In this document: positions 1 through 64,000 of the stretch, piece by piece
Numbering within the stretch: the first letter of the stretch is position 1
Layout of the letters: every line of letters begins with the position of its first letter
NCBI RefSeq assembly: GCF_907164915.1
Contig: NC_061868.1
Coordinates: 44,469,774-44,533,773, forward strand
Length of the DNA stretch: 64,000 bases
From: Impatiens glandulifera
Taxonomy: Eukaryota; Streptophyta; Magnoliopsida; Ericales; Balsaminaceae
Direction: 5' to 3'
Position numbers and translations under genes: made by a program
The notes under the pieces: generated by a model
The model's database searches: none
Told to the model about the DNA's origin: nothing
The model's input: the letters and a program-made list of their open reading frames with translations, nothing else

Positions 1-34
1 TCTACCTGCTTGCTTACTTGCTTGCCTGTATCTA

Positions 35-3000
35 ATGGCATGCTCGTCTATGTTAGCTTCTCAGAATCTCCACACCAAGTTACTCAACATTCGTCTATTC
101 AACACAAATGGATCACGACGCTCATCTCTCACGACAATGCCGCTAAAAATTAACCCACTCACTCTTCATTTTTCTCGTACACATCAGATCAATGGCGGTT
201 TTGAAGAAGATCAAATCGTCACGAGAAGAAATGGAATTCAACTCTATTCGCATCCCAATCGGACGAAATTCTCTGTCCAGGCTTCTGCAGCCTCCTCCTC
301 CTCCTCCTCCTCGAGATCTGAAACCTCATCAAGCACTAAAGTAGTTCTGATTAGCTTCACAATTACTGTGTTGTTAGCTGTCGCGAATCGTGTGCTTTAT
401 AAGCTTGCTCTCGTTCCAATGAAGCATTACCCTTCCATTCTTGCCCAGGTTCACACTTTCGGGTATATTTCTGATTGTTTCTTCTGATTACGTAATTGTT
501 AAATTCTTTGTTTCGCTTCAGATCTCACTTGCCATATTTCTCAATTGCTTGTTTAATAACTAATATTAGGTGCAACATAATCAAAAGTGAATTGAATCTG
601 GATCTTCCCCTGTTTTTTAGGGGTTTTCACATTTTATTAGGTATAATTCTTTGGAATTAAATTTGTTAACTAAGCCATCTTCAAAACTGTTGTGGAAAAA
701 GGAGGCCCTAATTGGTCTTGATTCCATCTTGATCTATTGATGAATGATTGTTTTTGGATTATTTTTTTCTTCACTCATTTTATCTAATTCTGAAAAATGA
801 GTCATAATTTTGTTTTGTATACACATTATAGTGTTTTTCATTGTCACAAAAGTATGACTAATGAAAAGTTGGAGCCTATTAATTAAGACGAACTATTGGA
901 TATTGCTTAACATTGCTTGAGTTATGGTAAAGGGGTTTAGAGTTTGCTTGGTAAATAAATAATATGGATTTTAATCAATTTTAGAAAAATATTAAATATC
1001 ATGTGATTTTGAATGGTAGATTCTTATAAATTAAAATAGAGGTTGAAATAGCTTTTACTAATAATTCAAGGTGCAAAGTTCCAAACATACATACATATGT
1101 CATTTTTATTATTTTCCAATTTAACTCCTATATGATCGGTAACTTGCCCATATATTCTTATAAAAATAGGTTGGTTTTTCAATTAATGATGACAATTATA
1201 ATTAGTTTTGACGTTTTCGATTCAAATTTTCTTATTTTGGACAATTTTTTTTTTGTTTGACCGCTAGTTTATCCGGCGAGAATGATATTTGTGTCCCCAA
1301 ACCCGACTCTATCGGATTATTTCCTCTTTTTTTATCTATATACTTCTAATTACTAATAAACATAATTAAATAAATAACATCATCAATATATTTATTTATT
1401 TTTTATATTTTATAATAGTTATAATTTTTTTTATAATAATATTAATTTTCAATATATTACAATATATTATATAAAAACATTTTTTTATATAATTTTATCA
1501 TTCAAACATTTTAATTTTTTTTTTTAATATATGATATAAACGGTGTCTTACGGGAAATTCCCGAAACTGAATAGAGTGTGAATTGTAGTAAAAAATAATC
1601 TCCAAAGTAGAACGGGGCGGACGAAATGATAAATGCATTCCCTGTTCTGATCTGCCCGCGGTTGACATCCCATTAAATATTATTGTATATAAATATAGAT
1701 TAGACTCAAACAAAACAATTATAATTCCTATCCAATAAATCTTCCCTCTATAGGAGGAAGCAGAGCATTCTTATTCTGATTTTGTGCATACAGTTATGTT
1801 GCAGTTTATGCTACTATACTATTCATGAGATATCGAGCAGGGATTGTAACAGATGACATGCTAGCCATTCCAAAAAGGAAGTTCATGTTGGTTGGACTAC
1901 TAGAAGCTCTTGGAGTTCTTGCTAGGATGTCTTGTGGAGGTAAATAGACTACTTTTTATGTAGGTTTTGGTTTCAACATGTGATCTTCTCTTGCTAATCT
2001 TATATCTTTTGCAGTGATGCTCCCAGGACCGGCTATACCTATCTTGAATCAGGTAACTGTCATCATGTTATATGTCACATGACAGCCTGAAACAAAACAA
2101 CTGACGCCTCTCTGTTTTTTCTTTTCTTTTTTGATACATTCCAAATTCGTTTCTTTTCATTAGATGGATGCAAGCTAAATCTGGTTGTAATCTTGAATAT
2201 TTGCTCTGCTCTATGTTGCAGGCATTCTTATTGTGGCAATTGGGTTTCTCTGCCCTGCTTCTAGGGAGAAGGTACTCATGGAATAAACTTGTTGCCTGCT
2301 GTATTGTAGCTGCTGGTATACTTGTGGCAGTTGGAAGGTATATTTATTTCTTACTCATTGTGTTTGGAGCATTAGATGTAGGGTTATTAAAAAAAATATT
2401 GTTTGATGAAAAATTGGATTATTTGATGTTGATGATGGGATAAGGGGGTAATTTGGAGCTTATACCTAATTTTACACTTTCAAGTCCAGTGTGAGAGGGC
2501 TTTAGCTAGAGATGATTATAGATGTTCTATGAGATAAATTGAGTGTTATATCAATTAGGTCAATCCTAGTGGGAATCTACAAATGCAACTTCACAATGGC
2601 TAAATTTTACCTTATGCTTTATTACTCAAAATAATTTTTTTTACCTTTTCCAATGACCTTTGTATCTGAAAGAGCACCAACAAAGACAAATAAAATGAAA
2701 TCTCAACACAACTTCTTTTGCTCTAGCTAATAACCCTGTTTTTGAACAATAATATCTATCTAATCTCCTGATGATACTTACTACAGTGGTCGAAACACTG
2801 GTAATATGTTATCTGGAATTGGGATAATGTGGCCATTGCTAGCAATTTGTGCAAGTGGTTGTCAAGCTGGTTCAGCTGTTCTTAAGGTATGTATGCCAAG
2901 TTACTCTTCAACGATGTTATTTATAAATATTGTATTGATATTTTAATCGCCTTATGTGTAGGAATCTATATTTATCGATTCAGCTACTCGCCTTAAGGTA

Positions 3001-3792
3001 TGCAACATGGTTAATGGTATGTCCTTGGTGTTGTATAAATTTTGTTTTCTAAAAGTTTCCCCCCACTTCTCCATGTTTGCAGGGGAAGAATCTTGACATT
3101 TTTGTTGTCAACACCTTTGGTTCCACTTTCCAGGTGAAATTTGTGTTTGTTTCTTACTTCCAATTATTGATCTTGTTACATTAATAGTATTTTTGTAAAT
3201 TGTTTTAGGCTCTATTTGTACTCCTCTTGCTTCCTTTACTTGCAAACTTCAACGGCGTGCCATTTTCCCAATTCCTCTCATATATCAAGAGCGGTGCTGG
3301 CTGCCTTGTGAATGTAGGAGGAGTTTCTTCTTCAATGGGTGGTGGTATGTTGGTTCATTTGTTGTTTTAGTTTCTCCATTCACTATTAGCTCCATTAAAA
3401 ACATAATGCAATGGAGTTCTTGGTAGGTTGTAATGGAGCTCCCCTGTTACCCATTCTTTACATAATCACGAATATTGTGTACAACATATCATTGCTGAAT
3501 CTAGTAAAGGTCTCATCTGCTCTCGTCTTTTCTCTTGCAGCAAATACATCAGGTTTTTTCCTCTCTTTCACATACATACATTGAAACTGTCATTTTAATT
3601 GGTCCAATGCTCATTTTAGTTTTGGTTTTAACTTTGGCAGTACCACTTTCGGTGTTCATTCTTTCATGTCCATTACCTTATCTTCCTCAAGGAGTAAGGC
3701 TGGGTGAATTCTTCTTCCTAGGATGTGCGATACTTGTGGGTGGTCTTCTTCTATACAATGCTCCTCAAAGGACCAAAAAGGAAATTGTGTAA
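35..3792 (+). CDS. CLT: CRT-like plastid thiol transporter (CLT family)
   Basis: Exons: join(35..462,1794..1939,2015..2052,2222..2337,2787..2886,2962..2997,3083..3133,3209..3344,3427..3552,3641..3792), 442 aa, in phase throughout. Family members are chloroplast-envelope exporters of glutathione and gamma-glutamylcysteine, related to the Plasmodium chloroquine-resistance transporter and to the drug/metabolite transporter superfamily. The first ~105 residues look like a transit peptide, ending in a serine tract encoded by TCC repeats near 290-312. About ten hydrophobic segments follow. Recognisable family stretches are RYRAGIVTDDML, LPGPAIPILNQ, FLLWQLGFSALLLGRRYSW and SCPLPYLPQG. The Arabidopsis proteins are of similar length. 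The start at 35 is the first ATG, but only 34 bases precede it, so the 5'UTR and promoter are outside the window. I cannot tell which paralogue (CLT1, 2 or 3) this is. Confidence 0.93.
1250..1700. repeat. Degenerate repeat-like stretch in CLT intron 1
   Basis: The first CLT intron (463-1793) is much longer than the others. This part contains GC-richer islands in AT-rich DNA (around 1262-1315 and 1541-1670), which look like remnants of a mobile element. I could not define its ends or family. Confidence 0.25.
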
Positions 3793-5500
3793 TAGATAGT
3801 TTTTCTTCTTCATATTGGTGTTGTTATTGTTATTAAAATATATGTAATGAGAATAAATATTTATAAATAAAATTTTAAATGTTTACACAATGAAACTAGG
3901 TAATTTGGTTGTTGTCTTCACATGAGCATAAGAGACAAAAGACTTTCTAGTACACAGTCTTGTCCTGTCCTCTCTTTGTAGTTGTATTAAGTATTAACAA
4001 CCGCAGGACATCGAGCCCACCAAAATTTGTCAATCCCGCCCGCAAAAGCATTTGTCCATATTCTTACTTTACTTGTTAATTTAATCCTACCTACTTGTTA
4101 CTTTCAATTAAATTAATCACATTTGGTCATGTTTAAAGATACTTTAATATTGGAGATGTTGACTTTTGACTACCACAACTTTAATAAATGTATTATGAAA
4201 ATATTTATAATTAAGTTAGATTTGAAATTATTATTTTTTAAAATTAATAACTAGATGATATATTTTAGGAGAACAATATTTTTAATATAAGTTATCAACT
4301 TTTTTTAGTTCAAATTTAATTATGATTTTTTTAAGAGTTTATTTATTTAGATGGAGAATAAATAATAAGAAAAAATTATTTAAATATAAGAAAAATAAAA
4401 CCGAAAAAAAAAGAATTGAGAAAATGATACGAGTACATTGACTCATACCCGAGTTAGAGAGTCTCAGCGACCAAAATCCCTTTGTCTCCCATGTGCCCGT
4501 CACAAAAGAGATGTAATGATTAAAAAATATTACAATTTTAATCCTCTAGGGCATATGGGATTTTGGTCGCAAAGGATCTGGCCCGGCTCAGGTTGATAAC
4601 GTCAATAATCAGTCCAAATTAACTGTATTATAGGTTATAATTCAGGAAAAAAACTTTTTTATTAAGATAGAATAATTTAAAAGGATTTTGAAGAATAAGA
4701 CATGAATTGAAACATATGGTGAGACAACATATCCGCCCAGAATTAAAACAAAACAAATCGCTTGATATTTAAAATCTATAAATAATTTTTTTTCTTCTAA
4801 ACATGACCAATAGCTTGATAGTTAGAGAATTTTTATTTATGATATGAGTTTTTTTTTGTTGAAAAATTTAAAAATTATTAATATATAATGATAAAATATT
4901 TATAAAAATAGATAATATTTTAGTATTTTAGTTAATGAATTAAATAATTTGATTATATTGATAAGTAATATTTAAAATTAGATTTAAAAAATAATTAAAA
5001 ATATCAAATTTATTAATTGTAGATGTAATGAAAATATAAAATGTTTTACATTTGAATTAATTATATAATTGTTAAAATAAAAATAGTAAGCTTAAATTCC
5101 TTCTTTAAAAAGAAAACATAAAATTGTATTTGCCTTTGTTGCCACCCAAAACAAGGTTTAAAAATAGCTTTTGTTTTTTTATTATTTTTTTATATATATT
5201 TGTATGTTTTCTTTGTTGTTTGTTTAAATAATAATTTATTTTTAATTAAATAGAATAAAATTTGGTTTGAAAAAGAAAACAATTCTATGGTGAGATTATT
5301 TCGAATTACAGAAATTTAATTTGCTTTATGAAATTTCTGTAATACGAATACTCCTCAGGTTAATTGAAATATTTTATCTTTATTAATAAAAAGTTTTATC
5401 TTAAAAAAGAAAGAAGGTCAGAAGGAATGAATTTCAATAAAGAGTTAGAAAGTTTTATACAATTGTTTATAAGTTGAAGGGTCTATTCGACCTTCTTTGA
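3793..5500. other. Intergenic: CLT 3' flank and SABRE upstream region
   Basis: About 1.7 kb of AT-rich DNA between two genes on the same strand. AATAAA-like signals near 3850-3872 could serve as CLT poly(A) signals. No open frame here resembles a protein. The only structured element is the fold-back at 4467-4570. Confidence 0.6.
4467..4570. repeat. Small fold-back element with 14-bp perfect arms
   Basis: GCGACCAAAATCCC at 4467-4480 is the exact reverse complement of 4557-4570. The pairing continues inward imperfectly (CCCATGTGCCC against GGGCATATGGG). This could be a relic MITE. It is GC-richer than the flanking sequence. Confidence 0.55.
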
Positions 5501-5637
5501 AAACAATAAAACAAAGAAACACGTACTTGTTTGTACACCCACCCGCACCGGATCCGAAACACCCTTCCAAATTCCGATCAAAGATGGTCGTTCTCTTTCT
5601 GTGCGTGTATTGAACTCCCAGAAGAGCATTCATTATA

Positions 5638-5662
5638 TACACATATATATATATATATATTT
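5638..5662 (+). promoter_or_regulatory. TA-rich tract ahead of SABRE, possible core promoter region
   Basis: An alternating AT tract lies about 300 bases upstream of the SABRE start codon. It could act as a TATA-type core promoter or simply be a microsatellite in the 5' flank. The transcription start cannot be fixed from sequence alone. Confidence 0.25.
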
Positions 5663-5946
5663 ATTGGGTCGAACATCATTCTTCAGTCACTAGCGAGAAT
5701 CGTGTGCGTTACTTTTGATCTTTAAGCCTCGACGACCACTTCATCCATCCATCTTGGGAATTCCGTTTCCTTTCTGGGTCATGTGAAGATTTGTTTTTTC
5801 TGAATTGCTTATGCACCGAGATGATTAGCAGCTAGTTGATATGAAGAAATGCCCATCGACTGCATTTTACTCGAATTGTTGACTCTGAGTGATGCATCGA
5901 GTGTAGAAGAAGGGAGTATCACCGACTTACCCAATTTCCCTTCGAA

Positions 5947-8900
5947 ATGTCTGCATCTCCAGTCAGCTTCCTTTTTGGATTTCTCTTTATCTCCATCATT
6001 CTATGGCTGTTTTTCATGTAAGTCCTTTTTTTTTTATTAACTCTAGAAATGAACATTGATGTTGATCATGAACCCATTTGTTGAATTTGTCTTCTTTCAG
6101 TGTTTATTAGGTGCTATCAAACCCCCATTTAGTTTACAGTTTTTTGATAACGTGATCCGCTATTTACTAATCTTTTTGATCTATATGAAGTATGTATTCA
6201 CTTGAAATACTTTTTGGTGCTTGATAATGAGGATAAACATGTAAAAAGTTACAGTTGATACATCAATATGTGCCATGATTTTTTCTGTTATCACCATTAC
6301 CACTTCATACTAGCTTCCAACACCTAGCTTAAGTTTGTTTCCTGCCTAACAGCCAAGACCTACATACTGGTCTGGCACGACATGAAATGAAATGTTTCTA
6401 ATAGACAAGTCTTGGATTGTTGAGCTTGTTTTTACAACGAGGTTCATAGAACAATAATGATCAAGTATGGGGAGTCTACCCAAAACACAATGAAGTAGAT
6501 CAAATCAAAAGCATCTAGTTTAACACTTGTAACAACTAGAGGTGTCTTTGATCTTTAAGTCATGAACAATTTGGAATAAAAAGAAGAAGAACTCTAATGC
6601 TCATGAAGGATTGCACATTCCACTTATTTTCTTCAACTCTTTCATACACATCAAATCTCAACAGACATATATTGCATTCAAACTGAGGAAGTTATGGGAG
6701 AAGCTTATGCATGATAGGCCATTGTTGGAGACTACATTCTGGTGATGACCTTTTGAGTTTTTACCTTGGTTGAAAAAATGGCATACCTAAATAGTAGCTT
6801 GTTAAACGCCACATGCTCAATACCAGATAAATGTTATTATGTGTTTAAGATCACTCAAGAACTATCACTGCGTTCATCACTGCAAATATGTCTTCTCATT
6901 TCTTGATATTAGTTTTGTAAATCATGGATATTTGCACTTCATCATTCTTGTTCCTATGATCCTAGATGGTAATTTTTAGACTTGATTGTGACTCGTATTA
7001 TTTTTCTTTACTTCAAACTTCATTTTCAGGTTTGCTTCCCAGTTATTAGCTTGGATCCTAAGCCGGATCTTGGGAGCTTCCGTTCAATTCCGGGTTGGTG
7101 GATGGAAATGTTTAAGGGATGTATCTGTGAAGTTCAAAAAGGTTTGCTTTTTTTTTGTTTGGATTATTTTTCTATCCTTTTAAAAGAATAGAAAAAAGTT
7201 CCTACTAAATATTTATTTCTATTTATTTTTAGTTGATTAGCATTCTTTGAAATATTTTTGTTAACCACCCGAGGCATTGCATATTGATATAGTTGATCTA
7301 TGCAAAACATTAAGATGAGAGTTTGAGACAAACATTATGCCTTGTGTTCTTCACTTTATCACGTTTCACCTAGGGTAGTTATCTTCTTCTAACTATGGCT
7401 CAGATTTGTAAGTTTCCTCATTTAATTTTCTTACCAATTGGCCTGATGCATATTAAGTGAACTAAGACATGCAACGAGTAACTCTTAAAATTAGTACTGA
7501 TGTAAATGTCCATTATTTTTGTATCATTCAAGTATCTGAAACTATTTTCTTCGATGAAAATCCGCTTCGCTGATAGCTTGTTCTTCGATGAAAATCTCGT
7601 CAAAAACAGATGCCGTCAAGAGTGAGTCTTCCTTGGCTAGTCTCGCTAAGAAGCTCCTTGTAGTATGAAAGGATGGCATTGCTAATGGAGCTCGGGTCCT
7701 CGATATCTTGGCCATCGATTTTCAGGATAGAAATTTGATTATATCTCATTCGGGCTTTCGCAAAATTATGGAAAAATCTTGTGCTAGAATCCCTGTCCAT
7801 TAGCCATAAACATCTTGATTTTTGCTTAATATTTTTCTCTTCCCATTTGTACAAATAATTCGCCTGTCAAAGAGTTCAAACTTATTAGCGGTTTCTGCTT
7901 TCGTTAGTTTCCTTTTCTCCTCGGCTCTATCTAACTCATCGAATTGAGTATTAACGGATGAAATGAGATATTTAAGACCCAAAATTTGTTTTTCTCCATT
8001 CCTGGAAAATGATTTCAGTTTCCTTAATTTTAAAGATAGACAGAAACAAAGTCTTCCTTCAGCAGGGGTGCTCTGTCCACCATTTGTAAATCGCCTCAAC
8101 AAAGATCGGGTCTTCGAGGAGTGAGTTGTGAAATCGGAAATGTGATTTAGATTGAGCGCTGGAACCGCAAGAAAGCGTAATTGACAGTGGTCTGATCAAT
8201 GTCTTGTGCGAGCTACTTGATTTTTTGGGAAGAAAGAGCCTTTCCCCACTCCTCATTGAAGAGAAAAAAAAAGGGTTATTGAATAACTTAATCACATGGC
8301 TAGTAGGTGTTGTCTCTGCACGAAAAACGAGGAGACCATTTCCCACGTCCTCCTTCGTTTCGACCTTGCTAGGGACATGTGGTCTCTTCTGCATAATATT
8401 CTCAACTTTCATCGGGTTTTATGTCGTTCAAAGTCTCCAATTTTTGGGATCAATGGATTGGATGAGAATCTGAAAGCAGCATCATCAACGACCAAAAGTA
8501 CATCCCTCTAATCATGTGGTGGACGATCTTGAAAGAAAGAAATAAAATAACATTTGATGGAAAATCTACCGACTTTGATAGAATCAAAGGCTTTATTCAT
8601 TTGCATCGATTATGAAAAGAGGGTTTTTCACGAGACGCGAATATTTTGATCGTATTGATATCTAACTTTTCTGTTTTTGTTTCTCCCCCATTTTGTATTT
8701 TCTGAACGCTTATTGCGTTCCCTTTTTCTAATGGAAAATGGACATTTTTTAAGAAAAACTTATTTATGCAAAAGTCCTTGTTTCTTCTCGGGGCCATTAC
8801 ATCATCTTTGATCTTTGTTTTGTCTTCAAATATCCATGCTTAACAGTCAATTAATTGGTATTTACATTTGTGCCATGTAGTCAAGCTATTGCGAAATATG

Positions 8901-11900
8901 TCTTTCTTTCCAGGTTGTTTTATTTGGTTTGCTACTTAACTTTGTAAATTTGTTTAAAGTCCATATAGTCACCTCTGCACTTTTTATATGTCAGTTCTGT
9001 TTTTGAGAATGATTTCATATGATTAGAATTTCTTCCATTCACAGGGTGCTGTTGAATCTGTATCTGTTGGTGAAATTAAACTCAGCTTTAGGCAATCACT
9101 GGTCAAACTTGACCCCAAACTACAAGTGTTGATAAGTGATTTGGAGGTAGTTATGAGATCTTCAACTAAAAGCTCTCTGAAAACCAGATCTCGAAGATCC
9201 CGTTCTTCAGGTTCAGGCAGAGGAAAGTGGATGGTTGTGGTTAATGTGGCAAGGTTTTTGTCCTTTTCTGTAACAGAATTGTTGGTGAAGGTAAACAATG
9301 CTTGGTGAAGTTTATAAAATTTGATGGTTCATTTTCTTCCATGTTATTATGTTAATACTTACTGGTTCTGATGTGTGCCCACTGATTGAATAATCTTGCA
9401 TTGCTTTGATGTAGGTTGATGGTATTATTCTGCATCTTTTTCTCATATGAGATTAGTTTTAGGGTTTGCTTCACATGAGTAAATTGTTCTAAACTTGTAT
9501 GTCTGGAGAGAACATGCATAGCTTGTTTTCATTTATTTCTCTTTCCTGTTGGACATGTCACAGGGAATTGTTTTACTTAGGTCCAACTCTTGTTTCTTTC
9601 ATGTAATTTTCCACTTATTTGGTTTATTAGGTCATCTGAGATCTGTCTTGAACAACAATTTTCAGATTCTCCATAAAGCCTGGAACTTTAGATAATTGAT
9701 GCATTTGGGCTTTAAGAAGGGTTTTATTAGCATTACCTTATAGAAATGCACATTGCTCATTGATCTGGACATATTGGTCTTACTCACACTTAAATATTTT
9801 TGAATATATTAGCTGATTAGCAGTTGATAGCTGTATATATTTTTTTTTGTCAAAACCTGCTGCAGACCTCCAAAGCTACTGTAGAAGTCAAAGAACTAGG
9901 GATTAACATATCCAAAGATGATGTCTCCCAGCAAGATTTGTCAGTTAAATTATTTATTCTGCCAATCATTATTCACTTGGGTGATCAACGTGTTAGTATT
10001 GACCAATCCTCCAGCTTTAAATATGAAGGATACATGTCCACCAGTCAGGCATCAGTCGTCCCAACTGGGAAGACCTTGTCTCCTTTCTTCTGTGAAGAAT
10101 TTTCATTGTCATGTGACTTTGGTCATAATAGGTATGTATTGTGCTTCCCTTTCTCTTATAACCTCATTTGGTAACTTGAGATATTATCTTTTACTCGGTA
10201 TGCAATTTACCTAGAAATTGTCAATTTCTCTAAAACTCAACTTGCTATTGTAGGAAAATCACGTCTAAGTTACTTTTATATGGTTTTTGTGTAATAAAGT
10301 GAACTTCCAAATATACCTTAATTCATATAAGCTTGTTAAGGAATACATTATAAGATAAAGGATGACCTGATCACGATTATCAAAGATGCTAAAGTATATC
10401 CCGGATAAATTAGAAATATTAGGATTATTCTATTATTTAATGTAAAAGATAATTATCATTTTAATCTTTATCTATAAGTTAAAAGATAATTATCCTAGAA
10501 GTAATTATCCCATTATTCTATGAAAGGGTTTCTATCCTAGAATTGTCGTGTATTGTGTATTTAAGAGCATGACCCATGAATAAAATTCATCACAAAACAC
10601 TATTACTTCTTCAAACGAAATTAGTAATAATGTAAACTAAGAGATTCTGTGTATCCTTCCACATTTTGATTCTTGTAACAATATATTTATGACATTGTCC
10701 GTGAAAGAATATGAATTACATTTGAATATTCTCCAAATTCATATTCAAGGTATCAAAGCCATTATTAGGGTTCATGGTACATACATTTGAAATTCAATTG
10801 ATCAATGAATGACCCAAGATATGTCAAACTGCATTGCCAGTATGAAGATGTAAAATCTGGACACCAAATCAACATTGTGGATCATCTCTCTGATTCCAGA
10901 TACTGAAACTCACTCAACTGTTGGTAGAATTTTGCAACACATTTATGGTCTTGATTAATGATTGACCCAAGATATGTCAAACTGCATTACCAGAATGAAG
11001 ATGTAAAATCCGGACACCAAATAAACATTGCGGATCATCTCTCTAATTCCAGATACTGAAACTCACTCAACTGTGGGTAGAATTTTGCAACACATTAAGG
11101 TCTTGATTAGTCTCTCTGATAGATATTAGATTACAATCTAGGTACTAAACAAGAAGGAAAAATGAAACATCAAAATCCTTAGTTACTTTTGCAGATCCTA
11201 TTTCCAAGAACTTAGATGTGGAACCATCAACAATGCAAACGGAAGAGTTAGTTGATTTTCTCGAGAATTTCTCTCATTTGTGAGATGATATCTTCTTCTT
11301 TTTTTGCATAAGTAAATAAATTAAAACAGCATCAAAACAATTTACGAGTTAGCATAAATAAATGTTAAAATTTGAACTAAATAACCCCAACTGAGAGGAC
11401 TATGTAATGGGAAGCTTGCATTTAAAAAAGATACGAGTTAGCATAAGGTAGTTATTTTTATTTAAGCTTGTGCTCAGATACTTGAAGAATTTGAGAAAAT
11501 GATTCAAAAAAACTGTGTTTGAAACTCAATATGGTTATTGATTTGTGCCAAAAGCATCAACCTCCAGTTGGAGCATCTACGGGGTGTTTTAACAATGTGG
11601 CCAGATTATCTTGTTGAAAATGGTGCTAACTGCTAACTAATCCGAGTAGTTAGAATTTTGATGTTTTCTCAGCAAGGGTTAGAACATGGAAGACACATTC
11701 TTTTATTGAATAATATTTTTCATCTTTGTATAGTAAAATAGAGTTAGGATTTCCATGTATTATCACTATTATTCCCCTGTTTTAGCAAAAAACAAATAAA
11801 TCTTTTGCATTTGATTAATATTATGTATTTGTCAAATTTCTTGGTTCTATGTTGACTTTCACATGTTTAAAGACATTGTTTTTGGAGATCTTGAAAATAG

Positions 11901-14900
11901 TTTGATGAGTAATACATAGGCAAAAATTCAATTTTAAAATTGTTAGTTATTACGTAATATAGGGTTGGAGTATGTTGGATTTCTGTGCCAAAGTAGGATA
12001 TGATTCATATCTTCAATAGTAGTTTTGCTAGTCTTCTCTTTTGTTCATCCTCTGCTATTGCTTCCCATCATAACAGAAGCCTTAGCATTTTGTGATAGGC
12101 AGAGACTTGTCATTTCAATATTTTCAGCATTTCTTATGTGAGAGTCAACTAGGAGGGAGATGTCTGAGAATTATTCTCATTGTTTTTATACCTTAATATT
12201 TGAAAGGTAAATATGGGAAATGTATTGTAACATATTTGAACATCAATAGATGATTCATGTATCTTGATTTTTCTGTGCTCTTTTTGGTTGTAGGGAATCT
12301 GGAATTGTAATTAGGAACATGGACATAACAAGTGGGGAAGTTGTGTTAAACTTAAATGAGGAACTCTTTTCTAAAAAGAAGAGTTCATTGGATCCCTTTC
12401 CTAATGATACTGAAGTTCTCGATTCCAATTCAAATTCTAGCAATACAAAAAGCCTGGGTTCACCAATAATGAAGTATACTTCTTTGATTCCCGAGAAGGT
12501 CAGTAATTGATTTCCAGATTGTAGCAGGTGCCTTCTCCTTTTACTATTAAACACCCTGTTAATTGTGTTTTTGGCCTAAGCAATGTTGACTGTTCACTGC
12601 ATAACAGTGTAAAAAATAAATATCATAGTTCTTTTTTAAAAGGTCAACTTTTATTAAAAAGAACGCAAAAGATCGGAAAAAGGGAAGGAAAAAACAAAAC
12701 ATAAATAAGAAAACAACATAAGAATTTTAAATGCCAATAAGATCGAAAAAATCTCATCCCGTACAAGCCCCTCTTTTTCGGATTGAGGCATAGTTATTGA
12801 GGTGCTTTTATAAATATCATGGCATCCTGTCACCTGTACTGGTTATTGAGGGGCTTTTGTCATAGATGTTAATGTATTCATAAACGTCTGACTGTTTTTA
12901 TCCATTTATTGTTGCATTTGCAGTTCTATTTGTTTTCTCTCAGTTTTTCCTTTCTCCCAATCGCTTTACCCTTCTCAGGTTCCCAAAACTTAGTATGGAG
13001 AACCATGCTTTTAAATTGGTATAGAATACTACTAATGTTTATGCCAACACGTCTTTCAGTAGCTGTTGATTCCAAGATGATTTGAGAGCAATTTATGTCT
13101 TCCAGTTGCTGTTGATACAGTTGAACCATTTGCTCTCAATTCATCTTGATATCAGCTTGCAAATGGTTCAACTGTATCAACAGATTTATGTTGCACTTAC
13201 TGTAATTGAATTGAATGTGCATGGCAAGTTCTCTCCCAAGTAGTAGTACTGACTAAATGATTCCTTTCTATTCAGAATGAGAATTGTTTTTGCTTTTCTT
13301 CTCAATTCCAAGAGGTAAATATTAGATTTCTAATCATAGTCTCTCACATCCTTTTTTCATTTTTTCAATAGCTCTCCTTCAGTATGCCCAACTTGGCTGT
13401 AAAGTGCATAATTAGGGGATGCGATCTTGCTCTTGAAAATAATATAATGGGTATTCAAGTGAGGAGCACCAAATCGAAGTCTGTTGAAGATGGGGGTGAG
13501 AACACACGCCTTGATATTCATATGGATTTTAGTGAGATTCATGTAAGGTCATAACTTATAAGCTTAATTTAGAATGTATTTGGCTTGTCTTAAGTGTCAC
13601 TATTGGCTAATTGTGTGCTTGCTGATGCTTCTTTTCAATGACCATTTGCTATCAAATTGCAGATTATCAGAGAAGATGGCATTTCTTTTCTGGAGATTTT
13701 GAAGCTTCATGTTTTCTGTTTGGCTTACATTCCTTTTGAGGTAATCTACTTTGCTATAAGCATGAAAACTTAAGTCTTAAGTTTTACCTCACTGAGATGT
13801 ACTGTTTATCAGGTTAGTGAGTGGCTGAACTTGATCTGTTATTTCATTGTTCTTCAAGGTTTAGGCTTCCCACCCACATATTGACTTTCATTGCTCTTCA
13901 AGATATCAGTTTCATTTTCTACTTTGTTATGCATTTGGTTATTAAGAAACTTCTTTTAATGAATTCCTCGCTATGTTTGTTTACATTGATAGGTAGAATT
14001 AGAATTGAAATTCCAATTCCATTTTTTAAATTATAATTGGATATATTTAAAATCCTATGTTTGAAAAAACCACTAGAATTGTAATTCCAGTGAGTGAAGT
14101 ATGTAATTGTATAGAATTATAATTTCAGTGAGTGAAGTATGGAATTGTATAGAATTGTAATTCCAATGACAAAGTGGCCCTTCATTCTTTATGTTGTTCA
14201 CTCCTTAACAACTTTTTTTTTCAGCCTGGTTTGCCTATCAGATCAGAAGTTGATGTTACGCTTGGGGGTACTCAGTGTAACCTTATTTTGAGCAGAGTGA
14301 AGCCATTGATACATCTAAGATCCTCAAAAAATCAGGAAATGGTACTTCAAGAGGGGACATACTATTCAAAGAGGAAGAATTCAACTGATCTTAAAGCATT
14401 CATGTGGACTTGTTATGTCTCAGCTCCGGAGATGACAATTGCATTATATAATCTGAGTGGGTCACCAGTGTACCATGTATGTTTTCTGTCTATTCTCTCA
14501 TTGGTGATTACATTTGTACTTATTAGTAGAACTAGGAAAACTTTGAAGAATTATTACCTTCAGCAAATAGAATATGCTCCTTGATGAAAGATTACCACTT
14601 CTTTTGTTGTTGTTTTAATTGTCATGCCTACAACGGAAACTTGAACTCTGCCTGTAATCAATAGAGTATTTTAGGCCAAATTCCGATCCTTTTGGATTTT
14701 GATAGATAATAGGGAAATGTTTAATAATCTTTCAAAGTGATATGTTTAATTTCAGTGAATAGCATTTATAGCCCAACCTAATTTATTTTTGAATGTTTTG
14801 GTATTTAGATATCAAATGCCACATAAGGACAACTTTATATTTACTTCTAGAAGGAATACAAGTCTCGAATTCCTGCTTCCAGATTTTAGCTATTAGTTCA

Positions 14901-17900
14901 TAAATTTTCACTTTTTATGATATGAAATCATCAAATCTACTTAATATAACCATGGTCTTTTTATATTATGAAAGCTCCATCTTTTCCAAAAGGAGCTGAA
15001 TGTGGATAGCTTAAAGAGATTGATGAAGAGTGCAAACCAATTTGGCTACTTGATAGAATAAGAGCAACATTATCCTGCCAGTTTTAGTATATAAACACAA
15101 TAATTATGGTAGTGAGAAGTTGGAGGAAGGACATTGATGTGGATATTGAAACCTTTGGGATGTTGTATTGTAATCTGTAACAGTTCAATTTTAGGTTATA
15201 TTTGTTTTTGTGGAATTATCAAACTTTGCCCATTCCAATGCCTTTTTGCCTTTCCAAGGAAGTGGTTGGGAGATATTTCCAAAATATCTACCTAGGAAAA
15301 TATTTTCCCATTTTTTACTTCCATCTTATTTTTCCTATAAATATTAGCCTACTTTAAAAAATATATATATTAGCCTCCTTGGTAATAGTTGAAATCATTC
15401 AAAAAATATAAAATCCAATTTCTCTTCAAATTACTACAATTTTATATGTAGCTTAACTATCAATCAGAGCTGCATCAGCCTTTAAGGAAATCCAGGAGTC
15501 TTGAGGTGTGAAATCTTGAGCAATTACATATTTTTATATTTTCCTGACCTGCATTTGGTCTTCTGGTTCTCCAGACTAGACTTGTTGACATGCTGCCCAT
15601 CACTGGCATGGTTAACTACAACTAAAATGTGGGATAAATGCCATTTAATCTTGAATATCATGTTTTCATATCTCGCCAAATAGTATAAATGTGCAACTGC
15701 CTTTTGGTGTTGTGTGAATGATTCCTAAGTGCCTTCATATGTAGAGAAAGTATGGCTTGCATAAAATAATAAAGATAACAAAAGTATGTCCACTTATCAT
15801 CTTTATTGGATAGGGGTCTTATGTTTCTCTATTCTGATCATGGTTCCAGATCCACAACATATAATCCACAATATTAGCCTGTTCAAGCAGCAATTAGAGC
15901 TGTGATTATACTGAGTGAGTTTTGTGTTAACACATGTGATAGCTTTAATTTTTTTAATTTGAGAATCAAGCAGTATAGATAGTTTATATATTGCGAGTAA
16001 AAAATCAGCAACCAGTTGCAGCTACAGAATCTGGCCGAATCGGCTAATTATCTCTCTTGGGTTTTCTTTTGTTTTGATGATAATGTAAGTTCTCTTTGCT
16101 TTCTGATGCAGGGTTGCTTGCAATCATCCCACGTTTATGCTAATAATATATCAAGTACAGGTGTTTCAACGCACATGGAACTTGGTGAATTGAATTTACT
16201 CATGGCTGATGAATATCAAGAAAGCTTGTTTGGGGTGGAAACCAACAAAGGTTCCTTACTGCATATTGCAAAAATTGGCCTGGACTTGGGCAGAAAAGAT
16301 ATGGAATCAATTGAGGATGGTTCTAAAAGTAAATTGGTTCTTTCTGTTGATGTGACTGGTATGGGGGTTCACTTGACCTTTAAGCGTGTTGAATCTCTTG
16401 TTACTACGGGCTTATCCTTGAAGTCTCTACTGAAGGGACCTGCTTCAAGTAGAAAATCATCTCAGAATCCAGGAAAATCATTAAAACCATCAGGGAAGAA
16501 GGGGATTCAATTTATAAAATTTAATCTGGAAAGGTGCTCTGTCAACTATAATGGAAATATTGAACTGGATAATACAGTTATTTCTGATCCCAAACGAGTA
16601 AACTATGGTTCTCAAGGTGGTCGAGTCATAGTAAGTGTTTCAGCTGACGGGACACCACGTAATGCAACCATAATGCCCACAGTTCTAGATGGATGCAAGC
16701 ACTTAAAGTATACTACGTCTCTTGACATATTCCATTTCAGTTTCACTATGAACAAGGAGAAACAGTCCATGCAGACTGAGCTAGAAAGAGCCAAATTTAT
16801 CTATCAGGAATATTTGGAAGATAAGAAGCCCGGTACAAAAGTACAATTGTTTGATATGCAGAATGCGAAGCTTGTACGTCGATCTGGTGGCCTCAAAGAG
16901 GTTGCAATTTGCTCTCTTTTCAGTGCTACAGATATTTCGGTCAGGTGGGAGCCTGATATTCATATAGCTCTTTTCGAACTTATGCTGCAAATAAAGTTAC
17001 TCGTGCATCAACATAACGATCGGGAAACTGATAAAAAACTCGTGGATAATACCCTCATGAGTGGTTACAAGCAGGAAGTAGGTTTGAAGGAACCTGCACA
17101 AAATGAGAAACAACGAAAGAAAAGGGATTCTCTCTTTGCTATTGATATTGAAATGCTGAATATATCAGCCGCGGTTGGGGATGGGGTTGAAGCCACACTT
17201 CAGGTTCAATCAATATTTTCCGAGAATGCATCTATAGGAGTTCTCCTTGAAGGACTCATACTTGCTTTCAATGAAGCAAGGGTATTTAAGAGTAGTCGGA
17301 TGCAAATTTCCTGCATTCCAAATGTTACTGGAACTTCCAATTCAAAATCAGAGTCCGTCACTACAAAGGACTGGGTTATACAAGGACTAGATGTCCATAT
17401 TTGCATGCCGTACAGATTGCAGTTGCGTGCAATTGATGACTCCATTGAAGAAATGTTGAGAGCATTGAAGCTTGTTACTGCAGCTAAAACAAAGCTCCTT
17501 TTCCCTATTAAGAAAGAAAGTGCAAAACTTAAAAAAGCTAGTTCAACAAAATTCGGATCTGTTAGATTTTGCATCCGCAAGATATCTGCTGAGATAGAGG
17601 AAGAACCATTTCAGGGTTGGCTGGATGAACACTATCATCTGATGAAAATTGAAGCTTGTGAATCAGCTGTCAGATTGAAATTTCTGGATGACCTTCTCTC
17701 CAGAGTTGTTGAACCTCCTGAAACCTCAGAAGTAAATAATCCAATTCCTGAAGCTAAATTTGTTTACAAGGGGGAGGAAATTAACACTCATGATGTCTTA
17801 GCCCTTCAAAGAGTCCGAGAGGATATTTACAAGCAATCCTTCCAGTCCTATTACCGGGCATGTAAAAGTCTCATGCCATCAGAAGGTTCCGGTGCTTATA

Positions 17901-20900
17901 AGACAGGATTTCAGTCTGGCTTTAAGCCCAGCATTAACAGGAATTCTCTTCTTTCCATCTTGGCAACAGATTTAGATTTAACCTTGACAAAAATTGAAGG
18001 TGGTGATGCTGGGATGATAGAGGCTATACAGAAGCTTGATCCTGTCAGTAGAGAATGCAACATACCATTTTCACGACTTTATGGGAGTAACATTCTTCTG
18101 CGCGTAGGCACACTTGTTGTACAGCTGAGAAATTATGCAAACCCTCTTTTTTCTGGAACTTCTGGGACATGTGAAGGCCGTGTTGTGCTAGCTCAGCAGG
18201 TCAAACTACAAAATTGCTTTTTATTCTCCTTCTAACTAAGCTCCGTATTTCCAGTACTCTCCTTTCCAATATGTGCCTATCATCCTTATATCTTTTAAAA
18301 GTTAATGCTTGCATATATTCGAATTGTCGCGAAATGCGACTATATTACCATGCAAACATACCTATCATCCTTATTTGATCTATCCACATCATCTTCTTGG
18401 TGTGCAAGGGAATAGGGATACTTCTTTTGACTTTAAGAACATTATTGTTCAGAAATATTTAAATGAAGGGATATTAAGTGCATTTTACTCTCTACAGCCA
18501 TAGTAAAAGCTTTCTGACACAAAGAAGGTGATAAAAACATTACTCTGCTGAATGAATCATCTTACTTTTTGTATGTGAGCTTAAAAGCTTATGCAGACAA
18601 TGACCTATCTGCAGTCCTGTTGATTTGATGCAATCATGCAAACATATAGTGGTGTTAAGCATCACTTTCTTTCTTGAACTATTCAAACTGATGAAATATT
18701 AATCATCTCTCTCCATATGTAGATGAGCACTAAAAACTGTGATCTTCAAAGTTACCAGTACTAGTAGCTAAGGTTTCAGTTTCAATTTACTTTTAAGTGT
18801 TGTTCAGTTTCCAGTTCTAAACATCTGTCTGCCTGCTTTCTGGTTTACTATTTGGTGAGCTTAAACTCTATTACAATCACTCTAGTCAATGATCATAAAC
18901 ATTTTTAAAAAACTGCTTGAACTTTGGGACACAACCAGATGAAATTATTTCTTCTCGATCTTCCAAGCTTATACAGATAAACGGCTTTATTGTCGTTTAA
19001 TATCCAAGACTCAGTTAAGGTTGTCAGTATTGCGCCTTAATGATTTTCCTTTTGCATTAATTTATTCAAACTATTTGAGTTATTCCCTAGTCCATAATCC
19101 CTGTATGTTAGAAATGCCAACTAAATATGGATATCACCTTTCTTCCCAATTTTCTTGAACACTGTTTTACATGATATTTCACATATAATAAGATATATTG
19201 GTAAGTTAATCTATGAAATTGCATGATCTTCTGGTTACTCTTCATTATAACAGTCAATATTATCTCTTGTATGCGAAATTTCAACAATTGTTACTTTGTT
19301 GGGATTAATATCTCATCCTATATTATCTTATCAATAATCATCACTTCAGAACTGCTTACTTGCAGGCAACATGCTTCCAGCCCCAAATTCACCAGAATGT
19401 CTTCATTGGGAGGTGGAGAAAGGTCTTCATGCTTCGTTCAGCCAGTGGCACCACTCCGCCCATCAAAACATATTCAGATTTGCCCTTACATTTTCAGAAG
19501 GCAGAATTTTCATTTGGTGTGGGCTTTGAGCCTACTTTTGCTGATATCAGCTATGCTTTTACGGTAGCACTTCGCAGAGCAAATCTGAGCATAAGGAATC
19601 CGAATGCTCCAGATATTCAGCCACCAAAGAAAGAAAAAAGCCTGCCTTGGTGGGATGATATGAGGAGCTATATTCATGGGAATATTAGTATGTTTATGTC
19701 AGAGACAAGATGGAACATCCTTGCTACACCTGATCCATATGAAACACGTGACAAACTTGAACTTGTCGCTGACCATATGGAAATCAATCAGTCAGATGGT
19801 CGTATTTATGTTTCTTCAATGAACTTTAAGATTTTTGGGAGTAGTTTGGAGACTTTATTGAAGAACTCTAGCTTAAAGGTTCCAATTGGTGAGTTTGGTC
19901 CTATCTTGCAAGCTCCATCCTTTACACTTGAAGTGATAATGGGATGGGAGTGTGATTCTGGAACTCCGATGAATCATTATTTGTTTGCACTACCAAGTGA
20001 AGGCAAACCTCGCGAAAAAGTTCTTGATCCTTTTAGATCAACATCTCTGTCATTGCGGTGGGATTTCTCACTTAGACCGTCTTATTTGAAAGCCACCTCA
20101 GTTGGTGAAGAAGTTGTTCTTGATGCATCTAGGTCTAGTCCTGTGTCAAAATCTGATAATCTTGCACTTGATTCACCAATACTTTCAGTAGGTGCTCATG
20201 ATCTAGCGTGGCTAATAAAGTTCTGGAACATGAATTACCTTCCTCCTTACAAGTTGCGAACATTTTCTCGATGGCCTCGTTTTGGAATTCAGAGATTTGC
20301 CAGATCAGGCAATCTGTCATTGGATAAGGTGATGACTCAATTTATGTTCCGTATCGATTCAACTCCGTCTTGTATAAGACATATGCCCTTGGATGATGAA
20401 GATCCTGCTAAGGGGCTAAAGTTTAAGATGGCAAAACTGAAATATGAACTTTTCTACAGTCGAGGTAAGCAAAAGTTTACATTTGAATGTAAGCGTGATC
20501 CACTTGATCTTGTTTACCGCGGTCTTGATCTTCATACACCCAAGGCATATCTGGACAGAGAAGATTGCATGAGTGTTGCAAAAGTAATTCAAATGAGTAA
20601 GAGGAGGGCTTCAAAGTCTCCGTCAATGGACAGAGTTGGTAGTGATAAGCACAGCCCTGTAAATGGTGGTACAGAGAAGCACCGTGATGATGGATTTTTG
20701 TTGTCCTCGGATTATTTCACAATCAGACGGCAATCCCCCAAAGCAGACCCTGCAAGGTTACTAGCATGGCAAGAAGCTGGCAGAAGAAATACCGAAATGA
20801 CGTATGTCAGATCTGAGTTTGAAAATGGGAGTGACAGTGATGAACACACACAATCTGACCCTAGTGACGATGATGGCTATAATGTAGTAATAGCTGACAA

Positions 20901-23900
20901 TTGTCAGAGAATCTTTGTTTACGGCCTGAAGCTGCTATGGACAATTGAGAATAGAGATGCTGTTTGGTCTTGGGTTGGTGGGATATCCAAGGCATTTGAA
21001 GCTCCAAAGCCTTCCCCTTCTCGGCAGTATGCGCAGAGGAAGTTACTTGAGCACAACCATAACAGTCCTGAAAGATCTCAAGATGAGAGGTCAAAGTCAC
21101 CTTCAAGCCACCAAGATGCCGTTTCTCCTATTAAAACAGATTCAGAAATAGTTCCAGGTGATCATAAGAAAGAAAACTCATTGCCTTTTATAATTGGACC
21201 ACGAGTATATATTAGAGCATCCGTCTAGAAAAGGACCATCCTAATATGATCGTCTCATGTCTATTATGTCATAATAGAAACTTCCTAGCTTTAAAAAAAA
21301 TAGCAGAGGCACGCACAGCATTTGCATGTGCAAAATAGCATTAAAAGGTTGAGTGAATTATTGATTGATGAGCTATTGCTTTATTAAATAAATATGATAA
21401 GGAGTTAGTCATATAACTGAAAATGTTTTGGCTGATGAATGCATGCATGTATATGTAATTATGTACTGATATGACATAATAGGACTTTTAAGCAGTGTAA
21501 CGATTTATAATATTTCTATATTGTCATATTATCTAATCACTATAATTTATTTCCTTTCCAGTATACCTAATTTCTATTATGAGGATCTCAGGTAGTTACA
21601 TTTGTTGTTGTTTTATGATCAGCAAGGAATGGAAAGACTAATGTTCCTGAGGAAGAGGGAACTCGTCATTTCATGGTTAACATTATAGAACCCCAATTCA
21701 ACCTTCACTCAGAAGAAGCCAATGTAAGTTGTGGATAACAGAGAATGGTACTTGTGATGCCTTTCCGGCCTTCTTAAGTCAATAATGGATATATTGTGTG
21801 CCATATTCTTTTAAACTTTCCACAATTGTCCTGGTAAATTGCAGTTTCCTTGTTCTCTAAATGATCTTAAGCAGTTTGAATTTCCACAAGATATGGACTT
21901 ATGTTTAAAGCTATATCAAACATGGATTAAATATTTTTCATTCACTGGAACTACACACTGCTAGAAACATGTTGATCTCTAAGTCTACATTCTGAAGTTA
22001 AGTTGGTTAGTTACTAATACCATGCCTTCTGACTGTAATTCCTTTGGTATCAGACTTGCATCCGAACTTATTGATTTCTCTTAACAGATTCCCAATTCAA
22101 ATTTTTGTATGGATTGTCTTGAGATTAATATATTCCTTGCTTGGGTTGACTCAATTCCGTGTCGAGGAAGAATTTGAGAGGTCTGAGATCCTTGGTATCT
22201 AATTCTTCGATAATGAGCTTTTTCAATCTTGCGATTTCAATTTCATTTTAGCCGGTGATCAACGTATACAATCAAAATAATGAACTTCTTTTCCATGAGA
22301 TTTTCACAAACATAGTGCAATCAACTTGGCGCTTTGAGTATCAGTATTTGGTCACAGATGTGGTGAATTTTCCGAACCATGCTCTCGAAGATTGTTTGAC
22401 TCGTGCATAGATTTTAGAAGTCGGCCTACTTCACTAGGTTGAGTTGTAACTCCCGGTGGTATTTCCATATATATTTCTTCCATTCTCCATTAATAAAGAC
22501 GTGTATGACATCAAGTTGACGATGTTGTCGATCTCTATTTGCGGCCAAATGTAGAAGAATTTGCATGGTTAATATGTAATCTCATGCATTTGTTTCTTCT
22601 CTCCTAATAAAAATGGAGTTTCATGTCAGAGCAAGGAGTAATTTGGTACTATTTTGTTGCTAACTCCTGACAAATACTTCTATGTTGATGGATGACATTT
22701 TCTTGTAGGAGTTCTATTCTAAGACAATGTAGAAATCAATAACTTGTGTTACAACTGGACTATAGTGTAGAGTAGTTACAATGGATGTGGTAACTTCTAT
22801 TTGTTTCCATTTGGTACTTATGTTTTTATTTGGTCTCTTGTTTATCTACAGGGTAGATTTCTGCTTGCTGCTGTCAGTGGTCGTGTCTTGGCACGTTCAT
22901 TTCATTCTCATGTGGGATATGAATCAAATGAACAAGCACTTGGTACTGGAAATGTGCCAGAAAGTCAGCCTGAAATGGCGTGGAACCGAATGGAGTTCTC
23001 AGTTATGTTGGAGCATGTACAAGCTCATGTTGCTCCAACAGATGTTGACCCTGGGGCTGGACTACAGTGGCTCCCAAAAATCCGCAGGAGCTCCCCCAAA
23101 GTGAAACGGACAGGTGCTTTGCTGGAAAGAGTTTTCATGCCTTGTGATATGTACTTCCGTTATACAAGACATAAAAGGGGACCTACAGATGTTAAGGTTG
23201 GTGATGCTTGATTTAGTCATTGACTCATTGCTATTACCTCAACCAATTGATACATTCATCTTGGTCTTACCTTCGACTAGAAGTTTCTTCCTGTGATACT
23301 AAGGTTCTGAGGTTAAATTTATTCTTCTGCAGAGGAAACCGTTAAAAGAATTGACATTCAATTCTCGTAATATTACAGCAACAATGACGTCTCGTCAATT
23401 TCAAGTTATGCTAGATGTGCTGACAAATCTTCTCTTTGCTAGACTTCCCAAGTAAGTTGTGTTTCAGGATTTTTCTTAATTGTTTGCATCAATAACAGAT
23501 TTTAAGGGATTTTTCGATTCTGGTTAAGATAGTTGCATTGTTTTCTGGTATATGAACCATTAGTAATAGGAAATATTCTCAATTTTTAAGTAGAACTATC
23601 AGTGCTAGCTCCTTTTTTTTACCTTAACTTTGTTTTCGCCAACTTGCTCATTCTTTCCATTTTAACTCCTAACGCCCTGTATTTTTCAGCTCTTTTATTA
23701 TGATACATTTTAATTTCTTTTTGCTTTTTTACATGTACTTCTAAAAATATATATAGAAGAATTTCATAGCATCCTCTCTTTTCTCCAACAACCTGCCAAA
23801 TAATTTTGTACCATATTTTCTCCATTTTTCTAGTGGACCCCTTCCCTCTTTTTCCCCATTTCCATCTTCAAGAGCTTATTGCAAGCTCTAGAGAGAGATG

Positions 23901-26900
23901 ATGGGTGTGTGAGTTTCGTCTTCGGTTGTTGAGAGTCAGGCAGGTGTTTGAGCTTGATCTTAGGTTGATTGAACCTAGCTCTCCCTCGTCAATGAATCCA
24001 TCACGATTTATGAATCCACGGTTGCTGAGAGACAGATTCAAGAGGAAGAAGTGGAAGGGACCAACGTGGTTGTTGCTCTTGGACAAGTCCTATGCTAGCA
24101 AAGATATGAATGAGATATGTGAGGCAATTATGGTAGGAGTCTCCATTTTCCCTTAGGCTATGTTTGGTTAGGGTGGAAATAGAATTGGTGGCTCCAATTT
24201 CATTGTTTGTTTGATCAATTAAAATAAACAATTGGAATTATAATTCAACTGGATTTTACAGTTTATCATGAAGACAATAAATTTGAGAAGAACAAATGTC
24301 CTTCCTTTTGTAGATTATTTCTCATAGTTACACTTTGTTTGTTTTTAAAGATGGTCAAATTTATAAAATAAAGAGTTTGTGAACACGAAGTGCGTTCATT
24401 TTACAATCAAAGACAGGAAGAGAAACAAAAAGACAGGTATGAAAGGGAAAAGTCAGATTCCAATCAGCTAAAAAAATCTCATCGTGTGCAGATTCCTCCT
24501 TTCTTGATTGAAGCGAAAGTGTGGAGTGAAGCCCTTGATCCTCTCTTTCCCCCACTTGCTTTCTTGAAATGTCCTTATGTTCTGCTCTTTCCATATTGTC
24601 CAAGAGGGATGATCTTCCATTCTGATAGTCCACAAGTTCTGTGCCTAACATTGCAAAAACAAATATTATGGCGATAACGCTAGTAGCTGGAGGGAAAGTT
24701 TAAACATATTTCCTTAGTAATATTTGTTTCATAGCTAAGATTTTTTTTCAAAGAAAGAAAAAAAGGGTTTCATTGCTAAATATTGAAACTGGTGATGTCC
24801 AAACATATAGTTGAATAACTCTGGAGCGCTCATGTTTATGGATTTCGCTCAAGATTGAACTCAATAGCCACATATGATTTTCACTATGTTTTCAGGTTTT
24901 CTTAATTATTTTGCATCATTAGAAGATCAATGGGATTTTCCCATTTTGGTTTTTTAGTTGTGTTATGTATTGTGCTCATATTGGCATCGATGCGACATAT
25001 TGATCTCAGTTGGAAAGTGATTCTAAGTAGAATTCGTCAATTATTTTCTGGAATAGATTTATTTTCATTTGGTAGATAAACGTCATGTGAGACATGAGTT
25101 TTATTTGGATAAAAAGTTGTAAACATTTCTTGATCTTTGGACTTTGTTTATTTTCTGAAACATTTATTTTCATTTGGTAGAATTGTGGTTGTTTGAGATC
25201 ACTGTTTCATTTGGATAAAAAGTTGAAAAGTTCTTGAAATCATGGAGACCTGGTGGGCTTGATTCCAAATCAAACAGAGGTATTCATACCAAAACGGCTC
25301 ATTAAGGGAATAATGTTTTTTTGGATTGAGACCACATATGATTTATATTCAAAATAGCAACAATGGGTTTGAAACTCCCAGATGTTGAGCTCTAGCTATT
25401 TAGTCCTAGTTGTTCCTAAGAAATTTGAACCTCCTAACATGATGTTTTTGAGCTCATAAATCCGGACTTTGATTGAAGTTTTTAGAACTTCTTTTGTGCT
25501 TATAATTTTGGTGCGTGTAAAGTTTTCCCAATTTGTTTAGCTGTAGCATTCTGTTCTGCTCTATGTTTCTACTGGTATTTCACTCAGTGATTTTCTTCTT
25601 ATATGCTTGCTCTAGATTCTTGTTTTTTATATTACATACTATCATGCAACTTCATTTGCAGCATACTTTCTTAAATGATTGCAATTTGTCGGTACCCTAA
25701 TAGAGTGGGTTATTAAAATTAGTATCTTTATTACAACCATTTTCTCACTGGACAGAATGATTTGATTAGTTTTATTTACTTAGGCCACGAAAAGGTAGTT
25801 TGTCATATCCTGCTGAAGATGATGAAGATGTAGAGGAGGAAGCAGATGAGGTGGTCCCTGATGGTGTTGAAGAGGTGGAGCTTGCAAGAATCAATCTTGA
25901 ACATAAAGAGAGAGAACGTAATCTCCTTCTTTGTGACATCAAGATGTTGTCCAGTGATGATTCTTCTGGTCATAAGAATCTAGAAACAGATGCTGATATA
26001 TGGATCATAGATGGCAGGCGGTCCACTCTGGTGAGTTGCTACTTTGAAGCTAGCTACTACTTTTTGGTTATACATTCATTTTCATCTTTTATCTACTATT
26101 ATTTTATGTTGGTTTTCACTAAATCGTTTCCAAAACACCCTTCCAGTTCACTGTCAAGTTTTGGCTGCTTGTCATTGCATCATTATATTCCTCTCCCAGG
26201 AATATAGTTTATGGCCCTTTATTTTGTCATGATTAATTGTGTATACTTCTTTAATTCTGTGTGCACTGTATGGGAAGCAGACTCAGCTGTGTAATCATAA
26301 ATATGTTTATGTGGTTGAGAATTTCCTACCTGAACGGGAATTCCTTTTGCTGAGGATAAATCTACTCGGGGACTTTATTTTATTCAATGCCAAGGCAATG
26401 ATTTATTTCTGGGGAAAAAAGAGCGATGGATGGAACAACCCCTTATTACATGACAAATTCTATTTGCTAGAACTTACTGAGAAATTGGATCGAAAGGATC
26501 TTATATTAGATCTATGATAGTTTGGTTCTTTTTTGGAAATGTGTTAATTTACTAGAAAAATTAGGTGATGAGGATGGGGTATGGACAAGTATGAGGTCAA
26601 ATGTTACCAACCTTTCTCTTCCACAACAAAGGAGCTGTTTTCAATAAGTTGAGTGTCGAACCCGATATAGCAGTTTCAATAGATTTGGCATCACAAAATG
26701 CTAACAAAGTCTGATCTTTTCTCTATCTAAAATTATCCTCTGGATTTTGCATGTGCACCTCATGTTTTTTTGTTTAAATGGTCAATGATGCTATATATAC
26801 TTCAAACAATTCGAGCTTTACATTTTCCATTTATTCGAGGAAAAGTAGTACTCTGTACTGTTATGAACATGTTTCCATTCATGCACTCACCTATAGTCTG

Positions 26901-29900
26901 TATGGTAAGAAAAACCCTACTTTGAGAACTCTTATTTATTCTGCAGATTCAGAGATTGAAAAATGAAGTTGGTAATGCAAAAAAATTGAGAAAGGCTGCG
27001 TCTGCTTCACTAAGAGTGGCTTTGCAAAAAGCAGCTCAGCTAAGACTCATGGAAAAGGAAAAGAACAAAACTCCTTCCTGTGCTATGCGTATCTCTATGC
27101 AAATTAACAAAGTGGTTTGGAGTCTGCTTGCAGATGGAAAAACTTTTGCTGAAGCTGAGATTAATGACATGGTGAGTTTGAGGACACTATAAGTAATATT
27201 TTAACTGATCTATATATCTAATATTAGGTCTAGTTTGACAATATATAGATGTGTTAGTAATATTTTGGAACTTTGCATTGGGTGGATTGAAGCTTCATTG
27301 TTTAATAGCCCCCCCTATATGCAACCAAAAGATCCTTACGAGAAATTATATTTCATTCAACAAGACTTCTGATATACTGATATCCATGTTAGCTTCCATT
27401 TCACATCCCTGATTCGTCCTCTTTCTTCTTCTTTAAATATCCATTCCTCCTTTAAATCGCCTTCTGATATATTTTTGTGCCTGCACCAGATATATGATTT
27501 CGATAGGGACTACAATGATTTTGGTGTTGCTCGGTTTACAACAAAGTATTTTGTTGCAAGAAATTGCTCGCATAATGCCAAGTTCGATATGATCCTATCT
27601 CCATGGAATCCTCCTCCTGAATGGGGAAAGTATGTTTCTGTCCATGCTACTTACTGATTTTGATGGTATCTTAAGTCATTTTCTGTTATAGTTATCACTT
27701 GCTAAGTCCATTGGTTATCAACCTTTTCTGTCACTGCTTCATATAGTACCCTTTTCTTTCTTTTTCTAGAAAATGGTCAATTTAATAAACGTTGCCAGAA
27801 ATAGCATATGGTTTCCATCTTCGCTCTTTCATTTGCTTACGACTTCAACAATTAGTAGCATTGTGTTTGACATGTGAGTGTCAATGTGTGAGATTTCATT
27901 CTGCGTAAACATGCTGAGTAAGTGACTCAATATGAATTTAAAAATCCCCTGATAAGGTTCAAAATGACTTTTTTTTTATTAAAGAGAAGGGATTTGCAAA
28001 ACTTGAATAAGGAAAAATATTTTTCTAATATGAAACAATTTGGATATTCTATTAGAATTTTGGGGCACCTGAAGATTTGAACCGTATGCCACACAGACAA
28101 ATATTGTTCCTCCTTACTGGCTTAGGCTCGGATTCCTTGTATACCTAGATCTCATTCTCACCAAAAATGAATTGACTTTTAATACCTTCTATGGAACAGA
28201 TCGATCCCTAAGGAAATTTGTTTGTCTTACAAAATTTTCAATATCCTTATGCAAAGCTTTGGTGCATTTATTTTGCTTACACATTTGGCTATAGTTGAGG
28301 TAATGTCTTCCATACATCAAAGCAATGTTGTACTTTCTCTAGGCCCTCTGCTCATACTGTTTCAGGGTTTCATTTTGTTCTGCAGACTCCCTTACTCTTA
28401 TCATTGTTTGGCTCGCTTCTTTATCATTTACTTCATCAGATAAGAAAGTTCACAGACCATATCCACTTCTCTTTCTCTGCAGAAAAGTAATGCTACGGGT
28501 CGATGCAAAGCAGGGAGCACCAAAAGATGGGAACTGTCCTATTGAGAATTTCCAGGTTCTTTATTTACCTGTTCCTGGAAAGATCAGAAATTGATTGTCA
28601 GCCCTAAAGGATATGCATGGTCTTTTGTGGTTTACAGAGGCACCCTGAGACACTGTTTGCACCTATGTTGTGATTAATTATATCTCAAAACTTACTAAGA
28701 CTTTTTCATGCCAAGAATATTACAGGGTATCTTCATTATGAACTTCAACCTAACAATAGGATAGTAAAAAAGTGAGACCTATTACTGGGTTGATACCCTC
28801 TTAGGTAACAGTACTCACAGAACATATGAAATGTAAGGTCTCCCTACCGCATGCTAGTCTGCAGAATATTATTTATGACGATTGCCTTTGTTGGTCGAAT
28901 TGTTCAATATGTTGACTATGCCTTTGTAAGCAGTCAAGATAATTACATAACAAATTTTCAGTATATAGCTTGAAAATCTCTGAAACTGCTTTTTCCTCAT
29001 TGATAACTGAATTCCTAGACTATTGAACCATATAATAGATATTTCTTATCATGGTCGCTGAATGGTTTTCACTGAGAATTGTTGTCGTTTAGCATCAAGG
29101 TTGCTTGATCAGTTTTGAGTTTCATGTGCCGAAAAATGTAAAGAAAGTTTTTGGGTGACTGAATAGATGACATTTTAATAATTCCTCAATTTTAGATGCT
29201 AAGCCATAATGTTGTCTACCATTGTTTGAACAGTGCCAAGAAATTTATTAAGAAAGACACTGAACAGACGGTAGCTCAAGTGGTAAGAGTTTTGAACTAG
29301 GAGGCTGAGGTCTCATGTTCCATTCTCACTAAAAACACCTTGATTGAAGTGAGGGTCATAGCAGTGTGATGTGCTAGCTTCCTCCTTTAGTGCCAACAAA
29401 CCAAAATATCCAACTTGTGGAAAGCAGGAGAGGGTGATCGTAAGCAGCATTGAGAAAATTGTGCAAATACTGGAATTTGTCTCCTTGAACTTGATATCAC
29501 TTCATGTGTCAATATTGCAATCAAAAGAAGTAATAGGATTCGTTTCTTGTCACAGTAATTTGATTATAAATGTACACGTACAAGATTGCACCAGCATGTG
29601 ATTCTGCTTCTGCTGTCAAAATTGTTACTCTGATTGCTTCTTTACAGTAAATTGTGTGTCCTGGAAGTTTTTGTAATTTTGAATCTATTATATGCATGAG
29701 AAAAATTGGTATGTACTCACATCTATGAACATTTAACAAGAAACAATTTCACGGTACAGGTGGACATCTATCCTTTAAAAATACATTTGACTGAAAACTT
29801 GTACCATATGATATGGGGTTATTTCTTCCCTGAAGAAGAACAAGATTCTCAAAGGCGACAAGTAAGTTGTTTTATGAACTCCTCTATTAGTGTTTCACTG

Positions 29901-32900
29901 TGTATTGAAGCTAATCCAATCCTCCCCCATACATGGTTTATCAATAGGAAGTGTGGAAAGTTTCAACTACTGCTGGTACAAAACGTATGAAGAAAGGCTT
30001 ATCTATGCATGAAGGGTCTGCATTAAGTAATCCATTAAAGGAATTGGAGGTTTCTTCCAGGTCAAACCCTTCTGGTGGTAGCAGTCAATCTTCTTGTCAG
30101 GCAGATTCTTCCCAGGTGAGTTCAATAAACTTGTACTTTTTTCAAAACATTAAAGTAATAAAGATACGATGTTAAGGAATACAAATGCACAGGTTTGAGA
30201 AGTGTGTGAGAGTGATTAGTTAGAGGTGATCTCTATATTCTCCTCATATGCTTGAGTTTTAGGGTTTGTGCAATTTTCAAATCCTGGACAGGTTTAATGA
30301 GAGATACAATTGAGTCTATTTGGAAACTGGTATTTTGTCACAATCACATTGGAAAATCATCACACTAAAAAGTGAAAGTGATTGTTTTGCATTCGGTATG
30401 AAAGTGTGATTGAATTAGATGAAACTATATTTGTTATACAATTTTTGTCAACTTTTTTATCCACTTTATGTTTGCATGTTACCATATTACCATAACTATA
30501 AGAGAGTTGGGGAGTAATGACCAGAAGGTAATTAGGAATATCACATATTTTTGGACTTGGAACTTTTGGAAGAATGGGCCTCAATTTGTGCCAGATTTTT
30601 GGATTGTGGTCCGAAAAAATTGAATGATAACAATTTTCAGCCAAATGTAGATTTTTTTTTTCTGTTTTTTTTATATCAAATTGACAAATTCCATAACAAA
30701 ACAGACCTTACATCTTTACTTAATCCATGCAGGCCACAAAGGTAATCCCTAGTACAAACTCAGGGATGAGACGAACATCCTCTTTTGATAGAACATGGGA
30801 AGAGAATGTTGCAGAATCATTGCCCAATGAACTAGCAATACAGGTTCTTTCAACAAGCACGTGTTTGACAAGTGGATCTACTGGTATTGAACATCAAGAT
30901 GAAGCCACTAGAAATAGATCAAAAGATATCAAAGCTATTAAATCAGGTCGTTCATCCCATGAAGAAAAGAAATTAGGAAAACAACAAGATGATAAAAGGT
31001 CTAGACCTCGAAAGATGCGGGAGTTTCACAATATCAAAATAAGTCAGGTCTGTATCATTGGCAGCAACTGAAATTTTATTAATGTTTTCTTTTTTTTGTG
31101 AATGTTCATTTTAAATGCATTGTCTGCTCTCCACAATCAATTAGGTTGAACTATTAGTCACATATGAAGGACCACCATTGTCTTTTACCGAGCTAAGGTT
31201 GCTCATGGATACGTTTCACCGTGTCGATTTTACTGGAACTTGGAGGCGGTTGTTCTCACGAGTCAAGAAGCACGTCATTTGGGGAGTCCTAAAGTCGGTC
31301 ACAGGAATGCAGGTGAAACTTTATTTTTCATCTTCAATCCTTCTCTTCGATAAGTAAAGATGTGATTGTTTTTGTTAAGATGTGATCTCTTTATTCTCCT
31401 CCAATTCCATTTGAAAACATTTATTGTTTCTGTTTATGTATCTAAATACGTTTCCAGATACAGAAACAAAAATAATTTTTTAATCTATCTGACTAAGTTT
31501 AATTTCCTATCGTTTTTGTATTTGGAAGGATCCAGATACAAAAACAATGTTGTTATTGCACACACAAATAAAGTTTTTTCATGGACTGAAATAGACATGC
31601 ATATACAGATGTTAACAATAACACCCCACATTGTGGACAGAAGACAGTAACCTTTGTTCAATCAAAAACTCTATAATAATCTTCTGCAGAAAACTTTGTA
31701 GCCATTTTCAACTAGTTTGACCTTTTGGGAGATTATTATAGAGTTTCTTATTAAGTACTTTGTAGAAAACATGATTAAACACTAATGGATATAATTCGTT
31801 CATCTTAGGATCACTTAATTATTTAAATTATTTAAGTGCTTATTTGAATAGTTTATTTCATAATTGTAGTTAGAATTCACTTATTTATTTAGACTCAGAC
31901 TCAAATTAAGTTAAAAAATTTAAGTTGGAAATTTTGGCTTAATTCGGTAAGATAATTGTAAGCGTCCAAAAACAACTTTAACCCTAAAAGTTAATTAAAT
32001 TACGTCATTATAAGGGTAAAATCGTCCTTAACTACTCTATTGACATTAATTTCACATTTCATCAAATTAACTTTGCATTATCATGTACTTAAAGTTTAGA
32101 TGTTTCATTTGGTTTATTGAGTATTTATTGTTTAGAGATTTAACTTGCACTTAAAGTTCATTATTTTACATTCAATACTTAATTCTCAGATTTATCAAAC
32201 ACAATCTGCCTGAGATGGCTGTGATGGTTTGATAACATAACTTATCACTTAATCTAAATAATTGAGTGCTTATTTGAATTAAGTCCATTTTAAAATTGTT
32301 ATCTAAAGTCACTTAATATTTACATTCAGCTCAAATTAAGCTAGACTTTATAGCTGGTAAGCTATGAATCACTTAACTGGTAATTTAAATTATGTTACTG
32401 TAAGGGTAAATAGTCATTTTGTATTTTTCCGACATTTGCTCTAACATTTTATCAAATTAATTTACATATCTTATATTTTCATTTGGTTTATTCAGTCTTT
32501 ATTTTTAAGACACTTAACTAATATGACACTTAAAATTCAATATTAAACATTCTAACACTTAATTTTCAATTTTGGCACACACCCGGTTACTATGGTTCTG
32601 CGTACATGTTTTGCTGTATCATAAGTATATTCTAACTCTCTGTGCAGGGTAAGAAGTTCAAGGACAAAGCAACAAGCCAAAAGGACACAAGCGCAGCTGG
32701 TGTTCCAGATAGTGATCTTATTCTCAGTGGTGACAGCGATGGAGGTTCGGCAGATAAATCTGGTCAGTACCCATTATCTTTTTCTAAGCGTATGGATGAT
32801 GGAGCTGGGGATGGATTTGTCACATCCATAAAGGGCCTTTTCAATTCCCAACGTCGAAGAGCCAAGGCATTTGTTCTTCGTACCATGAGGGGTGAGGCAG

Positions 32901-33358
32901 AGAATGATTTCAATGGGGATTGCAGCGAAAGTGAAAATGAGCTCCCTCCTTTTGCGAGGCAACTAACTATAACTAAGGCTAAGAAACTCCTTAGACGACA
33001 CACAAAGAAGTTCCGTTCTAGGGGATCAAAAGGTTTCTCCTTCACCTTTCCTCTCCCTCCCCCCATGAATTTCTACATTTTCCATTCATCTGAAATTGTT
33101 TACAGTATCAGTTAATTTCGAATTTGAAGAAATGAAAACACTATGCTATTTGCATATATTCATTTTTTAACTCAAAAACAGATCTTTTCAAAGGATGGGA
33201 GAATTTGGATAATTAAAATAGTTACTAACAGATATTTTGTTTCAGGTCTAATTAATCCCCAGCAACAGATGGAATCCCCATCATCACCAAGGGAGACTAC
33301 ACCATTCGAAAGCGGCTCTTCTGGTGGATCTTCTCCATACGAAGATTTTCGTGAGTAG
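5947..33358 (+). CDS. SABRE: SABRE/HPS4-like giant bridge-like lipid-transfer protein (FMP27/Hobbit family)
   Basis: Exons: join(5947..6017,7030..7141,9045..9290,9866..10131,12294..12498,13372..13542,13663..13740,14225..14476,16112..18199,19366..21157,21623..21723,22852..23196,23333..23451,25784..26030,26947..27171,27490..27629,28483..28555,29760..29861,29948..30115,30733..31047,31145..31312,32648..33032,33246..33358); 7782 nt, 2593 aa, phases consistent. In plants SABRE controls anisotropic cell expansion, division-plane orientation and phosphate-starvation responses. The family is built of repeating beta-groove modules for bulk lipid transfer at ER contact sites. Visible here: an N-terminal membrane anchor (residues ~5-30), then FRVGGWKCL; a Trp-rich FMP27-type block in exon 10 (FWNMNYLPPYKL, RWPRFGIQRF); the conserved GRFLLAAVSGRVLARSFHS in exon 12; a charged coiled coil at ~2032-2070; and a C terminus ending SSPYEDFRE. 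Exons 9 and 10 carry half of the coding sequence. The exon 10 donor (21157) was chosen by phase and is the least certain junction. Confidence 0.94.
7540..8240 (-). mobile_element. LINE fragment, inverted 5' part (endonuclease tail to RT start), SABRE intron 2
   Basis: On the minus strand, broken frames read as the linker between endonuclease and reverse transcriptase of a plant L1-type LINE. They include an FRFHNSLLEDPIFVE-like stretch, a charged helix (ELDRAEEKRKLTKAE), then KQKSRCLWLMDRDSSTRFFH and LSYYKELLSE. These match the usual order: end of the endonuclease, helical linker, start of RT. Frameshifts and stops make it non-functional. It abuts, in opposite orientation, the LINE 3' part at 8241-8790. 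An internal short direct repeat (7547-7562 and 7581-7596) lies near its low-coordinate end. Confidence 0.8.
8241..8790 (+). mobile_element. LINE fragment, 3' part (zf-RVT region and tail), SABRE intron 2
   Basis: The plus strand reads as the reverse-transcriptase-associated zinc finger of plant LINEs: ASRCCLCTKNEETISH, then [12 protein letters not shown], then a WWTILKERN-type C terminus and an A/T-rich 3' tail. It is clearly homologous to the copy at 36480-36900, which shares the same zinc-finger frame and a similar 3' end. The core RT domain is missing. Confidence 0.8.
10380..10790 (+). mobile_element. Copia-like LTR remnant with primer-binding site, SABRE intron 4
   Basis: The stretch contains repeated GATAATTATC blocks, a TATA-like GTATTTAAGAGC near 10557 and an AATAAA-containing R-like region. 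It ends at GGTATCAAAGCC (about 10750), which resembles the initiator-Met-tRNA primer-binding site of plant Copia elements, followed by an ATG shortly downstream. No gag-pol frame is intact. The boundaries are approximate. Confidence 0.55.
10805..11110 (+). repeat. Tandem direct duplication, two ~153-bp units
   Basis: Units at 10805-10957 and 10958-11110 are aligned end to end and differ at only about ten positions, including a small indel near the end. Both begin with a GACCCAAGATATGTCAAACT block. They lie just inside the Copia-like remnant, so this is probably a duplication within the decayed internal region. Confidence 0.85.
12630..12790 (-). mobile_element. Possible LINE 3'-end remnant, SABRE intron 5
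   Basis: A tract with ATTAAAAAGAACGC resembles the reverse complement of the LINE 3' tail seen at 36850-36900. It also shares an AAAAAATCTCATC block with 24470-24485. It is short and diverged. Confidence 0.4.
13074..13183. repeat. Nested perfect hairpin, SABRE intron 5
   Basis: The 25 bases at 13109-13133 are the exact reverse complement of 13159-13183, with a 25-base loop. A second, overlapping inverted pair (13074-13090 with 13131-13147, one mismatch) shares the TGC at 13131-13133. Confidence 0.85.
24160..24560. repeat. MITE-like and LINE-tail-like repeats, SABRE intron 13
   Basis: 24160-24260 resembles a MITE edge (CTATGTTTGGTTAG plus AATTGGAATT-type blocks, also seen at 37490-37890 and 14000-14165). 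24340-24540 shares the AAAAAATCTCATC and downstream CCTCCTTTCTTGATTGA pattern with 12740-12785. No coding potential is evident. Confidence 0.4.
29262..29400 (+). mobile_element. Possible tRNA-derived SINE, SABRE intron 17
   Basis: GGTAGCTCAAGTGGTAAGAG resembles a tRNA A box with one extra base. About 40 bases downstream, GTTCCATTCTC approximates a B box. The region between does not fold into a functional tRNA. A similar fragment (ATCTCATTCTCACCAAAAA) occurs near 28150. Confidence 0.45.
31666..31746. mobile_element. 81-bp MITE-like palindrome, SABRE intron 21
   Basis: AAACTCTATAATAATCT at 31666-31682 is perfectly inverted at 31730-31746 (17 bp). It is short and non-coding, and I could not define a target-site duplication. 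Confidence 0.55.
31800..32580 (+). repeat. Two diverged tandem copies of a ~400-bp repeat, SABRE intron 21
   Basis: Blocks recur in the same order in both halves: GAGTGCTTATTTGAAT or AAGTGCTTATTTGAAT, CTCAAATTAAG, AAGGGTAAA, TTTCATTTGGTTTATT. They start near 31810 and 32245. This looks like a TE or MITE duplicated in tandem. Confidence 0.55.
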
Positions 33359-33578
33359 AAGAAGATGTTAACATTAAATGGTATATTATTTCAAATGGGT
33401 TGTATTTTGGTTGGGTCCTTCTTGATGATTGATTCATACTTACCCACTGACAGACCCGCTTATTGGCAAAGTTTAAATGGAGATATGATCATCCTCTTTT
33501 GTGTATAAATGGGAGCTGTCACAGCAAGTAAACTAAAATCAAAGAAATAATCATGATTAGTTTTTTCCCTGTGTAACT

Positions 33579-33601
33579 AGCAGCAGCAGCAGCAGCAGCA
33601 T
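33579..33601 (+). repeat. AGC trinucleotide microsatellite in SABRE 3'UTR
   Basis: About seven AGC/CAG units lie roughly 220 bases after the SABRE stop codon, within the likely 3'UTR. The tract is expected to vary in length. Confidence 0.8.
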
Positions 33602-33699
33602 CCCTTTTTCATTTCACTTGAGAATTGTACTCTTTACCGGCGATGAAAATGATGACGATGATCTGCAATCTTAACTATTATGGTTTGTCAAAGAGTTTA

Positions 33700-35280
33700 T
33701 TATATAACATGATTTGGTCAGATATATATCTCCATAGCCGGAAACAACATCAGAACAGCAGATATTCTCTTAATATTTTCATACAAAAATAAATTACTTA
33801 ATTTTTGTCTTCAGATTTTCCTCTTCTTTTTGTCTTGGCTGATGAGATTAGAATATGTGATTTGAAAAATCTGTATGGAACTAAGATTAGGATGAACAAT
33901 GGCAATAGGGTTATCATGTTTGATTTTGGTAACAAAATTGCATATATATATTTTTTATTATTGTTTCTTGTTGAAGCTGTTTTTAGCTTAGAGAAAGGTT
34001 AGAGTATTCAAAATCTAGTGTTTATTTAAAATTATTTATTATCTGTAAACTTGTAAATTTGAAAGTTTATTTGAAATAGTACAAATTTTTTTAAGAAAAA
34101 TATTAATACAATCATAGTTCCACTTTCTGAATTTAGTCAAAAACATCTATAATGGTTAGAAATCATCACATAAGTGAAAACCCTAATTGAGACGTTCAAA
34201 CAGCTCGAATTCAGTTAGAAATTAAAACTAAAATGAACTTTGAAAATGCTAAAATAAAGGCTCTCTCTATAATGGTTTTGAATAAAATTAATGAATATCT
34301 ATTGTTTGTAGAGTGAAATTTAGCTCTTTATGATTGATTATTTTTCAGAATTATTAGATATTAATTTCAAATATTACGATCATCAAATTGTACTAAGTTC
34401 TTATATAAACTTTCAAATTTGCAGTTGTACTAAATTTTGTTTGTCTGCTAAGATCACAACTTTATTTGAAAAATATGATTAGTTAGTTAGATAAGTTTAA
34501 TAGAAAAAAATTCAAACTGCAAAAATCAATATTTGATGTAACATATTGAATATGGTTACAAATAAAACTCAACCGACTAATAAAAAGCAATTTTATTTTT
34601 ATACTTGATATTTATTTATAACATGTTTTGTAGACAAGAAATATGTACACTATTTTCAAATAAAATTTAATAATTAAAATAAATATATATTTGACAATAT
34701 AAAGTCCAAGAAACCAAATAAAAAAAAATAAAAGATAATGTAAAATTGTTTTAAAAACAAGGATCCAAACAATATTCCCAATGTTAAATTAATCTTACAA
34801 TAACTAATAAGTTAAGCTAATTTTATCTATTTATTATTTAAGAATCTTATTTCTGTAAATTTTATACAAGCTATATTAGAACATTTAATCCATTAACCAA
34901 ACAGTTCAGGTTGGATTAAATTATAAAAATTGAATCAACCCATTTTTTTTTAATAAAAACAAAATTGGTTAAATTTTAAGTTAGTTCACATATTAACTTT
35001 TAAGGTGAATAACTTGGTTCATTTTTAGAAGAAACAATATTGTCATTTTTTTGTCAAAAACTTATTTTAAAAAATAAGTTAAATACTTAATCAAAAAAAA
35101 TGGTATGATGATCTAATAAAATACTCTTTATACAAAATAAAATAAAAAAACTGATCCATAAATTAATTAAACCAATCCAGAAAAAAAAAACTTACAGAAA
35201 ATAAAATTAAAAAAGGAAAAATCTTTTTTATATTTAAATTTGACAAATAAAATATTGACCTGAGATTTTAGGCCAAAATC
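33700..35280. other. Intergenic, AT-rich, between converging SABRE and GATA genes
   Basis: The two genes converge here. I see poly(A)-like AT-rich DNA and no supported gene. The GATA-factor 3'UTR probably occupies part of about 35280-35770. Confidence 0.6.
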
Positions 35281-35770
35281 AATGCACATGACTCTCCAAA
35301 AACAAGACCTTGGGAAGAAGAAGACTCAAAGAACATAAAAAATGAAGAACACTGAAACTAGTTATCCAAATATTTCAATGATCAAATATTAAAATTTCAC
35401 CAAATAGAAATAGTAACAGCAATGAAAGTATACTCCCATCATCAATAATGAAGAAGAAAATAAAAGTAATCTATACAGTTAGTACAGTAAGAATACTTTT
35501 TGGGATTTCTTCTTCAGTCATCACACTGATATGTGGGAGACCGAGAGTTTCAAGTCAGACCCTAATCGTTTTTCAAAGAACCGGGAGAAGGATTGGCACA
35601 TTGTCTCCCTGCTATGCTTGATCAAACTCTACATCCAGCACCGATTTAACTTTCTATGGCTACTCTAGAATGGTGTTGTCACCGGTTATGGAAAGAAAGT
35701 CCAGTAATTATAACTATAAAAGAACAAATTGGATGAGACTCGAATCGATTGCCAATTGCCAAACCTTGAA

Positions 35771-38700
35771 TTACATTGCTGGTGAATTTGCCTGTTCATT
35801 TGGTTTGAGAGTGTTATCATGTATTATTCGCTTCGAAAGATCTCTCATGTATCCCTGCAATTTCAGATACAAGGAAAGTCAATATACAATAAAATTGTCT
35901 AAAGTGTAATTATTACACCAGCCTGATGTTCTAAGAAATTTTCATGAACAAACTACTATAGAACTATGGCCACATTTGGAAACTTCTGGTTTTTTATATG
36001 AATCGAGATTCAGATGAGAAGCCCCTATAAATCTACGTCTATACGAGATATTTGAGAAGAAAAAAAATGTGTTTCCAACTGTGCCCTATGCCTTCCCACA
36101 GTTCCATCACGATAACAATATTGTAGTTTTCAGCAAGAAAGAACTAGTCGTGTCAGCAGCCAACATAATGGATTTTGTCATGAGAAATTTTCTTGAGGAA
36201 ACACAAAAATAGCAAGTCTCTCATTTGGTAAGGTGGGATATTACAAGGCTTATTGATGGTGGGCTCGGGATAAAGGACCTCTCCCTCTTCAACACATCCC
36301 TCATTTGCAGATGGTGGTGGAGATTTACTCAAGATAACAGGAGCCTTTGGAATAATGCCATCATCACCATACGGATTCCTTACAAGGAAGTGTGGAAATC
36401 TAAAATCCATATTCTTTGCCAGGGAGGAAATCTATGGGGCATTCAGACATCTATGAAGCTTAAAAATACGGTTTCACCTAGCCAGTAGGTGTTGCATTTG
36501 CATGAAGAGTGAAGAAACGATTGAACATACCCCTCCTCCACTGTGATATGGCCAGGGATATGTGGTCCCTCCTGCAGACTATCCTCAATTTTCACTAGGG
36601 CATGCAGTTCAAAGTTAACGATTTTTGGGATCAATGAATTTGAAGTTCATCTCTCTCATCATGTGGCGGACAATTTAGAAAGAAAATAATAACAAAATAT
36701 TTCAAGGTTCGGCATTGAAATAATCAAGGGCTTTCTTCTTCACGCACTCATTTGCTTTCCCATTCGGAAGGACTTGAATGGGATAAGAATTTTTTATCTT
36801 TAATAGAATGTAACTTATTGTTTTTTCTGTATTTGTGTCTTGCTTTCCCCACCCCCTATATGCTATCGCGTTCTTTGTTTTTAATAAAACCTTTTCCAAC
36901 AAAAATATATCCTTATGTTATGCTACGGGAATATGAGATTAGAGAAAAAAAAAACGGCAATGAATTTCATAATGAAGAGTAATGCATTTCATACGGAAAA
37001 CACTAATTAGGGAATATTAGTGAATCTGTGAATCTCTAACTATCATAATGGATCATACCAAATATTTTTATCTAGTGAAGGAAAGAAATTAGGAAATAAG
37101 GGAAACATATAATTTTCCTATAGCTAGGGATAGTATCCCCTAGAATGATTGTCCACACTCCTCTCAAGCTACACGGGTATATGTTTTCCATAATCCACGA
37201 GGGGCAATGAGTTGATGAGTGTGAAATAACGGTTTATGAGACACCTGTGAGAGAAATGTGCATGTGAAGCCCTCCACAAGTGACTACGCAGCATTGGCAA
37301 AGAAATCAGATGACTCTCAGATTGTAATCTAATGCTTATTACCATTTAGAAATTTGAGATTTCAAGAGACAGAGAGAGATTAGGGAAAAACATATTTGTT
37401 TACTTTTATTATTTTTGAATGAATTACGTAATGAAAATTTTCCTTAAAATAGACAAACAAAACACTAAGGAACTGGTTAAGGAAGGAATGGATATAATGC
37501 TATGTTTGGATGTGTATAATTGGAATTGGAATTGGAATTATAATTATAATTCCAATTTTATAAGAATTGGACAGAGAGAGATTAGAGAAAAACATATCTA
37601 CTTTTATTATTTTTGAATGAATTATATTGAAAATATGCCTTAAAATAGGCACACAAAATACTAATTAAAGGACTAGTTAAGGAAGAATTGGATATAATGT
37701 TATGTTTGGATGTGTACATTAGAATTAGAATTGCAATTTTATAAGAACTGCAATTTTATAAGAATTGCAATCAGTACAATTCAATTCTTATGTTTGAAGA
37801 AATGTTAAAATTACAATTCCGAAGGAAATGATGGGATTGAAGCTTAAAAAAAACACCCAATTCTAACTCCGCCAAAATCAAACATAGCCTTAGGGAACTT
37901 CAAATACTTTAATTGATCATACTAAATATTCTATCTATTTAAGAAATGGAATTAAGAAAAAAGGATAAATATAATTTTCTTATAATTGAGGATAAATATA
38001 ATTTTCTTGTAATTGAGGATAAAATTGACCCTAGATTGATATTCCACACATGCTTTATGCATATACTAAGCTCTAAAGTAGAAGGGAAAATGAGTTGCTA
38101 ACAAATTAACCCATACCTTGCTTGCCCAAAAGAGTCCGCATGCATTACAAAGCGTCCTAGGACCATCTGGTCCCCTTCGCATCATAGGAGTGGACTTAGA
38201 ACTTGTGCCACAGTGAGAGCATCTGAGAAATATAAGATACAGCAAATAGAATGAAAAATATTTCCACTTAAAAAATTGCTTCATTTTGGTGGTGAAATAT
38301 GTTAAGAAACATTCATTGTGGAGGCGAAATGAAATATTACAATAAAACAAGAACAGATACTTAATATACTGACATAACTGTCAGCAACTACCAAACAGAA
38401 CTCTAAAAAGGAGAAGAAACTGACAAATTTTCAGATGGTTTATCATCTTGTCCAGACTCTTCAGCACTATTGGAGCTACCAGATACTTTAGCCTTCTTCG
38501 AAGAAGAGAACTGTCCCTTCTTCCTTTCCATCCTGGGTCATGGGAAATCACAGAATTGAGAAACTAAGCACAGTACTTAAACAAACAAAAATGATGAAAC
38601 TTAAACCCTCCAAAATGCATGCATATTAATAAGTATGAGGTTATACAATTTGCAGGTGTTTCCTCCAAAATACTAGATAATCTGCCCTATCATACATAGG

Positions 38701-39678
38701 ATATTCTTTTAACTCCAAAAAAGTCCACAAAACAAAAGCAAAAAGGCTTTTCTTTTATTGAAACACATGATAGTATACAGTATATCATAGCCTAATTTTA
38801 ATTTCACATTGCACACAAATTCACATTGACAAAAAATTTCAACAGTTCCAAGAGTTTAAATATCAAAAAAACAGTATTATATATGAACACTAGACATCAC
38901 ATGTACCTTAAGGCAACTTCTTGACGAACATCATATCTAATCTTCTTATCAAAGCATCGTTCTTTCCTTTTCTGACGAAACCTCATCAATGAGGCAACTC
39001 TATGAGGTTGACTGCATCTCATCGAAGTTTCCGTAGGACCCTTCAGAACAGTAAAGGATATTCTCATACTCCAAATAAGCAAATTGCAAAGATGATAACT
39101 AACAAAGTAGAAGAAATACCCTGTGATTCGAATTAGAATACCCTAAGTCAGCGTTTTGTGTAGTAGAAGAAACTTCTGAAGCTCCAAGAAGTAAAAACAC
39201 CGATTGAACCTACAAATTATAGACAAACAAAGAACTGCATAAACATCTACATATTTAAGCCTAAAAATTGCAATGTACTATATCTGAAACAAGATTCTAG
39301 TTGCTGAAAAAAATAGTAAAATAAAGCAAAGGCTTCGCTTTTAAGTTGTTTCATCTTTGCTACTTCGATAAATATGTAGAAACATGAAAAGAAAGTGGAG
39401 ATTCATCCTGATTATACCTTACTGTCTGTGACATCGTCGAAAACATAAACCTGACCACGAAAGGAGAGGGTGAGTTGATTCGAGCAACCTGTAGGCTGTA
39501 TAGCCAAATCCGAGTCATCATTAGCATACACATCTGAGATGACGGCGCCGTCAAGTTGGTGAGCTTCGTACGAATCTTGACGGTCGTTGATGGAATCTTC
39601 GACAACTGGTGCTTGGTCGCCTGCTTCGGGTTCGGCGTATTGGTCGGGCACTTCCAAAGATTCATCTTGACCATACAT
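35771..39678 (-). CDS. TIFY-CCT-GATA transcription factor (ZML / GATA24-25-28 type)
   Basis: Exons: complement(join(35771..35854,38117..38222,38425..38532,38907..39040,39120..39209,39418..39678)), 260 aa. Domains in order: an acidic N terminus; a TIFY/ZIM domain (~70-105, core [11 protein letters not shown] then VQSVFLLLG); a CCT domain (~131-163, [20 protein letters not shown]); and a GATA zinc finger (CSHC...CNAC spacing, about 198-225) followed by GYMRDLSK. Such nuclear proteins bind GATA or related elements and act in light and stress responses. The start at 39678 gives the family MYG N terminus; an in-frame ATG at 39708 would add ten residues. The donor after exon 4 (38425) was picked because it alone keeps phase into the zinc finger. 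The last intron is 2.3 kb and holds an antisense LINE. The tail after the finger is short compared with the relatives I know. Confidence 0.9.
36150..36905 (+). mobile_element. LINE relic (RT C-terminus and zf-RVT), antisense in GATA-gene intron
   Basis: The plus strand encodes [22 protein letters not shown] and WWWRF, the hallmark C-terminal RT region of plant LINEs. Downstream comes a zinc-finger frame starting [16 protein letters not shown] that breaks into stops and frameshifts. An AT-rich 3' tail ends near 36900. Same family as 8241-8790. Confidence 0.85.
36990..38050. repeat. Mosaic of tandem and dispersed repeats in GATA-gene intron 5
   Basis: A direct duplication with a ~202-bp period spans about 37369-37770, including two AGAGAGATTAG starts and two GGATATAATG blocks. 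MITE-like edges occur at ~37500 (ATGTTTGGATGTGTA) and ~37880 (CAAACATAGCC), with AATTGGAATT blocks between. A 29-bp direct repeat (GGATAAATATAATTTTCTT) sits at about 37962-38020. The outer segments (37040-37155 and 37900-38050) resemble each other, ending in TCCACAC. Confidence 0.6.
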
Positions 39679-40575
39679 TGTTAGTCTCAACTTTTGAAAT
39701 TGAATCAAACGCCTTTAGATCATCACCAAAACCTAAACCCTAATTACTTGAATTCAGTTTTTTTTTTTTTAAATGTTTAGAGGACAAGTGTTGAATGTTT
39801 GTCTGTGCGTCAAGTAGTACTTATAGCGGTGATTTGGAGATGGTTTTAGATAGTATTATTTACGAAATCTACCCTTAATTTCAATTCAAGAAACTATTCC
39901 AATGGGGAATATGAAAGGGGTGTTTTTGTAATATGGTTGGCACGTACTTTCATTCATTTTCGTCGATTTAAAAATAAAATAATTGGGTAATTCTAATTAA
40001 TTTATATCAAATTAATTTTAAATAATACAGAGTTATTTATAAAATGAAAAAAATTATATTAATTTTAGAGGTTAAATAGTGCGATTAATTTATAAAAATT
40101 AAAATTATAATATAATTAAAATAAGTGATAAAATAGTATAAACCAATCTAGTAGTGGAAAAATTTATATATAATATTTTAAATGACATTCAAAATTATCT
40201 TTTTCTATTTGAAAATTTTGTAAAATGATACTATTATAAGAAAACATTTACATGAAATATCAATTTTATTCATTATTTAAATTTTCAACTTCATTTTTTT
40301 TCATTGCCCCCAATTTTAATTATTAATTAATTAATTATTTATTTTTTAACAATTATACTAATATATTTAATATATATTAAGAATTTTTTTATATAATATA
40401 TCATAATTAAATATTTTATTATCTCATGATATTTACATTATTTTTTTATAATAATATCTTATGATATTTTTAATAAAATGAAATAAAATAATATATAAAT
40501 TGTTTTTTCTGTATTATTTAAATTAAATGGTTTGGTGTTAGTTTTTTTTATCTTCCTTGCACTATTCTACAGACA
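39679..40575. other. GATA-gene 5' flank and AT-rich intergenic DNA
   Basis: The first ~100 bases are the probable 5'UTR of the GATA gene, including a homopolymer T run near 39760. The rest is AT-rich with no gene that I can support. Confidence 0.5.
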
Positions 40576-41386
40576 TCTCCTAATTAGCATAGTTTCGAAA
40601 CTTGACCTAGCCGGTTAGTTGGACCAACAAACCCGATGAATCGGTGCCCAAATTGGGCTGGGTGAATGAAAAATCAGAAATGCAATCTACCTTGTTAAAC
40701 CTGGTCAACCCGTCAGTTGGACCAGAAATCCGACAGTTCAGGTTAACCCATAGAGTTTATCCTATTTTTTTATAAAAAAAAAATCACTTCTTTTCTTTCT
40801 CATTTATCATTGTATCAGTTCTTCTCTCGTTTTTTTGTTCCTATTTGATTATTTATTTTTAGTTTCAAATGGATAAATTATCGATTTCTAGTTCTAGACA
40901 TTGAGAATGACAAATTCCTTCATTCACTTCAATCTTCTACCTGAATTATAGCTTATTTCGTTTTTAGCATACTAAAAAATAATTTAATATGACATTGTAA
41001 GTCATAATTTAAACATAACTTTTTCTCTAGATAAAAACATAGTTATTTAAAAATTAGAGGTTGTATTTTGATTTGAAATTTTGTTCCTTGCATAATTTAG
41101 TTAAATCTCTTTTATTTCATTTTTTTTAAGTTATTGTCATAATCTTCCTATCAAAATTTGACTTATTTTGTGATTCATATTTTGTATAATAATTATTTTG
41201 AGGTTTACACTTCATATATAGTGATTATTAAGTCTCTAATACAACATCAAATTCTTACTATTTTTGTATTTATTTTATTATTATATTAAAATCAGTTGAC
41301 CCACTGGTTGAACTAGTAACTCAGTGAGCCAGTCCTTCACCGAATTGATGATCGGATCGGATTTCCAAACTATGCATATTAGGATT
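40576..41386. mobile_element. Non-autonomous DNA element with ~24-bp imperfect terminal inverted repeats
   Basis: TCCTAATTAGCATAGTTTCG at the left (from about 40577) pairs with the reverse complement of the right end, which ends CCAAACTATGCATATTAGGA near 41384. The outer GC-rich blocks (GACC/GGTTAGTTGGACC and GATCGGATCGG) are typical of plant MITE-like repeats. The interior is AT-rich and non-coding. Confidence 0.5.
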
Positions 41387-41531
41387 ATCTATCTTCTTCA
41401 AGAAATGGTTTAAGTTGAGGCAGAAAAGCACGATTGTTATGAACTTGTAAAGAATACTTCAACAGAGACTTCCAATGCTATGTTTCATAGAGAAGACAGT
41501 CTCCACAAGATATACTGTCATTTTCTCTGTT

Positions 41532-42271
41532 GTTCTGGTGGAATTCGTGGAGGTTCAGGTTACCATCATTTCCAACGTCCATCTTAAAGGAATTTATCCT
41601 CCAGATGACCACTTTGAGTCATAGATACTTAGATAGAGACATGACTATCTATGATTTTTACTAGAACTGCTTTTCTCCATCTGCTTAGATTGTCTTAATT
41701 TGTTAACTAAGCTTTGAATTCCAAATAAGAAAACAGTACTACCTGTTACTGCATTCTAGGTTGTTAACTTATGTTCTCTAGCTGGGCCTCTAATTTAGCA
41801 CATATCCAGATGTAATGAGCATTGTTACATTTAAGCTTTTATATGAATAGTTTCATTTGATTTTATTTGTTGCTTGAAGGTGGATTTGAGATGCGATGAT
41901 ATATGAATGGTGTGGTTCATAGGGCTCAGAACTTAGAGAATACATTCATTCTGCTGTCAATGGTCTCCTTTCTTATATCCTGAAGGTAATAAATACAGTT
42001 ACTTAAGTTTTTGTTTTTTTTTCCATTGTAGCCATTTTGTTTGGTCTTGTTCATGTTTAAGGTGAATTATGTGAATAATTGACAATGATAACCAAGATTA
42101 CACTATGTTTAAGAATCACTTTACATGTTGGTCCATAATGCAGTAAGTTAGTGTTTACTCTTTACACAAAAGCTGGAAAATGGTTTTCTGATTTGCCAGG
42201 GCTTGGTGGAAAGAGTGGCAGTAGTATTCTTCAATGAGGGGAATATCTCATTTGAGAGATTCATTTTCAGG
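41532..42271 (+). pseudogene. REV7/MAD2L2 (translesion polymerase zeta subunit) fragment, disrupted
   Basis: Three blocks match plant REV7, a HORMA-domain protein that bridges Rev1 and Pol zeta in translesion synthesis. Block one (41532-41617) reads VLVEFVEVQVTII then HLKGIYPPD, followed by an in-frame stop where the family has FERRRY. Block two (about 41901-41985) begins with RYMNGVVHRAQ and continues, after a one-base frameshift near 41930, as LREYIHSAVNGLLSYILK. Block three (42200-42271) reads GLVERVAVVFFNEGNISFER then FIFR. The blocks are separated by intron-like gaps with AG/GT borders, so this is a duplicated genomic segment, not a processed copy. The N terminus and all later exons are absent. 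Confidence 0.75.
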
Positions 42272-42509
42272 GTATCCATTAACCAGTCTTTACAACTCAA
42301 TATGGAACATCCTAGTCTTTCAAAACCTAACCCTTGAGGACTTATACCCTCACATTGAATTCTTGATTGTGCTCAAATATATATTATAGAATTTGGGTTA
42401 ATAGGGTCTCAATGAGTTCCAAGAAGATTTGCAAAAAGGCATCTGGGGAGCTATCACATGTAATTATTGCAGTCATAATGTTATATCATGGTAATTTATT
42501 TTACTCCAG

Positions 42510-42590
42510 AAAGAAGATGAAGCTGCTGCTACTGTTAATGATGATATTTTATGCACAGAATCAGAAATGATGGTTAAGGAGAAGGAGAAA
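42510..42590 (+). other. Orphan exon-like block, 81 nt
   Basis: Preceded by TTTTACTCCAG and followed by GTAAGC, this 27-codon open block encodes an acidic peptide (KEDEAAATVNDDILCTESEM, then MVKEKEK). It is not from the part of REV7 that should follow. Its source is not recognised. Confidence 0.3.
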
Positions 42591-42849
42591 GTAAGCACAT
42601 CATGAGAATGAGTGGAAAAATAAATTACTAGTACAGTAAATTTACCTCTTTTGGGTATCATAATCATGAGAATTTGGACTTTTTCTTTCCAGATTGAATC
42701 ATCTTTTTTGCTTTTTGTTTTCTGCAAGAACATGGTTCATAATAAAAAGTTAAAAACTCACCTTTTTATTTTGAGTTTAGGCTCCTTTATTACTTATTAT
42801 AAGAGTTTAATTGCTTTATCTTATTGCTTATTCTTGTCTTGCTTAGGTT

Positions 42850-43903
42850 GAATTTTAACTCCTTTGATTTATTTAACACATTTAAATATTTTTTTATTTT
42901 CTTTTAAGTATTTTTTTTTCTTATTACTTTGAATAATTTTGACAAATTATTTATAATATTATTTGTTTTTAACATGAGACACTCAGGATGATAAGATAAA
43001 TTTCGCAATTAAATAATTAATAAAAAATAATTATATGTTTTATTTTCGTTGTCATGGCTAGTGATGACAATAGGTAACTGATATGGTGATACATGTGAGT
43101 ATTCGATGGTCGATACGAGTTCGATTCGACTTGTTTAATATTCAAGTTTATAAAATATTTGTTCGATCGAGCTCATATAATATATAATATATATTTTTTT
43201 TATTTTAATATTAAAATATAAAATTTAATATAAATATAAATAATTTTCTTCAAAAATTATATCACTAAATCACAATTCTCATTATTATATCTCAAACCAT
43301 TTTGATGTAGTAATTCATTTACAACTTAAAAACTATTTTTAAATTAAAAAATTATTCTGAGAATATTTATTTTTAAACAATTTTTTTTAATTTTTTCAAT
43401 AATATATATATATCAATTTTACAACTTGAACTTTAATATTTTTTAAACTCGCATCTATTAGAGAATCTTATGATAAAATTAATTATAAATCAATAATTTA
43501 TATACACAGAAAAACAAATTAACTATCATTAAATAATTGCAAATTACACTATACCGATAAAAAAAATTAAAAATAAAATTTATTAAAAAATTCAAATTAA
43601 ACATCATTAAATAAACACAAATTACACTAAACTATTTAGAAAAATACAATAATACAATAATTATTAAGAAAGTATCTCGTGAATATAATTATTATTATTA
43701 TTTTAAGTTTTATATTTTTATCATTTATATTTATTATTATAAATTTATGAAAGGTAAACATATATTAATAAAAAAAATATATATATATATATAATTAAAC
43801 ATATAAAAACTAAATATATATATATATATATTATATATAATGTTAAAATTACAAAGCTGAAGGACCAAATTACATTTAAAAATAAAATAATTTTGAACAG
43901 TAG

Positions 43904-43955
<52 letters not shown>

Positions 43956-44333
43956 ATGAGAACTAAAAAATGGGTTTGTGTATGGAGTCCTATATTTAAT
44001 TTGAGTTTACTTACAATTTGATGGAGATGGACTTAATGACAATTGGTTCAAATAAAGGAATTAGAATAGGAATAATATTAATAGAGGTGTAGAATAAGTA
44101 TGATTCAAATTAAAGAATAAAAATAGAAATAAAATTAATAAATGTGTAGTATTTAGTTTAGACATTAATAATTATAGTATTTGGTTTAGGCAGAGGAATC
44201 ATACTATTTTATTTTTATTGTAATTAATAATTTTTATATTTAATTTTTATATATTTATAAACTTTATTATTATTATTTTTATTTTTTTCTTATTATTATT
44301 TATTTAAAAAATATATAAATAAATAAATTAATT

Positions 44334-44371
<38 letters not shown>

Positions 44372-45240
44372 GAAAAAAGAGAAATAATTAATTAAAATAA
44401 AAAAATAATAATAATAAGTTTTCTATTTCATTTTTTATTCTCTTTATATATATATATTTATTAATTATTATCAATGTAATTTGATTTGTTTATATTATAA
44501 ATTTTAATATGTTTATTTGAATTTAATTAAAAAAATGTGTTTATTTGAATAAAACTAATTTTGATAATTATTAATTTATGTCAATATATTTTTATATTTA
44601 ATTTTTATATAAAAAAAATATTATTTTATACTAAAATTAATTAAACAAAAAGCACTAAAATTATAAAATATCATACTAAATAAAAAAATAAGAACTAATA
44701 AATTGATATTAAATCACACCTAACAAAAAGTAATTTATATTCATTCAAATAAAGAAAAATCAAGTTATAATAATTTGATCTACAATTTTATTTTTAATGA
44801 ATCTTATGCTAAAATTAATTATTTGTACTAATATGAGAAAAGATTAAAAATATAACCTATTAAAAAAAATGGAGAAAAGAAAAAGAAAGAATACGGTAAA
44901 AAAGAAACATTTTGTAACCATATTATGTTTTTAATATCATGTTTGAATATGAATGAAACATTGATATTTTATTTTGAAAATAATTTTTTTTTTTGTTTGA
45001 ATTCAAGCTTGAAAATTTTTAAATTTATAGCATTGTCGAAAGCTCGACTCGACTCATTTGCCGTTCATAGTCAAGGGAGAAGGTATCTTATCGAATATGG
45101 GTCAAAAATAAGGAGAATGCGAAATTCAAACTCAATACCAGACTATATTATTATTAAAATAAAATAATTTTTATTATTAAAATTTAATACGACATTTTAA
45201 ATTATATTAACAAATATCATCATAAATACATTATTTATTT
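42850..45240. other. AT-rich intergenic DNA with AT microsatellites
   Basis: No gene is supported. Long alternating AT tracts occur at 43906-43951 (about 23 units) and 44336-44362. GAGCTC/GACTCGACTC-type words near 43120-43170 and 45040-45055 hint at old TE fragments. Confidence 0.6.
43906..43951. repeat. (AT)n microsatellite, about 23 units
   Basis: Uninterrupted alternating A/T. It is likely polymorphic in length. Confidence 0.95.
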
Positions 45241-45470
45241 TTGTTCTTATCTTTCACTCCAATTTTATTTTTTAATATTTCTAAAAAAAGTTATTTTTCT
45301 TTATTACTCTTATCTACACTTCACTCTAATTTTATTCTTTTAATATTTTTAAAAAAAAGTTATTTATCTTTATTACTCTTTATCTTTACTATTATCTACA
45401 CTTCACTACAATTTTATATTTTTAATATTTAAAAAAAATATATTTCTCTTTATTACTCTTTATCTTCAAC
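45241..45470 (+). repeat. AT-rich minisatellite, about three units of 64-83 bp
   Basis: Three successive units each carry a CTTATCT...CACT.CAATTTTAT core, then TTTTAATATT, an A run and a TCTTTATTACTCTT end. The hydrophobic reading frame through them is a by-product of base composition. Confidence 0.65.
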
Positions 45471-46284
45471 TTTTCTTTTAATAATAAAATATTATTTTTA
45501 TTTTTTTTCTTCAATTTTCATTGTAATTTTTATTGGAAAGAAAAACCTGGTATACTTAGAACACGACAAATGAGCTGAACAAATTCTAAGTAAATATTAT
45601 ATTCTTCATCATTTACAATATAAGTCATATAAGTATATAGGTAAGTAATTTTATTAATTTTAAATTTATTTATTATTTAATAAAATTAATTTTTATTTTA
45701 TTCAACTTTTGTAATCTTAAAACAATTTAATCTGATAATGGGGTACTTTTTAAGTAAATATATTTTAATAGTTTTATTTATAAATTGAACTCGATTGAAA
45801 AATAAATATAATGAAGAAAATAAACATCTAATTCTCTGTAAATGTAATTTGAAACATAACAGTAAAAATATTCGGTCAAAACTTTGAAGTATATAAAAAT
45901 TAGTTTTAATAATCAATTTACAAACTTAAAACGTGGACGGCCACAAATAATTAACATTAAAAATATGAATTAGAGTTGGATTAAGTCAGATTAGAATCTT
46001 TTAATTCCAAAACAATTATTAAAAAAAATATAAATTAAACTTGGCTTGTTCCGCACACAAAGCTAAATTTCCTCCAAACAGAGGCCGCCCGCCACCTCAA
46101 CATTCTCTCATCCTAACTAATCAAAATCCAATTTAAGTATTATTTTATTTTATATATATTATATTTATTTGCATAAATATAATATAATAATTTATTCTCA
46201 AGTAGATTCTATAAAAATTAAACAGTTTCCCTTTTTTATTGCAGAATTTCCCACCCAAAAATTAGGAATATACTTATTATTTAT

Positions 46285-46310
46285 TATATAAATTATATAT
46301 AGAGAGAGAT
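46285..46310 (+). promoter_or_regulatory. TATA-rich core promoter and CT/GA tract for the 150-aa gene
   Basis: TATATAAATTATATATAGAG followed by a GAGAGA tract lies about 30-60 bases upstream of a GC-richer leader beginning near 46320. The spacing suits a plant core promoter; the transcription start is inferred. Confidence 0.4.
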
Positions 46311-46512
46311 AGAGTAATACACGATTTCCAACGTACAAGAAAACTCTTCCCTCCTTATTGACTCAGTTTTCTCTAAGCGGATTCTTCTCTGCAACAGCTT
46401 GATTCGATTACGGAAATCCAGTTCTTATTTAAACTGTAATCTAGGAATTCGAACTCTATTCAATTTGGATCGTTTCCTGATATTCGATCAAGCTTCAAAG
46501 AGAGAAAAGAAG

Positions 46513-46972
46513 GTAAACTTATCATCGATTTGAGCTGATTATTATACGCATTTATGTTCCTGTATGGATGAATTCGTTGAGTGACTTGATTAGCTGATCT
46601 GTTTTGTGTGTGGATTGATATATGACGGTGAATTGTTCAGTTTCTGATTCGATCTATTTTTGGTAAATGAAAATCCGCGCTGTTTCCAGTGAGGATTTGC
46701 GAGAGTTTTTTGTTCTGATGTTTGTAATCGATCTGTTTTTGTATTGATTTGATTTGTGAAGAAGATCATTGTTCAATTTTTGGTAAATGAAAATCCGCGC
46801 TGTTTCCAGTGAGGATTTGCGAGAGTTTTTTGTTATGATGTTTGTAATCATCTGTTTTTGTATTGATTTGATTTGATTTTGATTTGTGAAGAAGATTGTT
46901 GTTTAATTTCTGTTCTGAATTCTGATAGAAAGTTTTAATTGTCGTTTGTGATGATTTAGGGTTTAATTTTAG
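46513..46972 (+). promoter_or_regulatory. 5'UTR intron of the 150-aa gene
   Basis: A donor AAG|GTAAAC at 46512/46513 and an acceptor TTTTAG at 46972 lie five bases ahead of the ATG at 46978. T-rich composition between them fits a leader intron. Leader introns often raise plant gene expression. It contains the 120-bp duplication. Confidence 0.65.
46655..46890 (+). repeat. 120-bp tandem duplication inside the 5'UTR intron
   Basis: AATGAAAATCCGCGC occurs at 46666-46680 and again exactly 120 bases later. The following ~90 bases are almost identical in both copies (one substitution and small indels). Confidence 0.9.
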
Positions 46973-46977
46973 GTTAA

Positions 46978-47534
46978 ATGGCTGTAGCATTAACACACCT
47001 TTCTAGGTGGTTATGGAGTGGGAAACATAAAGAGCCTAAGATCTCTAAGACGGTTTCTTCTTCTTCATCATCACCATCTACATCAAATATTCAATCAGAT
47101 TCATCATCGTCTTCTAATCGGAGGAATATGAAGGGAAGAAAATGGAGAAGTGGCGATGAAGAAGAAGAAGAAGGAGAAATCGATAAGGAATACGTTCTGG
47201 TTCAGGTTCAATCTGATTGTTGTGAATCGGATGATTTGGATTGGTCGATCGGATGGTTGGAGCAACACGGATCGGAATTTCAAGGCGAAGTTGATTCGGA
47301 GAATAGTTTTGCAGTGTTGGTTCCTTGTTATGGACGTGGATACATGAACATTCATGGAGGAGGAAACCAATCTTCAACAGGTAATTAACAATCATCGATC
47401 GATCTATCTCATTAAAACTCTTATCTTTTGCAGAATTTATTTGAAAATCTCTCTCTTATCTAGCAACATTTTCTTTGATTGCAGAAGGAAACTCGTATAT
47501 GGAAAAATGGATATCTTATCTTCAGAAGAGTTGA
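46978..47534 (+). CDS. Plant-specific small protein of unknown function
   Basis: Exons: join(46978..47380,47485..47534), 150 aa. I recognise no characterised family. The N terminus (MAVALTHLSRWLWSGKHKEP) is short, amphipathic and basic. A low-complexity serine tract follows (~residues 24-45), then an acidic run (GDEEEEEGEIDKEY, ~59-72). A compact block after that looks like the conserved core: SDDLDWSIGWLEQHGSEFQG (~84-103), then ENSFAVLVPCYGRGY. It ends MEKWISYLQKS. There is no transmembrane segment. Splice sites are canonical and phase is kept. The ordered core after a disordered region suggests an adaptor or regulatory peptide, but that is inference. Confidence 0.8.
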
Positions 47535-47915
47535 CAATGGCGTTCATGGTAGGTTCTGCAACTCTGCTTCAAATGGGTGGGGAAGAAGAAGAAGAAGGTT
47601 AATTACAGAATTGCCAAAAAAAAAAAAAAAAATATTTATTTTGGGTTTAGGTTAATTAATTATTTAGGTGGATTATAGAGAAGAACAAAATGACAGAAAA
47701 AATTTTAAAAAAAATTGAAAAAGAAAAATGAAAAATAAATTTAGTGTGATATGTAAATATGACCTTTTATAATTAATTGTATTTTTTGTAAATACAATTT
47801 CAGATTGATTATTGATAGAGATTTTGGAATCAAATTTGGCTACAAAGATGTACAATTTGATAGTTAATGAATATGTAAATTTTGTAAAAGAAATTCTTAA
47901 TTCAGTAGTTTGTTT

Positions 47916-48759
47916 GTTAGATCATCTTCAACCCACCTGCAAACCCATCTCCAAAATAGGTTTTAGCCCTCCAACCCACCTGCAAACTCAACTGCATTTT
48001 GAGTTTTCCTGCAAATTCTCTCTCCTCCATACCCAAATTTGCAGGGACACTATTCACATACTCAAAAGTTTTCAAAATTTTCATTTTAGTCCTTTTAGTT
48101 TGTTTTTAATTAATTTACATAACTTATTTATATTTTAATTTGTATACCTATTTTATTTATTTATATTTTAATTTATTTATATAATTTATTTATATTTTAA
48201 TTTATTTATATTTTAATTTATTTATATGTTTAATTCATGATAATTTTAATTTGTTTATATGATTAACTTATATTTAAATTTGTTTATATTTATATTTTAT
48301 ATTTTTTAAGTATTATAAATTTATAATAATAAACAATATTGATAAAAAAATAATAAATAATAAAAACAATTTTAATAAAATAAAACACGTAGAACAACCG
48401 AAAAAGTACAATAATCCAAAAGATTTGTTTTGTTGTATTTTTTTTTTGTTTGTGAAATGTAATTTGTGTTTATTTAATAATGTTTAATTTGTTTAATGCA
48501 GTTATATAAATAATTGATTTATAATTAGAATTTAAAAGTAATTAATAAGTTGTTGTAAAGTTATGGGTTAAATTTGTAATTTTAGATAAATATATAGATA
48601 ATATTGAAAAAATTAAAAATTATTATGAAAAGGAATATTCTGAGAATATTCTTTTGAGTTTGAGTTTGGGTTTTTAGGTTGGAGATGAATTACTGTTTGA
48701 TGGGATGTTTACTGCATTTTGGGTTTGAGAATAGGTATTTGGGTTGGAGATGGCCTTAG
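47916..48759. mobile_element. MITE-like element with ~20-bp terminal inverted repeats
   Basis: The left end, TTAGATCATCTTCAACCCA, pairs with the reverse complement of the right end, GGGTTGGAGATGGCCTTAG. The GGCCATCTCCAACCC end is a common plant MITE terminus. Sub-terminal CACCTGCAAA and TTTGGGTTTGAG blocks are typical. The interior is AT-rich (TTTATTTATATTTTAA tandem units at ~48110-48240) and non-coding. Confidence 0.6.
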
Positions 48760-48889
48760 AAAATTAGCTTGAAAATGAATTATTGAATCTAATAAAAAGC
48801 TTAGGGTTGAAAAAGCTATATTAGAAAATATGGGTTTTAGGGCTTAGCTTAGGGTTTTCTATTTTCTATTATTTTTATTTGATAATATT

Positions 48890-49345
48890 TTAAGTATTAT
48901 AAAATTAATTTTTAAAATTATTATAAAATTACATATTTAAAAATAATAAAATATAAAATATATTAATTTATTTAAAATATATATTTATTAATTAAATATA
49001 TAACTAATATTCTTATATAAAAATTTTGAGAATTTAGAGTCCTTAAATATGAGAAAAAATAAGGGAATTAATAAAGTCAGAGACTCTGACTTCATTAATT
49101 ATTATATAATATAATAAAAATGCCTCTATTTTTTTTTCATTTTTAAAGTTTAAATTCTCAAATTTTCTATAGTATATGAATATTAGTTATATATTTAATT
49201 AATAAATATATATTTTAAATAAATTAATATATTTTTGTTTATGTTTTTAATATTATAATATATTTTAAATTATAAAAATATTTTAAATTTTATTATTTTA
49301 AAAAATGTAATTTTATAAAAATTTTAAAAATATAATTTTATAATT
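48890..49345. repeat. Large fold-back with 52-bp perfect inverted arms
   Basis: 48961-49012 is the exact reverse complement of 49178-49229. Imperfect pairing continues both outward and inward to a central palindrome, GTCAGAGACTCTGAC near 49076-49090. No coding potential. It could be a fold-back MITE. Confidence 0.85.
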
Positions 49346-49349
49346 TCTT

Positions 49350-50210
49350 AGAGACGAGAGAATAAGTATGGATGACAGGAATTACATAAATATAGAATTA
49401 TATTAATATTAAAATATATATATATATTAATGTGATCATTACCTTGTCATAATAATTAGATCATCTATTTTACTTTTAACCATATTTTACATAAATTTCT
49501 TTTTTTAATACTAAAATAATATTTTTCTTTCTCACCCTTCAACATATTTATATAGGAATGCTTCCATTTTTTTATTTTGTTATTACTAGTTTTAAAATTA
49601 TTATTATTTAGTTATTTTTCAATTTTACTTTACAATTATTTTTAATAAAACATATAAATTCACATTTTAATTGGATAAATGAGTACCGTCGGGTTAGGGA
49701 CGAAATCGATAATTAAATAAAATTTGGATTCGAGGATGAATATTTCGGTACAAGGAGATTAAAATATTCATTGTCGTCTCTACGAGTTAAGTTTGGGTTG
49801 AAATTAAGAAGAGTTGATATATAATTTTTTATTTTTGTAGTTCTTAATCTGTAATAAAAAAAATAATTTTTGATTGGTTACTTCAACCTGTTAATAAATC
49901 ATATCAAAAGAAAAATAATTTAGTTATTAAAAGCTAGAAAACAAGTTATTAATTTTAGGAGAAGTGTTGAATAAGAATTGGTAACTTAAACTTTAGGTTT
50001 GTATTAATGGACTATTGGAAGATTTGTAAGTTAAAACTCTCATTAGACCCTTACAGAAATATTGTATTACATTCGACAATGATTCTGTAATTGTTTTTCA
50101 TTTTATTTAAACAAAGGCGACAAAGAAAAAAAAACACAAACCAGACTCAAAAAAAAAATACACAAAAAAAAAAACATGACAAAAAAAACTAAAGGTATAA
50201 AAACAAATTA
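49350..50210. other. AT-rich intergenic DNA
   Basis: No gene or clear repeat unit seen. It includes A-rich runs near 50120-50200. Confidence 0.5.
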
Positions 50211-50214
50211 TATT

Positions 50215-50695
50215 AAATAGTAACTCTCCAGCTAATGTCCACCATCATCCTATCAAGAGATCAATTATGCAACTCGCTTAACTTGAGTAAATTTGCCACT
50301 ATGAATCTCCTTAAAATTGGTGTTAATTTTTTTTTTGGAATATTCTTTAATTTCTTTCAATCCACTAATTAATGACCAACAAATTAAATCACTTTTATTA
50401 CACAAACTTGTCCAAACCTCCCAAATGATCGCGTACTGTCTTTGACAACCCACGTAGCCTTCAAAGAAGAAGGCCAGAGTAAATTACAAATAGGTCTCAC
50501 GTAGTCATAGTGAAGGAGGATGTACATGGCGCATTCTCCTCGCACTTTAAATACAAATGACATCGGCTAATCGAAATAATCTATTTAGTACTAAGTTGAT
50601 CATCGGTAAGAATGCCCCCATGAATAGCACACCATCCAAAAAACGACACTTTAGATTATGTTTTGGTGCTCCACAATGCATGTAAAGGATAATAA
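50215..50695 (-). mobile_element. LINE relic, zf-RVT region
   Basis: The minus strand reads FFGWCAIHGGILTDDQL, then SRCHLYLKCEEN, then VWTSLCNKSDLICW. This order matches the C-terminal zinc-finger segment of plant LINE reverse transcriptases. Several stops interrupt it. Confidence 0.6.
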
Positions 50696-50699
50696 ATTC

Positions 50700-53600
50700 C
50701 CGACTTAGTATCTTTTAAGACATAATAAAATTTAAGTTCTTAACTTAGTGTCTTGTAAGGCATAACAAAGTTTAACATTAAAAGAATCTTGATTATTCCA
50801 GGGTTTAAAGTGTCATTAATAATGTTATTCAAACATTTATCTTGAATTTGATTAGGTTGACTCTTAGTAATATGGACTCAAAACTACTATAAAAAAAATT
50901 ATAATTAAAATAAATTAAACAGGTTAATATTACATTTTATTTTGGAATAGTTTGAAAGATAATAAATTTTAAATATTTAATTAAAATTTGGATAACCAAA
51001 AAGTAATTGTCCTAATTTTGAAAATTTCATAAATAATTTGATAATATACCTGAAAAACAAGAATTTATAATAATAAGAATATAAGTAATTAAAGGTGTAA
51101 GAATATAGAGTTATTAGTAAACCCTAACATATGTCAATCCTCAAGTTGACTTTAAATACCAAACCGGCGAACTAGATCTTATATTAACTTCTCGCATCCA
51201 GATTACCGACACACTCATTTATAAATATTTTAATTGTTACAAATTTTGGGAATCTTATTAGAGGTCAAATTAAGATCGTAGATTTTTTCAAATTTTACGA
51301 TTTGTTTCAGGACGATATTTTATCTTAACGGTTTTAAACACCATTAATTTATCATTTATGTGACATTTATAAAAATATATATATATTTATGCAACTAATT
51401 TATCTACCGAATTTCAGCGAAGGTATAAATCGAATTTCAGAGAATCGGAAGTTAAAACCCTAAATTCGCTTCGATAATTAAATTAGTAACATTCTCTTTT
51501 ATTTATTTATTTATAAAATTTATTTAAATAATAAGTTAACGGCGTTTAAAATCGTTAATATTTGTTTTTATATAATTTTAACGAGAAGTCCAAATTGTAA
51601 AGTTTAATAGAAAATATTTAGAAATCTCAATTCACCCAATAAGATAATTCTCTCTTGATATTTAGGATCATATAAAGAATAATAAAAAACTCAAGCTTTG
51701 GTTTGCTTGCTAGCATTTTTTATTTTAAAAATTTTGTAAGGAAATATCATTTTTCATAATGTTGAGATGTAAGATCTCTATTTAGACAACACTATATATA
51801 TATATATATATATATTATATACATGTAAAATAAAATAATGTTTTAGTTGGTAAACGAAATCAAGGTAATTATTTTTATTTATAGTTATCAATGAATCACC
51901 TAATATATATATATATATATATATATGATATTAAACATTATATGTATATACAACACGCGGCAAAGAATATTTTGGTCAATAGGACACGTCATAACACTAA
52001 TTTCAATCGATTGTAAAAAAATATTATTTTCTTTGTTTATTATGATTTGTTAAAATATTGATAACATTTACTTATTATAATGAGTAATGACAAAACTTTG
52101 ATTAATCATTTTTAAAAATAAATTCAACTTAAGACTTTAATTTTAAAGTTTAATACAATTTCATAATTTGTAGACCTTAAAACCATCTCTTTATTTTTAG
52201 GCATGATAATAATTATCACTAATTAAATATAAATAAGCTCAAATGTTAACAAAAACAAGAGAACTAATTAATTAATTAAAATTTAACATAAAATCTATTT
52301 TGTTGCTACAAAGAGAACTTTGTTTTGAAAAATAATTTAATTTAAGATATTTTGATATATAAATAACTAGAGATATTTTATTCTTATTAAATAAAGTATC
52401 CAATGGTTATGAATTGATAAGTTGACCGAAAAACTGGACCTAACTCAACCTATTTAAAAATTTCGATTATAATATTTTATTATTTTTATTTCACCTAACC
52501 TAATGAAAAACATTTTTATTTTAAACTTAATAGTTATTTATAAGACGATGTTTTTAAAAATAATTAGACATATATGATAATATTTAAGCACTATTTTCAA
52601 ATAAATTTATTAATTAAATATATAGAGACATGATATTGGAGAGAAGTTTTGGAGAAAATATAAGAGAATTATCGTGACATTGAGTGATTGGTTGAAAAAA
52701 TAAATTTCGTTAATCAAATTGTATCAAATCATTTCATTCACATTTTCTCTTTCAAATTTCTTCTTAGAAAAAAAAAATATTAATCTAAGCTTATTTTCCC
52801 ACCACCAATAGAAAAAAAAAGTGTATGATTTTTGCTCCGTCAAACTCAATAATATAATATATAAACGGCTTAATTGCTATTTGGGGTTAGTATTAATATC
52901 TTATTGTCGCTAGGCTAAAAAATGGATAAAAAAAAGGGACAACAGATTAAGTATGTAGCCCGTAAACACTTAACCATTTAACCCGACGCAAAACTTAACG
53001 CCTCACGGGTTCAAACCCAGGAACTTATGGTTAATATCTACTTTTAAATGAACCTATTTTTTATAATTGGTATGTTTAAATGATCTTTTATTAATTTATA
53101 CAATTGAAGTGAGAGAGCTATACAAATATGATTTAAATGAGATAGTTGTACAAATATATATTAAGTGATTTTTTTTCCTATGCATTTATTTGTTTTTAAT
53201 ATACTAAATTATAATATATTTTAGGTCAACAACTAAAATATTTTTATCTAAAATTTATTCATATAATTATTATCTTCTAATTCTTTATTAACTATCATTA
53301 TTATTTATTTATTCTATTCATAAGAATTGTTTTTTAATATATTATCTAAAATTTTAACCCTAAAAATGTTCAATGATTTATACATGTATATTAATTTACA
53401 ATGTAACTAACCTACACTTACCTTTTATCTTAATTTGAAATTAACTCAACATTATTTATTTACCCTTAATTCTTTTATTAAATCTGTGTTGACCTGTACC
53501 ACTTAGAAAAATAACCTAGTTTATATAATAAAATATGAGACTAAATGAACCAAATTTATTTTAATTACATAGTAAATAAAATCTAATAGTCTTCTGATGC

Positions 53601-53700
53601 TGCAATCTGAAATGAACCTGATGTATTACTAAATCAAATAGTCAAATTTACAAAAACAAGTAATTAGAGTTTTAGGGTTCATCAACATACAAACTAACTA
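50700..53700. other. AT-rich intergenic DNA with microsatellites and TE scraps
   Basis: AT dinucleotide tracts lie at 51792-51815 and 51902-51926. A GGTTCAAACCC-type block near 53008-53020 resembles a SINE/LTR B-box remnant. No supported gene. Confidence 0.5.
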
Positions 53701-53846
53701 GGGCCTTTGAGTACTAGAAAGCATGAAGAACATGCTGCCAACATTGCTCAATAACCTGAAGAATTACATTTTTTTTTTCACCATTAAAATAACGCATAAT
53801 TATGATTTTTCTCACTGAAATACCTCGTAAAGGTTCACTCACTCAC

Positions 53847-54900
53847 TCAGCTTGTAAGCTCTTCCATCAATCCCTATCATAATGAAGAAAACAATGAAAT
53901 CGGCAGCTTTAACTCATTCATACAAGTGTTCTTTCAACTAAGTATATGAAAACACTAATTGAACCTGAGATATGTATGTTTCGGCATCAGTCCTTCTTAG
54001 AAACAGAATCGAATGCTTAGCAAGATTCGTTATTTGATCACTCAGAGCCACACTTCCAATATCGTCTAACACTTTTACCTTAAGATAAGGATCCTTAGGT
54101 GGCACCATATCCTTTCAACATACCAAGCAAGAACAAAGTTACTATATAATTCTTTCTAATGAGGCTAGTAAAATTAAAATGTATATACTGTACAGAGAAA
54201 AGCTATATACCTACCACAGCCAAATCAAGATCAAGGTCAGACATGTAAGATCTGATAGCTGCAGAGTGTTTCTTGGAATAGTCTTTCTCAAAGCTGCTTA
54301 GCTTCTCCTGAATTTGTTCAGGAAGCGGAGGCTCAATCATCCAATCCAGATTTCTGATTGTTTCTGCACGATTATACCTGAGATCCAAGGCATATTTGAG
54401 AACCATTAACATCATCTGGGTGGTGAGTAAGAATGAAAACAAAGCAGGTCATATGCAATTTTTACACGTAGGACAAGAGACAACGCTTGTTGCGAACCAA
54501 AGAAAGGTGATGAATAAGAGCACCATAGTGATGGGGATTTTTAGTTGTTTGGTTGCTCGAGGTTTCTTCTTGAACTTTGCTATGAACGAACACATAATTA
54601 ACACTCTTGTCAGTCATAAGAACAAAATCAAAATAGTGAAAAACTCTTGATAAAGTAATTGGTACCACCTTAACAAGGATTGAAGCTGATGAAAATGAAA
54701 ATCACATTCTTTAGTTACTTGAGAAAATAGATTTGCCTATTCAAACAAACAGAAGAAAAAACATAAATAAATTAGAGGATGAATGAACTTCCTTATGGTT
54801 GAATTAAGAGAACTCGTCATACATTGAATACAGATAACTGCTGCCCTGGTTCACTGATCGAAAGTTCTTTCACCAACTCCCCAGCATTCTTGGCGTACAT
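53847..54900 (-). CDS. PSF1: GINS complex subunit PSF1 (DNA replication)
   Basis: Exons: complement(join(53847..53873,53965..54111,54215..54377,54466..54579,54669..54736,54823..54900)), 198 aa. PSF1 (GINS1) is one of four GINS subunits that join Cdc45 and MCM2-7 to form the replicative helicase. Visible family features: N-terminal MYAKNAGELVKELS; the hallmark HHYGALIHHLSLVRNKRCLL; YNRAETIRNLDW; a helical linker, LPEQIQEKLSSFEKDYSKKH; and the C-terminal DMVPPKDPYLKVKVLDDIG ... FLRRTDAETYISQ, ending GLMEELTS. The length is close to that of known plant PSF1. All six junctions keep phase. The donor after exon 3 was set to preserve the YVYNRAE reading. A 5'UTR intron probably lies at 54903-55205. 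Confidence 0.93.
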
Positions 54901-54902
54901 AT

Positions 54903-55205
54903 CTTAATAGTATAATGTGTTTTATGCTAGAGCTGCTGCGATATTACAATCAAACATACGCATCATAATTCATACGTTATAGAACCAAAACGTAAACGTG
55001 GAGTATTATTTCAAGCACAGATGGATCAAAATAGAACTAATTTAACTCCAAACAAACCACGGTACATTCATCATCGCAAAATGAGAAAACAGAAAGCACA
55101 CATTTTGAAAACATTCCAAGTGTTTAACTGAACAAAAGGCGGCTCGCGATTTAACTCACTGAAATCGATAAAGGCGGTAAAATCAGTATAATCGGACGAT
55201 TTTAC
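54903..55205 (-). promoter_or_regulatory. Probable 5'UTR intron of PSF1
   Basis: On the minus strand a donor (TTTAAG|GTAAAA at 55206/55205) and an acceptor (ATTAAG two bases before the start codon) bound a 303-base T-rich stretch. No transcript was available to confirm it. Confidence 0.45.
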
Positions 55206-55339
55206 CTTAAAGATTTCTTTCCCGATCTTTGGTCCGTGAATCTATAAACGGGAGTAAGGAAGTCTTGTGAATGTCTTTAATGTGAATGGATCGAAGAGAA
55301 GTTCTATGAAGAAGAAGACTATTGAGAGTGAGTAAGATT

Positions 55340-56160
55340 TCAGAAAAATGTCTATGAATAAAGAGAGAAAGAAAATAGAAAGATGAATAATTAGGGTTTT
55401 TAAAATTTAAATATCAGGTTCACATATTAATTATTCTGAATTTTATTAGTTATTTATTATTTTAATATGAAAAAAATAATATTTTTTTAAAATTTAATAA
55501 ATAACTTTTCTATTTTAATTTATATATATAATTAATTTAATAAAAAAAAATTAAATATAATTTTAGGCAAAAGATTTCAGTATATGATAAGTTTATATAG
55601 GTTAGTTGTAAGAGAAGAATTATAAATTGTTAAATATTTTTAGAGTTTATTAATTTTTTATTTAATAACTAAAATAAGTTTTAAATAAACTCTTACTAAA
55701 ATCTAGATTTTATCAGTTTACATATGTAAAACGATTTTAAAAAACAAACTTGATTCGAGTCTCATTGGTCCTACAATTTTAAAAAACAACCTTGATTCGA
55801 GTCTCATTGGCCCAATTCGAAGTTCGAATCCCATTTCGTGGAACAAAACAAGTTAAGAAAGATAATGTACTTAGCATGCAATTAGCATTACTAACAAGGG
55901 TGACCTGTTCTTGTTCTTTGTCGAGAACCATATCAATACAAACTTGACCTATTTTACCTTATGTCAAACAAAATACACACTCTTACAAAAATGAAACTAT
56001 GAAAGGAATACAAACTTTTAACTTAAACAAACAGAAGAAATAAAAACTGATCCAAATCTATTAACACAGTAAAATAAATTCAGATGATCATCATCAGTTA
56101 CAATTAACCACCATCCATTAAACTGATAGAAAACTAAAAAGCTAAGTCCAAAAGAACCCA
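55340..56160. other. Intergenic: PSF1 upstream region and ULP2-like 3' flank
   Basis: AT-rich. It contains a 42-bp-period direct repeat at about 55733-55815 (TTGATTCGAGTCTCATTGG twice), followed by AGTTCGAATCCCATTTCGTGG, a B-box-like TE scrap. No gene. Confidence 0.55.
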
Positions 56161-56471
56161 TTGAGATTATTTCTTCAGTTTTTGAAGAGTAAATAATAGT
56201 ATATCTAACAATATTGTTGGTTTCTTCTCTTCTTCTTCTTCTTCTACACTTTCCTAAATATTCAACTTCAACAAGGAGAGGTTTTGTGCCTCGGCAGACA
56301 AATAGACAGACAGACAGGCACCACTAATCAAAGAAAGACTACAATTGTTGTCTACGACGCATCATCAATTCACCTACCTGTCCTATCATGTCACATCACA
56401 CAATCCAGGCAAACCCGAACCATTTGAACAAATCAACCTGCACAAAACTAAAAATAAAATCCCGGACTAAT

Positions 56472-59400
56472 TCAAACAAGTTCACTTGCAATATCATCTG
56501 TGCAGTTATCCTCATGCAAATGAGGCGTAAGACGTAATCTTTTGGCTTCAGGTTTGATGCTAATAAATTCCAACAACGCTTCTCCACCAGCACTAATTTC
56601 GCTATGTTCCACCATTGAATCATCGGCAGTCCTTTTGGATGGTAGAGTTGAATTCTCCCCATCTTGCAACTTGTTCATTTCCTGAACCGGGATGATAGTT
56701 GAATTCTCCCCATCTTGCAACTTGTTCATTTCCTGAACCGGGATGATAGTTGAATTCTCCCCATCTTGCAACTTGTTCATTTCCTGAACCGGGATGATAG
56801 TTGAATTCTCCCCATCTTGCAACTTGTTCATTTCCTGAACCGGGATGATAGTTGAATTCTCCCCATCTTGCAACTTATTCATTTCCTGAACCGGGATGAT
56901 AGTTGAATTCTCCCCATCTTGCAACTTGTTCATTTCCTGAACCGGGATGATAGTTGAATTCTCCCCATCTTGCAACTTATTCATTTCCTGAACCGGGATG
57001 ATAGTTGAATTCTCCCCATCTTGCAACTTATTCATTTCCTGAACCGGGATGATAGTACTGTTGTTGTTCTCAACGGGATCCACTGTAATTAATTCAAACA
57101 TCGGCTCATATACATTTGTTTTGTGGGCTAACTTCTCGTTCGAACCCAAATAAGCAGAATGGTCTAAGTTATATAGTGATTCTTCTGCTGTTGTTGTACT
57201 TCCATTGGCAGTTTGGTTTCCATCTGGTTCTAATATAGAATAATCATCAAAAGTGGATTTTCCAACCCCATAAGACCATCCAAATGGGTCATTTGAGAAA
57301 GAGGTGAAACAACCAACAACATTATTATTACCTATTTGTTCCCCATAATTAGGAGCCGCAATTTGTAATGTATCATTGGGAATGGTGGAGTGATTTGATG
57401 AATTTGGTTTATCAATTTGCTCTAATGCCAAACTATGACTCTCAGCCTGGACCAATAAGTCATTAGAGTCCAACTGTCTTGAAGGGAAGGACAAGAAGCA
57501 TGGCTCTTCTGGGAGAACCATAGATAACTTAACGTCGTTTCCATTTAATGATGTACAGAAAAAATGTTCATTGGCTCCAACATCTGGCTGCTAGGAAAAA
57601 AAACATGCAAAGGAATAGTTATAATTTATCTAGGGAATATCCAAGATCTGTAACTTCTCTTTTAAGGAAAAAAACGAAAGAAAATTGTTGTTGAAAAAAT
57701 ACCCTTTTTGATAAAAAAAAGTTTGATTATTTGAGGTTATTTAGGTCAAATGATTCAAATATCTTTTGTATTAAATTTTTTAAAATGTTATAAAAAATAG
57801 TAAGGATATTTTAGTCTATGATCTGAATGATTTAATTGATGATGAAATAAGGGAGTTAAATCCAAATAACCCTTCATCAAACAAAGTCCAATTCATGTAT
57901 AATGGAAAGGTATTAAGCATATTGGGAAGCAGCAATTGGAGTTACAACACTCCGACCGTGACTGAACTTAGATTTTCTATATCATATCAGAAAAAATATA
58001 GATAGTGAATGCAGTCAGTGTTCTCTTGTGTTAGTAGAGAATTAGGTTTAAACAGTGAAAATTAGAGAACTACATTTGTGAGTATTCAATTGAATCTTTT
58101 AAGCTATTCTAAAATTTGGTGAGCAGTTTTATCTGAAGTAACATCCATACATAAAATACCCGGACCATGAAATAAATGAGATCGCCCCATTTTGAAACAC
58201 TTGTTGTTTTTGTATATGGATCCGTATTGTGTCTCGGACTAAATTTAGTTTCCAATTTTTTCTGTATATGGAAACGTATCCAGATACACAAACAAAAACA
58301 ATAAGTGTTTTCAAATGGGGATTCAATCTCACACAAGTCAGCTATGCTAGCAGAGTATTCAGTATTCACCTAATGTTCATTAGATAAAGTGCAGGACTAT
58401 ATTCATTCGTAGGAGTTGAAAATACCTCATTTATTTGAACAGGGCTAATAAACCCACCAGTGGATGCTTCTTGGTCAAAAATTGGAGAGTTACCCTTAAC
58501 ATATGATGTTGTGGCATTTTCTGTCACAAGAAGCTCCCTTAGAACAAGACCTGAATCACCAATACCACACTGGGTCGTCCTCTCTGGTAATAAAGTGATC
58601 TCGATCCCCAGATCTTTAGGACAACTTGACACGTTCCCCTGGCAGTTCAACTCTAAGGGAAATGCATCACCATTTGTAGATCCATTATTAGTTTCAGAGG
58701 TTTCCACCTTAAGCATGTCATGAATAAGACGCTGGATTGAACCACGCTTAAGAGAAGCCTCAACTGGAGGAAACCAGTCCATATTTAGCTGAAAAGATGA
58801 TAGTATGATGTGAAACATAAGAACAATCTAACATACAAAGCGCCAAAAAGTTATTCATTATCACAGATAACCAACAATAAAATATCAAGATAGAGAGTAT
58901 CAATCAAATGGCAAGTGATTAAAAATAACTAAATAAATGTTTTTTTTCTGACTACAACGAGAATATCAGAGCTAAATTAGGCAGGAATCAATAACTCCCT
59001 CACATATATATTTTTTTTCATGTGCATTTTTTATTGTTGGACTCTACACAATATGGCTGCCACTTTATTGCTTTTTGAATCAAATGAACTAACTTTTGAG
59101 TAAACTGACTACAATGCCCTTCCCTTATACTGTGATATTTTTTTCTCCATCACCAGAAGTACCTAGGATGAATTTTGGGCCTTGTTTGATCTTGAGTCAT
59201 TTTGAGTTATTTTAGGGTTTTATAAATTCTCTCTATCACATCACTATCTTTCTAATCATCAAATCACTTAATTTATCAATAAAAATATCAAAAGACTTTT
59301 ACTCTACTTTTATTAAATTTAAATACAAAAGGACATTTTAATAATTTATCTTACACAAATCAAATAACCCATTTTTTTATCAAACAAGGTTTTTTTGGAT

Positions 59401-62400
59401 AAAATCCAAGATCAAACGAGCTCCTAGGGTTATTATTTGAATAACCAAATGGTTATTTCCAAATAACTTTGCTTGATGTAGGTTATTGAAAATCAAGTTA
59501 TTTAGGTAAAAAGACATTAGTGGTATAAATATATAATGAAGAAATAACTTTAAAAAAGAAAAGAATATATGTTATTTTGATTGATGATTTGAATGATGTA
59601 ATTGTCAAGTACATAGTTGATTAGATAGTAAATTATTTGAAGTTAATCTCAAATAACCCACATCAAACAAGGCCTTGGGTGTCTAATAAATACCTAAAGT
59701 TGACAAAAAAAAAAGACCATATCAAGAAAGAGATAACTCAATACTAGCTGAGATGTATGATTCACTTACAAAGTTGGAAAGTTTTGTTATTCTGAAAGGG
59801 TTAAAGCTATCAGGAGCATCATCCACAAAGCACTCAGCATAATGCAGCAAGAACAACCCACAATCAAATGAATTTTGCTGCTGTGGTACCTACATATCAC
59901 AAAATAAGACATCTAAGTCATCAGATAAGAGAAAGAAAGTTTGCAATCCAACTTCAACCATTCAAGGACATCGATAAAATAATTGCTAAAATATTTGCTT
60001 GTTTTCATACTAATGGTAGTATGATTTTGTAGTTGTCATTACTACTTTTATAATCAAATAGATGTGACAAGTGAAATGTTCAGTCATTTATTCTTTTTTA
60101 TGGCCGGTAGATACACTTGTGTTTTATTTTTAACTAGAGAACCAGGAATAAGATTATTTGCATGTCTAACATATATCAATTGCATTTATAGAACACTTCT
60201 AAGATAACTTGTTAACCTAAAATGAAATGCAATGCCAGCCAAACAAATCTCAGCCACATACCAAAAGTATGGTTTCAGTTATGAATCACAAGAGAAAAGT
60301 CGTACTTAAATATGTTCATTCGTCTCTAGTTACTCTCCTACTTTATGGAGTATGTGCATATGTGCGATCATAAAATTGAACTAACACTTCTTTTGAACAT
60401 ATGCATGTGAGAGCTTTATGTCAAATTAAAACCAGAATCAGTAGCAAATCAAGCATTTTATTTGCTTCCAAATAGGTTAAATGTATCGCTCAGTCCAACA
60501 TATCAAAAATCTGGAACATTTCATATGTTCATTTTGCAGAGATTTAGTGGTGTTGAAGTGTGGACGGGGAGGGATCTTTGCTTTTAAGCCCATCAATATA
60601 GTTTTTTTCCTAGGACTTCTGAACTAACTAGTTCCTCTCAGGGAAGAAAGAAAGCATGTCCTCATTATCTATAGTAATAGTAGTAGACATAGTCCACCCT
60701 AAAACCACCAATTGGAAGGAAAATTGTAAGCCCTTATAGAGCAAACACATCAAAATACCTCTTCATTTAATATAATAGTATAGGTTGTATAAAATAATTA
60801 CATTGCTTGCAGATACTCAACTGTCGAGACCTATATTGACGTCTCCTAACTTTTCTTTCCAAAGAAAATATGCATCAGTTAGATACAAAAAACTTTAGCA
60901 TCTAGTCATCACATCTGAAGATTGAATTGACCTAAAATGAAACTATTGTCAAATCATAAGAGAATAAAAGCTGCAATACTGATCTTAAAGAACATGGCCT
61001 AGATCAAAATGAAGTCAATACAGTAGTTGACACAACTTTTAACGCAAGATGTATCCTATTTGAAAGCTGTTGGTTTCCACTAAAACCGGTTTGTTGTAGA
61101 TATGGATGTATACAAGTATTTAAGTTGAACATCACACCAGTTGATTACTATAGATGTTTTCATATGCAAAAATAAAATAAAAGCATTAGAAGAAGCAATT
61201 TGCCAAATAATGGTAGTTTTACACAAGAAGCACTTGAAGAGATAATAGGATAAAATAAACTTATGTCACCAAAGTGTTAGCCAAAGGGATGTATCTTCTA
61301 TTGTGTCCAAAGAAGAGCAAACCAAGTAAAACGTATCAAGTTCAGGTAACATTTATGCCTGAGTATTAGGTTGCATCACAAACTAAAAGAAAAATGAGCA
61401 ATTATGTTAGCATGTCTACTAACCTCAAGTGGGACAAATCTCAAATTCAAGAATTTACTAGAAATGTCCTCAGATGATTCCTTTTGTCTCTCTTTCCATT
61501 CCTCCCACAGATAACTACAACCAAGAATCAAAAAAGCCAAGTTGTGGCATTGCCATTACATAACAGAAAAGGGAAAATATACATCATTGTTGGCTCCTAC
61601 AGATTACCGGAAACATATAAAAGCAATAAAACATGTCATCTTTAAATAGAAGATGTAATTAATATATAGGAGGCTAAGGAAGAAATTTCCAACAAATATC
61701 GTTTCCAAAAATCAAAAATAAAAGAGAGAGAGAGTTGAATAATTAAGACTTTCCCTTAATTGAGTTTCCTTGGCAATTGAACACCTTGTATAGAAAATCT
61801 CCTAATTATGAAAGTCTATTTAGTTCACATTTATAGTTTTAAAGTAAACGAAAAAAGTTATAGCTTGGGATTAAGAAAATGTTTTTCATACATAAAGTGT
61901 ATCAGATGGGAATTCAATGATGAATTCATGGTTTGATACCAATCGACATGAAGCATGGTGTGAAGTTCATCATCATCTATGGAACAGTATAAAAAAGTTT
62001 CTCTAATATGGTTTTGTTCAACTGTCAATACTCTAACTTGCCAGCTGTATTCCCACTAAACTCGAAGGAAAAAATCTGATTAGATCTACTCTATGGCAGA
62101 AGAACAATGAGAAGTGTTCAAAAAGAGAGTGCATAATATAGTTCCGCTATCAGGTCTATTCTCAATGAGACAATTATAACATCAACTTCATATCCTTCCT
62201 TTTCCGAAATTTGTAGTTTTTCATGTAGCATACTCAATTGGAGGATAAGAAGGGAAATTAAATAAGGTCAATTCATTAATATTCTATTCTGCAAAATTTC
62301 TAGATACTAGTCCCACAATGTTGGACCAAAAAGGGAGCTTAGAAGGATAAATGTAGGGAGAAAAAAAGACTTGCAGCAGAAAGGCGCACCTTTGAACAAT

Positions 62401-63605
62401 GTTTTTTAGCCCATTATGAGTTCCTTTCATTGAATCCATATGCAATATGCATGGTAGTCTTTGACAGTTTTCGGCATCTTTTTCTGAAACACAAGGAAAA
62501 CAACAATGTGACTACAAATTTTCCATGGAAATAAATAAGAGATTTTTCACGCTGCAATGAGAACTTGCCTTGAGACTTAACCACATCACCAGGATGACAA
62601 ATAATAATTAAGCTCCAGTGGTAACTAAGAACAAAAACATGTGAAAAAACAAGTAATTGTTAATTCTAAGAACATAATAATAAATTATTCCACAGTTACT
62701 TTAACCAATTTCTCACCTGAAGTTTATGGGAATAAAGATATAATCCTTCTCAAAAATATTCACTTTTCTAGTCCATTTGCGAACACGCTGAAATGCAGCA
62801 GCACTTTTAAAAGCACTGGCTGGATCCTTGTCTAGGTCAATCAACTTTCGGAAGAAGAAACTATTGAAAAAGTGGAACCTATGTCTCTGTCCAGGTTGGA
62901 TCTTATTCTTCACATACCTAACATCAATCAACATGAGAAATGAAGAATTAATTCACATTCAGATCTCACAAAACAAAAGTGGTGTATTCACATATAACTG
63001 CTGAAACAGAAAGCACAGCTAAAGTTAGATAAATCCAATAAAGTCCAACTTACAGTGAGATTATGCAAATGGGAAGAGAGAAGAGAAGTTTTTTAGTTGA
63101 AGAAAAAGTAAATAATATAACCAATCTTACTCAACTGACAATAAGTTAAAAGAAACCTTCCAGGAAATGCATTACCAATTAGTTAAAAGAAACCATCCAG
63201 GAAATAAATGCATTACCAATTAGTTATGCAATCAAGAGTTACTTTTTTCTCCAGGACAAGAAAACTATGTGCCATATGGATAAACATGAAAAAAGCTACG
63301 TACTTGATATAGAAGTCAATGATTGTATCATTTACAAATATATCTGGTTGTAGAAGATCAAAATCTCTCTTACTAACAGAAACAGCATCAGGTTCTCCCT
63401 TTGGATAAATAACTTCTTGAAACGGAGAGTCAAAACTGCGACATAGCCAGAGCATACCATAAGTAGAAGAATGATGCACGGAAACAGCAAAGGACAACAC
63501 TGAATATCTTTAACAGAACAGAAATTTGTGTTTGCTTACCTAGGAAAATAATTCTTCTTAGGATCATATGCAAAACTTCCACCTATTAATGGCTCTCCAT
63601 CATTT
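56472..63605 (-). CDS. ULP2-type SUMO protease (SPF/ULP2-like), C-terminal part; 5' end outside the window
   Basis: Exons seen: complement(join(56472..57590,58426..58788,59770..59889,61424..61514,62390..62483,62569..62624,62717..62917,63304..63435,63540..63605)); in phase, N-terminal exons not found. C48-family cysteine proteases remove SUMO, and ULP2 types prefer SUMO chains; they act in the nucleus. Active site: His in YHWSL (62618-62620), Asp in LHMDSMKG (62434-62436), Cys in NSFDCGLF (59860-59862), with the oxyanion Gln six residues before it in PQQQNSFDC. Also typical are DLLQPDIFVNDTIIDFYIK and FHFFNSFFFRKL. After the catalytic domain comes a ~500-residue tail, probably disordered. Its last exon holds eight 17-residue repeats (56647-57054) and a basic KRTADD segment. 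The 62484-62568 intron uses a GC donor. The closest known relatives are Arabidopsis SPF1/SPF2 (ULP2-like); which paralogue is unclear. Confidence 0.9.
56647..57054 (-). repeat. Coding minisatellite: 8 x 51 bp, 17-residue repeats in the SUMO protease tail
   Basis: Eight tandem 51-bp units encode NSTIIPVQEMNKLQDGE eight times without interruption, followed by a partial unit (NST) leading into LPSKRTADD. Units differ only at one synonymous site, the N codon of MNK (AAC or AAT). In plus-strand order the base is G,G,G,G,A,G,A,A, the first at 56673. There are no spacers. Confidence 0.98.
57690..57895. mobile_element. MITE-like repeat, SUMO protease intron
   Basis: The ends TTTGATTATTTGAGGTTATTT and the reverse complement of AAATAACCCTTCATCAAACAAA are imperfect inverted repeats. 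The same end sequence (TCAAACAAGG, GGGTTATTTG) recurs at 59175-59680. Confidence 0.5.
59175..59680. mobile_element. Composite Tourist-like MITEs, SUMO protease intron
   Basis: GGCCTTGTTTGAT at the left end (59177) is matched by ATCAAACAAGGCC at the right end (~59675), with TTG flanking both. Internal copies of the same end (ATCAAACAAGG at ~59382, GATCAAACGAG at ~59411, GCTTGATG at ~59472) indicate two adjacent or nested copies. Confidence 0.55.
59890..61423. other. Long intron of the SUMO protease
   Basis: A 1.5-kb intron separates the catalytic Cys exon from the exon encoding YLWEEWKERQKESS. I see no gene, RNA or clear repeat in it. Confidence 0.6.
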
Positions 63606-64000
63606 CTTTGACAAATCAAAAGTTTATGTTAGATGATTGAAAAGCTAAAACATCATTATATGTTGTAGCATTATCAAAAACAAAATTAGATGATAAAACA
63701 AATACATTACTATTACTGTCAGTTCAAATATATATATAAATCAGCGGTGCATCCTCTCTAAAGTGAATCATGGCTTATTTTACATGATAACCCTTTTTTC
63801 AGAATTAAAAATTTGCCAAGTCTATGAGTATCATGCCCAGATTATGAAAACACTTGAAGCCCGCTGCAGATGCTTTTACTTTTCCCTACTTCATTTTCTT
63901 AGGGCTGGTGCAAGAAGAACATCTATCTAATAACGGATTCTTCACAACAAGTGAAAAAAGAAGCATGTGAGACAACATGATGTTGGGTGAAATTGACATG
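63606..64000. other. Right edge: intron of the SUMO protease, no exon recognised
   Basis: The next upstream exon must end in phase 2 to join 63605. I found no convincing match before the window edge. Confidence 0.5.

What the first reader, a model, noticed from the sequence alone, without database searches (positions are those of the whole stretch)
56647..57054. Poly-SIM array: eight identical IIPV-containing repeats in a SUMO protease tail
Seen directly: eight uninterrupted 17-residue units, each with S-T-I-I-P-V-Q-E, the next unit preceded by the acidic LQDGE. Established: SUMO-interacting motifs are short hydrophobic cores of the form [VIL][VIL]x[VIL], often with acidic residues or Ser/Thr beside them, and ULP2-class proteases act on poly-SUMO chains. 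Inference: IIPV fits this pattern, so the tail could give high-avidity binding to SUMO chains, spaced every 17 residues and encoded by an expandable minisatellite. I know of no description of such an array in a plant ULP2-like enzyme.
Basis: partly seen in the sequence, partly recalled or inferred. Interest (0 to 1): 0.82.

Follow-up and report, generated by a model that had tools for sequence, protein, structure and literature searches.

The report
Repeat-expanded tail of plant SUMO protease
In Himalayan balsam a SUMO-removing enzyme carries eight copies of the same 17-residue stretch in its floppy tail; the copies resemble SUMO-binding motifs, but related plants expand other repeats in the same tail, so the resemblance is probably accidental.

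Summary
The array is real: eight 51-bp units (minus strand, 56658-57065) in the last exon of Impatiens glandulifera ULP2B, a SUMO protease; my splice matches the annotated 1051-aa protein bar one residue. Apart from the edge of copy 1 the copies differ at one synonymous site, so they are one recent event. IIPV fits the loose SIM pattern. But 11-18% of random 17-residue tandem units fit it too; 3 of 24 orthologous segments do in register; over 17 repeat-bearing lineages strict cores are no commoner than in shuffled units (2 against 3.5); and within arrays hydrophobic positions are no better kept than polar ones. The better generalisation: the disordered C-terminal tail of eudicot ULP2B is a hot spot of tandem-repeat expansion, 39 of 132 distinct tails against 2 of 127 N-terminal regions. 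The conserved tail elements, GIE[IM]TLL and a C-terminal K-R motif, lie outside the array. Best reading: recent in-frame minisatellite growth in a repeat-tolerant acidic linker, with an incidental, possibly weakly active, SIM-like core. SUMO binding is untested and not excluded.

The parts
56658..57065 (-). Tandem array, eight 51-bp units encoding (N/E)NSTIIPVQEMNKLQDG; IIPV is the SIM-like core
56646..56657 (-). Start of a ninth, truncated unit (ENST)
56472..57590 (-). Last exon of ULP2B: tail, array, C-terminus and stop
58426..58788 (-). Penultimate exon: region just after the C48 domain and start of the tail
58588..58608 (-). GIEITLL, the most conserved tail motif and a better SIM candidate by conservation
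   Evidence: coordinates; pattern in 84 of 97 distinct tails; both L invariant in 52 rows
58531..58551 (-). GLVLREL conserved tail motif
56523..56549 (-). EAKRLRLTP, conserved C-terminal basic motif (K1029 invariant, R1032 at least 90%)
59770..59889 (-). Exon with the catalytic Cys region (FDCGLF at 59851-59868)
61424..61514 (-). Catalytic-domain exon
62390..62483 (-). Exon with the catalytic Asp region (MDSMKG at 62422-62439)
62569..62624 (-). Exon with the catalytic His region (YHWSLI at 62606-62623); GC donor
62717..62917 (-). Catalytic-domain exon
63304..63435 (-). Exon at the start of the catalytic domain
63540..63605 (-). First exon that I modelled; P0001 has 306 residues before it, which I did not map

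Best explanation
The array is a recent, lineage-specific, in-frame minisatellite expansion in the intrinsically disordered, acidic C-terminal tail of a ULP2B SUMO protease. A 51-bp stretch was copied by replication slippage or unequal exchange (inferred); because 51 is a multiple of 3 and the tail tolerates length change, eight copies persist. The tail connects the catalytic domain and the conserved GIEITLL motif to a conserved C-terminal basic motif, and this linker is a repeat-expansion hot spot across eudicots. Its likely role is a flexible, net-negative tether of variable length that helps place the catalytic domain on nuclear SUMO conjugates; each unit adds 17 residues and two net negative charges. 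The IIPV core arose in the unit that happened to be copied and may give weak, avidity-dependent SUMO contact as a by-product. Shown: array, gene identity, near-identity of copies, hot spot, position, chance level of the core. Inferred: recency, disorder (prediction), tether role, any SUMO contact.
For: Near-identical copies with one synonymous variable site in copies 2-8. Tandem repeats in 39 of 132 distinct C-tails against 2 of 127 N-terminal regions of similar mean length (365 and 347 aa); with at least 3 copies 20 against 0 (140 of 151 proteins anchored). On a tree of 39 catalytic domains (of 53 chosen) the repeat state needs 11 changes, gains or losses, at least 8 forced by well-supported branches, and unit sequences and lengths differ widely. 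AlphaFold2 with a 52-row alignment gives pLDDT below 50 for 596-990 and 992-1051. The strict SIM-like core occurs in 11-18% of random 17-residue tandem units. Unit charge: 1 basic, 3 acidic.
Against: No measurement shows that the tail is a tether or that the array is inert. A 17-aa unit in Phaseolus (TPTIPLQQVSHVAVDED) may derive from the same tail segment and has a related I-P-[VL]-Q core, which could mean shared selection. Fagus, Camellia and Apiaceae units fit a SIM pattern if Met is allowed. The sample of orthologues is uneven and counts close relatives more than once.
Confidence: 0.68

Rival explanations
1. Poly-SIM array: each IIPV binds the SIM groove of one SUMO in a chain, and eight copies at 17-residue spacing give avidity that recruits the protease to poly-SUMO.
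For: IIPV has three of four aliphatic core residues, Ser/Thr before it and acids on both sides, as the loose SIM definition asks (PMC12751080, passages; its section on repeated SIMs read in full). Yeast Ulp2 has a SIM in its C-terminal part that targets hyper-sumoylated substrates (PMC6892545, passages; PMC12505158, passages); [quoted passage not shown] RNF4 shows avidity from weak SIMs (PMC3901395, passages). The region is predicted disordered with an alignment.
Against: Chance level of the core; 3 of 24 orthologous segments match in register; no enrichment over 17 lineages, 2 observed against 3.5 in shuffles, or 5 against 5.2 with Met allowed; hydrophobic positions not better conserved within arrays, 0.871 against 0.868 for polar; Pro inside the core is expected to disfavour beta-strand addition (inference).
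Confidence: 0.2
2. The array folds into a beta-solenoid with one strand per unit.
For: AlphaFold2 on the last exon alone gives eight strands over the array, with pLDDT of about 51-79 in blocks of ten residues, mostly 67-79; a sub-threshold Pfam match to a beta-flower family overlaps the array (32.3 bits, cut-off 38).
Against: The solenoid disappears with a 52-row alignment (how many rows cover the array was not counted). AF2 is reported to give confident unrealistic solenoids for perfect repeats (PMC11795689, abstract read).
Confidence: 0.03
3. Copy number is an assembly or annotation artefact.
For: Copies are nearly identical, which can confuse assembly; P0001 probably comes from the same assembly, so it is no independent check.
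Against: The whole array is only about 410 bp, well within a long read (the sequencing method was not looked up); it is in frame; arrays of other units occur in other species' proteins at the same place.
Confidence: 0.04

Closest known systems
Arabidopsis SPF1/SPF2 (ULP2-like, class III SPF-type) SUMO proteases
   Same: Catalytic domain in the centre with N- and C-terminal extensions (PMC6117582, passages; classes from PMC6117577, passages). The window gene is annotated ULP2B and the Arabidopsis-genus proteins P0096 (A. halleri) and P0112 (A. suecica) are among its hits. That ULP2B corresponds to the SPF type is recalled.
   Different: The last 120 residues of P0096 and P0112 do not show this unit; A. 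thaliana itself was not examined.
Yeast Ulp2 C-terminal domain
   Same: Long tail after the catalytic domain; there it holds a SIM and targeting motifs (PMC6892545 and PMC12505158, passages).
   Different: Its SIM was tested by mutation there and, in the passages seen, is not described as a tandem array; nothing was tested for the plant array.
RNF4 SIM domain
   Same: Several SIM-type cores close together, read as avidity-driven chain binding (PMC3901395, passages).
   Different: RNF4 SIMs differ in sequence (IELV, VDLT, VDLT, VVIV in that paper), contain no Pro, and bind SUMO measurably; the array consists of near-identical copies and is untested.
Tandem repeats in ULP2B tails of Fagaceae, Camellia, Phaseoleae, Rosaceae, Malvaceae and others
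   Same: Same protein and the tail region upstream of the C-terminal K-R motif.
   Different: Unit sequences and lengths (9-45 aa) differ, and 15 of the 17 lineage units examined lack a strict SIM core with an acid nearby.

Membership tests
ULP2-type SUMO protease (Peptidase_C48) | C48 catalytic domain with His-Asp-Cys triad | tested here: met
   Pfam PF02902 E=7.8e-36; H441, D474 and C529 invariant in 52 rows
ULP2-type SUMO protease (Peptidase_C48) | Closer to SENP6/7 class than to SENP1/Ulp1 class | tested here: met
   By PDB sequence search: SENP7 E=6.8e-34, best SENP1 E=6.3e-20; no tree of the classes was made; annotated ULP2B
ULP2-type SUMO protease (Peptidase_C48) | SUMO-chain cleavage | not testable with these tools
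   Needs enzyme assay
SUMO-interacting motif | Four-residue core with at least three Val/Ile/Leu-type residues | tested here: met
   IIPV in all 8 units; definition PMC12751080 passages
SUMO-interacting motif | Acidic or phosphorylatable residues beside the core | tested here: met
   DGENST before the core in copies 2-8, VENNNST before copy 1, QE after it
SUMO-interacting motif | Located in a disordered region | tested here: inconclusive
   Disordered with alignment, artefact-prone solenoid without
SUMO-interacting motif | Core kept in orthologues (supporting, not strictly defining) | tested here: not met
   3 of 24 segments in register, 5 of 24 in any register of the first nine residues; placement of the segment itself weak, P=0.58 against shuffled tails
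SUMO-interacting motif | Binds the SIM groove of SUMO | not testable with these tools
   Needs ITC, NMR or pull-down
Coding minisatellite | Head-to-tail near-identical units, period a multiple of 3, open frame | tested here: met
Coding minisatellite | Copy number varies among individuals | not testable with these tools
   One assembly only; copy number does differ among related species in Phaseoleae (by eye)
Beta-solenoid / beta-flower | Stable fold prediction and Pfam score above cut-off | tested here: not met

The most novel reading that the evidence does not exclude
The C-terminal linker of eudicot ULP2B is an evolvable valency and length module: independent minisatellite bursts repeatedly rebuild it, and in some lineages (IIPV in Impatiens, VQ[MV]I in Fagus, ML[SD]V-type in Camellia) the burst creates a true poly-SIM array that shifts the enzyme towards long SUMO chains.
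Probability: 0.15. Interest if true: 0.75.

Novelty: new member of a known kind. Interest (0 to 1): 0.4.

Why it matters
A single array looked like a designed SUMO-chain reader; comparison shows instead a recurrent repeat hot spot in one tail of one enzyme. That gives a natural series of tails (different units, lengths, with and without SIM-like cores) on the same kind of catalytic domain, a ready experiment on whether tail length, charge or SIM content sets SUMO-chain preference in plants. It also points to GIE[IM]TLL, rather than the array, as the first motif to mutate. On whether this is in print: searches for repeats in plant ULP2 tails gave 0 papers or 1 unrelated paper, and searches for plant ULP2 papers listed 20 and 8, of which I saw passages of PMC6117582, PMC6117577 and PMC6759571. 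The library holds open-licence papers only, and GIE[IM]TLL itself was not searched for.

Tried and rejected
Second protein search with the tail only (P0001, 590-1051): found only P0001; only the 7987 candidates sharing most words were scored. No other Balsaminaceae protein appeared there or among the 120 listed of 947 hits, so the array could not be followed within the family. 'IIPV' with 'SUMO' in papers: 0 papers. The genome search on the window's own assembly: five identical requests, none answered, so the unit was not searched elsewhere in the genome. Homology of the Impatiens unit to the segment ENPTIPLHQ...: three MAFFT modes put PVQEMNKLQDGENST beside it, with a gap after STII, and a position matrix ranks the unit first of 321 windows, but its score is not above shuffled tails (P=0.58); kept as tentative. 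In one search the neighbouring register gave 2 of 24 matches and any register within nine residues 5 of 24; the register used in the text gave 3 of 24. The leave-one-out control covered 16 of the 24 segments and recovered 14. Two of the 24 (P0002, P0011) have repeats of other units in the tail. The tree used 39 of 53 chosen proteins; 14, mostly legumes, were dropped by my anchor patterns, and its repeat label used the score cut-off without shuffles. The C- against N-region count (29 of 98 against 2 of 90; 101 of 151 proteins anchored) was repeated with looser anchors (140 of 151). Beta-solenoid reading rejected. PMC12177298 (passages) concerns another SUMO protease, FUG1, and gene silencing by repeat expansions; not relevant. 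A paper search for Impatiens glandulifera with SUMO brought nothing of use (8 listed).

The 17 lineage units were chosen by me: for Cornus half of its 32-residue period, and for Acacia and Arachis by eye (Arachis as an approximate consensus). The 24 segments were picked by eye and, for P0011.

Full report
What is there. On the minus strand the window holds the 3' part of a ULP2-type SUMO protease gene. Nine exons were spliced by hand and the product matches P0001, annotated 'probable ubiquitin-like-specific protease 2B isoform X2 [Impatiens glandulifera]', 1051 aa, listed at 100% identity, with one extra Q in my splice. Pfam finds Peptidase_C48 and, in the full protein, PH_ULP; SENP7 is the best PDB match. 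The last exon (57590-56472) holds eight 51-bp units, 57065-56658, encoding (N/E)NSTIIPVQEMNKLQDG, plus a truncated ninth. Copies 2-8 differ only by AAT/AAC at one codon; the first copy also differs at six of its first nine bases. The eight cores are therefore most simply one ancestral core copied, and should not be counted as eight observations.

Is the core more than chance? With the strict pattern [VIL][VIL]x[VIL] or [VIL]x[VIL][VIL], 17.7% of shuffled units, 13.3% of random 17-mers from orthologue tails and 10.9% of those from the last 150 residues carry it when read as tandem units (20000 draws each); with Met allowed 38.7%, 18.7% and 16.5%. Among 17 repeat-bearing lineages that I chose, 2 units (Impatiens, Nyssa) have a strict core with an acid nearby against 3.5 in shuffles; allowing Met, 5 against 5.2. 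Strict matches over whole tails average 3.26 against 3.65 in shuffles (105 distinct tails). Across ten arrays, mean conservation among copies is 0.902 for acidic, 0.871 for hydrophobic, 0.868 for polar and 0.773 for basic positions (two of the ten, P0014 and P0048, slip register, and ten arrays are not ten lineages). Nothing here points to selection for hydrophobic cores.

What orthologues have. In 24 orthologues a comparable segment lies upstream of the C-terminal K-R motif (e.g. ETPTIPLQQVSDAVDY in Clitoria, NGLPGLPHEDCDTQEN in Davidia). At the position of IIPV, 3 of 24 fit the strict pattern (P0030 VGLL, P0129 LIPL, P0145 IVAL). The link of the Impatiens unit to this segment is tentative. 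In Phaseoleae the segment itself has been tandemly multiplied, also at 17 residues (TPTIPLQQVSHVAVDED, 5.6 copies in Phaseolus), and by eye it is single in other legumes such as Canavalia, Clitoria, Abrus, Cajanus and Trifolium. This parallel is the strongest hint that the segment matters, and it is equally explained by a repeat-prone stretch.

The hot spot. Tandem repeats beyond shuffled controls occur in 39 of 132 distinct C-terminal tails and in 2 of 127 N-terminal regions of the same proteins, of similar mean length (365 and 347 aa); with three or more copies 20 and 0 (an earlier, stricter anchoring gave 29 of 98 and 2 of 90; the first look gave 35 of 110 tails). The sample is the 120 listed of 947 hits to the Impatiens protein plus 31 further hits of a search with a legume tail, so it is not even over plants, and close relatives (Malus, Glycine) are counted more than once. 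A tree of 39 catalytic domains needs 11 gains or losses of the repeat state, at least 8 forced by well-supported branches. Periods run from 9 to 45 residues and the repeats end a median of 72 residues from the C-terminus, range 10-212. Units include SQDHDKVHDGN-like in Rosaceae, DNVQMIADDHIEET in Fagus and TLVSAASEMLSVADSQPPDHMLDSK in Camellia.

What is conserved. In 52 aligned orthologues the tail columns that stay are G620, I621, E622 (at least 90%), L625, L626 (invariant), G639 and V641 (at least 90%), K1029 (invariant) and R1032 (at least 90%); F663 is also at least 90%. That is GIE[IM]TLL, SGLVLRE and the C-terminal K-R-x-R. The pattern [GR]IE[IMLV][TKNM]LL is found in 84 of 97 distinct tails, taken from 105 of 120 proteins. 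It lies in a stretch predicted as disordered, about 65 residues after the C48 domain, so it is a natural candidate for a SIM in the part of the protein where yeast Ulp2 has one; this is inference. Yeast Ulp2's tail SIM targets hyper-sumoylated kinetochore proteins (PMC6892545, passages), and loss of the tail goes with SUMO-chain build-up (PMC12505158, passages). [quoted passage not shown]

Structure. Folded alone, the last exon gives eight strands over the array with pLDDT mostly 67-79, mean of the whole 41.3; with a 52-row alignment the full-length model shows no helix or strand after residue 592. AF2 is reported to produce confident unrealistic solenoids from perfect repeats (PMC11795689, abstract read). 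I treat the tail as disordered.

Verdict. The functional reading is not supported by comparison: the core is at chance level, mostly absent from orthologues, and sits in a linker that many eudicots fill with other repeats. A by-product affinity for SUMO remains possible: eight weak sites at 17-residue spacing could act by avidity as in RNF4 (PMC3901395, passages). That needs a binding experiment.

Noticed in passing
57588-57593: Tandem acceptor (tag|cag|cca) at the last exon: my splice reads INEQPDV while the annotated isoform X2 reads INEPDV, a NAGNAG-type alternative.
   Followed up: partly
62567-62568: The exon 62624-62569 ends in a GC donor (AAG|gcaagt); the junction agrees with the annotated protein.
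   Followed up: partly
58588-58608: GIEITLL, a deeply conserved short hydrophobic motif in the disordered tail of ULP2B; candidate SIM; not searched for in papers.
   Followed up: partly
16001-21228: Plus-strand open frames of a Hobbit/FMP27 family gene (Pfam PF10344, E=3.3e-186 and 2.8e-171).
   Followed up: partly
10798-11109 and 37368-37767: Two further long tandem duplications (153 bp x 2.0 and 198 bp x 2.0), not examined.
   Followed up: no
P0094 (Shorea) and P0137 (Arachis) tails: Other odd repeats: PSEQSQGLP-like, about 7.6 copies, in Shorea, and a degenerate VTCDDGQM-like series in Arachis.
   Followed up: no
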